DNA of 43,965 nucleotides from an uncultured SAR86 cluster bacterium (GCA_902605935.1 CACLEI010000009.1:1-43965), one strand, 5' to 3'. Positions 1 through 43,965 are shown, counted from the stretch's first letter. Notes: generated by a model not told the origin, from the letters alone. Translations and numbers: made by a program.

Positions 1-2
1 TT

Positions 3-410
3 GGATTTGACTTTAATTTTTCAAAAGCTGAACGCATTCCAAATACTTTCAATGCGCATAGGCTTTTATGGAAGGCTAAAGAAATGGGACTACAGACAGA
101 ACTCTCGGAAGCTCTCTTCAAATGTTATTTCACAGAAGGAAAAGATATTGGTTCTAAAGAAATACTTTTGGAAGTAGCAGTAGAGGTAGGCATGGATTTA
201 GATACAATTAAATTATTCTTAGATTCAAAAGAAGGTGGCCAAGAAACAGCTGATGAAGAAATGAATTTCATTGAGAAAAGTATCGGAGCTGTCCCTACTT
301 ATTTCATAAATGAAAAGTATATTATTCAGGGTGGTCAAGAACCTGAGACCTTTGTTTCTTTTTTGAATAAAATTCTCATCAAAGAAAAAGAAAATGCAAC
401 TACTAGATAA
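3..410 (+). CDS. DsbA family oxidoreductase (FrnE-like), 5'-truncated by the window edge
   Basis: The frame is open from base 3: GFDFNFSKAERIPNTFNAHRLLWKAKEMGLQTELSEALFKCYFTEGKDIG...VPTYFINEKYIIQGGQEPETF, the typical C-terminal half of FrnE-type DsbA proteins. The listed ATG at 84 is internal. Confidence 0.9.
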   Translation, partial: GFDFNFSKAERIPNTFNAHRLLWKAKEMGLQTELSEALFKCYFTEGKDIGSKEILLEVAVEVGMDLDTIKLFLDSKEGGQETADEEMNFIEKSIGAVPTYFINEKYIIQGGQEPETFVSFLNKILIKEKENATTR

Positions 411-1020
411 AAATCAATTAAATCTTGCCAAGGTTGATGATAATTTTTTTCCTTATTTTCATGTGGAAAACGCCTTGTCTCATTTCCTTAACTCATCAGA
501 TTTAATTAAAGATTTCCCAGATATAGACTCTGGAGGAAGTTTTCCATCTGATAATCTTAAACAAGGAGATATAAAAAAACTTGTTGAGGAATTAGAAGGA
601 GATGAATTTAAAGCCATTTTAGAAAATAAATTGGGAGTTGATCTCAAAGATGCTGAAGTTATCACTACCCTTAGGGGATTTTCTCGATTTAAAGATGGAA
701 AAATTCATACGGATTCTCAAAGTAAAATTGTAACAGTATTGCTCTATCTAAATAAGAATTGGGATAATGAAATAGGTAACTTAAGATTATTGAAGAAAAA
801 CAATGATTTAGAAAATTATATTCAAGAGATTTCTTCTGAATATGGAAATCTCGTCGCTTTTAAGGTTACAGACAACTGTTGGCATGGCTTTATGCCTTTT
901 GAAGGTAAAAGGCTATCTATACAACTTAATTATATACACCCCAAATCTTTGAATATGCATAAGATCCGACACAAGCTTAGCGCTTCATTTAAAAAACTTA
1001 TATCAGGAAGTTCCAACTGA
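394..1020 (+). CDS. 2OG-Fe(II) oxygenase superfamily protein
   Basis: 208 aa with HTD...H motif context (KIHTDSQSKIVTVLLYLN ... NCWHGFMPFEGKRLSIQLNYI), typical of the 2OG-Fe(II) oxygenase jelly roll. Confidence 0.75.
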   Translation: MQLLDKNQLNLAKVDDNFFPYFHVENALSHFLNSSDLIKDFPDIDSGGSFPSDNLKQGDIKKLVEELEGDEFKAILENKLGVDLKDAEVITTLRGFSRFKDGKIHTDSQSKIVTVLLYLNKNWDNEIGNLRLLKKNNDLENYIQEISSEYGNLVAFKVTDNCWHGFMPFEGKRLSIQLNYIHPKSLNMHKIRHKLSASFKKLISGSSN

Positions 1021-1985
1021 GGGTTCTAATCATCAAGCTTACGTCTATGGGTGATTTGATGCACGCCCTCCCCGCTATTACAGAAGCTAAAGATCAGATA
1101 AATAACATTTCTTTTGACTGGGTTGTAGACAAAAACTTTAGTTCTGTTCCTAAATGGCATCCTGATGTCGAAAATACTATTGAAACTAATCACCGTGAAT
1201 GGAAATTAAATTTATTTTCATCTAAATCTAGAAATGAAATGAGGGATGTGGTGAATAAAATAGACGCAAATGAGTACGATCTCATTATTGATATGCAAAA
1301 TAACCTTAAAAGTGCTTTCCTTTCTTTTATGTGTAAATCTTCAGTAACTGGTCTAGATGCCAAAAGCGCAAGAGAATACCCTGCACATTTAGCCTACAAA
1401 ACTAAAATTAATGTGCCTAAATCAATGCATGCAGTAGAAAGACAGAAGCTATTGTTAGCAACCGCATTGGGCTATGAATCAAATATAGAAAATAGAGATT
1501 ATGGAATTTCTAGAGCTAATTTTAAAAAACCCTTGAAAATATGTTCAAGTAAATATGCCATTTGTGTCCAAAATGCTAGTTGGACAAGCAAACAGTGGCA
1601 GATAAAATATTGGCAAGAGTTTCTAAAAATTTTAGAAAAAAAAGATCTTAATTTTTTATTTCCCTCTGGAAGTCAGGCAGAATTAGATCGAGCCACTGAA
1701 ATCTGTTCTGTTTCACAAAAAGCTCTTGCTTTAGAAATATTACCTTTAGATGAAATAGCCTTTCTTATTGATAATGCTGAATTTGCTATATGTTCAGATA
1801 CTGGTCTCGCACACCTTTCTGCTGTTGTTGATACTCCTTCATTAACACTTTATGGACCTACAGATGTCGGTCTAATAGGTACTTACGGAAATAATCAAAA
1901 CCATTTTGTATCACCTAATTCAGACATTAATAAAATTAGCGTAAATGATATTCTTAGAAAAATGGAAGAACTAAAGTTTATTTAG
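1017..1985 (+). CDS. waaC: Glycosyltransferase family 9, LPS heptosyltransferase I-like; start extended to a CTG at 1017
   Basis: The in-frame extension upstream of the listed ATG (1047) reads (M)RVLIIKLTSMGDLMHALPAITEA, the canonical heptosyltransferase N-terminus. C-terminal SDTGLAHLSAVVDTPSLTLYGPT motif. Confidence 0.85.
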   Translation: MRVLIIKLTSMGDLMHALPAITEAKDQINNISFDWVVDKNFSSVPKWHPDVENTIETNHREWKLNLFSSKSRNEMRDVVNKIDANEYDLIIDMQNNLKSAFLSFMCKSSVTGLDAKSAREYPAHLAYKTKINVPKSMHAVERQKLLLATALGYESNIENRDYGISRANFKKPLKICSSKYAICVQNASWTSKQWQIKYWQEFLKILEKKDLNFLFPSGSQAELDRATEICSVSQKALALEILPLDEIAFLIDNAEFAICSDTGLAHLSAVVDTPSLTLYGPTDVGLIGTYGNNQNHFVSPNSDINKISVNDILRKMEELKFI

Positions 1986-3177
1986 AAGCCTTAACTTTCT
2001 TTTTTACTTCTTTTACAGCACCTTTTAGGGTGTAATTTTTATTGAGATCTTTTTTGGAAGATTTGCTGGATAATTCTCCTACCCTTATGTATTTTCCTGA
2101 ATCAAGTGCTTCTCTGAAATATTTTGTACTCCCATGGATTTCATTGACTTTTCCGGAGGCACCCATACCAAAACCTTCAATAGTTCCGCCATATGTTGCT
2201 GCTTGCATTCCCATTCTGTGAAGAAGCTTAGGACTGGCAATATCAATGACCTTTGGATCAACGGAGACTATCCAGTTCTCTTGTGATCTCATCCAAGATT
2301 TTACATTCGACATCGCAGCTACAAATCTAATTTTATCGGTATGGTTGACTCCGGTTCCATGAAGAAGTCTTCCATCAAAAAGCATAACTGTTCCAGCTTT
2401 TGCTTCAAGATTTATAGCAGGCGGTAATTTTCCGACTTCGCCATTGCTGCCAGCTTTGATAATATTTTTATGACTACCTGGAATAATCAAGGTACCTCCA
2501 TTTAATTCATTAACATCTTGAGGTATGTAAAGAGTATTCACCAATGCAGGAGCCTCTTCAGTTATCCAGGGTGAGAGTGGGCTTTGATCTAAATGGAGAA
2601 CTTGAGGATAGTACCCCTTTTCAGCACCATTTGCTAAAAAGCTATGACAAATCCATCCTTTACCTAAAGTTTCATTCAAGAAGCTTTCTATCAGTAAACC
2701 TGCTTGGACATGAGAAGGATCTTGCTCAATACAGCCTCTAAAAATTTCGCCCTTATTGATTAAAGTATGAACATATTGACCTGATGGAGTAATACTATTT
2801 ACCCCAGCTAGCTTCTCACCTTTTGCTTGCTCCAATAGCCTCTCTATAAATGCTTTACATTGATCTTTTGACATTCCATCCTCGATCAGTGCATATCCCC
2901 ATCTTTTAAAGTCTTTTCTTATTTGTTTTATTTCTTTAGTAGGTGTTGGTAATTTTTTTGTTTTCCAATAAGGATGCTTTCTGCCCACTGTCGTATTCCA
3001 GTAATGTATTTTTTTTCTGGAAAGAGGTTTTTTAAAATTAGGAGGAGCTAGCCAAGGATTGTTTTTAAAGATAGATGTATAAGGCTCTTGAGAATCAAGA
3101 AAAGACTTAAAAAGCATTTCTTTTGCTGGAGTATTCTTATCTATATATTCTTGACTAAATTGTTCTATTTGAGGCAT
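1978..3177 (-). CDS. Phytanoyl-CoA dioxygenase (PhyH) family protein
   Basis: 399 aa; HLDQSPLSPW ... NELNGGTLIIPGSHK ... GTVMLFDGRLLHGTGVNHTDKIRF, consistent with the PhyH 2OG-Fe(II) fold. Confidence 0.8.
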   Translation of the reverse strand: MPQIEQFSQEYIDKNTPAKEMLFKSFLDSQEPYTSIFKNNPWLAPPNFKKPLSRKKIHYWNTTVGRKHPYWKTKKLPTPTKEIKQIRKDFKRWGYALIEDGMSKDQCKAFIERLLEQAKGEKLAGVNSITPSGQYVHTLINKGEIFRGCIEQDPSHVQAGLLIESFLNETLGKGWICHSFLANGAEKGYYPQVLHLDQSPLSPWITEEAPALVNTLYIPQDVNELNGGTLIIPGSHKNIIKAGSNGEVGKLPPAINLEAKAGTVMLFDGRLLHGTGVNHTDKIRFVAAMSNVKSWMRSQENWIVSVDPKVIDIASPKLLHRMGMQAATYGGTIEGFGMGASGKVNEIHGSTKYFREALDSGKYIRVGELSSKSSKKDLNKNYTLKGAVKEVKKKVKASK

Positions 3178-3188
3178 TTGTTCTAGTC

Positions 3189-4790
3189 CTAAAAATCATC
3201 TCTAACTCTATCATAGGCCTCATTTATTAGTGTAACTTTTTCAGCTCTAAGACCTTGCTTTACTTCTATATTCTCGTCCAATAATACATACTTTTGATAA
3301 TTCGATTCAAATTCAGGCCATTCATCAGTGTCTATTGAAGGAATCCCATTTTTAGCAAAACTTGTCCATATCTCCATCATAACTTGGGAGAACTTACGAT
3401 CTCTTTCAGATAGATCTATGTTAAATACATCAAAATTGCCAAATATATAGGGCACTTCAGCTGCGTGAAAAGCTCTGTACTCTTTAGAGCCATTTATTGA
3501 AGGGTGCCAGTTCCACAAATATAAATATGCGGGACTTTCAACATTTGACATTAGATCGCCCCACTTTTGCATTTGAGCAGTAAACATAACGTCAGTAGTA
3601 AAATCTACCCATGATTTTTTTGCTATCTGTTCTGTATCTACGGGATAAAGTTCATAAATAGAACTATCAGCTTCCGGTAAAATATCTGCAATAGCCAAAT
3701 GAGTGAGTCTTTTGTAAGACATGGATTCTAATTGGGGGCTTAACATTTTTGGATCTAAAGGTGTAGCCTCATCAGCAGTACTCCCAATCAGAACTGGAAC
3801 ATCAGCTTGCTCACCTTTTTGAAAAATTTGCGATATATCTTCGGGGATTACATTTCCATCAATTACTGTTAATGAATCAAATTGAGTTGTATAAAGAGGA
3901 TCATTCTCTAAGTTCCTGATAATTGTTAATGGAGGTATCTTTTTTAATGCTTCTAGTGAAGAGTTGTTACTTGCAGTCATAACTTTTGACCACTCTAAAC
4001 TTAGATCTTCAGCACTTTTTGAATAAGTTGTACTTTTATTTAAATGAGTTAGTGGTAACAATCTAGCGCCACTTTGACCAATGGCTTTATGAAATAGTCC
4101 TTTTGCTAAAGGACTTGCTTGAAGTACATTCACACTCCATGATCCAGCAGATTCACCAAAAATAGTTACGTTATTGGGGTCTCCACCAAAATATTGAATA
4201 TTTTCTTTGACCCATTTAAGTGATTGAATTTGATCGCTGAAACCTTGATTCCCAGAAGAACCATTCTTCATTGATAATTCTGGATGAGAGAAGAATCCAA
4301 ACGGACCTAAACGATAATTTACAGTGACTAAAATTACTCCATGCTTTGTAAGCTCATTACCAGGATATTCACTGCCACTTCCCCAAACCAATGCCCCTCC
4401 ATGGAACCAAACCATCACGGGGAGTTTTTCATTTGTATCTTTTGCTCGAGTCCACACATTCAAAGTTAAGCAATCTTCGCTCATATTATTCAAATCAGGG
4501 ACTCGATCATAGAATTCAGCTATTTGTTTTGGCTGAAAACAAATTTTTGAATTAGTTTCAGCGGATCTCATACCTTTCCAGTTTTTTGCAGGTTTAGCTG
4601 GAGCCCACCTCAGATCGCCTAGGGGTGGTTCTGCGTAGGGAATACCCAAATATTTTTTTAGATCTCCTTCTTGAGCTCCCTTGATAGAACCATTCTTCAA
4701 TTCAACTATCTTAGTTATATTAAGATCACTAGAACCACAACCTAGTAAGGTTATAAATATACCCAGAAAAATTATCTTTCTAAGTATCAT
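3189..4790 (-). CDS. Type B carboxylesterase/lipase, predicted lipoprotein
   Basis: Lipobox LLGC near the N-terminus; NGSIKGAQEGDLKKYLGIPYAEPP; EDCLTLNVW; nucleophile motif FGESAGSW; all diagnostic of type B carboxylesterases. Confidence 0.92.
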   Translation of the reverse strand: MILRKIIFLGIFITLLGCGSSDLNITKIVELKNGSIKGAQEGDLKKYLGIPYAEPPLGDLRWAPAKPAKNWKGMRSAETNSKICFQPKQIAEFYDRVPDLNNMSEDCLTLNVWTRAKDTNEKLPVMVWFHGGALVWGSGSEYPGNELTKHGVILVTVNYRLGPFGFFSHPELSMKNGSSGNQGFSDQIQSLKWVKENIQYFGGDPNNVTIFGESAGSWSVNVLQASPLAKGLFHKAIGQSGARLLPLTHLNKSTTYSKSAEDLSLEWSKVMTASNNSSLEALKKIPPLTIIRNLENDPLYTTQFDSLTVIDGNVIPEDISQIFQKGEQADVPVLIGSTADEATPLDPKMLSPQLESMSYKRLTHLAIADILPEADSSIYELYPVDTEQIAKKSWVDFTTDVMFTAQMQKWGDLMSNVESPAYLYLWNWHPSINGSKEYRAFHAAEVPYIFGNFDVFNIDLSERDRKFSQVMMEIWTSFAKNGIPSIDTDEWPEFESNYQKYVLLDENIEVKQGLRAEKVTLINEAYDRVRDDF

Positions 4791-5935
4791 AACCTAGAGA
4801 TTAAATCACTTAATGAGCGAACTAAATTCTGACTTCTCTCCGCTCCTATAGCTCCTTCTTCCATTAAACATGGGGTGAAACCGAATGAAACCTTCTTATT
4901 TGTATCCGCAATAGACATTGATCCGCCCCATCCTGCCCAAAAACAAGCTCCTTCATCGAGATATCCCATCCAACTTGCATTATCTATGGGTAGACCAAAA
5001 CCTATACCCCATCTAAGTGGCTCCACAAGGACTAGATCATTGCCACGAACCTGTTCTTCGAGTGCAAATTTAATTAACTCTTCAGAAAAAATTCTTTTTC
5101 CTTTATAGGTTCCTCCGTTAGCTATCAGTGCCATAGACTCAGCAATGGATCTACCGTTTCCATGACCCCCCGCAGCAGGTATCTCAGCTCTTCGCCACTC
5201 TGGAGTATTAGCATCAGGTGCAGTGATTATTCCGTTTGTCATAACTTTCTGCATGACTGAGCCTTCCTCTAATTCAAATAAGTCTTCAGGATTCGATTCA
5301 ACTGCCTGATGAATTTCTGCAACTCTTGAGTGATGTTTATCTTCGAGACCAATATGAAAATCAATATCCAAGGGTTTGGCTATTTCGTCTTTGAAGAAAT
5401 TACCAACAGTTTTACCTGAAATTCTTTTTATAATTTCCCCCATTAGATTTCCAACAGATATTGCATGATAACCAAGAGCCGTTCCTGGTTCCCACCATGG
5501 TTCTTGGGTTTCAAATAGGGCCGCTACTTTATCAGGATCGTAAAGATCATTTCCCGCCACAGGTGCATCCCATCCAGCCAACCCAGATGAGTGACTCATA
5601 ATATGGCTTACAAGGATATTCTCTTTTCCATTCTGAGCAAATTCGGGCCAATACTCTGCCACAGGAGCTTTGAAATCTAATTGCCCACGATCAGCGAGAA
5701 CATATGCAGATAAAGAAGTTGCATTTTTTGTACTCGAAAACACATTAACTATAGTATCTTCTTCCCACGGTAGTGACTGAGCTTTATCTCTAGTGCCAGC
5801 CCAGATATCTACAACCACTTCACCGTGGTATGTAATTGCTAATGAAGAACCAATATCTAAGTTGAGTACAAATTGATTTTCGAAGCAATCTACAATTGAT
5901 TTAAATTTATCGTCAAATTTACCTTGTATATCCAT
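4787..5935 (-). CDS. Serine hydrolase, class C beta-lactamase/EstB-like esterase family
   Basis: SxxK motif (FSSTKNAT), SHSSGLAGWDAP, and the YHAISVGNLMGEII region; 382 aa; ATGA overlap with the downstream carboxylesterase. Confidence 0.88.
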   Translation of the reverse strand: MDIQGKFDDKFKSIVDCFENQFVLNLDIGSSLAITYHGEVVVDIWAGTRDKAQSLPWEEDTIVNVFSSTKNATSLSAYVLADRGQLDFKAPVAEYWPEFAQNGKENILVSHIMSHSSGLAGWDAPVAGNDLYDPDKVAALFETQEPWWEPGTALGYHAISVGNLMGEIIKRISGKTVGNFFKDEIAKPLDIDFHIGLEDKHHSRVAEIHQAVESNPEDLFELEEGSVMQKVMTNGIITAPDANTPEWRRAEIPAAGGHGNGRSIAESMALIANGGTYKGKRIFSEELIKFALEEQVRGNDLVLVEPLRWGIGFGLPIDNASWMGYLDEGACFWAGWGGSMSIADTNKKVSFGFTPCLMEEGAIGAERSQNLVRSLSDLISRL

Positions 5936-5974
5936 TTACTTGCATCTATCTAGTGGAGCCATGAGAACGGAAAT

Positions 5975-8128
5975 TTAAAAATTTCTTTGTATTTCAATTC
6001 CTGCTGTTCGTGGATAGCCCCATTGACCAAAACGGCCTCCTCCAGTAGCAGAAGATAAATACCCAGAAATATAATCTTCATCTGTTGCGTTCTTTATAAA
6101 GAATCTAGATCTCATAGTTTCATCTGCACTTTCCCATATTAAATTTAAATCAACAATGGTGTACGCATCTTGTGAATATTCATTAAACTCTGAGAAATAA
6201 ATTCTTGATTTATAGGAAGCATTCGCACGGTAAGTTAATGACGCACCAGATGCCATAGGGTTTGTATAGTTTAGTCCCAAGTTAATAGAAACTTTAGGAG
6301 CATTTGTTAAATAATTGCCATCTAATTGCTGCTCTCCTAATTGGGGCTGTATACCGTTTGTATTCAGGAATTCTCCATAAGTTGCATCTAAAAGCGTTAG
6401 ACCATAATTTATGCTGAGAGAATCATTAACAGTTGAGAGTGCTTCAATTTCTAATCCATTTACAGTTGCGTCACCAGCATTTCTTGTAACTGTTTGAATT
6501 CCTACAACCTGTAACACTTGGAAATCTGTATAGTCATATCTAAATAAAGATGCGTTCAAACTGGTGTTTTCAGCTAAAGAACCTTTAAATCCAAATTCTA
6601 GAGAAGTTACTTCTTCAGGATCATATGGATCTGTGCATTCATATGTAGCATAACCACCAGCTTTGAAGCCTTCACTTAAAGATGCATAAACATTACTCTC
6701 AGGAGATAAGTCATGCTGTATTACAGCTCTCGAAGTTGTTGAGGAATATTCTGTAACCACTTCTCTATCACAAGTTTGAGCCGCTATAACCGGCATAGGC
6801 ATTAAGATAGAAATAAAATTGTCTTGTTTACTGGTGAATTCATCTGTTGTTCTTCTCACTCCTAAACTTAATCTAGTTGTTTCATTTAAATCGAATGTGC
6901 CATCTGCAAAGTATGCCTCTGATTCCGTATCCATTTTGTCATGTTTAAAATCAAACATACTAGGTACAGGAAACCCTAGGATAGGTTGAGGATTATCAAA
7001 ATGAGTATGTCTTGACGTTTCATCATCCATATAAAACAGACCAAATACGAGACTCATAGTATCTCTTTCGATATTGAAATTAAGTTCTTGAGTAAATGTT
7101 TCAGTCTCTGATATATCAAATGTATCTAGATATGCACCAGCCGATCCATCTCTATCCAAATTAAACTGATCATTAAATTCTTGTTTTGCAGTTATTGAAG
7201 TCAATGTACCAAGTTCAGTGTCGATCCTTAAAGTCAAAGAAGAAACATCATATTCTCTATCCGTCATGTTGGTACCATTTACTGACTGAGCAGTCGGTGT
7301 TTGATAGATTTCATGAGGCTTTATAGATATTGGTTCAGCTAAAATTTGAGGAAAGCCAAAAGCCGCAGCCAATTCTCTATTATCCGTCAACCATCCGTAG
7401 GGATCTGGTGTCCCTTCTGTCTCAACAGATGCAACCATAAGGTCTGCAGAAACCGTATCACTTAGATCTGATTTTATTTTTAATCGAAATGCTTGCTTAT
7501 CCGTATACCCTTGCTCTCCACATCCAGCATTAAGACAATCATAATAACCTTCACCTTGTTCAGTTCCATGTACTACCAATCTAAAGCTGGTATTGTCAGA
7601 AATTCCACCACCAAAGGCTGCTTCAGCAGTAGTAGTGTCATATTCACCGTAACCTAATTTGACATACCCATCCATATCTTGAGTAGGATTTTTTGTTATG
7701 AGATTAACCACTCCTCCAATTGAATTTCTTCCATAGAGAGTACCTTGCGGGCCTCTCAATACTTCTACCCTCTCAAGATCCATTTCACCCAGTTGTGATG
7801 AATGTGCTCTTGATTGAAAAATACCATCAGTACTTACCGACACACCTGGATTGCCATTAAACTGTCCAATTCCTCTTATTGTTATGTTCTGAGCCCCCAG
7901 AACATTAGTAAAATTCATGCTAGGAACTAGATGTTTAAGATCATGCATACTAGTTATGCCTTTATCCTCAATTTCTGTTGAACTAATAGCTGTAATTGCA
8001 GCAGGAGTATCTACTACTGTTGAGCTTCTCTTTAGTGCTGTAACAACTATTTCTTCAACTTCTTCAGAGTAAATCGGCACAGTAAAGGATAATGAAATAA
8101 TTAGCGGAAAATATCTGAGATTAAACAT
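5975..8128 (-). CDS. TonB-dependent outer-membrane receptor
   Basis: Signal peptide, EEIVVTALKRSSTVVDTPAAITAIS, plug VEVLRGPQGTLYGRNSIGGVVNLITKNP, terminal RTAGIEIQRNF. Confidence 0.95.
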   Translation of the reverse strand: MFNLRYFPLIISLSFTVPIYSEEVEEIVVTALKRSSTVVDTPAAITAISSTEIEDKGITSMHDLKHLVPSMNFTNVLGAQNITIRGIGQFNGNPGVSVSTDGIFQSRAHSSQLGEMDLERVEVLRGPQGTLYGRNSIGGVVNLITKNPTQDMDGYVKLGYGEYDTTTAEAAFGGGISDNTSFRLVVHGTEQGEGYYDCLNAGCGEQGYTDKQAFRLKIKSDLSDTVSADLMVASVETEGTPDPYGWLTDNRELAAAFGFPQILAEPISIKPHEIYQTPTAQSVNGTNMTDREYDVSSLTLRIDTELGTLTSITAKQEFNDQFNLDRDGSAGAYLDTFDISETETFTQELNFNIERDTMSLVFGLFYMDDETSRHTHFDNPQPILGFPVPSMFDFKHDKMDTESEAYFADGTFDLNETTRLSLGVRRTTDEFTSKQDNFISILMPMPVIAAQTCDREVVTEYSSTTSRAVIQHDLSPESNVYASLSEGFKAGGYATYECTDPYDPEEVTSLEFGFKGSLAENTSLNASLFRYDYTDFQVLQVVGIQTVTRNAGDATVNGLEIEALSTVNDSLSINYGLTLLDATYGEFLNTNGIQPQLGEQQLDGNYLTNAPKVSINLGLNYTNPMASGASLTYRANASYKSRIYFSEFNEYSQDAYTIVDLNLIWESADETMRSRFFIKNATDEDYISGYLSSATGGGRFGQWGYPRTAGIEIQRNF

Positions 8129-8254
8129 AAAAACTCCCCTTTTTAGTTAACTTTGACAATAATTTAATACAATTTAAATGATATTACCAAAAAATTAAGG
8201 CTATATGTTTACTTGTTTATCCTTATTCTCTTTTGTTCTTATTTTATTGCTAAA

Positions 8255-8269
8255 TCAGAATGATTATCA
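8255..8269. promoter_or_regulatory. Putative Fur box (7-1-7) between a divergent TonB receptor and a ferritin-like gene
   Basis: TCAGAAT-g-ATTATCA compared with TGATAAT-n-ATTATCA: right half-site perfect, left half-site 5/7 (12/14 in total). Confidence 0.55.
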
Positions 8270-8293
8270 AAATCAAAACCATTTCCATTAGCT

Positions 8294-8319
8294 AATTTAC
8301 AGAAATTTTCTGTTAAATT
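8294..8319 (+). other. Potential 5'-UTR hairpin (11 bp, one bulged U) at the ferritin-like gene start
   Basis: AATTTACAGAA-att-TTCTGT(T)AAATT: perfect 6-bp core ACAGAA/TTCTGT, then a single T bulge, then 5 more pairs. It ends about 6 nt before the ATG. Confidence 0.4.
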
Positions 8320-8325
8320 TAAATT

Positions 8326-8751
8326 ATGAATACACAAGAAGTTAATACTATATTAAACAAAATAATAGAGTATGAGTTAGCTGGAGTTGTCAGATATACT
8401 CACTCTGCCCTAATGGTAACAGGACCCTATAGATTGCCTATAGTGGAGTTTTTAAAAGAACAAGCTAATGAATCGCTCATGCATGCTCAGCAGGCCGGTG
8501 AATTACTTACAGGTCTAGATGGACATCCCAGTCAAAAAATTGCAAAAATTGAGGAGACGAATGATCATTCCATACAAGGTATTCTGGAAGAAAGTCTCGG
8601 GCACGAATTAAATGCTCTTAACCTCTATAAAGAGTTATTATCGGTTGTAGAGGGTAAATCAGTATATTTAGAAGAATATACTAGAGGCTTAATAGGAGAG
8701 GAAGAACAGCATCAACTTGAACTTAGAAAAATGCTCAAAGACTTTAGTTGA
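8326..8751 (+). CDS. Ferritin-like / bacterioferritin-like protein
   Basis: EYELAGVVRYTHSALMV ... ANESLMHAQQAGELL ... ESLGHELNALNLYKELL ... GEEEQHQLELRKML: E...ExxH diiron four-helix pattern. Confidence 0.85.
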   Translation: MNTQEVNTILNKIIEYELAGVVRYTHSALMVTGPYRLPIVEFLKEQANESLMHAQQAGELLTGLDGHPSQKIAKIEETNDHSIQGILEESLGHELNALNLYKELLSVVEGKSVYLEEYTRGLIGEEEQHQLELRKMLKDFS

Positions 8752-9133
8752 TCTTACAAAAATTTTTAAATTGATTTAAAGATACATTAATTATATTGAC
8801 ATCCTTTGGATTGAAGGTTGTTTGATATATAAAATATTCATTGTTTATAGCAATTTGTTTATATTTACTTTTCTTAATTTCAATTTTGACACTTCTGTTT
8901 AATATAAATTTTTTCCAGCAACTCTTGAAGTCTTTATTGACTTCTTCAGGTGAAATAAATGAAAGAAACGCATTGTTTCTTATTATATTATTTGAAAGAG
9001 AAGCTGCTTGAGCATCTAATTTAAAAAAATTTTGTCCTTCGTTCTTGATCCTAAACTTTGTACTAAATAATTCTTGCGAAAATAGAGAAAAACTTAAAAT
9101 TAGAATTAATAAGCTAAAAATCGTCTTCATCAT
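8744..9133 (-). CDS. Secreted hypothetical protein; last gene of the CsgG-like operon; start moved to the internal MMK
   Basis: The ORF is open further upstream, but the signal peptide MMKTIFSLLILILSFSLFS begins at 9133, overlapping the 3' end of the preceding gene by 20 nt. Confidence 0.6.
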   Translation of the reverse strand: MMKTIFSLLILILSFSLFSQELFSTKFRIKNEGQNFFKLDAQAASLSNNIIRNNAFLSFISPEEVNKDFKSCWKKFILNRSVKIEIKKSKYKQIAINNEYFIYQTTFNPKDVNIINVSLNQFKNFCKIN

Positions 9134-10430
9134 CGCCACCAGAAGATCCAGAATCATATTCTTGAGGTTGAATGACTTGGTATTCAGTACTTGATCCAGA
9201 AGCATCAGGCTCTTTTTCTAAAGTTTCCTTCATACTTTTTGCAAAATTTGCATCTGAAGGACTCCAGGACACTACAACTCCTGCAACTGGTCTAGAGGTT
9301 ACAGGATGTCTTTGTACCCATCTATGAATAACTTTAGATCCTTGTAGCGTTCCATTTGCTGAAGCTCTCTGCCTTCTATCTATATTTTCTTCGGTATAAG
9401 TATCAATCATTCCATTAGCTTTTTCAGTTGTAATTTCAAAGTTATCTATTTTTTCTTGGACTTCAACATTTTCACTTCTAAACTGGATTATTGCTCTTTC
9501 TGCTTTAAGCTTTGCTGTTCTAATTGCAGCTTGTTGAGAGTTGGAAGTACTAGATTTAATTCCAGACTGAGCATAACTTAGAATAGACATATCACCATTT
9601 TCATCTCTGTCCATAAAGGTTCCAAAAGTTACCATTAAAGCATCTCCTTTTTTTACTTGATCTTTAAGTGGTTTCTTTTTTTTCTTAGGATTACTTAATA
9701 CTTTAAAATTACCTGTAGTCATAGCATCGGCATATTTAACAAAGTTCTCTGACCAAACAACCACATTACAGACATTTGTCTTATTGGAATTAGGTTTAGC
9801 ACTTAAATTAGAATAAACAACTTTCATTCCTCTTATGTTTGAAGAAGCAGTAGCCTCTATAGAATCACGAAATACATTTTGACTTAAAATACTATCAATT
9901 TCCTGTTGTAACTCTCGCTCATTTTCACCAACTTTATCTTTATTTTCTGATGAGATTGATTCATCTAATTTTTGATGAATTAATAATTTCATCTTTTGAT
10001 AAACGGATAACTCTTCGTAATTCTGAGCTTCTAGATCATTATTGGTTACAACATCTACTGGTTTGACACCTTCCTTGAAGGATTGAACGAATTCATTAGA
10101 AATTTCACTGGTTATTTGCTTAGCTTGATTTTCTGCCATATCCGTTTTTGCATTCATTTGAGCCCTAATAAATGCATTTTGAATACTATCAATATATGAA
10201 ACTTGCTGCATACTAGCTCCAGAAGATCCTATTCCTACACCTACATAAAAAGATTTACCCTTTCTAGTATTTTCTCCCTCGGACCACCCCTTGCCATCGA
10301 TATAGTCAAAACATGCTTGTCCATCTAAAGAGTATTCCTCTTGTATTTCTCCATCAGGAAATTCTTCTTCAAAAACCTCCATCGCATATAAACTACAAGG
10401 AAGTGCTAATAATATAAGTAATTTTTTCAT
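9114..10430 (-). CDS. Secreted protein of unknown function with LPP20/FlgT-like repeated helical modules; start moved to MKKLLILL at 10430
   Basis: Signal peptide MKKLLILLALPCSLYA; two segments of the 'AxxxAxxxAxxAI' type (IQNAFIRAQMNAKTDMAENQ; QQAAIRTAKLKAERAIIQF); acidic C-terminus SGGDDEDDF. Confidence 0.7.
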   Translation of the reverse strand: MKKLLILLALPCSLYAMEVFEEEFPDGEIQEEYSLDGQACFDYIDGKGWSEGENTRKGKSFYVGVGIGSSGASMQQVSYIDSIQNAFIRAQMNAKTDMAENQAKQITSEISNEFVQSFKEGVKPVDVVTNNDLEAQNYEELSVYQKMKLLIHQKLDESISSENKDKVGENERELQQEIDSILSQNVFRDSIEATASSNIRGMKVVYSNLSAKPNSNKTNVCNVVVWSENFVKYADAMTTGNFKVLSNPKKKKKPLKDQVKKGDALMVTFGTFMDRDENGDMSILSYAQSGIKSSTSNSQQAAIRTAKLKAERAIIQFRSENVEVQEKIDNFEITTEKANGMIDTYTEENIDRRQRASANGTLQGSKVIHRWVQRHPVTSRPVAGVVVSWSPSDANFAKSMKETLEKEPDASGSSTEYQVIQPQEYDSGSSGGDDEDDF

Positions 10431-10447
10431 AGTATTTTTTTTAATTT

Positions 10448-11752
10448 TTACCAATCTTCATCAAATTTTTTCTTTTGTTCAGCTCTTTTTTTCTCAATCT
10501 TAATCTTTTGTTGTTCTTTGTTAAATTCATCAGTTAAAGGTCGAACTAATATCATTTTTGGTTTAAAAATTTCTTCTAGGTTGTCTTTAGTTGTATTTAT
10601 TATGTTTCCATAGGCTTGTTTAGGTGTGACAGAAGTTATCTTTATCAAGCCAATAACCTCTTCAGACCTTCCTAAACTTTCCTTTGTATAGCTATCTATA
10701 ATCTTGTCTCCTCGTAAAATCAACTGCATTTGTTGACCTCTTGAAATAGACTCTCCCCCTTGGCCTAGAATAACAACATTCCCTTTTATAGATTCAACCA
10801 ATATCGGAAAAATTGCGTTGAGGATTGTTTCACCTATCTTTTTTGATCCAAGATTTAAAGTTGAGTACATTATTTCAGTAGGAGAATTTTGATTTGTAAT
10901 CCCTATTTTTTTGAGTTCAGAATTAGAAATATTTACAGTTGCATTACTTGAAAATTTAACTTGCGAAGTAGGCACATCAATTATTCTATAAGATACCTGA
11001 ACCACGCCTTGAATTTCTTGAAAAGTCATATAATTAGTTCTCATACTTCTAACTACTTCTTTAATCTGAGCAGTAGTTATTGTTCCGACTAAAATATAAT
11101 CCGAAAAAAGTTCTTGGCCTAATTTAGCTAATTCTTGTGAGGGAACATCTCCGGATAGCATTTTTTTCTCTGAACTTCTTTCTTGAATATAATCTCTATC
11201 TAGTACAGTGAATTTTCTTGATTGAACCAAGAAGTTGGATAAACCTCTAGAAAGCTCTTGAGCAGCAAAATCAGGATTAGTTTCTGCACCCATCATCATG
11301 CAGCAATCTCCTCTAGCTTGAAATGGAAGAACAGCTATCCTCTTTCTTTTGGCAGATTTTGAAACTTTATACTTAGCAATAATTGCGCTGACTCTTACCA
11401 CCCAAAGGGAAGAATCAGACATTTTATTTTTAGATAAAATATCATAACTCTTTATTTGACCTTTCGACTTAGATTGAATTTCATCTTGATATTCTTGTGA
11501 AGAAAAATAATTTGAATCATTATTTTTTTGCTCTGATACTTCTATAGTTTTCAGAAAAGAAGAGCTCTCCATACTTTTACCATTAACTCTCTCAATGGCT
11601 TGTATCAGAGCTGAATCAATTGCTTCCTTGACTGATACTCCAGTACTTTCTATCTCGATTTTTACATACTCTAAACTTGATCCAACAACATATTGAGCAG
11701 ATATAAGTCCACAAAAGAGTATAGTTAAAAGTTTGCTCCTAATGTTGATCAT
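10448..11752 (-). CDS. CsgG-like protein with an N-terminal FlgT/LPP20-like domain
   Basis: KRKRIAVLPFQARGDCC... AAQELSRGLSNFLVQSRKFTVLDRDYIQERSSEK...GQELFSDYILVGTIT matches the CsgG/HfaB fold. N-terminal GVSVKEAIDSALIQAIERVNGK resembles FlgT_N/LPP20. TAATG junction with the upstream gene. Confidence 0.75.
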   Translation of the reverse strand: MINIRSKLLTILFCGLISAQYVVGSSLEYVKIEIESTGVSVKEAIDSALIQAIERVNGKSMESSSFLKTIEVSEQKNNDSNYFSSQEYQDEIQSKSKGQIKSYDILSKNKMSDSSLWVVRVSAIIAKYKVSKSAKRKRIAVLPFQARGDCCMMMGAETNPDFAAQELSRGLSNFLVQSRKFTVLDRDYIQERSSEKKMLSGDVPSQELAKLGQELFSDYILVGTITTAQIKEVVRSMRTNYMTFQEIQGVVQVSYRIIDVPTSQVKFSSNATVNISNSELKKIGITNQNSPTEIMYSTLNLGSKKIGETILNAIFPILVESIKGNVVILGQGGESISRGQQMQLILRGDKIIDSYTKESLGRSEEVIGLIKITSVTPKQAYGNIINTTKDNLEEIFKPKMILVRPLTDEFNKEQQKIKIEKKRAEQKKKFDEDW

Positions 11753-12435
11753 TAGAATTCATCGGCTGGCATTTCTTTTTCTGCGTTAGATGTATCCATT
11801 TTCTGAGACTTAGCAAATGAAAACACGCCTTTAGATGACGTACCTAGAGTTTTTAAGAAATCAGGTATTGCTTTAGCTATTTTCATACCTCCAGCTAACG
11901 ATTTCCTTAATTTATTAAGTTTCATTGGATTTCTTAAAGATTTCATTTCACCTTGAGCAGCATCAATCCAAGATTTTGCTTGATCTGAAACTTTTACAGT
12001 TAAAGCGACGCCTTGTGCATATGGCAAGAGCCCTTTTACATATTCTTGTTTTGCTTCAGCGCTCAATTCTCCTGCTTTAGATTCTGCTTCAGCCCCCGCT
12101 TTTCTTGCACTGGCAGTAGTCTCCAAGGCTGAATTTAAATCAACATCACCATCTGAAGAAAGTGTATCAGCTCGACTCTCAGCTGCAGCTGCCGCTTCGG
12201 AATTTCCCAAAGCTTTTTGAAAATGTGATTCGGCTTTATTCAAATTAGCTAGGGCCTCTCGCATTGTTGCTTCAAGATTTGCTTGTGCCGATGGCAAATC
12301 AACAGCAGGACTATCATCTGAACCGCCTCCAAAGCCAGGTAATTTAGGAACTTCTGGTAACGCAACACTCATAATCGAAAATGAAAACAAAAATGTTGTA
12401 ATAAAAGTAAACAATTTGATATTTAAAATTTTCAT
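11752..12435 (-). CDS. Secreted Ala/Glu-rich helical protein of unknown function
   Basis: Signal peptide, then low-complexity helical NLEATMREALANLNKAESHFQKALGNSEAAAAAESRADT...; C-terminus EKEMPADEF. Confidence 0.65.
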   Translation of the reverse strand: MKILNIKLFTFITTFLFSFSIMSVALPEVPKLPGFGGGSDDSPAVDLPSAQANLEATMREALANLNKAESHFQKALGNSEAAAAAESRADTLSSDGDVDLNSALETTASARKAGAEAESKAGELSAEAKQEYVKGLLPYAQGVALTVKVSDQAKSWIDAAQGEMKSLRNPMKLNKLRKSLAGGMKIAKAIPDFLKTLGTSSKGVFSFAKSQKMDTSNAEKEMPADEF

Positions 12436-12449
12436 GTTTTCTCCTTTTT

Positions 12450-13562
12450 TTAAATTTTATTAATTAATTCATCTATGGCCATATCTGCAGCTAAATTTAA
12501 TGCTTGATTTTCAGCCAGCCTCTCATCAGCCCCCAAACCTGTCCTTGCAATTGGCCCAACAAACGCAAGTATTTCTTCAAATCCATCATCAACCCAAACT
12601 AACTGTGCGTTAATGTAAACATCTACAGCGGTAAGTCCAGTGTCAGGGTCAATTCTGGGAGGCCCTGCATCCATAGTACCAAGCAAAAAATGTTCTACCC
12701 TTCCAGAGATTGCTGGATGATCAAATCCTGCTACTAATGTAACGAAAGAGTTACTGGATATATTTGACTCTCCATTGCTAGTATTTCCTATAAATTCTTG
12801 CCTGATAGTATCAAAGAGTCCATCATTTCCAGTTCTAGTATCAATAGACGCACCTAACATAGGTCTAGTTTGTATTCTTTTTAAAGAATTAGCGATAGCA
12901 TTATCAACTCCGGCTTGATTATCACTTAGAAGATATTCTCGCTGTTCAGATTTCTTTACAGCACTGCCACCTGTAGTGATTTTTGATCTCTCAGTTGTTT
13001 GCCCAGAGAAACTAACAGAAGTGTCATCAGAATAGCTACTTTCATCTGAATCAATCATCGTAATCTTTTCGCTTTGTGTTGTATTTTTAGTATCAAAGCT
13101 TTTAGCTGAGGATACTTTTCTGGCAACTATGTAATAGGCAACTCTTTTACCTTTTAGTGCTGAAGAGGCTCCTGTTGAACTGTTATATTGTGCTAAAGTT
13201 ACATCCACCATAGTTGAGTTGATTGAAGCTTTAATGGCTACTGTATAAACTCTTCTACTTTTAGAACAATCAGTCTCTAAAATGGCATATTCAGTTATAT
13301 ACTTATCAAGCTCTGAAACAAAGCTTCTGCTGTTAGCCATGTAGTTGCTCATCTTTTCCGCACTAAACTTGCCAGTATATTTATCCCAAGCCGCCTTTTT
13401 TGCTTTTTCAATGGCCTTAAAATGATCATCTTTGCTCCTTGGCCTATTATCTTTACATTTTCCATTAAACTCGACTGTGCCTACACCGGTTGAATAGGTA
13501 GTTGCAGAATTTATTGAAAAAGGCATTAAAAGTATTGCTATAAAAAGGGGTAATAATTTCAT
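12450..13562 (-). CDS. Secreted protein of unknown function (LPP20-like features)
   Basis: Signal peptide MKLLPLFIAILLMPFSINSA; KAIEKAKKAAWDKYTGKF; C-terminal GADERLAENQALNLAADMAIDELINKI. Confidence 0.65.
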   Translation of the reverse strand: MKLLPLFIAILLMPFSINSATTYSTGVGTVEFNGKCKDNRPRSKDDHFKAIEKAKKAAWDKYTGKFSAEKMSNYMANSRSFVSELDKYITEYAILETDCSKSRRVYTVAIKASINSTMVDVTLAQYNSSTGASSALKGKRVAYYIVARKVSSAKSFDTKNTTQSEKITMIDSDESSYSDDTSVSFSGQTTERSKITTGGSAVKKSEQREYLLSDNQAGVDNAIANSLKRIQTRPMLGASIDTRTGNDGLFDTIRQEFIGNTSNGESNISSNSFVTLVAGFDHPAISGRVEHFLLGTMDAGPPRIDPDTGLTAVDVYINAQLVWVDDGFEEILAFVGPIARTGLGADERLAENQALNLAADMAIDELINKI

Positions 13563-13594
13563 AATTTTTTCTCTCTATTTCTATTTAATCTTAA

Positions 13595-14839
13595 TTATTT
13601 GACTTGTTCTAGTGTTTCCTTGATGTATTCAAAATACCTTTTTCCTTCCTTGTATTTCATATTGGTTTGCTGAGGGATCCATTTTCTTTCGGTTTTCTCT
13701 ATTTGCTTAGCATACTCTTTAACTAATTCTTTTATAGAATTATCAAATTCTCTCCAATCGTTTATAAAGTCTCCTTTTACAGTTTCTAAAACATAACCAT
13801 TTTTGACCTTTGAACTTTGTTTAGAAATTAAGCCACCAAAATCCATAGTTATATATGAACCGTACACCCAGGCTTCCCTTTTAGGCGTTTCATCCATCAA
13901 AGATTTAGCAAATCCTCTTATAGCAATATCAAACGAATAATCTAATTCAGGTAAAGTTAAGTCAATAGCAGTTCCATCAGAATATTTAAGTTGTACCTTG
14001 CCTCCCACAGAGCCGGCAAAGGGAACTACTAAAGGAACGCTAAGAGTTGAAGATATAGTTTTTGCAATATATTGTGAAATCCAGTCCTTATAACTTTGTT
14101 CATCAAAACCACTTTCATTAGTAAAAAAAGGATGAGATATAAAATCTTCCTTTCCTGACAATATTGCTCTAGCTCTATCGGTTATAGAAATATTTCCTAT
14201 ACCTGCAAATCTAATATTTTTCTTTTCAGATATTCCAAGGTTGGATACAACGTAACCTATTTCTTTCATTAAACCATTGCCTGAATTTATAAGGGTTATG
14301 TTGTTACAGTTATTTTGTACTTCCGCTTTTGAATAATTCTCATCTGTTTCAAGTCCCAGAAATATCTGACAAAATCTAAATTTGTCTCTTTCTTTATCTC
14401 TTTTTTCTGTAGTGCAGCTAGAAACATCTTGTTCAACGTAATTCCTGCTTCTTCCTACAGGATGAGTTTGCAGAACATTCATTCCTTCGAGTTCAAATAG
14501 AATTACTTGGGCAGTTATTGTGTATTGCCACAGACAAACATCACCTAACTTTCCGCCAGTTATTCGCTCTTTATCAAAAGCAACAACTATACTCTTAGTC
14601 TGACCCGTAGAAGCTAGTCCTCTAGGTGACAATAAATATGGTTTGTCCATGGCTTCAACAAGTTGATATTGCATAGGGGCCATTTTTTCCTTCAGTGCAT
14701 TAAAATTAGGAAATAAATCTTTATCCTTTGATTTAGCACTTATAGTGTAACCTCCCCAAGTTATAGTTTCTTCTGAATAAATGTCGATGCTCAAGAATAG
14801 GAAAAAACTCAAAAAAATTTTGGCAGTAAGAGAGCGCAT
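13595..14839 (-). CDS. Secreted protein of unknown function, first gene of the CsgG-like operon
   Basis: Signal peptide MRSLTAKIFLSFFLFLSIDIYS; 414 aa uninterrupted ORF; same strand and tight spacing with the next five genes. No family recognised. Confidence 0.65.
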   Translation of the reverse strand: MRSLTAKIFLSFFLFLSIDIYSEETITWGGYTISAKSKDKDLFPNFNALKEKMAPMQYQLVEAMDKPYLLSPRGLASTGQTKSIVVAFDKERITGGKLGDVCLWQYTITAQVILFELEGMNVLQTHPVGRSRNYVEQDVSSCTTEKRDKERDKFRFCQIFLGLETDENYSKAEVQNNCNNITLINSGNGLMKEIGYVVSNLGISEKKNIRFAGIGNISITDRARAILSGKEDFISHPFFTNESGFDEQSYKDWISQYIAKTISSTLSVPLVVPFAGSVGGKVQLKYSDGTAIDLTLPELDYSFDIAIRGFAKSLMDETPKREAWVYGSYITMDFGGLISKQSSKVKNGYVLETVKGDFINDWREFDNSIKELVKEYAKQIEKTERKWIPQQTNMKYKEGKRYFEYIKETLEQVK

Positions 14840-14965
14840 AGCAATTATTTATATCACTAAAATGCATTTAGATCTCCTACTTTAGTAATAATTGAATAGA
14901 ATTTTGGAAGGAGAAGAGAATTAAATACTATATGAATTTACTTAATTTTATAAACACATCTTTTT

Positions 14966-15202
14966 TTATCTCTTATTAGGAGATTTATGCCTACCGAAGG
15001 TAAAATTTCTTTTTGTAATGTGTTTAGTCTTTCTTCCAGTCACCCTCTTTCTCCAAAGCTTGTATGAAGAAAGTTTAAGTTGAGCTTTCATTAGGCCTTT
15101 AACTTCTTTTTCACTTAATCCATAGGCATCATAGATAGCATCAAAAGGAGTTCTATCTTCCCAAGCCATTTCTATAATTCTTGATATGTCACTTTTGTTC
15201 AT
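14966..15202 (-). CDS. DUF2805 / TIGR03643 family protein
   Basis: IIEMAWEDRTPFDAIYDAYGLSEKEVKGLMKAQLKLSSYKLWRKRVTGRKTKH, the diagnostic family pattern. Confidence 0.88.
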   Translation of the reverse strand: MNKSDISRIIEMAWEDRTPFDAIYDAYGLSEKEVKGLMKAQLKLSSYKLWRKRVTGRKTKHITKRNFTFGRHKSPNKR

Positions 15203-15839
15203 GAATAATTATTTCAGAGGTGCTTTTGTTAGATTCATAGGAATTAAGAAGATCCTGCGCAACAACCTGAGCAGGGATGTTTTTGTATTTCCTCAATATA
15301 CTTATATAAAGTGGTGAGAAGAAATTACCAAAAAATTCAATGAGCCTGACAAAGACGTCCACCCTACTTTCATCTCGAGGTCCTAAAAGATGTCCTGGTC
15401 TTGCAAAAAAAATTGAATTAAAGCCGATTGCTCTTACTTCATCTTCCATCATTCCTTTAATTTTTAGATAGTAATTTAGTGAAGAGCTATTTGCTCCAAC
15501 AGCTGAAATGATAAGAACATTCGAAATGCCAGCTTGAGAAGCCTTTTTGCAGATCTCGGTAACTAGATCTAAATCTACTCTCTTAAATTCTTTTTTTATA
15601 TTGAGTTTCATATAAATCAGCTCTAAAAAATCTAAAGGGTAACCAATACATATAACTAAAGACTTGGCACTTGGTAGATTAGGTAAATTTTCTGAATCAA
15701 ATAGAGTTTGATTCTCTATCGCCTCAGCAGTTAAAACTTCTCTTACAAATAAATGATATTTAAGGTTTCTATTCTTTACCTCATCAAGAAAATATCCGCC
15801 TGTAAGACCTGTTGAACCGAAAATTAGGAAATCATTCAT
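15189..15839 (-). CDS. NAD(P)-binding Rossmann-fold (atypical SDR, HTATIP2-like) protein
   Basis: FLIFGSTGLTGGYFLDEV glycine motif; VLIISAVGANSSSLNYYLKIKGMMEDEVRAIGFNSIFFARPGHLLGPR. Confidence 0.82.
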   Translation of the reverse strand: MNDFLIFGSTGLTGGYFLDEVKNRNLKYHLFVREVLTAEAIENQTLFDSENLPNLPSAKSLVICIGYPLDFLELIYMKLNIKKEFKRVDLDLVTEICKKASQAGISNVLIISAVGANSSSLNYYLKIKGMMEDEVRAIGFNSIFFARPGHLLGPRDESRVDVFVRLIEFFGNFFSPLYISILRKYKNIPAQVVAQDLLNSYESNKSTSEIIIHEQK

Positions 15840-16134
15840 TATCGAGGAGTTTAATCATCTCAATATTATTTCCATCAATATCTTTAATGTAAACAGAAGC
15901 AGTACCATCTCGGTGTTTTGTTAATTCTCCATAAGAGGATGCCTCATCAGATTCAATAGCAAAATGAAAAGGATGTTGCTCTGGAATGACCAATGCAAGA
16001 CTGGTATTTTCAAAATCGATCATCGCCCAAGTTTCGTCTTGATAAGAAACTTGAATATCAAAATTCTCCTTGTACCAATCCACCGATTTACCGATATCTT
16101 CTACTTGAATAGCTAAGTGATGTATTTTATCCAT
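15832..16134 (-). CDS. VOC / glyoxalase superfamily protein
   Basis: MDKIHHLAIQVEDIGKSVDWYKENFDIQV ... ASVYIKDIDGNNIEMIKL. Confidence 0.85.
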   Translation of the reverse strand: MDKIHHLAIQVEDIGKSVDWYKENFDIQVSYQDETWAMIDFENTSLALVIPEQHPFHFAIESDEASSYGELTKHRDGTASVYIKDIDGNNIEMIKLLDNE

Positions 16135-16160
16135 ATATATACTACTAATACGGGCGCTGA

Positions 16161-16252
16161 TGGCGGATAGTGAGGGATTCGAACCCCCGAAGGGTTTGAC
16201 CCCTTGCCGGTTTTCAAGACCGGTGCATTCAACCAGACTCTGCCAACTATCC
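16161..16252 (-). tRNA. tRNA-Ser(UGA), CCA encoded
   Basis: Reverse strand: GGATAGTTGGCAGAGTCTGGTTGAATGCACCGGTCTTGAAAACCGGCAAGGGG...CCCCTTCGGGGG region with long variable arm, GGTTCGAATCC T-arm, ACTATCC acceptor pairing, G discriminator, CCA. Anticodon loop cTTGAaa gives TGA. Confidence 0.97.
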
Positions 16253-16331
16253 TATAGAACATTGTCTAACCGGAGCGCATTGTAGCAAAAAAGAATAATG
16301 CGAAGGAAAAGATCAATAATCTTTTTTTTGG

Positions 16332-16337
16332 TACAAT
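16332..16337 (+). promoter_or_regulatory. Putative -10 (TACAAT) for the nadACB operon
   Basis: TACAAT followed by a GC-rich discriminator (CGCGCACC). It lies 12 nt upstream of the nadA ATG. No good -35. Confidence 0.4.
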
Positions 16338-16348
16338 CGCGCACCTAA

Positions 16349-17383
16349 ATGGAAGCTTCGTCAAGATTTCTAAATACCGAACTAATCGATCGTCACAAGG
16401 CTGGATTGAATGGACAGCTTGTGGAAAAAGATAAAGATAATCTCTTTAAATCCATTACTGAAAATCTTGTCATGAATAATGCAACTCTTGTTTCCCATTA
16501 TTACGTTGACCCTCTTATCCAGCAAATAACGGAAGAAACAAATGGGTTTATAGGTGATTCCCTTGAAATGGCTAAATTTGGCAGTAACTGCCAAACAGAA
16601 AACCTTATAGTTTGTGGAGTTAAGTTCATGGCAGAGACTGCAAAGATTCTAAGCCCGCAGAAACATATTTATGTGCCAACTTATGAATCAACTTGCTCAT
16701 TGGACTTGGGATGTCCCGCGGCTGACTTAAAGATAATGAAAGATAAATATCCCGAAAGAATACTTGTAGTTTATGCCAACACATCAGCTGAAGTTAAAGC
16801 AATGGCTGATTGGGTAGTTACTTCAAGTATTGCAAAAGAAATTATTGAGGAAATCCATCTCAATGATCAAAAGATTCTATGGGCTCCGGATAAATACTTA
16901 GGCAGTTATCTTCAAAAGGAAACAGGTGCTGACATGCTTTTATGGGATAGTGCCTGTGTTGTCCACGAAGAGTTTAAGGCATCAGGGCTAAGAGATTTGA
17001 AAAGACTTCATCCTGATGCGGGCATATTGGTTCATCCCGAATCTCCTTCAGAAGTTATATCTATGGCAGATGCGGTTGGTTCGACTTCTCACCTTATTAA
17101 AGCTTCTCGGGATTTAGATTTTAATAAATTTATTGTAGCAACTGATAAATCAATTTTTTATAAGATGGCACAACTCTCACCTGAGAAAGAATTCTTTGAA
17201 GCGCCTACAGGAGGATCTAGCTCTTCCTGTAAAAGTTGCGCACATTGTCCATGGATGGGTTTAAATTCTTTAACTAACCTAGATGAGTGCGTTAGGACGC
17301 TTGCCAATGAAATTAATTTAAATTCAGACCTAATTCAACAGGCAAAAATTCCTTTAGATAAAATGATTAGCTTTAATGTCTAA
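16349..17383 (+). CDS. nadA: Quinolinate synthase
   Basis: ATLVSHYYVDPLIQQITEETNGFIGDSLEMAKF; DKYLGSYLQKETGADMLLWDSACVVHEEF; ADAVGSTSHLIKA; CxxCxxCPWMGLNSL. Confidence 0.98.
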   Translation: MEASSRFLNTELIDRHKAGLNGQLVEKDKDNLFKSITENLVMNNATLVSHYYVDPLIQQITEETNGFIGDSLEMAKFGSNCQTENLIVCGVKFMAETAKILSPQKHIYVPTYESTCSLDLGCPAADLKIMKDKYPERILVVYANTSAEVKAMADWVVTSSIAKEIIEEIHLNDQKILWAPDKYLGSYLQKETGADMLLWDSACVVHEEFKASGLRDLKRLHPDAGILVHPESPSEVISMADAVGSTSHLIKASRDLDFNKFIVATDKSIFYKMAQLSPEKEFFEAPTGGSSSSCKSCAHCPWMGLNSLTNLDECVRTLANEINLNSDLIQQAKIPLDKMISFNV

Positions 17384-18224
17384 AAGGCACGAACCAAACA
17401 CAATCAAGATAGAAGAATCTGTGAAGCTTGCCTTAGAAGAAGACATTGGTATTGGAGATATTACAGGAGAATTAATAGACCCCTTACAAACCCAATGTGC
17501 GGTTCTTATATGTAGAGAGGAGTCTATATTATGTGGTTCTAAGTGGTTTGAAGCTTCTTTTAAAATCATAGATCCTAATGCAAATATTTTCTGGAATAAA
17601 GAGGAAGGAGCACTAATAGAAACTAATACTGAAGTTGCAACTATAGAAGGAAATTCAAAATGTATGGTAGCTTCAGAGAGAACTGGTCTCAATTTTCTGC
17701 AGATGATGTCGGGTATAGCTTATAAAACCTATTGTTACCAAAAGGAACTAAAAGGCTCAAATACAAAATTATTAGATACAAGAAAAACATTACCTGGCTT
17801 GAGGTACGAGCAAAAATATTCTGTTGTCATTGGTGGAGGACAAAATCATAGGATGGGGTTATACGATGCGGCACTGGTGAAAGAAAATCATATCGCTTCT
17901 TCTGGTTCGATAAAAAAAGCAGTGGAGACTCTTAGGAATAATGAGGTAAAAATTATAGAGGTTGAGGTGGAAAACCTTAATGAGCTTCAAGAGGCAATTG
18001 ATTCAGGGGCTGATATCGCGATGTTGGATAATTTTAAACAAACAGATTTAGTGGCTGCTGCCGAAATCGCAGTCAATAAAATAAAATTAGAAGTTTCTGG
18101 AAATATTAATTCTGATCATTTGTCTTTTATCAAGGAACTTGATATCGATTATATTTCTTCAGGAGACCTGACTAAAAATATATCTGCTACAGATTATTCT
18201 CTAATATTTAAGCCAATTGATTAA
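17376..18224 (+). CDS. nadC: Nicotinate-nucleotide pyrophosphorylase (carboxylating)
   Basis: LALEEDIGIGDITGELI; SERTGLNFLQMMSGIA; LLDTRKTLPGLRYEQKYSVVIGGGQNHRMGLYDAALVKENHI; IEVEVENLNEL. Confidence 0.98.
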   Translation: MSKRHEPNTIKIEESVKLALEEDIGIGDITGELIDPLQTQCAVLICREESILCGSKWFEASFKIIDPNANIFWNKEEGALIETNTEVATIEGNSKCMVASERTGLNFLQMMSGIAYKTYCYQKELKGSNTKLLDTRKTLPGLRYEQKYSVVIGGGQNHRMGLYDAALVKENHIASSGSIKKAVETLRNNEVKIIEVEVENLNELQEAIDSGADIAMLDNFKQTDLVAAAEIAVNKIKLEVSGNINSDHLSFIKELDIDYISSGDLTKNISATDYSLIFKPID

Positions 18225-19782
18225 AACGGACGTTCTTATTATAGGGAGTGGAGCTGCAGGAATGACAGCTGCTATTGAGTTATCTAATCAATTTAATGTC
18301 ACGCTCATAACAAAAAATTCTCTTGTCGATAGTTCTACATGGTATGCCCAAGGGGGTATTGCTGCTGTCATTGATTCGAATGACTCCATCGAAGAACATT
18401 TAAGAGACACTCTTGTAGCTGGCGATGGCTTGTGCGATGAAAATGCAGTTAGAGAATGTGTGAGTGATGGAAAAAAAGCAATTGAGTGGCTGAGCGGTCT
18501 TGGAACAAATTTTACAACTGATAAATCAAGTGAGAATCTTCATCTTACACAGGAAGGTGGTCACTCTAAAAGAAGAGTTGTGCATGCAGAAGATGCTACT
18601 GGAAGAGAGGTGTCCAGCTCTCTTTCAGAGATGGTAAAGAGAATAAAAACCATTGAAGTCTTAGAAAATCATATTTGTGTGGATCTTATAACCAGAAACG
18701 AAAAGTGCATAGGTGCATATGTTTTGGACATAGATTCAAATTACGTAAAGGCTTTTGGGTCAGGTGCTGTTATTCTTGCTACTGGTGGTGCGAGTAAGGT
18801 CTATTTATATACCAGTAATCCTGATGGTTCATCGGGAGATGGTATTGGTCTGGCCTGGAGGGCGGGGTGTAAAGTTGAGAACCTAGAATTCAATCAATTT
18901 CATCCAACATGTCTTTTTCATCCGGAAGCAAAATCCTTCCTAATTAGTGAAGCTTTGAGGGGTGAAGGGGCCTTTTTGGTGAACCAAAACAAAGAGAAAT
19001 TCATGGAAAAGTATGATGCAAGGTTAGAACTTGCTCCGAGAGATGTAGTCGCTAGGTCTATTGATAAAGAGATGAAGATTTCTGGTGCTAATAATGTCTT
19101 TTTAGATATTAGTCATAAGAATTCAGATGAAATAAAAGAACGTTTTCCTAACATATATTCTGAATGCCTTAAATTTGGATTTGATCTAACTGAAGAACCA
19201 ATACCTGTGGTGCCGGCAGCACACTACACCTGTGGAGGTGTCAAAGTCGACTTAAATAGCAAAACTAATATCGACAATTTATATGCAATTGGAGAAGTTT
19301 CTAGTACTGGATTACATGGTGCAAATAGAATGGCAAGTAACTCTTTGTTAGAGTGCGTTGTATTTGCTAAGAAAGCTTCAGATCATATCTACAAAAATTT
19401 TAAGAATCATGACGAAGTAATTCAAGAGTGGGATATATCAAAGGTCACAGAGACACAAGAAGGAGTCATCATTCGTCATAATTGGGATGATATAAGAAGA
19501 CTAATGTGGGATTATGTCGGTATTGTACGATCCAACAATCTGTTAAAAAGAGCAGAGGTAGCAATGAAGATTATTGATGAAGAAGTGAATTACTTTTATG
19601 GAAAATACCTAATTAGCTCAGATTTGATTGAATTACGAAATCTGGCTCTTGTGGCTAATTTAATTATTAAAAGTGCACAAAAAAGAAAAGAAAGTAGAGG
19701 ATTGCACTACTCTCTAGATTATCCAAATCTTTTGAATACGGCCACACCAACTATACTAGACCCTTCAAAGATAATAATTTAA
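18217..19782 (+). CDS. nadB: L-aspartate oxidase (TTG start)
   Basis: VLIIGSGAAGMTAAIEL; STWYAQGGIAAVI; EGGHSKRRVVHAEDATGREV; PAAHYTCGGVKVDL; HGANRMASNSLLECVVF. Confidence 0.98.
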   Translation: MIKTDVLIIGSGAAGMTAAIELSNQFNVTLITKNSLVDSSTWYAQGGIAAVIDSNDSIEEHLRDTLVAGDGLCDENAVRECVSDGKKAIEWLSGLGTNFTTDKSSENLHLTQEGGHSKRRVVHAEDATGREVSSSLSEMVKRIKTIEVLENHICVDLITRNEKCIGAYVLDIDSNYVKAFGSGAVILATGGASKVYLYTSNPDGSSGDGIGLAWRAGCKVENLEFNQFHPTCLFHPEAKSFLISEALRGEGAFLVNQNKEKFMEKYDARLELAPRDVVARSIDKEMKISGANNVFLDISHKNSDEIKERFPNIYSECLKFGFDLTEEPIPVVPAAHYTCGGVKVDLNSKTNIDNLYAIGEVSSTGLHGANRMASNSLLECVVFAKKASDHIYKNFKNHDEVIQEWDISKVTETQEGVIIRHNWDDIRRLMWDYVGIVRSNNLLKRAEVAMKIIDEEVNYFYGKYLISSDLIELRNLALVANLIIKSAQKRKESRGLHYSLDYPNLLNTATPTILDPSKIII

Positions 19783-20556
19783 TTACTTTCGATTAAAGTT
19801 AGGAATTTCTCTAGAGAGGGACGCTGCAATTCCTGCTTTAAAATCTTCAGTCTTTTGCAACCTTACCTGCTCGCTTAGTTCCCAATCTACTATCTCCTCT
19901 ACTTGCTCGGCTAAATTACCACGTAAGGTTGATCTAATTGATTCAACTGCCATTGGTGCAGAACTTGTAATTTCCTCAGCAAATTCTTTTGCTATTTGTA
20001 TCAAATTTTCTAAAGAAGCTAGCTTATCAGCTAACCCAATATCAAATGCTTCTTCACCCCCTACTCTCCTAGCAGTAAAAAGCATATCCATTGCTTTTTG
20101 AGTACCGATAACTCTTGGTAAAGTCACAGAGCTTCCAAATCCAGGATGAAATCCAAGTTTTGCAAAATTTGCTGCAAATCTTGCCTCTGGGCAAGCTACT
20201 CTGAAATCCGCAGATAAAGCTAATCCTAAACCTCCTCCAATTGCAGCGCCTTGGATTGCAGCTATTACAGGTTTCTTGGTTTTAAATAATCTGACTGCTT
20301 GTGCATAAAGCTTTTTATAGGGAACCGACTTATCCAACATATCTTCATCTTGGCCAAAATTAGCTCCAGCACAGAAATTTTTCCCTTCAGACTTTAAAAT
20401 TATTACCCTGCAATCAGAAACCTGATCAAGCTCTTCATAAGCATCTGCAATCTGTTCTATCAAAAGGAAATCAAAAAAATTATTTGGAGGTCTTTGGATA
20501 GTTACGTAGGCTATGTTTTCACTTACTTCAACTGTTATATCCTTAAAGTCTTTCAT
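19783..20556 (-). CDS. Enoyl-CoA hydratase/isomerase family protein
   Basis: FCAGANFG; KKPVIAAIQGAAIGGGLGLALSADFRVA; crotonase-fold signatures. Confidence 0.92.
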   Translation of the reverse strand: MKDFKDITVEVSENIAYVTIQRPPNNFFDFLLIEQIADAYEELDQVSDCRVIILKSEGKNFCAGANFGQDEDMLDKSVPYKKLYAQAVRLFKTKKPVIAAIQGAAIGGGLGLALSADFRVACPEARFAANFAKLGFHPGFGSSVTLPRVIGTQKAMDMLFTARRVGGEEAFDIGLADKLASLENLIQIAKEFAEEITSSAPMAVESIRSTLRGNLAEQVEEIVDWELSEQVRLQKTEDFKAGIAASLSREIPNFNRK

Positions 20557-20558
20557 AT

Positions 20559-22274
20559 TTAGTTCCTCAAACTGCTAAAGAAAGATAGCAAATCTGCTCT
20601 ACTACCCTCTACTTTTAAACTACCATTAACCAATGAGATAGGTAAACTTTTCACACCAGACAGTATAGCCTTTAAATCATTTTCACTAGATTTTATTTGG
20701 ACGGATGAACCTGTAATCATATAAGGTTGAACTTCTAATACTCCTCTTCTTAAAAACAATGAGAAGGATTTAGGAGAATCCGTAAATGTAAATAACAACT
20801 GAATATTTTTATTCAAAGATTTTTCTGGTATTACATTAACTTTTAAAGTTTCCATCATTGATTCGATGGGATACTTTTGGATAACCTCTAAACTTGGTAA
20901 TAAAATATCATTCTCTTGATAATTTTCGTCTAACTGAGCTGCACTGCTGAGATAATAATATCTAGAATTGGGGTTACTTTCTTGACCGCCTAAACCTTCC
21001 AAAGCGGATTGACGGAGAAGTTTAGTTTTTTGATCATCTGGTCTAGATCTTAGTAAGTAATCAGTGAGTTGGAGAGACCATTGAAAATCGTCTGTTAAAA
21101 AGGCATCTTCGGCAACTTTAAAAAGGCTATCCCAATCACCGGATAATTGAATCATTTTTTCAGCTTCATCTTTTAAAGGCAAAGGTTTCAATGTGGATGG
21201 ATTACCATCAAACCAACCAAGGTATCCTGAAAATACGTTTCTAGCAGACCATGCAGGTGTGCCATAAAACTCTTTGAGATAAGGAGAATCTCCCAGATGT
21301 TTTGGCAGGACTAATTGTTCGGCAATCTCATTGGGATCTAAACCTAAATTCATTAGTCTCACTGTTTGATCATGAACAAATTGAATAGCATCTCGATAAG
21401 TAGTTAGGAGTGTTTTTATTTTTTCTTTACCTACTATCGGTCTTGTGTGACTGGGTACTAAATATTCAGGCTCAAGGTACCTCATCATATCTATGCTATT
21501 AACCCATCCTACAAGATCTCTATAAGGAGTGCCCCTGATGGTGTAAAGATTAGGAAAAGTTTTATAAAAGTTATCGCCAGGAAACAGTGCTTTCTTTTCT
21601 GGTAACCAGACAAATAGCTGATCATTTGTTTCTCCGGGTGCATGAAATAGTTGTATTTTATGGCCAGCAGCTTCGAATTCAATTTGGTCTGTAAATGTTT
21701 TTGTTGGATAAAGAAGACCAGGTTTTCTCCCATCTCTTCCTATCTCTAAAAAAGGTCCTATACCATTATTTTCAACTTGCTCTTTTGGTAGTGCATTACC
21801 AAACATTCTGTTACTTCTAGATGAAATGATAGGCCTCAAAATACCTATAACTCTAGAAAGATAAATTTCAGTTGTAGAGTGCGCGTATATGTCTGGACTA
21901 GAACCTTCGGCAAATACTGTAGCACCATAAGTATGGTCTGCGTGGTTGTGTGTATAAATTATAGATTCAACTGGGTTAGGGTTTATCGCATCAAATAAAG
22001 CTTTTACTTCCCTAGCAGTTTCCTCAGTCCCTGTTGTATCAATAACTATGTTCGTTTTCTCTCCTTCAATAAGAATTGAGTTAGCTAAGGCATAACCAAC
22101 AGCAACATGCACGCCATCGGTGACAGTTATTAACTCTTTTCGAAATTCTTTGCTGTGTGCAATTAAATCCTCTGGTGTTTGAGGCTCGGTAGATTCTACA
22201 ATCGTTGTTTCTGAACAACTCAAAAATAACTGAAGAATAACCAGGAGTTTAATCAGCCGAACAATTAAAATCAT
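20559..22274 (-). CDS. MBL-fold alkyl sulfatase-like protein, predicted lipoprotein
   Basis: YTHNHADHTYGATVF; PGETNDQLFVWLPEKKALFPGDNFYKTFPNLYTIRGTPYRD; alkyl-sulfatase dimerisation-like segment GTPAWSARNVFSGYLGWFDGNPSTLKPL; lipobox LFLSC. Confidence 0.88.
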   Translation of the reverse strand: MILIVRLIKLLVILQLFLSCSETTIVESTEPQTPEDLIAHSKEFRKELITVTDGVHVAVGYALANSILIEGEKTNIVIDTTGTEETAREVKALFDAINPNPVESIIYTHNHADHTYGATVFAEGSSPDIYAHSTTEIYLSRVIGILRPIISSRSNRMFGNALPKEQVENNGIGPFLEIGRDGRKPGLLYPTKTFTDQIEFEAAGHKIQLFHAPGETNDQLFVWLPEKKALFPGDNFYKTFPNLYTIRGTPYRDLVGWVNSIDMMRYLEPEYLVPSHTRPIVGKEKIKTLLTTYRDAIQFVHDQTVRLMNLGLDPNEIAEQLVLPKHLGDSPYLKEFYGTPAWSARNVFSGYLGWFDGNPSTLKPLPLKDEAEKMIQLSGDWDSLFKVAEDAFLTDDFQWSLQLTDYLLRSRPDDQKTKLLRQSALEGLGGQESNPNSRYYYLSSAAQLDENYQENDILLPSLEVIQKYPIESMMETLKVNVIPEKSLNKNIQLLFTFTDSPKSFSLFLRRGVLEVQPYMITGSSVQIKSSENDLKAILSGVKSLPISLVNGSLKVEGSRADLLSFFSSLRN

Positions 22275-22275
22275 A

Positions 22276-23655
22276 TCAGTTTTCCATCTTTAAAACTTTC
22301 ATCCATCTTCTAGATTTGTATCTATATGCTAGCAGCATTCCTTTTAAAAAATAATCAGCAATGAGAGTTGCATAAATCCATTCAATTGGAAGACCTAGGT
22401 TATAGAAAAGATATGCAAGAGGAACTCTAACTAAAACAAGGCCTATTAAAGTTATTATTAAAGGAGATTTAGTATCTCCTGCTCCTCTAACGGCACCACC
22501 TATTGAAAACTCTATCGCCATAAAGGGTTGCATGATTCCTAGCATCCACACGAATACAACGGTTTTATTGATTACATCAATATCGTTAATAAAGAAGCCT
22601 GCAAGTTCTCTAGAAAATATTGCTAATAGAATACCTAGTGACCCCATTGAAAGCATGGTTAATCGAGCCGCTTTAAAACCGGAATCATAAGCTTTGTCAG
22701 GATCAGAAGCACCTAGGTGTTGTCCAGTTAAAGTAGCTCCTGCTATGGCAAAGCCATTACCTACAGTGAAAGAAAGCATTAGGACATTTACACCTATGTT
22801 GTATGCAGCAACTGCATCAGTACCATAAAGAGCAACTATCCAGAAAAAAGAAAGCATACCAAATTGAAAAATAAAAGATTCCAATCCTGCAGGGTAACTT
22901 ATGGTTATAAGTTGTTTTAAACGATCATACGTCATCGATCCTGCCTTACCCACTGAAACTGCAAGTTTCTTTCCAAACCACAATCCTAAGACAAGAACTG
23001 AGTTGAAAGTGAATGCAAGGCCACCTGCTAGGGCTGCTCCTACAACACCCATTTCAGGCATTCCGTAACGACCCTCAACTAAACCTATTAAAAGTATGAT
23101 GTTTACGACATTCGTTGCAAGCCCAATGTATAGCGGTGTTTTTGCATCTCCTGCAGCACGTTGAGCCGTTCCAAGAACCATTGAAATCGCAAACACTGGA
23201 GTAAATCCAACTAATATCTGTGTGTACGTTATTGATAGTTTTCTTGATTCTTCATCAAGCCCGAATAAACCAATCATAAAATCAGCACCAATCCATAAAA
23301 GTATGACTGTGAAAAAAGAAATTAAAAGGCAAATGCCCAGCGAAGCTCTTGTGACTTGAGCTGCTTCATGTGAATCTCCAGCTCCTATAGCCCTTGCGAC
23401 TAAGGCTGTTGTGCCAGCCATAATAGCCATTAAGAGAGCTTGAAAGACCCAAAATATTCTCTGTCCAGTTCCCACTGCTGCAACGGCCTCGGCACCTAAT
23501 GAACCAACAGCTTTTATCGAAACAAGTCCTACTGAAGCGAATAGCAGATTACTTAGAATTGATGGCCAAGCTAGGCCCCATACACTGAGGGACTCTGGAT
23601 GAGTAATTTCAGCAGATTCTTCTAGGATCTGATCCTTATCAATTTCCTTGGACAT
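22276..23655 (-). CDS. MATE family efflux transporter
   Basis: 12-TM-like protein; WPSILSNLLFASVGLVSIKAVGSLGAEAVAAVGTGQRI; MAGTTALVARAIGAGD; GGAVRGAGDTKSPL. Confidence 0.92.
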   Translation of the reverse strand: MSKEIDKDQILEESAEITHPESLSVWGLAWPSILSNLLFASVGLVSIKAVGSLGAEAVAAVGTGQRIFWVFQALLMAIMAGTTALVARAIGAGDSHEAAQVTRASLGICLLISFFTVILLWIGADFMIGLFGLDEESRKLSITYTQILVGFTPVFAISMVLGTAQRAAGDAKTPLYIGLATNVVNIILLIGLVEGRYGMPEMGVVGAALAGGLAFTFNSVLVLGLWFGKKLAVSVGKAGSMTYDRLKQLITISYPAGLESFIFQFGMLSFFWIVALYGTDAVAAYNIGVNVLMLSFTVGNGFAIAGATLTGQHLGASDPDKAYDSGFKAARLTMLSMGSLGILLAIFSRELAGFFINDIDVINKTVVFVWMLGIMQPFMAIEFSIGGAVRGAGDTKSPLIITLIGLVLVRVPLAYLFYNLGLPIEWIYATLIADYFLKGMLLAYRYKSRRWMKVLKMEN

Positions 23656-23695
23656 AAAAAAGGCTGCTATAGTATCACAATCAAAATAATCAAAA

Positions 23696-24274
23696 ATGGC
23701 AAAGCTTTACTTTAATTATTCTTCTATGAATGCCGGTAAATCGACTATGCTTTTACAGGCCAATCACAATTACATTGAAAGAGGCATGAATCCAAGGATA
23801 TATACTTCTGACTTAGATAATAGATTTGGAAAAGAAGAAATAGTTTCTCGGATAGGGCTTAAAGCAAAATCAAATATATTTTCAAGTAAAACAGATATAT
23901 ACAAGGATGTCTTAAATAGTTGCAAAAACTCTATAGTAGACTGTGTATTAATTGATGAAGCTCAGTTTCTAACTCAGAATCAAGTAATCCAACTTGGTAA
24001 GATTGTCGATGAATTAGATACACCGGTATTAGCTTTTGGTATTAGAACAGATTTTCAAGGTAATCTATTTGAAGGTAGTAAATATCTTCTAGCCTGGGCA
24101 GATAATTTGAAAGAAATAAAGACCGTTTGTCATTGTGGAAGAAAAGCGACTATGGTCCTAAGATTAAATGCCAGAGGTGAAGTAGTATCCGACGGAACTC
24201 AGATAGAGATAGGTGGTGAAGAAAAATATGTATCAGTTTGCCGGAAGCATTTTATTGAAAAGAATATTGGCTAA
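23696..24274 (+). CDS. tdk: Thymidine kinase
   Basis: AKLYFNYSSMNAGKSTMLLQANHNYIERG; DCVLIDEAQFLT; AFGIRTDFQGNLFEGSKYLLAWAD; CHCGRKATMVLRL. Confidence 0.97.
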   Translation: MAKLYFNYSSMNAGKSTMLLQANHNYIERGMNPRIYTSDLDNRFGKEEIVSRIGLKAKSNIFSSKTDIYKDVLNSCKNSIVDCVLIDEAQFLTQNQVIQLGKIVDELDTPVLAFGIRTDFQGNLFEGSKYLLAWADNLKEIKTVCHCGRKATMVLRLNARGEVVSDGTQIEIGGEEKYVSVCRKHFIEKNIG

Positions 24275-25521
24275 AGTATTCCAATAATAAATCCAGTTAG
24301 GCAGGATGCTAATAAAGCACACCAAAGTGCCTTTCCTGAGACTGATATTAAATCTGCCCTCCTTTCAGGTACCATTGCACTCAATCCGCTTAGTAAAATA
24401 CCCACGCTACTAAAGTTAGCAAAACCGCAAAGTGCATAAAGCATTATCATCCTACTTTTTTCTGCCAACTGATAAGTTTCTGTGTCAGATAGATATAAAT
24501 AAGCTACGAATTCATTTAAAGCAGTTTTTACACCTAGTAGTTGACCTGCAACGATAGATTCACTCCAAGGTATGCCCATAAACCAAGCTAGAGGTGCGAA
24601 AAGATAACCTAACATTAATTCAAGTGTAATAGGATTGCCATTCAGATTTGGCAATAATCCAAGGATAGAATTTACTAAAAAAACTAGAGCCATAACAACA
24701 ATTAGCATTGCAATGACATTCAGGAATATATCAAGACCATTTTTTGTACCTTGAGTGATAGCATCCATGATACTCGAGTACATTTCATCAGATTTCTCAT
24801 CTGGAAAATCTGTTTTTTCATTGCTAGGTATCATCATGTTTGCATACATAATCGCCGCAGGTACGGAAATTAAGGAGGCAGATAAAAAGTGTCCAATTAA
24901 TCCAGATCCATAAATTGGAAAGAGCATTGTTGTATATACAACCATAACAGATCCAGCTATGGTCGACATTCCGACAGTCATGATTATCAAGAGTTCATGA
25001 CGAGACATAGAAGAAAGATAAGGCTTAATTAATAACGGTGCCTCAACTTGCCCTAAAAAAACATTTGCAGTTGCACCAAGTCCGATAGGGCCCCCTACAC
25101 CTAAAGGTTTTTTAAATAAAACTGAAAGAGCATTCACTATTAATGGTATAACTCTCAAATGCCACAGTAATGCTGATATAGCAGACATTAATATTATTAA
25201 AGTTAGGCCACCAAAAGCAAAAATAAAGGTCCCTCCTGGATTAGTTATATCAAAAGGTGCATTTGGTGCACCATCTGCTAAATAACCGAAAACAAATCCT
25301 GTGCCGTAATCATTTGCAGCTTTTAAGACCATTACACCGTCTGAGAGAATATTAAAAAAAGAACTTATCAATTCAATCTTAGTAAGAATTATCGCCAAAA
25401 TTAATTGAATAAAGATAGCAATGACAACATACCTAATCTTTATTGATTTTATGCTTTCACTAAATATTGCTCCTAGAGCAAGTAATGAAAATAAGCCAAT
25501 AGTGGGTTGAAGATACTCCAT
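24271..25521 (-). CDS. nupC: NupC/CNT family nucleoside transporter
   Basis: FVFGYLADG...FIFAFGGLTLIILMSAISALLWHLRVI; ANVFLGQVEAPLLIKPYL; GLDIFLNVIAMLIVVMALV; GFANFSSVGILLSGLSAMVPERR. Confidence 0.95.
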   Translation of the reverse strand: MEYLQPTIGLFSLLALGAIFSESIKSIKIRYVVIAIFIQLILAIILTKIELISSFFNILSDGVMVLKAANDYGTGFVFGYLADGAPNAPFDITNPGGTFIFAFGGLTLIILMSAISALLWHLRVIPLIVNALSVLFKKPLGVGGPIGLGATANVFLGQVEAPLLIKPYLSSMSRHELLIIMTVGMSTIAGSVMVVYTTMLFPIYGSGLIGHFLSASLISVPAAIMYANMMIPSNEKTDFPDEKSDEMYSSIMDAITQGTKNGLDIFLNVIAMLIVVMALVFLVNSILGLLPNLNGNPITLELMLGYLFAPLAWFMGIPWSESIVAGQLLGVKTALNEFVAYLYLSDTETYQLAEKSRMIMLYALCGFANFSSVGILLSGLSAMVPERRADLISVSGKALWCALLASCLTGFIIGIL

Positions 25522-26453
25522 TACATAAGTTTAATTTCTTTTAGTCTTTCTTGCAGAAAATCTTCAGACAGGATCCCGTCTGGATAGTGATTAGGATTTG
25601 AATCAGTGATTTGATTTTCCAAGGTTTTTATAAACCAATCTGGATTAGGGTGAACAAAAAAAGGTATAGAATATCGTGAAGAATTACATTCTTCTGGCAA
25701 AGCGTTAACTCTGTGAGTTGTAGACATCATATTATTGTTAGTCAATCTTTGGAGCATATCCCCAATATTGCAAACTATGACATCGCTATCAACAGAGACT
25801 CTTAACCATTCATTATCTTTAGATAATATCTCTAGGCCTGCTTGTTGACCTCCAATCAATAAAGTAATTAGATTGATATCTTCGTGAGGTCCTGCCCTTT
25901 CTCCTGACTCTTGAATTGCAACTGGCGGGTAATGTATCATCCTCATAACACTATTTCCTTTATTTGTTACTTGATGAAAAAAATTTGCATTTAGATCTAA
26001 ATCTAAAGCTATCGCTTCAAGTATTCGATTGCCCAAAGCATCGAATTGCATATAAAGCTTATTAGTTTTTTCTTTAAAAGATTCAAGATCAGGTACATCA
26101 ATATTATCAGGCATCCATCTCCTAAAAGGATCGTCATGATCCAATTTTCTGCCGACATGCCAAAATTCTTTTAAATCTGCATGCTTGGAGCCTTTAGCAG
26201 TTTCAATCTTGAAAGGTGTGTAACCCCTTGCTCCGCCAAGCTCTGGATAAAAATATGATTTTTTAGTTTCTTCAGGTAGAGAAAAAAATTGAATAAATAA
26301 ATCTTGAACCTCTTTGACTAGATCCGTATCTATCTCATGATCATTAATTCCACAAAACCCAGATTTTCTGAAGTTGTCGCCAAGCTCTTTGGAGAACTTA
26401 TCAGGATCTTTAGAAAAGCTCTTCATAGAAATTACTGAAAAAGGAATATTCAA
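25521..26453 (-). CDS. 2OG-Fe(II) oxygenase, isopenicillin N synthase family
   Basis: IPFSVISMKSFSKDPDKFSKELGDNFRKSGFCGINDH; GPHEDINLITLLIGGQQAGLEILSKDNEWLRV; NIGDMLQRLTNNNMMSTTHRVNALPEECNSSRYSIPFFVHPN. Confidence 0.93.
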   Translation of the reverse strand: MNIPFSVISMKSFSKDPDKFSKELGDNFRKSGFCGINDHEIDTDLVKEVQDLFIQFFSLPEETKKSYFYPELGGARGYTPFKIETAKGSKHADLKEFWHVGRKLDHDDPFRRWMPDNIDVPDLESFKEKTNKLYMQFDALGNRILEAIALDLDLNANFFHQVTNKGNSVMRMIHYPPVAIQESGERAGPHEDINLITLLIGGQQAGLEILSKDNEWLRVSVDSDVIVCNIGDMLQRLTNNNMMSTTHRVNALPEECNSSRYSIPFFVHPNPDWFIKTLENQITDSNPNHYPDGILSEDFLQERLKEIKLM

Positions 26454-26500
26454 CTTATTTATGTTTCTAATTGATTTATTTAAGTAAGATTATAGACCAT

Positions 26501-27397
26501 ATGAATAAAATTTATGGATTTGGCAATGCCTTGATTGATATTGAAATTAGGATTAGTGAGGAACAGTTGAAAGCCATTTCTATCCCAAAGGGTTCTATGA
26601 AACATATTTCTCAAGACGAACTTTCAATCTTATTGAAAGATTTTAAAAGTCAGAGATGTTCAGCTCTGCCTGGAGGTTCTGTAGCAAATTCTTTATATGC
26701 AGCTAATCAACACGGATCTAAAACCTTTTTTTCATGTTCAATAGGTGATGACGAATATGGAGAAATTTTCTTAAAATCGTTCAAAGGCAATGATAAGGCG
26801 ATCTCTTTTTTTAGATCTTCACTACCAACTGGTATTTGTTTAATTTTTGTAACTCCAGACGGAGAAAGGACAATGGCAGCAAATCTGGGGGCTAATTTAG
26901 ATTTATGCCCTGAAAGTATTAATATCAGTGAACTTTTATCCTCAGAATTCTTGATATTGGATAACTTTTCACTTTCATCTAAAAAAGGAATCGAAACTGT
27001 TGAATATTCACTTGAGATAAAAGATAAAGTCCGTGTATGTTTTGGATTATCGGATATTAGTCTTATTCAAGAAAATTATGAAAATCTAAAAAAAGTTTTT
27101 CTTAATAGAATAGATATTCTCTACGGTAATGAAAATGAAATTATCAAGTTACAAGAGTTAATCAGTAATTCTGCTATGAACACATTAATTAGCAAAGGCT
27201 CGAAAGGAGCCAAATATAATCAAATAAATATAGAGGCCTCCAAAATAGACGTGATTAACTCCAATGGAGCTGGTGACGCTTTAATTGGAACATTCTTGGC
27301 TTATACTGACGTGCTGGAAGACAGATTGGCTCTAAGTAAAGCCGTTTCTTATGCAACTAAGGTTTGTATGATGAATGGACCAAGACTTTTAACTTAA
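26501..27397 (+). CDS. PfkB family carbohydrate/nucleoside kinase, adenosine kinase-like (start adjusted from 26471)
   Basis: MNKIYGFGNALIDIEIRISEEQL; LPGGSVANSLYAANQHGSKTFFSCSIGDDEYG; NSNGAGDALIGTFLAY. Homology-like sequence begins at the internal Met at 26501. Confidence 0.9.
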   Translation: MNKIYGFGNALIDIEIRISEEQLKAISIPKGSMKHISQDELSILLKDFKSQRCSALPGGSVANSLYAANQHGSKTFFSCSIGDDEYGEIFLKSFKGNDKAISFFRSSLPTGICLIFVTPDGERTMAANLGANLDLCPESINISELLSSEFLILDNFSLSSKKGIETVEYSLEIKDKVRVCFGLSDISLIQENYENLKKVFLNRIDILYGNENEIIKLQELISNSAMNTLISKGSKGAKYNQINIEASKIDVINSNGAGDALIGTFLAYTDVLEDRLALSKAVSYATKVCMMNGPRLLT

Positions 27398-27427
27398 AAA
27401 AAACGCCACATGAGTGGCGTTTTTTTA
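27396..27427. terminator. Rho-independent terminator, bidirectional, between convergent genes
   Basis: AAAAAAAA-CGCCAC-atga-GTGGCG-TTTTTTTT: perfect stem flanked by A- and T-runs, just after the pfkB-like stop. Confidence 0.95.
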
Positions 27428-27439
27428 TCTTCAGTAGTA

Positions 27440-30400
27440 TTAAAATTGATATTTAAAACCTAAGTTCCATTGATAAGAAGATTGTCCAGCCCTATTTTGG
27501 ACAAATAAACCATCGTCAGGATCAACACCAACTATATTGTATCTACCTTGAGAATCATATGGATTATCTTCATCCAAAATTATTTGTCTACTTCTATTGC
27601 TATATTCCCTAATGATTCCATCTTCATCATCAATGAGATTTAGAAGATTAGTCACATCGAGATAAACAATTACTTTATGATCATTCGCAATATTAATATC
27701 TTGTGTTATCCGAAGGTCTAAAGTCCTTATCCAAGGGCTATTAAATGCATTTCTAGGTACAACTTGCCCTTTGTAGCCTGCCAATCCAGATCCATTTACG
27801 TGAGCCATTACAGCATCCGCGACTGATGAGCTTGCAAATACAACATTGGGATCTGAAGCTCCTGTAGGTATGTAGGCTGCATCATAACCACCATCGGTTC
27901 TGTCATTTGAAAATGCATCATCATAACCATCAAAAGTAACACTATAGGGTTCTCCTGATTTTGCGACATATACAAGAGAAAACCTTGTGTCATTATTTCC
28001 AAAGAACTGAGTAGTGTAATCGAGTCCAGTTATTAATTTATGTTCAACCATAAAGTTAGATCTAGCAGCACTAATATTCTCACCGTCGGCTCTTACCGAT
28101 CTTGCATAGGAGCTTTCACTTTGAGCGCTTGTTAATTCAAAAATGTCATTAGCTCTCATCTTTGTATAACCAGCAAACCAATCTATTTCACCAAACTGCT
28201 TGGTAGTCGTGATCGTCCAGGCCTCAGTTGTACCTTGGTCTGTATTGGTTAACCTATAGTCTCCTCTACCGCCATAGATTCCTCTACCATCAGCAAGTGT
28301 TCCTTCTCTTTCTAAACCAAGATCTGTAAAAAATACTGCTTGCCTTACCTGATCAAGATTATATTCAAGAGTTATATCCCAACCACTATCAAGTAATAAA
28401 TCTAATCCAAGACTTGTCCTCCAAGAGGAAGGGGCTTCAAAATTAGGATCAGTGCTTTGCGCAACTCCGTAAGGATTATCTGCAGCAGGTATTGAATACT
28501 TAGAATCAGGAGAAGTTAACCAGAAAGCTGTTGGATCTCCTTTTGGCATATTACCAGGGCAATTAGTAACGCTGTCGTCACCGACACAATTACTAAACCA
28601 TCCACGATAATCGCCAGTTGCTCCAGTTCTTGAGTAGGCATTTCCATACCAAACTCGAGGTATCCTTCCCATGAATAATCCTCTACCACCTCTCAAAGTA
28701 GCAGAAACTACACTTTCTCTACTCTCAAATAAATCTGTGAGATCCATATTAAACGAGAACCTTGGCTGCAAAACATCAAAATCAAATTTTGACGCATTTG
28801 AAAAACCGTATTCTTTAACAAAATTTACATTAGTGGCAGGTGCTATTGGAGTCTCAACTTCATCGTAACGAAGACCAAACATAACTGTTAGATCATTGTT
28901 TACAAACCACTTATCTTGAATATAGAGAGAATTCTTCTCTACCTCGAAATCTGCAGCCATGGTTCCGACCGCTTCATGTCCTGCATAAGGCTCGTGTATT
29001 CTTAATCTACTCCAAACACCGTTTTGATAATCTTCGAAGCTTCTAAATCTAACCTCAGCGTTATATCTAGCAATGAATAGATTTACAACATCGGATTCAT
29101 CTCTTTCATAACCAACTGTGTAAACATGGTCATCATTATTATAGTCAGCTTTTAAAGTTAGGAATTCACTCTCAACATTGATTAAATTTGCACCTCTGTA
29201 TCGATCACCACCTAAAAATACATTATCTCTATCGCCAGTGACTGAGTCAGTAATAGTAATATTCATTTCAGGAAATAAGTCATCTCCATATGAGGAATCA
29301 TCTTCCAGCATTTCATAACTTGTGTACTTAAATTTTGTTGAAAGTCTATCGGACCAATCGCTATACAAAGTTAATGAAGCTCGATCGATTTCAGGATCCT
29401 TATAATACCAATTATTACTAAATACAGTTCTTGACCAGTTGTTGTATCTTTGTGGCAAAAGATCCTCGGAATGGGATACATTTAGAGTAGCTCTATGAGC
29501 ATCACTAATAACCGCATCTAGTTTAACTGTCCATTCCTCATGGGTTGAGTCGTAAGTTACTAAATTTATATATCCAGCATCATAACCACCATAATTATCA
29601 ATAGTGTATTGTCTAATTTCATTAGCCAGCGCTGTAGTTACAACTCTTGCCGGGTTTTGAGCTCCACTATCTTTTGTCCCAAAAAGACCAGGTAGTGAAG
29701 CAGTATTTTCTTCATAACCTACAAAGAAAAAGAGTTTATCCTCGATGAGTGGTCCAGCAAAAGTCAGCGCAATAACTTCATCTTCAAATTCAGGAAAATC
29801 TTGACCTTCAAAATCTCCCACGCTTCCTTCATCTCTTTTTTGATAATAAGCTGATCCTTGGAATTCATTAGTTCCTGACTTTGTAGCGACTGCAATAGAG
29901 CCACCTGTTGTATTACCCCTAGAAACATCAAATGGAGTTATGTCTACAGATATTTGATCAACAAAGTCCATACTGATTGGATTTCTCATGGTTCCAAATC
30001 CATTGTCATTTAATCCAAAAGGATCATTAAAACTTATCCCATCTATTGTGAAGTCATTAAATCTTGAGTTGGCTCCCATAATGCTTATTTCTGCATCTCT
30101 TCCAACACCTCCATTAACTGAAACTCTAGGATCCATTTTTGCAAAATCTGCTACTTGTCGATTGATTGTTGGAACTGCATCCATATCTTCTCTAGTCAGG
30201 ACAGTACTTGTACCCATCTTAAAAGCTTCGGCAGGCTTCGCAGTTACTATAATTTCATCTGCTGCAGTGGTGCTCGTGAGAGTTACTCCAAAGGATAGTG
30301 GTTCACCCAAACTCAAGAATAAACCGTCTATGGATTCTGAATTGTAACCTGGTGCCGTTACTTTAACAGTGTAGGGACCACCTAAAGGTAAAAAAGACAA

Positions 30401-30592
30401 TGAAAAGCTTCCCGTAGAACTGGTTGTTGTAGTTTTAGTAATACCTGTCGGCGTATGTTCAGCTTCAACAGTTGCACCTGAGACATTTACACTTCCCCTC
30501 ATGCCGGATGTTGTGTCTACATCAGAAAATACAGGTAAGCTTAAACAAAATACAGAAGAAAAAAGAAAAATCTTTTTTAAGATTAGTTTCAT
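27440..30592 (-). CDS. TonB-dependent receptor, Oar-like, with N-terminal carboxypeptidase-regulatory-like domain (start adjusted to ATG 30592)
   Basis: Signal peptide MKLILKKIFLFSSVFCLSLPVFS; MRGSVNVSGATVEAEHTPTGITKTTTTSSTGSFSLSFLPLGGPYTVKV; plug and beta-barrel; terminal QWNLGFKYQF. Confidence 0.95.
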   Translation of the reverse strand: MKLILKKIFLFSSVFCLSLPVFSDVDTTSGMRGSVNVSGATVEAEHTPTGITKTTTTSSTGSFSLSFLPLGGPYTVKVTAPGYNSESIDGLFLSLGEPLSFGVTLTSTTAADEIIVTAKPAEAFKMGTSTVLTREDMDAVPTINRQVADFAKMDPRVSVNGGVGRDAEISIMGANSRFNDFTIDGISFNDPFGLNDNGFGTMRNPISMDFVDQISVDITPFDVSRGNTTGGSIAVATKSGTNEFQGSAYYQKRDEGSVGDFEGQDFPEFEDEVIALTFAGPLIEDKLFFFVGYEENTASLPGLFGTKDSGAQNPARVVTTALANEIRQYTIDNYGGYDAGYINLVTYDSTHEEWTVKLDAVISDAHRATLNVSHSEDLLPQRYNNWSRTVFSNNWYYKDPEIDRASLTLYSDWSDRLSTKFKYTSYEMLEDDSSYGDDLFPEMNITITDSVTGDRDNVFLGGDRYRGANLINVESEFLTLKADYNNDDHVYTVGYERDESDVVNLFIARYNAEVRFRSFEDYQNGVWSRLRIHEPYAGHEAVGTMAADFEVEKNSLYIQDKWFVNNDLTVMFGLRYDEVETPIAPATNVNFVKEYGFSNASKFDFDVLQPRFSFNMDLTDLFESRESVVSATLRGGRGLFMGRIPRVWYGNAYSRTGATGDYRGWFSNCVGDDSVTNCPGNMPKGDPTAFWLTSPDSKYSIPAADNPYGVAQSTDPNFEAPSSWRTSLGLDLLLDSGWDITLEYNLDQVRQAVFFTDLGLEREGTLADGRGIYGGRGDYRLTNTDQGTTEAWTITTTKQFGEIDWFAGYTKMRANDIFELTSAQSESSYARSVRADGENISAARSNFMVEHKLITGLDYTTQFFGNNDTRFSLVYVAKSGEPYSVTFDGYDDAFSNDRTDGGYDAAYIPTGASDPNVVFASSSVADAVMAHVNGSGLAGYKGQVVPRNAFNSPWIRTLDLRITQDINIANDHKVIVYLDVTNLLNLIDDEDGIIREYSNRSRQIILDEDNPYDSQGRYNIVGVDPDDGLFVQNRAGQSSYQWNLGFKYQF

Positions 30593-30766
30593 AATTAACC
30601 CCAAAATTAATTAGACAAAAAGTTGAGGTAATCATATACCTAATTTTGACTAAAAAAAATAAAAATTCTTCTGAATAGGTTAAAAGTTTCTTAGATTTCA
30701 CAATCTCTACTATTTAGCCCTAATCTTAACCTTAAAAGGCTCTCAAGAAGTTCGGGATATATAATT

Positions 30767-32044
30767 TTATTGAGGAAGTAAAATAGATTCTTTACCTAAA
30801 TAATTTCTTAGTACATCCGGTATAGTTACTGATCCATCTGATTCTTGATAGTTTTCAAGAATAGCTAAAATTGTCCTACTTAATGCTAGACCAGAACCAT
30901 TTAGCGTATTTAAAAGTTCTATCTTATTATCGGAATTATTTTTCCAGCGTGCTTTCATTCTTCTAGCTTGAAAAGCTCTAAAGTTTGAACAAGATGATAT
31001 TTCTCTATAGGCCTCTTGTGAAGGTACCCAAACTTCTAAGTCATATGTTTTAGCTGCAGAAAAACCTATGTCACCAGAACAAAGAGAAACAACTCTATAA
31101 GGTAACTCCAATTTTTTGAGAATATTCTCAGCATGTTCAGTCAATTCCTCTAATGCTTCATCAGAATCTGAAGATTCAACAGCCTGAACTAACTCTACCT
31201 TTTCAAATTGATGCAATCTCATTATGCCCTTGGTGTCTTTTCCATAACTTCCAGCTTCGCTTCTAAAGCATGGGGTATGGCAAACGTATTTAATTGGTAA
31301 TTTTTCTGAATTCAAAATCTCATCTCTAAATAAATTAGTCACGGGAACTTCGGCTGTGGAAGTTAAGTAAAAATCATTCTGATTGTCGATCTTAAAAAGA
31401 TCTTCTTCGAATTTAGGGAGTTGGCCTGTGCCGATCAAAGAATCTTTATTGACTATGTAAGGAACATAAACTTCTTCATATCCATGTTCTTGCACATGAG
31501 TATCAATCATAAAGTTTATTAAGGCTCTTTGAAGATGTGCTATATCATTTCTAAAAACCTTAAACCTCGAACCAGTCAGTTTCACCCCTGCTTCCATGTC
31601 AATTTCATAAGATCTTCCAATTTCTAAGTGGTCTTTAATAGGAAATTCAAATACTCTAGGAGAGCCAATTTTTCTTAACTCCAAGTTTGATGTTTCATCT
31701 TTACCATCAGGAACATCGTGGTCAATTAGATTAGGAATAGATAAAACAAAGTTATCTATTTGTTCAAGTAAGTTATCTAGTTCATTGCTCTGCTCTTTCA
31801 ATGTTGCAGTAAGTTCTGAAGCCATTTTTTCAAGGTCTTTTGTGTCTTCAGAATTTTGTTTTGCAATTCCTATATTTTTTGAAAGTTCGTTTAACTTTGC
31901 TTGCTGATTTTCAGTTGATCCTTGTAAATCTTTTCTTTTAGATTCAAGTTTGGTCCAGAGATTCTCATCGAATTCGAAACCTCTTCTTTTGAGATTAGAT
32001 ATGACCTCTTTTGTTTCTTTCCTAAGTAATTTTGAATCAAGCAT
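30767..32044 (-). CDS. serS: Seryl-tRNA synthetase
   Basis: MLDSKLLRKETKEVISNLKRRGFEFD; TGQLPKFEEDLFKI; TSTAEVPVTNLFRDEIL; CFRSEAGSYGKDTKGIMRLHQFEKVELV; NGSGLALSRTILAILENYQ. Confidence 0.99.
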   Translation of the reverse strand: MLDSKLLRKETKEVISNLKRRGFEFDENLWTKLESKRKDLQGSTENQQAKLNELSKNIGIAKQNSEDTKDLEKMASELTATLKEQSNELDNLLEQIDNFVLSIPNLIDHDVPDGKDETSNLELRKIGSPRVFEFPIKDHLEIGRSYEIDMEAGVKLTGSRFKVFRNDIAHLQRALINFMIDTHVQEHGYEEVYVPYIVNKDSLIGTGQLPKFEEDLFKIDNQNDFYLTSTAEVPVTNLFRDEILNSEKLPIKYVCHTPCFRSEAGSYGKDTKGIMRLHQFEKVELVQAVESSDSDEALEELTEHAENILKKLELPYRVVSLCSGDIGFSAAKTYDLEVWVPSQEAYREISSCSNFRAFQARRMKARWKNNSDNKIELLNTLNGSGLALSRTILAILENYQESDGSVTIPDVLRNYLGKESILLPQ

Positions 32045-32063
32045 GGATCTATTCTAAAGAATA

Positions 32064-32678
32064 CTAGTGATAAACTACATCTATTCCTTCCGGTATGGAG
32101 ATGAAAAGTTGGTTTTCACTGAAAGGCTCCCAAGATATATCATCGAAATCAAAATTTACACTTTGCCCAAAAGAATCTAAATAAGTTAGAGAATCAAGTT
32201 CAGTTGCTACAAATTGAAGGAATATCTTTTCAACAAAACTATTATCATCTTTAGTAGAGAGCGAACATACAGTTTTATTATTTTCTTGAAAACACGAGTT
32301 TATTGAATACAATTTTTTTAGATCCTCAATATTAGAGATTAGGATACTTATTGGTGTATTTTTAAAATATTCTTCTCGAGGAACGATATCTAATTGCTCC
32401 AACTCTGTATCTAATTTGTAGAGAAATTCATTATCTGCCGAAATGGTTTCTTTAATTGGATCATGATATTCGATCTTAAAATTTCCTGATCTTGATGCTT
32501 GTATGTTTCCAGAGACTACCCGCTCATTTAAATCCATTAATGTGGTTTGAGTGAAATTGGTTTTGAGATATTGTTTAGAATGCAAGAAATCAAATAAATT
32601 TTCTTTACTAATAATTTCATTACTAACAACTGTGGTTGTTAGAAGCATACTAAGCAAAGAAAGGTAAATTTTTCTCAA
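32064..32678 (-). CDS. lolA: Outer-membrane lipoprotein carrier protein LolA
   Basis: LKTNFTQTTLMDLNERVVSGNIQASRSGNFKIEYHDPIKETISADNEFLYKLDTELEQL; located between serS and ftsK. Confidence 0.9.
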   Translation of the reverse strand: MRKIYLSLLSMLLTTTVVSNEIISKENLFDFLHSKQYLKTNFTQTTLMDLNERVVSGNIQASRSGNFKIEYHDPIKETISADNEFLYKLDTELEQLDIVPREEYFKNTPISILISNIEDLKKLYSINSCFQENNKTVCSLSTKDDNSFVEKIFLQFVATELDSLTYLDSFGQSVNFDFDDISWEPFSENQLFISIPEGIDVVYH

Positions 32679-32679
32679 A

Positions 32680-35052
32680 TCAATCTTCGGGCGGTGGCGG
32701 TATTAAAACTTCTCTATTTCCGTTAGAAGCCATGGGACTAAGTACTCCTGACTCTTCCATAGTCTCTATCATTCTAGCTGCCCTGTTATAGCCTATTCTC
32801 AGTCTTCTTTGGACAGCAGAAATCGATGCTCTTCTTGATTGAGCAACAAATGCAACAGCTTCATCATATAATTCATCTTTTTCACCATCTGAGTCTTCTT
32901 CAGAGGCAATACCAGGCATTCCAGAAACTGCTCCTTCTTCTTTGGTAACCTCATCTAAATAATCTGCCTTACCCCTTTGTCTCCAATCATCTGCTACTCT
33001 TTGTACTTCATCATCTCCAACAAAAGCGCCATGTACCCGTTGAGGTATAGAGGTTCCTGGAGCAAGGTAAAGCATGTCTCCCTTTCCTAATAATTGTTCT
33101 GCTCCACCTTGGTCAAGTATAACCCTTGAATCCATTTTAGAAGCAACTTGAAAAGCAACTCTTGATGATATGTTCGCTTTGATTAATCCTGTTATAACAT
33201 CTACTGATGGTCTTTGGGTTGCTAAAAGCATATGGATTCCTGCTGCTCTGGCCTTTTGAGCAATCCTTGCGATGAGTTGTTCAGCTGTTTTGCCAACGAC
33301 CATCATCAAGTCTGCCAATTCATCTACCGCCAAAACGATTAGTGGTAATTCCTCCAAATCAGGTGCCTCCTCCCCTTCTTCAGCTTCGTTAATCTTCCAA
33401 GTTGGATCTTTCAAGGGTTCACCTTTTGATGAGGCATCACTGACTTTTTTGTTATAGCCATTAAGATTTCTAACACCTAAATGTGCCATTAACTTATAGC
33501 GTCTTTCCATCTCATTTACACACCATCTCAATCCACTAGAAGCTTCTTTCATATCAGTGATCACAGGTGCCAACAAATGAGGTATATCTTCATAAACAGA
33601 AAGCTCTAACATCTTGGGATCGATAAGTATCATGCGAACTTGTTCAGGACTAGCTTTATACAAGATGCTGATAAGCATCGCATTGATTGCTACGGATTTT
33701 CCTGAACCAGTTGTACCTGCCACTAGTAAATGCGGCATTGATGCAAGATCAGCAACAATAGCTGATCCACTTATATCTTTTCCTAGGGCTACTGTAATAG
33801 GACTTTTTGATTCATCATAAGTTTTGCTAGATAAAACTTCACTGAGAAGGACTGGTTGTCTGTCTTCTCTTGGTACTTCAATCCCTATAGTATCTTTCCC
33901 TTCTATAACCTCCACTATTCTTACGCTTGTTTTTGCAAGGGAGCGTGCCAAGTCTTTACTAATGTTTGATATTTGATTAACTTTTAATCCACTAGGTAAC
34001 TTGAGCTCTAATCTAATTACTACCGGTCCAGGTTGGATTGATTCAACTTCAATATCATTGATGTTGTATTCAGCTAGCTTTGATACAACTAGTTCGCCAA
34101 GACGACGAAGTGAGTCTTCTGAAGTCTCATCAGAAAATTCCTGTGTCTTTTCATCAAGCAAGGAAAGTTTAGGTGGTGCAGATGGTTCTTTATATTCGAA
34201 AAGTTCTGTCTGTTTTTCTTCTTCTACTCTTTTACTTGTTTCAATCTTAGGCTTAGGCTGAATGACTTCAGCAGGTTTACTTTGCTCTTTCGCTTTTGTA
34301 TTAACGATGACTTTTTCTTGTCTCTCAATTTTTTCCTTTTTTAATTTTTGTTTTTCTTTAAGAGTGTTTAAAAAATTTGAAGCTCTATCACCCATTGTTG
34401 AGCCGGAAGATAATAATAATTCCTGCAACTTAGTTATGAGAGCAACCCATGAAACTTCCAAAGATAAAGTAAGACCTAATAGCAAACTAGAAGTAAATAA
34501 CAGTAGACTACCGATGAAGCTTAAGGGAACTATAAATACTGAAGATATTCTTGATCCAATTAATCCTCCTCCCTCTTGAGGTAAAAGACTCAATCCCGGC
34601 TCCAAGGTTAGAGCAAATAAAGTGCAACCAGAAACTACTACCAACACCCATCCGAATATTTTTAAACCTAACAATCCAGTGTATATATCTGAAAAAGGAA
34701 CTTTATTTCTTGAAAGAAAAAAATGACTAAGTAAGGGCCATAGAAGCCAATAGACTAATATATAAGCCATGTAGCCAAATATTGTTAATAGAAAGTCGCT
34801 CAAATAAGCACCCCAACTCCCCACTGCATTAATTACCTGGTTATTATCGATTGGATCTCCAGAAAAAACCTGAGTATTCCAACCCGAATCTCGAGGTGAG
34901 AAAGTAGTGAGTGCTAATAAGATGAATATTCCAAGAAAGCCTTGAACTATTAACCAAGAATCCAGTATGAGTTTATTGAGGCGTATACGTGACACCGAAA
35001 CGGCCTGGTTCGGAGACTTTTTTATTGCTTGAGACTTTTTAACCACTAACAA
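32680..35052 (-). CDS. ftsK: DNA translocase FtsK
   Basis: N-terminal TM segments; [55 protein letters not shown]-terminal gamma-like domain [31 protein letters not shown]. Confidence 0.99.
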
Positions 35053-35106
35053 ATCTAAGTTTTAACTATTGTATAGTTTATTCAGAAGATGTTCTAATCC
35101 GAATAA

Positions 35107-36084
<978 letters not shown>

Positions 36085-36858
36085 GTGAAATATCTTCAAA
36101 TAAAAAAAGAGAATTCAATAGCCACCGTCAGCATTAATAGACCTAATGCAATGAATGCTCTAAGTATTGAAGTGCTTAAGGAATTTTGTACGTTGCAAGA
36201 ATATTTCAGAAAAGATCTTGATACTAGAGTTGTCATATTTACCGGTGAAGGTGATCATTTTTCTGCAGGAGCAGATCTAAAAGAGAAACCTCAACTATCT
36301 ACTAAATTAGAATCCTGGAGAAATAATTTTGGGAAACCGGCCATTAAATCTATTTTAGATATTGATCAAATCACTATTGCAGCAGTCAATGGATACTGCC
36401 TAGGTGGCGCAGCCTGTATTGTATCGGCATGTGACTTTCGGATTGCATCAGAAGAAGCAATTCTAGGTTATCCAGAAATAAACTTAGGTATAAATTTAAA
36501 CTGGCTCGGATTACCGCTAGCCGTTCGTTTAATTGGCCCTGCAAAGGCAAAAAAAATGGTTATTGGGGGAGAAAATGAAAATGCAGATACCCTTCTTTCA
36601 TGGGGCTTCTATGATGAAGTATGTAAAAAAGAAATCTTAATTCAACGTGCAAATGAAATGGCAACACACTATGCTTCCAAGCCTCCTATTGCTGCACAAA
36701 TGATTAAAAGAAGTGTAAATAATCTTGTATATAAGAATGATGAATCAATTATGCATATGGACTATGACCAAACATTATTGACTCATGAAACCGAAGACAG
36801 ACGAGAAGCAGTTACAGCTTTTTTTGAAAAAAGAGACCCGGAATTTAAAGGGGACTAA
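36085..36858 (+). CDS. Enoyl-CoA hydratase/isomerase family protein (GTG start)
   Basis: NRPNAMNALSIEVLKEF; GDHFSAGADLKEKP; AAVNGYCLGGAACIVSACDFRIASEEAILGYPEINLGI. Confidence 0.92.
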   Translation: MKYLQIKKENSIATVSINRPNAMNALSIEVLKEFCTLQEYFRKDLDTRVVIFTGEGDHFSAGADLKEKPQLSTKLESWRNNFGKPAIKSILDIDQITIAAVNGYCLGGAACIVSACDFRIASEEAILGYPEINLGINLNWLGLPLAVRLIGPAKAKKMVIGGENENADTLLSWGFYDEVCKKEILIQRANEMATHYASKPPIAAQMIKRSVNNLVYKNDESIMHMDYDQTLLTHETEDRREAVTAFFEKRDPEFKGD

Positions 36859-37839
36859 TCAAGCAGACTTTGTGTTTAAAGCTTTTTTGGCTTCTTCATA
36901 CTCATCAACCAAAGCATCGACTGCATCTCTGACTGAAGGTACATCATGCAAGTTTCCTATACCCTGACCTGATCCCCAAATATCCTTCCAAGCTTTCTTC
37001 TGGTTATCACCACCCATGCCGGAACTGCCAAAATTCATATCATTCTTATCAGCATAAGGAAGGTTATCTGGATCTAAACCAGCATTTACGACACTGGGTT
37101 TTAAATAATTACCATGCACACCAGTAAAAGTTGAAGAATACATAATATCATTGGCATTACTGTCAACTATCATATCTTTATAACCTTCAGATGCATTGGC
37201 TTCTTCTGTTGCTATAAAACGTGTACCTATATATGCAAAATCAGCTCCCATTGCCTGTGCAGACAAAATTGAAGCACCATGTGAAATACTTCCTGATAAA
37301 GCAACAGGTCCATCAAAAAATTCTCTTACTTCTCTTACAAGTGCAAATGGACTCAGTGCTCCCGCGTGTCCTCCAGCTCCGGCACACACTAATATAAGAC
37401 CGTCAGCACCTTCATCAATAGCCTTCTTAGCGTGTCTGATATTTATTACATCATGCATTACTGCACCGCCATAACTATGAACTGCTTCTACAACAAACTT
37501 AGGCGCTCTCAAACTGGTAATAATTATAGGTACTTCATGTTCTACACAAACCTCCATATCATGCTCTAAGCGATTGTTAGAGTGATGACAGATTTGATTT
37601 ACAGCAAAAGGAGCAACAACTGCGTCAGGATTATTTGCTTTGTAGTCGGCTAACTCCTTTTTCATCATGCCGATCCATTCTGTGAGTTTTTCTTCGGGCC
37701 TGGCATTCAAAGCAGGAAACGACCCTACAACACCAGCTTTACACTGAGCCAAAACAAGTTCAGGGTAAGAAACAGTAAACAAAGGTGCTCCTATTACAGG
37801 TATCCTAGTTTTATCTTTCAAAAAATTTACAACGTCCAT
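36859..37839 (-). CDS. Nitronate monooxygenase family (2-nitropropane dioxygenase-like) (start adjusted to 37839)
   Basis: MDVVNFLKDKTRIPVIGAPLFTVSYPELVLAQCKAGVVGSFPALNARP; GADGLILVCAGAGGHAG; GADFAYIGTRFIATEEA. AAGGAAA Shine-Dalgarno before ATG 37839. Confidence 0.9.
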   Translation of the reverse strand: MDVVNFLKDKTRIPVIGAPLFTVSYPELVLAQCKAGVVGSFPALNARPEEKLTEWIGMMKKELADYKANNPDAVVAPFAVNQICHHSNNRLEHDMEVCVEHEVPIIITSLRAPKFVVEAVHSYGGAVMHDVINIRHAKKAIDEGADGLILVCAGAGGHAGALSPFALVREVREFFDGPVALSGSISHGASILSAQAMGADFAYIGTRFIATEEANASEGYKDMIVDSNANDIMYSSTFTGVHGNYLKPSVVNAGLDPDNLPYADKNDMNFGSSGMGGDNQKKAWKDIWGSGQGIGNLHDVPSVRDAVDALVDEYEEAKKALNTKSA

Positions 37840-37855
37840 ATTTTTCCTTATTTTA

Positions 37856-37987
37856 TTACTGATTGGAGACCCAAAAAACTGCAATCGCTACAAGACTAAG
37901 AATGATTACTACGGCAGCAATAGCATCTAGTTTGCTATCTTCTTGACGCATAATTTCTTTTTCCTGTTCACTGTGTTCGTTAGTCAT
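37856..37987 (-). CDS. 43-aa single-TM micro-protein (not in the supplied ORF track)
   Basis: AAGGAA upstream of ATG 37987; translation MTNEHSEQEKEIMRQEDSKLDAIAAVVIILSLVAIAVFWVSNQ*: charged N-terminus plus one hydrophobic helix. It fills the gap between flanking genes on the same strand. Confidence 0.6.
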   Translation of the reverse strand: MTNEHSEQEKEIMRQEDSKLDAIAAVVIILSLVAIAVFWVSNQ

Positions 37988-37998
37988 TTTGTTTCCTT

Positions 37999-38994
37999 CT
38001 AATTGAGATTAACAACTACTCTACCAATTTGACCACCAGCCAATATTGTAGAAATTTCATCTTCTAATTCTTCTAATTTAACTTCTTTTACAAGCGAAGA
38101 TAAATCTAACGTCCAATCCGATGCAAAGTTCTCCCATACCTCCAACTTTTTTTGTATTGATATCTCAACAGAATCAACACCTAAAAGTGCATTTCCTCTT
38201 AAAATAAATGGAAATATTGAGCTTTCAAATGAAGGACCTCCAACGAGTCCGCTACATGCCACTGCCCCACCCGGTTTGAGTGATGCTAATAGCAAAGTAA
38301 GTATATTCCCACTTACTACATCAACTCCAAAATCCCATATAGTTTTCCCAATAGGAGTTCTCGATACCTCGGAAAGTTGTTCTCTTGATATAATTTCTGA
38401 AGCACCAAGCCCCTTAAGTAAATCATTTTGTGAATCTTTACCTGTCACTGCAGTTACAGTAGAGCCTAGCTTCGATAATAGCATTACAGCTATTGAACCA
38501 ACTCCACCTGTTGAACCAGTAACAATAGAAGCAGAAGATTCAAATCCTCTCTTAGAGTTATAATCATCAAGTGCCTTTATGGAGAGCCCGGCAGTTAAAC
38601 CGGCTGTGCCTAGAGACATAGAATCTTTCTCGCTTAATCCAGAGGGTAAATTTACGGCCCATGACGAAGGCACTCTTATATATTCACCGAAACCTCCAGA
38701 AGTATTCATGCCAAGATCATATCCAGTAACGATAACAGAATCACCTTCTTTAAAATTTTGATTTGACGATTCTTCTATTGTCCCCACAGCATCAATGCCA
38801 GGAGTATGTGGGTAGTTTCTAGTTACACCTGGTGCACCTGAAGCTGATAGTGCATCTTTATAGTTAAGAGAAGAATAGTGAACTTTTATTAATAACTCTC
38901 CCTCCGGAAGATCATCAATAGATCTTTCAATTATAGATAACTGATTTCCTTGATCTGTCTTTACAGACTCCAATGCTTTAAATTTTTTTGTCAT
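37999..38994 (-). CDS. YhdH/AcuI family quinone oxidoreductase (acryloyl-CoA reductase-like)
   Basis: VHYSSLNYKDALSASGAPGVTRNYPHTPGIDAVGTI; GGFGEYIRVPSSWAVNLP; LGTAGLTAGLSI; VTGSTGGVGSIAVMLLSKLG. Confidence 0.9.
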   Translation of the reverse strand: MTKKFKALESVKTDQGNQLSIIERSIDDLPEGELLIKVHYSSLNYKDALSASGAPGVTRNYPHTPGIDAVGTIEESSNQNFKEGDSVIVTGYDLGMNTSGGFGEYIRVPSSWAVNLPSGLSEKDSMSLGTAGLTAGLSIKALDDYNSKRGFESSASIVTGSTGGVGSIAVMLLSKLGSTVTAVTGKDSQNDLLKGLGASEIISREQLSEVSRTPIGKTIWDFGVDVVSGNILTLLLASLKPGGAVACSGLVGGPSFESSIFPFILRGNALLGVDSVEISIQKKLEVWENFASDWTLDLSSLVKEVKLEELEDEISTILAGGQIGRVVVNLN

Positions 38995-40019
38995 GAGAAA
39001 CGGTCCTTGTTTATTAAATCATAGAATTTAATTAAAGATTTTTCTATTACTATCTGCATAGAGATTGCAAACCTTTCGGTAAGATTTTTCTTTTCGAGAA
39101 ATTCAATCTCAAATAATTTAGCACCTTTTGACAAGCTAACCAGATAGTTATCAGAAGTTTCTAATGAGTCAACCAATCCTACTTTTACAGCATCCTCACC
39201 TTGCCAAGTTTCCCCAGTAGCTACTATTTCAGTATCTACCTGAGGTCTTTGTTCTTTTACAAAATTTTTAAATATAAGATGTAGATCTTCGAGGTCTGAT
39301 TTAAATTTTTCTCTACCCTCGTCTGTATTTTCTCCCAAAGTTGTAAGAGTTCTTTTAAATGCACCAGCAGTATGCATCTCAAAATCAATTGAATTCTTTT
39401 TTAACAACCTATGGAAATTAGGTAATTGTGCTATGACACCAATAGATCCGACAATAGCCCATGGTGCGGCAATAATTTTAGTGGCAACACAGGACATCAG
39501 ATATCCTCCGCTAGCTGCAACTTTATCTATACAGACAGTAAGATTAATTTCATTGTCTACTAATCGTTTAAGTTCGGCTGCACAAAGTCCATAAGCATAA
39601 GCAGATCCTCCGCCACTCTCCACTCTGATTACAACCTCTTTACATTCGGTATCAGATAGGAGAATTGCATTGACTTCCTGTTTGAGTTTTTCTACTTCTG
39701 AAGCTTGAATATCTCCTTTAAAATTGAGAACAAAAACTGAGTCAGTTTCATTATCCTTATCCTTATCCTTAGCTTTCTTTTTCTTATCTTTTGAAATCTC
39801 TTTATTAAATTTTTTCAGCTCCTTTGGATTCATTACCGAGCCTTTTACGGCATTGCCCATCTCTTCGAATTTGTCCGAAAGGTTAGTTATAGAAAGCTTT
39901 CCTTTTGCTTGGCTCTTGCTCTTAGAACTGCCAATTACGATTAACAAAGGGATGGTAATAGCCGAGGCTATTGTGAATACCTTCAATAAAAAAATTAGAT
40001 AATCTGTGAATATTTCCAT
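38991..40019 (-). CDS. sohB: S49 family inner-membrane peptidase SohB
   Basis: VFVLNFKGDIQASEVEKLKQEVNAIL; VVIRVESGGGSAYAYGLCAAEL; VDKVAASGGYLMSCVATKIIAAPWAIVGSIGVIAQLPNFHRLLKKN; 342 aa with N-terminal TM. Confidence 0.95.
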   Translation of the reverse strand: MEIFTDYLIFLLKVFTIASAITIPLLIVIGSSKSKSQAKGKLSITNLSDKFEEMGNAVKGSVMNPKELKKFNKEISKDKKKKAKDKDKDNETDSVFVLNFKGDIQASEVEKLKQEVNAILLSDTECKEVVIRVESGGGSAYAYGLCAAELKRLVDNEINLTVCIDKVAASGGYLMSCVATKIIAAPWAIVGSIGVIAQLPNFHRLLKKNSIDFEMHTAGAFKRTLTTLGENTDEGREKFKSDLEDLHLIFKNFVKEQRPQVDTEIVATGETWQGEDAVKVGLVDSLETSDNYLVSLSKGAKLFEIEFLEKKNLTERFAISMQIVIEKSLIKFYDLINKDRFS

Positions 40020-40787
40020 TTACTTTGGTTGCATCCTAATGCCACCATCCAATCTAATGGTTTCGCCATTTAAAAAGGGATTCTCAACTATGTGCTTAGT
40101 CAATGAAGCATATTCATTAGGTAAACCCAATCTCTTAGGAAATTGAGTCATTTCAATCAAAGGATTTCTTACAGTATCTGGTGCCATAGCCATTAAAGGA
40201 GTATCAAATATCCCTGGAGCAATGGTATTGATCCTAATTCCCATTCTTGCCAAATCTCTCGCTATAGGTAAAGTCATGCCAACAACCCCACCCTTACTTG
40301 CACTATATGCAGCTTGTCCAATTTGACCATCGAATGCAGCTACAGAAGCAGTATTTATAATCACTCCGCATTCTCCATCTTCATTGGGCTCATTATTTCC
40401 CATGACTACCGCAGCTAACCTCAGAACATTAAATGTACCATTCAGATTAATATCTACTACTGTTTTAAAATAATCCAATGGATGTGCACCGTCCCTTCCT
40501 ACAGTTTTACTAGCGCTACCTATTCCAGCACAGTTTACTACTATGTGTAAGCTACCAAATTCTTCAACTGTTTTATCGATTGCAGATTGAACAGATGATT
40601 CATCTGTTACATTGGCAATAACATAGCAAGTATCAGATCCCAATTTTTCTACAGCAGCTTTCGCGTTGTCTTCATTCAGGTCTAACAACATTACTTTTGA
40701 GCCTGATCCTACCAATGCTTCAGCGGTAGCAAGGCCTAAACCTGAGGCTCCACCGGTAATTAGAGCAACTTTATCTGAAATTTCCAT
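40020..40787 (-). CDS. SDR family 3-hydroxyacyl-CoA dehydrogenase (HSD17B10-like) (start adjusted to 40787)
   Basis: [118 protein letters not shown]. Confidence 0.92.
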
Positions 40788-40887
40788 TTTTTCTCCTTCT
40801 GAGTAGCAATTTAAGTTGCATGATATTACACGAATAAAATAAAAAATTCTCAAATAGTATCCTGTAAAGAACTAAAAAAACCTGCTT

Positions 40888-40904
40888 CGCACGAAATTAG
40901 TGCA
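40888..40904. promoter_or_regulatory. Putative NtrC-type binding palindrome
   Basis: CGCAC-gaaatta-GTGCA, compared with the NtrC site TGCAC-N7-GTGCA (one mismatch in the outer position). Confidence 0.45.
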
Positions 40905-40931
40905 AAATTATTTATTAAAGCCTTATTTATT

Positions 40932-40947
40932 TGGCATAAAAGTTGCA
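40932..40947 (+). promoter_or_regulatory. Putative sigma-54 (-24/-12) promoter
   Basis: TGGCATAAAAGTTGCA, compared with TGGCACrNNNNTTGCA: GG and GC correctly spaced, both core elements TGGCA and TTGCA intact. Predicted start about 40958, 31 nt before the ATG. Confidence 0.6.
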
Positions 40948-40988
40948 TAGTTATTTTTGTATTATTTAAAAACTTACAAGGAGTTAGG

Positions 40989-41609
40989 ATGAAAAATCTT
41001 ATTAAATTTGGGGCCATAGCACTATTTTCAAGTGCAATGACCTTGCAGTCTGCAGAATTCGAAAGTAATGTCGCTATGTCAAGTGACTACGTTTGGAGAG
41101 GCATGACTCAAACAGCCGAAGAGCCAGCAATCTCTGGTGGATTCGATATAGCTGGTGAAAGTGGACTATATTTTGGAACTTGGGCTTCAAACGTTGAATT
41201 TGGTGATGGAGCAGCTCTGGAATTAGACTGGTATGCAGGCTATGCAGGTGAAATGGAAGGCGGATTAAGTTATGACATCGGCTATTTAGCATTCACATAT
41301 CCTGGAGAAGACTCTCTAGATTTTGAAGAAATCTATCTCGGACTCGGATACAGCTACTTTGGCTTGACTTATTCTTCTGGTCAAGATTCAGCACCTGATA
41401 ACACAGAATTTTCTGTTGCTCTAGGTGACACTGGTTTAGGTGTTACTTACGGTGACTACGACGAGTACGGTGAATACACAATAATTAGCTATGATCTACC
41501 GATCTCCATTGCCGGTTTAGGTGTTTCTCTTGCCTGGAATGACTTCAGCGCAGAAGACTCTAGCGGACTTTCAGACGAAGACACATTCGTCATTACATTT
41601 TCTATGTAA
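40989..41609 (+). CDS. TorF / TIGR02001 family outer-membrane protein (putative porin)
   Basis: Signal peptide; FESNVAMSSDYVWRGMTQTAEEPAISGGFDIAGESGLYFGTWASNVEFGDGAALELDWYAGYAGEMEGGLSYDIGYLAFTYP matches the family. Confidence 0.92.
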   Translation: MKNLIKFGAIALFSSAMTLQSAEFESNVAMSSDYVWRGMTQTAEEPAISGGFDIAGESGLYFGTWASNVEFGDGAALELDWYAGYAGEMEGGLSYDIGYLAFTYPGEDSLDFEEIYLGLGYSYFGLTYSSGQDSAPDNTEFSVALGDTGLGVTYGDYDEYGEYTIISYDLPISIAGLGVSLAWNDFSAEDSSGLSDEDTFVITFSM

Positions 41610-41611
41610 CT

Positions 41612-41654
41612 CTTAACTCCCCGTTAAGTAAGCATTCTTAATCTCCCCATTAAG
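41612..41654 (+). repeat. Two tandem hairpins with conserved C-rich loops in the 3' region of the TorF-like gene
   Basis: CTTAAC-tcccc-GTTAAG (41612-41628) and CTTAAT-ctcccc-ATTAAG (41637-41654); both 6-bp stems perfect, differing by a C-G to T-A pair swap. Confidence 0.7.
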
Positions 41655-41659
41655 ATGCA

Positions 41660-42802
41660 TTAAGGGCCAGGCGAAAGTCTGGCCTTTTCTTTATTAATTA
41701 CAGGCCTAGCGTAAGTCATCAGAAACTCATTTCGCTCTTCGGGCTTCAAATTTGCACATCTCTTTTCAAGGATCGAAACCTTACTGGACATATCCGATAT
41801 TGAATTTTTAATCTCTTGTTGAATATTTATTTCAGGCAACAGGGCTAGGGCTGCTTGGTTAGAGGGCCAAATATGATAATTGTTTATAATGTCTCTCTGT
41901 ATCATTTCAGCTAGATGGCGTGTGTTATCCACTGGATCAGAAATCGGCTTACATATATGTAAATGAACTCTGCCTTTGTAACCAAAAATTCCGGTTGACA
42001 TTTCTTTGATGTCGCTTTTATTTATTTCTTCTGGAGTCAAGGAATCCTGATGATCCCAACCTTTTGCTTTAACATAATCCAATGGGTCATATTCATAGGA
42101 AATAACAATTGGTGTTAAATTAACACTTCTAACCCATTCATAAATTGAATGTACCTTTCTTTGATCGAGATATAGCATTTTTAAAACGCCCTCATCTGTA
42201 AAGTCATTACCATCATTTGCCCTTCCTTCTCTTTGAGCAATCCAGATACTCGCTTTATCTTGCATTAGTGAATAATTGATGTAGGCGGAGAGTTTTGATA
42301 ATTTTCTTAAAGTTTCCTTCACTCCTTTGATATTTCTGTGAACTATGAAGCTTTTATTCAACCTCATAAGCGTTTCAGCATACCCACCATCTAGAAGGTT
42401 ATCTCCAATAGCAATTCTTACAGTGTTGAGTCCTTGGATATGAAGGAGATAATTAAGAAAAGCAGGGTCAAGAGATATGTCTCTGTGATTGCCTATAAAC
42501 AGTGTGGGTTTTTCAATTAAATTCTCAACTCCACTGTAAGTAAAACCGTCTGTTGTTTGATCAATCATCTTAGTCACTAAAGGAGCTAAACAATCTTGAA
42601 ATTGATCTATAGAATTACAGTCAGCAAAAATTTGCTTAAATTTTTTTCTTAAATAAATTCGGTTTATCTTTGAGAAATATTTATGGGCTCTTGGAAAAAT
42701 TAAACTAGAAATATAATTATGAAAATCTTCATTTAGTTCTAGCTCATTTAGCTTTGTGGCGACTTGATCATCCTTATAAGAAGCTATATCACTAAAATCC
42801 AT
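41660..42802 (-). CDS. 1-acyl-glycerol-3-phosphate acyltransferase-like protein
   Basis: ENLIEKPTLFIGNHRDISLDPAFLNYLLHIQGLNTVRIAIGDNLL ... IWIAQREGRANDGND, variant NHx4D acyltransferase motif. Confidence 0.8.
   Translation of the reverse strand: MDFSDIASYKDDQVATKLNELELNEDFHNYISSLIFPRAHKYFSKINRIYLRKKFKQIFADCNSIDQFQDCLAPLVTKMIDQTTDGFTYSGVENLIEKPTLFIGNHRDISLDPAFLNYLLHIQGLNTVRIAIGDNLLDGGYAETLMRLNKSFIVHRNIKGVKETLRKLSKLSAYINYSLMQDKASIWIAQREGRANDGNDFTDEGVLKMLYLDQRKVHSIYEWVRSVNLTPIVISYEYDPLDYVKAKGWDHQDSLTPEEINKSDIKEMSTGIFGYKGRVHLHICKPISDPVDNTRHLAEMIQRDIINNYHIWPSNQAALALLPEINIQQEIKNSISDMSSKVSILEKRCANLKPEERNEFLMTYARPVINKEKARLSPGP
41662..41690 (+). terminator. Rho-independent terminator for the TorF-like gene, embedded in the convergent acyltransferase CDS
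   Basis: GGCCAG-gcgaaagt-CTGGCC-TTTTCTTT. Confidence 0.85.
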
Positions 42803-42806
42803 TTTT

Positions 42807-43760
42807 TTATAATTGATCGATAAAATCTTTTATTTCTTTTCCAATGATAGTTGGTTGTCTGTATGTTATATCGTGAGTTCCCTCTTCCAAAACAACAAGC
42901 TTTCCTTTAATGAATATCTTTTGATATTCCTTTGACCCTGAAAAAGGAACTACTCCATCTTTTTTTCCCCATAAAGCAAGCATAGGTATTTCTTTTTCAT
43001 TTAGATTTTCGTACATATCACGAACATCAAAAAGATTAAAATTCCTTATAGTTGATAAAAGAGATTCATTAAAACCTTTAAAACGCAGTTGATCTTGGAA
43101 TAGTGGTAAAAATTTATCTTCATTTATAGACAAAGGATCGTCGCTATATTGAGTTTCAGACATATTTCCTACGCCATATAATCTATGACTAAATACTCTC
43201 CAGAACCAATCTCCAACTATGGGCATAGTTATCCATGATTTCATCTGAGGTAGAGATTTACTGAAACCTGCAGGAGCAATTAATGAAACGCTTTTTACTT
43301 CGTCAGGATATTCGACTGCATAGTAAGATGCAATGGGTCCTCCCATAGAATAGCCAACTATATGAACTTTCTCATTTATATCCTGAGATAGTATCAATTC
43401 CCTCAAGGTTTCGAGGTAGAGACTCTTATCATATTGTGTTTTAGGTCTTTCTGAATAGCCTCTACCAAAATGATCGTAGACAAGAACTTTATAACCGGAG
43501 CTAGTAAAATTATCGAGTAGGCCTTGCCATACAAAACTTGGAGTTGAGAAACCATGAACCAAGACTAAAGTCCCCCTCAAATCGGTTGAATCGTCCGGTA
43601 AAAACCAACGATAATATATATTACCTCTTGAAAGTTCTGCCCAATTTCCTTCAGAAGGTATATCTGAGTGCAAAATTTTCTTTAATCCATAAATCTTATA
43701 AAGATAGGGTAAAGCCAGAGCTAAAAGAATAAATAAAATCCCTATAAAAAGTTTCTCCAT
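42807..43760 (-). CDS. Alpha/beta hydrolase
   Basis: GTLVLVHGFSTPSFVWQGLLDNF; VLVYDHFGRGYSERP; VHIVGYSMGGPIASYYAVEYPDEV; ALWGKKDGVVPF; EEGTHDITYRQP. Confidence 0.93.
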   Translation of the reverse strand: MEKLFIGILFILLALALPYLYKIYGLKKILHSDIPSEGNWAELSRGNIYYRWFLPDDSTDLRGTLVLVHGFSTPSFVWQGLLDNFTSSGYKVLVYDHFGRGYSERPKTQYDKSLYLETLRELILSQDINEKVHIVGYSMGGPIASYYAVEYPDEVKSVSLIAPAGFSKSLPQMKSWITMPIVGDWFWRVFSHRLYGVGNMSETQYSDDPLSINEDKFLPLFQDQLRFKGFNESLLSTIRNFNLFDVRDMYENLNEKEIPMLALWGKKDGVVPFSGSKEYQKIFIKGKLVVLEEGTHDITYRQPTIIGKEIKDFIDQL

Positions 43761-43807
43761 AAATAAGATCCTTCTCTATAGTATAGTTATTAAAAATATA
43801 GATATCT

Positions 43808-43965
43808 ATGCATCCATTTTTTCAAGACTTCAACTTTTATGGTTTTGTACATAGAGGTGGGGATGAAGTCAAAACAGAAAATACCCTAGAAGCCTTTGAA
43901 TACTCATCAAATTTAGGATTTATTTTTATAGAAACAGATGTTCAATCTACTAAAGATGGTCATAT
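43808..43965 (+). CDS. Glycerophosphodiester phosphodiesterase, 3'-truncated by the window edge
   Basis: Open to the window end: MHPFFQDFNFYGFVHRGGDEVKTENTLEAFEYSSNLGFIFIETDVQSTKDGH, with GDPD HRG..ENT..AF......E.DVQ.T.DG signature. Confidence 0.9.
   Translation, partial: MHPFFQDFNFYGFVHRGGDEVKTENTLEAFEYSSNLGFIFIETDVQSTKDGH

Follow-up and report, generated by a model that had tools for sequence, protein, structure and literature searches.

A conserved six-gene set of exported proteins built around a CsgG-domain subunit: a candidate outer-envelope complex distinct from curli and flagella

What might a row of six genes for exported proteins, only one of them with a recognizable CsgG-type domain, do in a marine bacterium? 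The locus lies in a stretch of 43,965 nucleotides (the window), which is the entire contig of a 51%-complete genome of an uncultured SAR86 cluster bacterium. Six close-packed open reading frames, here called A to F, run along its minus strand from 14839 down to 8744, where the first-pass annotation had placed them. Our best explanation, possible but a little short of an even chance, is that the six form one periplasmic or outer-membrane complex, neither curli nor flagellar, that would brace or remodel the outer membrane. The set itself exists as a unit; the remaining uncertainty concerns its mechanism.

All features of the operon are on the minus strand. Gene A (13595..14839, 414 aa) encodes an exported protein with two predicted LptE/FlgT/CsgG-like alpha-beta domains in tandem, and gene B (12450..13562, 370 aa) one whose front domain is Tip-alpha/LPP20-like and whose rear domain is CsgG-like. 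Gene C (11752..12435, 227 aa) specifies an exported Ala/Glu-rich protein that is probably helical. Gene D (10448..11752, 434 aa) combines an N-terminal domain, a CsgG/LpoB/FlgT_M-like middle and a TsaP-like C-terminal domain, gene E (9114..10430) encodes 438 aa, and gene F (8744..9133) encodes a small exported protein of 128-129 aa. The tight or overlapping spacing first described is borne out, with gaps of 32 nt between A and B, 14 nt between B and C and 17 nt between D and E, a one-base overlap in which the stop of C falls on the start of D (TAATG), and an E/F overlap of ~17-20 nt. Two start codons had to be corrected: that of E is most likely the ATG at 10430 instead of the TTG at 10454, and that of F is most likely the ATG pair at 9133/9130, inside the 3′ end of E, instead of 9205. 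A hydrophobic signal-peptide core is present at all six N-termini (best 11-residue Kyte–Doolittle mean 2.1-3.0), weakest in C, and a hydrophobicity scan found no second transmembrane segment in any of the six proteins. At 33.6%, the GC content of the operon differs little from the 35.7% of the window and thus gives no sign of recent foreign insertion. Just upstream of A and outside the set, a 78-aa ORF (14966-15202) presumably resembles the DUF2805/TIGR03643 family.

The arrangement is not confined to this genome. Nine other SAR86 loci keep the order A-B-C-D-E-F on a single strand; contig ends truncate two of these (L028 without A, L026 holding E-F alone), and the SAR86 loci with the set sit in several different chromosomal surroundings. 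E is present in 10 of the 203 genomes of the SAR86 order, plus one marginal domain match, a rarity that argues against a role in essential envelope upkeep there. A scan with an alignment of D, one genome per species, gave 80 named loci, and the arrangement A-B-(C)-D-(E) is shared by SAR11, SAR116, further Alpha-, Beta- and Gammaproteobacteria, Desulfobacterota, Chlorobi, Verrucomicrobia and Dadabacteria. The synteny thus reaches across phyla, beyond the marine gammaproteobacteria in which a search for it had first been proposed. We define the type-I set as A-B-C-D with E; the window, with A, B, C and D in one locus, belongs to it, and further hosts include Pelagibacterales, Desulfobacteraceae, Opitutales, Limnohabitans (sp. 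Hippo3 at L098) and Cupriavidus metallidurans CH34 (L017). The type-I gene table counts ten loci with A-F (window included), nine with A-E, ten with A-B-D-E, six with A-B-C-D and five with B-D-E; C, E or F is missing from some lineages. In one alphaproteobacterial group (L045, L047, L050, L051, L053), a protein of ~547 aa, unrelated to C and lacking a Pfam match, replaces C between B and D (e.g., L050 8340-9986). The D tree puts L034 (labeled "Flavobacteriales") and L041 ("Neomarinimicrobiota") within SAR86, so taxon names on metagenome-bin contigs can be wrong.

Of the six proteins, D alone exceeds a Pfam cut-off (CsgG, PF03783, 4.4e-11, 42.9 bits versus 20.8), in agreement with the single CsgG-type core noticed earlier. 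Of 12 D homologues, 11 give LpoB domain matches (best 7.6e-7) and 3 give FlgT_M matches (best 0.005), and the D profile matches both CsgG and TsaP structures in the PDB, the latter through its C-terminal domain. Together, the CsgG/LpoB-type middle and the TsaP-like end make oligomerization into a ring likely. For A, the AlphaFold model (pTM 0.83) has Cj1090c as its best Foldseek match (2.9e-4), followed by LptE, PqiC, the Vibrio LPHT ring, FlgT and CsgG, all weak fold matches with a TM score normalized to the query of about 0.2. The model of B (pLDDT 81, pTM 0.54) retrieves CsgG (6e-5), CT253 (9e-4), GNA1162 and Tip-alpha; its rear domain carries a low-confidence extension of ~50 residues with a conserved TGG, and G198-G199 are conserved. 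A, B and D are therefore largely CsgG/FlgT/LptE-like by Foldseek or profile, with A and B seen through predicted models. An apparent homology of B to D in the first profile comparison arose artefactually from a single ORF of 856 aa in L070 (8675-11245) that covers both genes. That joined ORF may reflect a lost stop codon instead of a true fusion; since the D signal-peptide region is kept in it and its relative L072 has two genes, it was not taken as evidence of fusion.

The profile of E matches PDB 4QVR (FTT_1539c) over nearly its whole length (9e-12, profile positions 65-436 of 454), and a self-comparison with hhalign reveals an internal duplication. Window E gives no match at the Pfam DUF6844 (PF20891) cut-off; the domain is matched in 3 of 10 SAR86 E homologues (best 1e-5). 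By sequence, E is a member of the DUF6844/FTT_1539c family, but its operon partners differ from those of 4QVR. LPP20/FlgT-like segments had been proposed for two proteins of the set: the modeled front domain of B fits that description, but the duplication in E was not identified as LPP20. C and F match nothing known, and the relatives found for them all lie within the set. C has no Pfam match, and its homologues come from SAR86, SAR11, Desulfobacterota, Verrucomicrobia and Betaproteobacteria; F is restricted to SAR86-type loci and has an invariant C-W plus a further Cys. For these two the original impression of unrecognized proteins holds, but E has a family, and D and E are known from a partly studied operon class of Francisella.

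Does the CsgG likeness imply secretion? CsgG is the curli secretion channel, and its barrel is made of two membrane hairpins. In a comparable outer-membrane channel, D or B would be the pore and the other proteins would provide gating, a chaperone or the substrate for a surface protein. Such a channel would accord with D passing the CsgG cut-off, with B matching the CsgG pre-pore fold, long low-confidence extension included, and with the genes for large proteins of Ig/cadherin type or for putative surface proteins that adjoin a few loci (L019, L111, L018). However, the D segment at the position of the second hairpin ranges in length from 9 to 50 residues across homologues, with 50 in the window; the hairpin-1 segment is similar in length. 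Unlike CsgG, D also has extra N- and C-terminal domains, and window D has no lipobox by sequence. A lipobox-like signal appears in 3 of 88 D homologues, and the lipobox on D in the A-B-C-D lineages L130-L133 fits an outer-membrane location. CsgF was found in none of the 10 SAR86 genomes that carry the set (51% complete for the window genome, 92% for the best), the E. coli control being positive, and the FlhA family was likewise found in 0 of the 10, with four positive controls. Among the loci examined, no conserved substrate or partner-machine gene lies beside the operon. A reprolysin-like protease (L093), HslV/HslU-type proteasome-like genes and carbamoyl-phosphate synthase each stand beside one or two loci at most and were therefore not taken to indicate a partner system. 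The missing curli and flagellar markers thus leave curli-type secretion unsupported and support an undescribed envelope complex; taken with the lack of a conserved substrate or partner machine, they lead us to prefer a structural complex over a channel, which we regard as unlikely. Two SAR86 genomes (G018, G039) carry tandem short CsgG-domain proteins of 299-311 aa (L030 8745-10576, L031 8957-10788) in an arrangement unrelated to the operon.

The set could instead be a collar, as TsaP and FlgT are, for another envelope-spanning machine such as the secretin of type IV pili. D matches TsaP of solved pilus machines through its C-terminal domain, its middle gives CsgG/TolB-like domain matches as for the Vibrio FlgT/H-ring, and A weakly matches FlgT and the LPHT ring of the Vibrio flagellum. 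Yet no conserved pilus, flagellar or other machine genes adjoin the operon, and the likeness to FlgT and TsaP systems stops at the five other exported partners and at the flagellar export gene absent from the 10 genomes. We consider a collar less likely still than a channel.

A sister class of operons, type II, bears on function. There, the partners of D and E are three proteins, mostly lipidated: f0 (~475 aa), YcfL and LpoB. The 34 type-II loci in the D tree group on a single branch save for one intruder, L106; the class has representatives in Francisella, Azospirillum, Oceanimonas, Amphritea and Sulfurospirillum. The two classes have in common D, E, the final F on E, Sec-type export and the operon layout, and their D and E profiles match at 100% (1.2e-52 for E). 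They differ in that f0, YcfL and LpoB stand where type I has A, B, C and F; none of the three was found in the window or in type-I loci, and A, B and C do not align with them. In Azospirillum, a very large Ig-like domain protein gene (about 20 kb; L019 13005-21020) adjoins the sister operon on a plasmid, and in Alteromonas profundi (L111) the neighbor encodes a 1855-aa cadherin/VWA protein; these large neighbors are not conserved at other loci. LpoB is an activator of a penicillin-binding protein, and the LpoB matches among D homologues, together with a true LpoB and YcfL in the sister class, could suggest that the six proteins are LpoB-like regulators of cell-wall synthesis. We consider that improbable, as the six-gene class lacks precisely LpoB and YcfL and D has two extra domains.

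For the bracing or remodeling complex that we favor, the functional clues all come from type II, which has just D and E in common with type I. In the Francisella genome analyzed here, E is nearly identical to FTT_1539c and the order LpoB-E-D-f0 agrees with the four-gene operon FTT1537c-1540c (PMC4696196). In outer-membrane vesicles, FTT_1538c shows ~100-fold enrichment (PMC6795709) and FTT_1539c is one of the immunoreactive proteins (PMC10963506); FTT_1540c carries the annotation LpoB (PMC8149597). Our Campylobacterota loci read f0-YcfL-LpoB-E-D. The Campylobacter genes Cj0089-Cj0091 are transcribed together and encode three lipoproteins (PMC3100323), and Cj0091 is an ortholog of the LpoB homologue HP1457 (PMC11394524); in Helicobacter, deletion of HP0018, whose homologue is Cj0089, causes hypervesiculation and altered cell shape (PMC11394524). 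Type II probably includes Cj0089-Cj0091 and the genes downstream, and gene order, size, lipobox and the LpoB/YcfL neighbors lead us to infer that f0 belongs to the HP0018/Cj0089 family; f0 shows no TPR by Pfam. By analogy, the sister class thus hints at a tie between the set and outer-membrane vesicles and envelope upkeep. Literature searches on DUF6844, on CsgG with SAR86 or Pelagibacter, and on LpoB with YcfL and CsgG or FlgT returned no description of the six-gene set, no experiment on type I and no characterized pathway into which its members fall.

Is the set inherited as a unit? The 80-locus scan was anchored on D, so co-occurrence was re-examined starting from B and from E. The B search covered 321 genomes at class level and 399 at phylum level. 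Outside SAR86, its strong matches lie in A-B-C-D blocks (G474, G898, G806, G751, G702) and in one E-B-D-f10-A arrangement (G518); A and D adjoin every strong match. Weak matches were seen in G215 and G255, where a weak D relative adjoins, and also in G591 and G810. Starting from E, four loci were examined, with D adjacent in three (G273, G388, G401) and ≤4 kb away in the fourth (G399); E was also matched in two more genomes from the genus of G388. A search of B alone against genome contigs and one of D against viral contigs gave no match. Pairwise distances of A, B, D and E correlate across 28 loci with r of 0.71-0.85, a level reached in none of 500 permutations. Thus, the set behaves as a unit, its homologues are not scattered independently, and the early proposal is upheld as far as a conserved envelope set apart from curli, and here also from flagella, is concerned. 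That six unrelated exported proteins are neighbors by chance is scarcely credible: the patchiness in SAR86 and the loss of C, E or F in some lineages would allow it, but the order kept across phyla, the adjoining D in searches from B and E and the correlated distances contradict it.

The C-termini of D and E offer a clue to assembly. Window E ends in DDEDDF (9117..9134). All 70 intact homologues have F as their last residue and 65 of them end in DF, against 6% and 0.9%, respectively, in a background of 743 neighboring ORFs; median pairwise identity among E homologues is 20%, and the linker ahead of the tail is variable. Outside this count, Francisella E ends in QF and 4QVR in QY. Window D ends in a Lys-rich acidic tail that closes with FDEDW (10451..10465). 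A final W or Y closes type-I D in 43 of 54 loci, preceded by acidic residues and, upstream, a Lys-rich stretch, versus 0 of 30 type-II loci and a background of 5%; several of the exceptions are type-II loci lacking marker genes. Type-II D tails are instead GGV.LPFD/GGVIL-like. In three betaproteobacterial loci, an unrelated SH3-domain protein also ends in a ...KKKGDDDW-like tail. This small exported protein, together with an M48 metallopeptidase, adjoins the type-I sets there (L074 11268-12612, L091 13234-14566, L098 13292-14615). Across three SAR86 genomes, the tail motif occurred near control level and at the end of no plausible exported protein, with patterns that skip TAG stops, Glu variants and even the D and E of the window. 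The invariance of the E tail and the type-I D tail are apparently previously unreported, and both tails may be short docking peptides.

In the envelope complex that we propose, D would be the central subunit, forming a ring beneath the outer membrane, and A and B, with their CsgG/LptE/Tip-alpha-like domains, would be further ring or collar subunits. E would dock onto this assembly, with its invariant DF tail, and the D-x-W of type-I D, as the docking peptide; C could act as a helical linker, and F as an accessory specific to SAR86. By bracing the outer membrane against the cell wall, or remodeling it, the complex would most likely affect blebbing and vesicle release; it would export no substrate. 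Ring formation, docking, cellular location and function are thus put forward conditionally.

More broadly, the locus could represent an undescribed outer-envelope machine, patchy over phyla that include abundant marine bacteria (SAR86, SAR11 and SAR116), with subunits of CsgG/FlgT/LptE fold joined through a docking peptide at the C-terminus (acidic residues followed by F, W or Y at the very end) common to three unrelated locus proteins, a tentative proposal that we put at rather under an even chance. If true, ring proteins of flagellar and curli machines would serve another purpose in cells that have neither. The orphans DUF6844 and FTT_1538c/1539c, and perhaps HP0018 and Cj0089, would come together in a single envelope system open to test, and the invariant DF or D-x-W peptide at the C-terminus would provide a concrete handle on its assembly.
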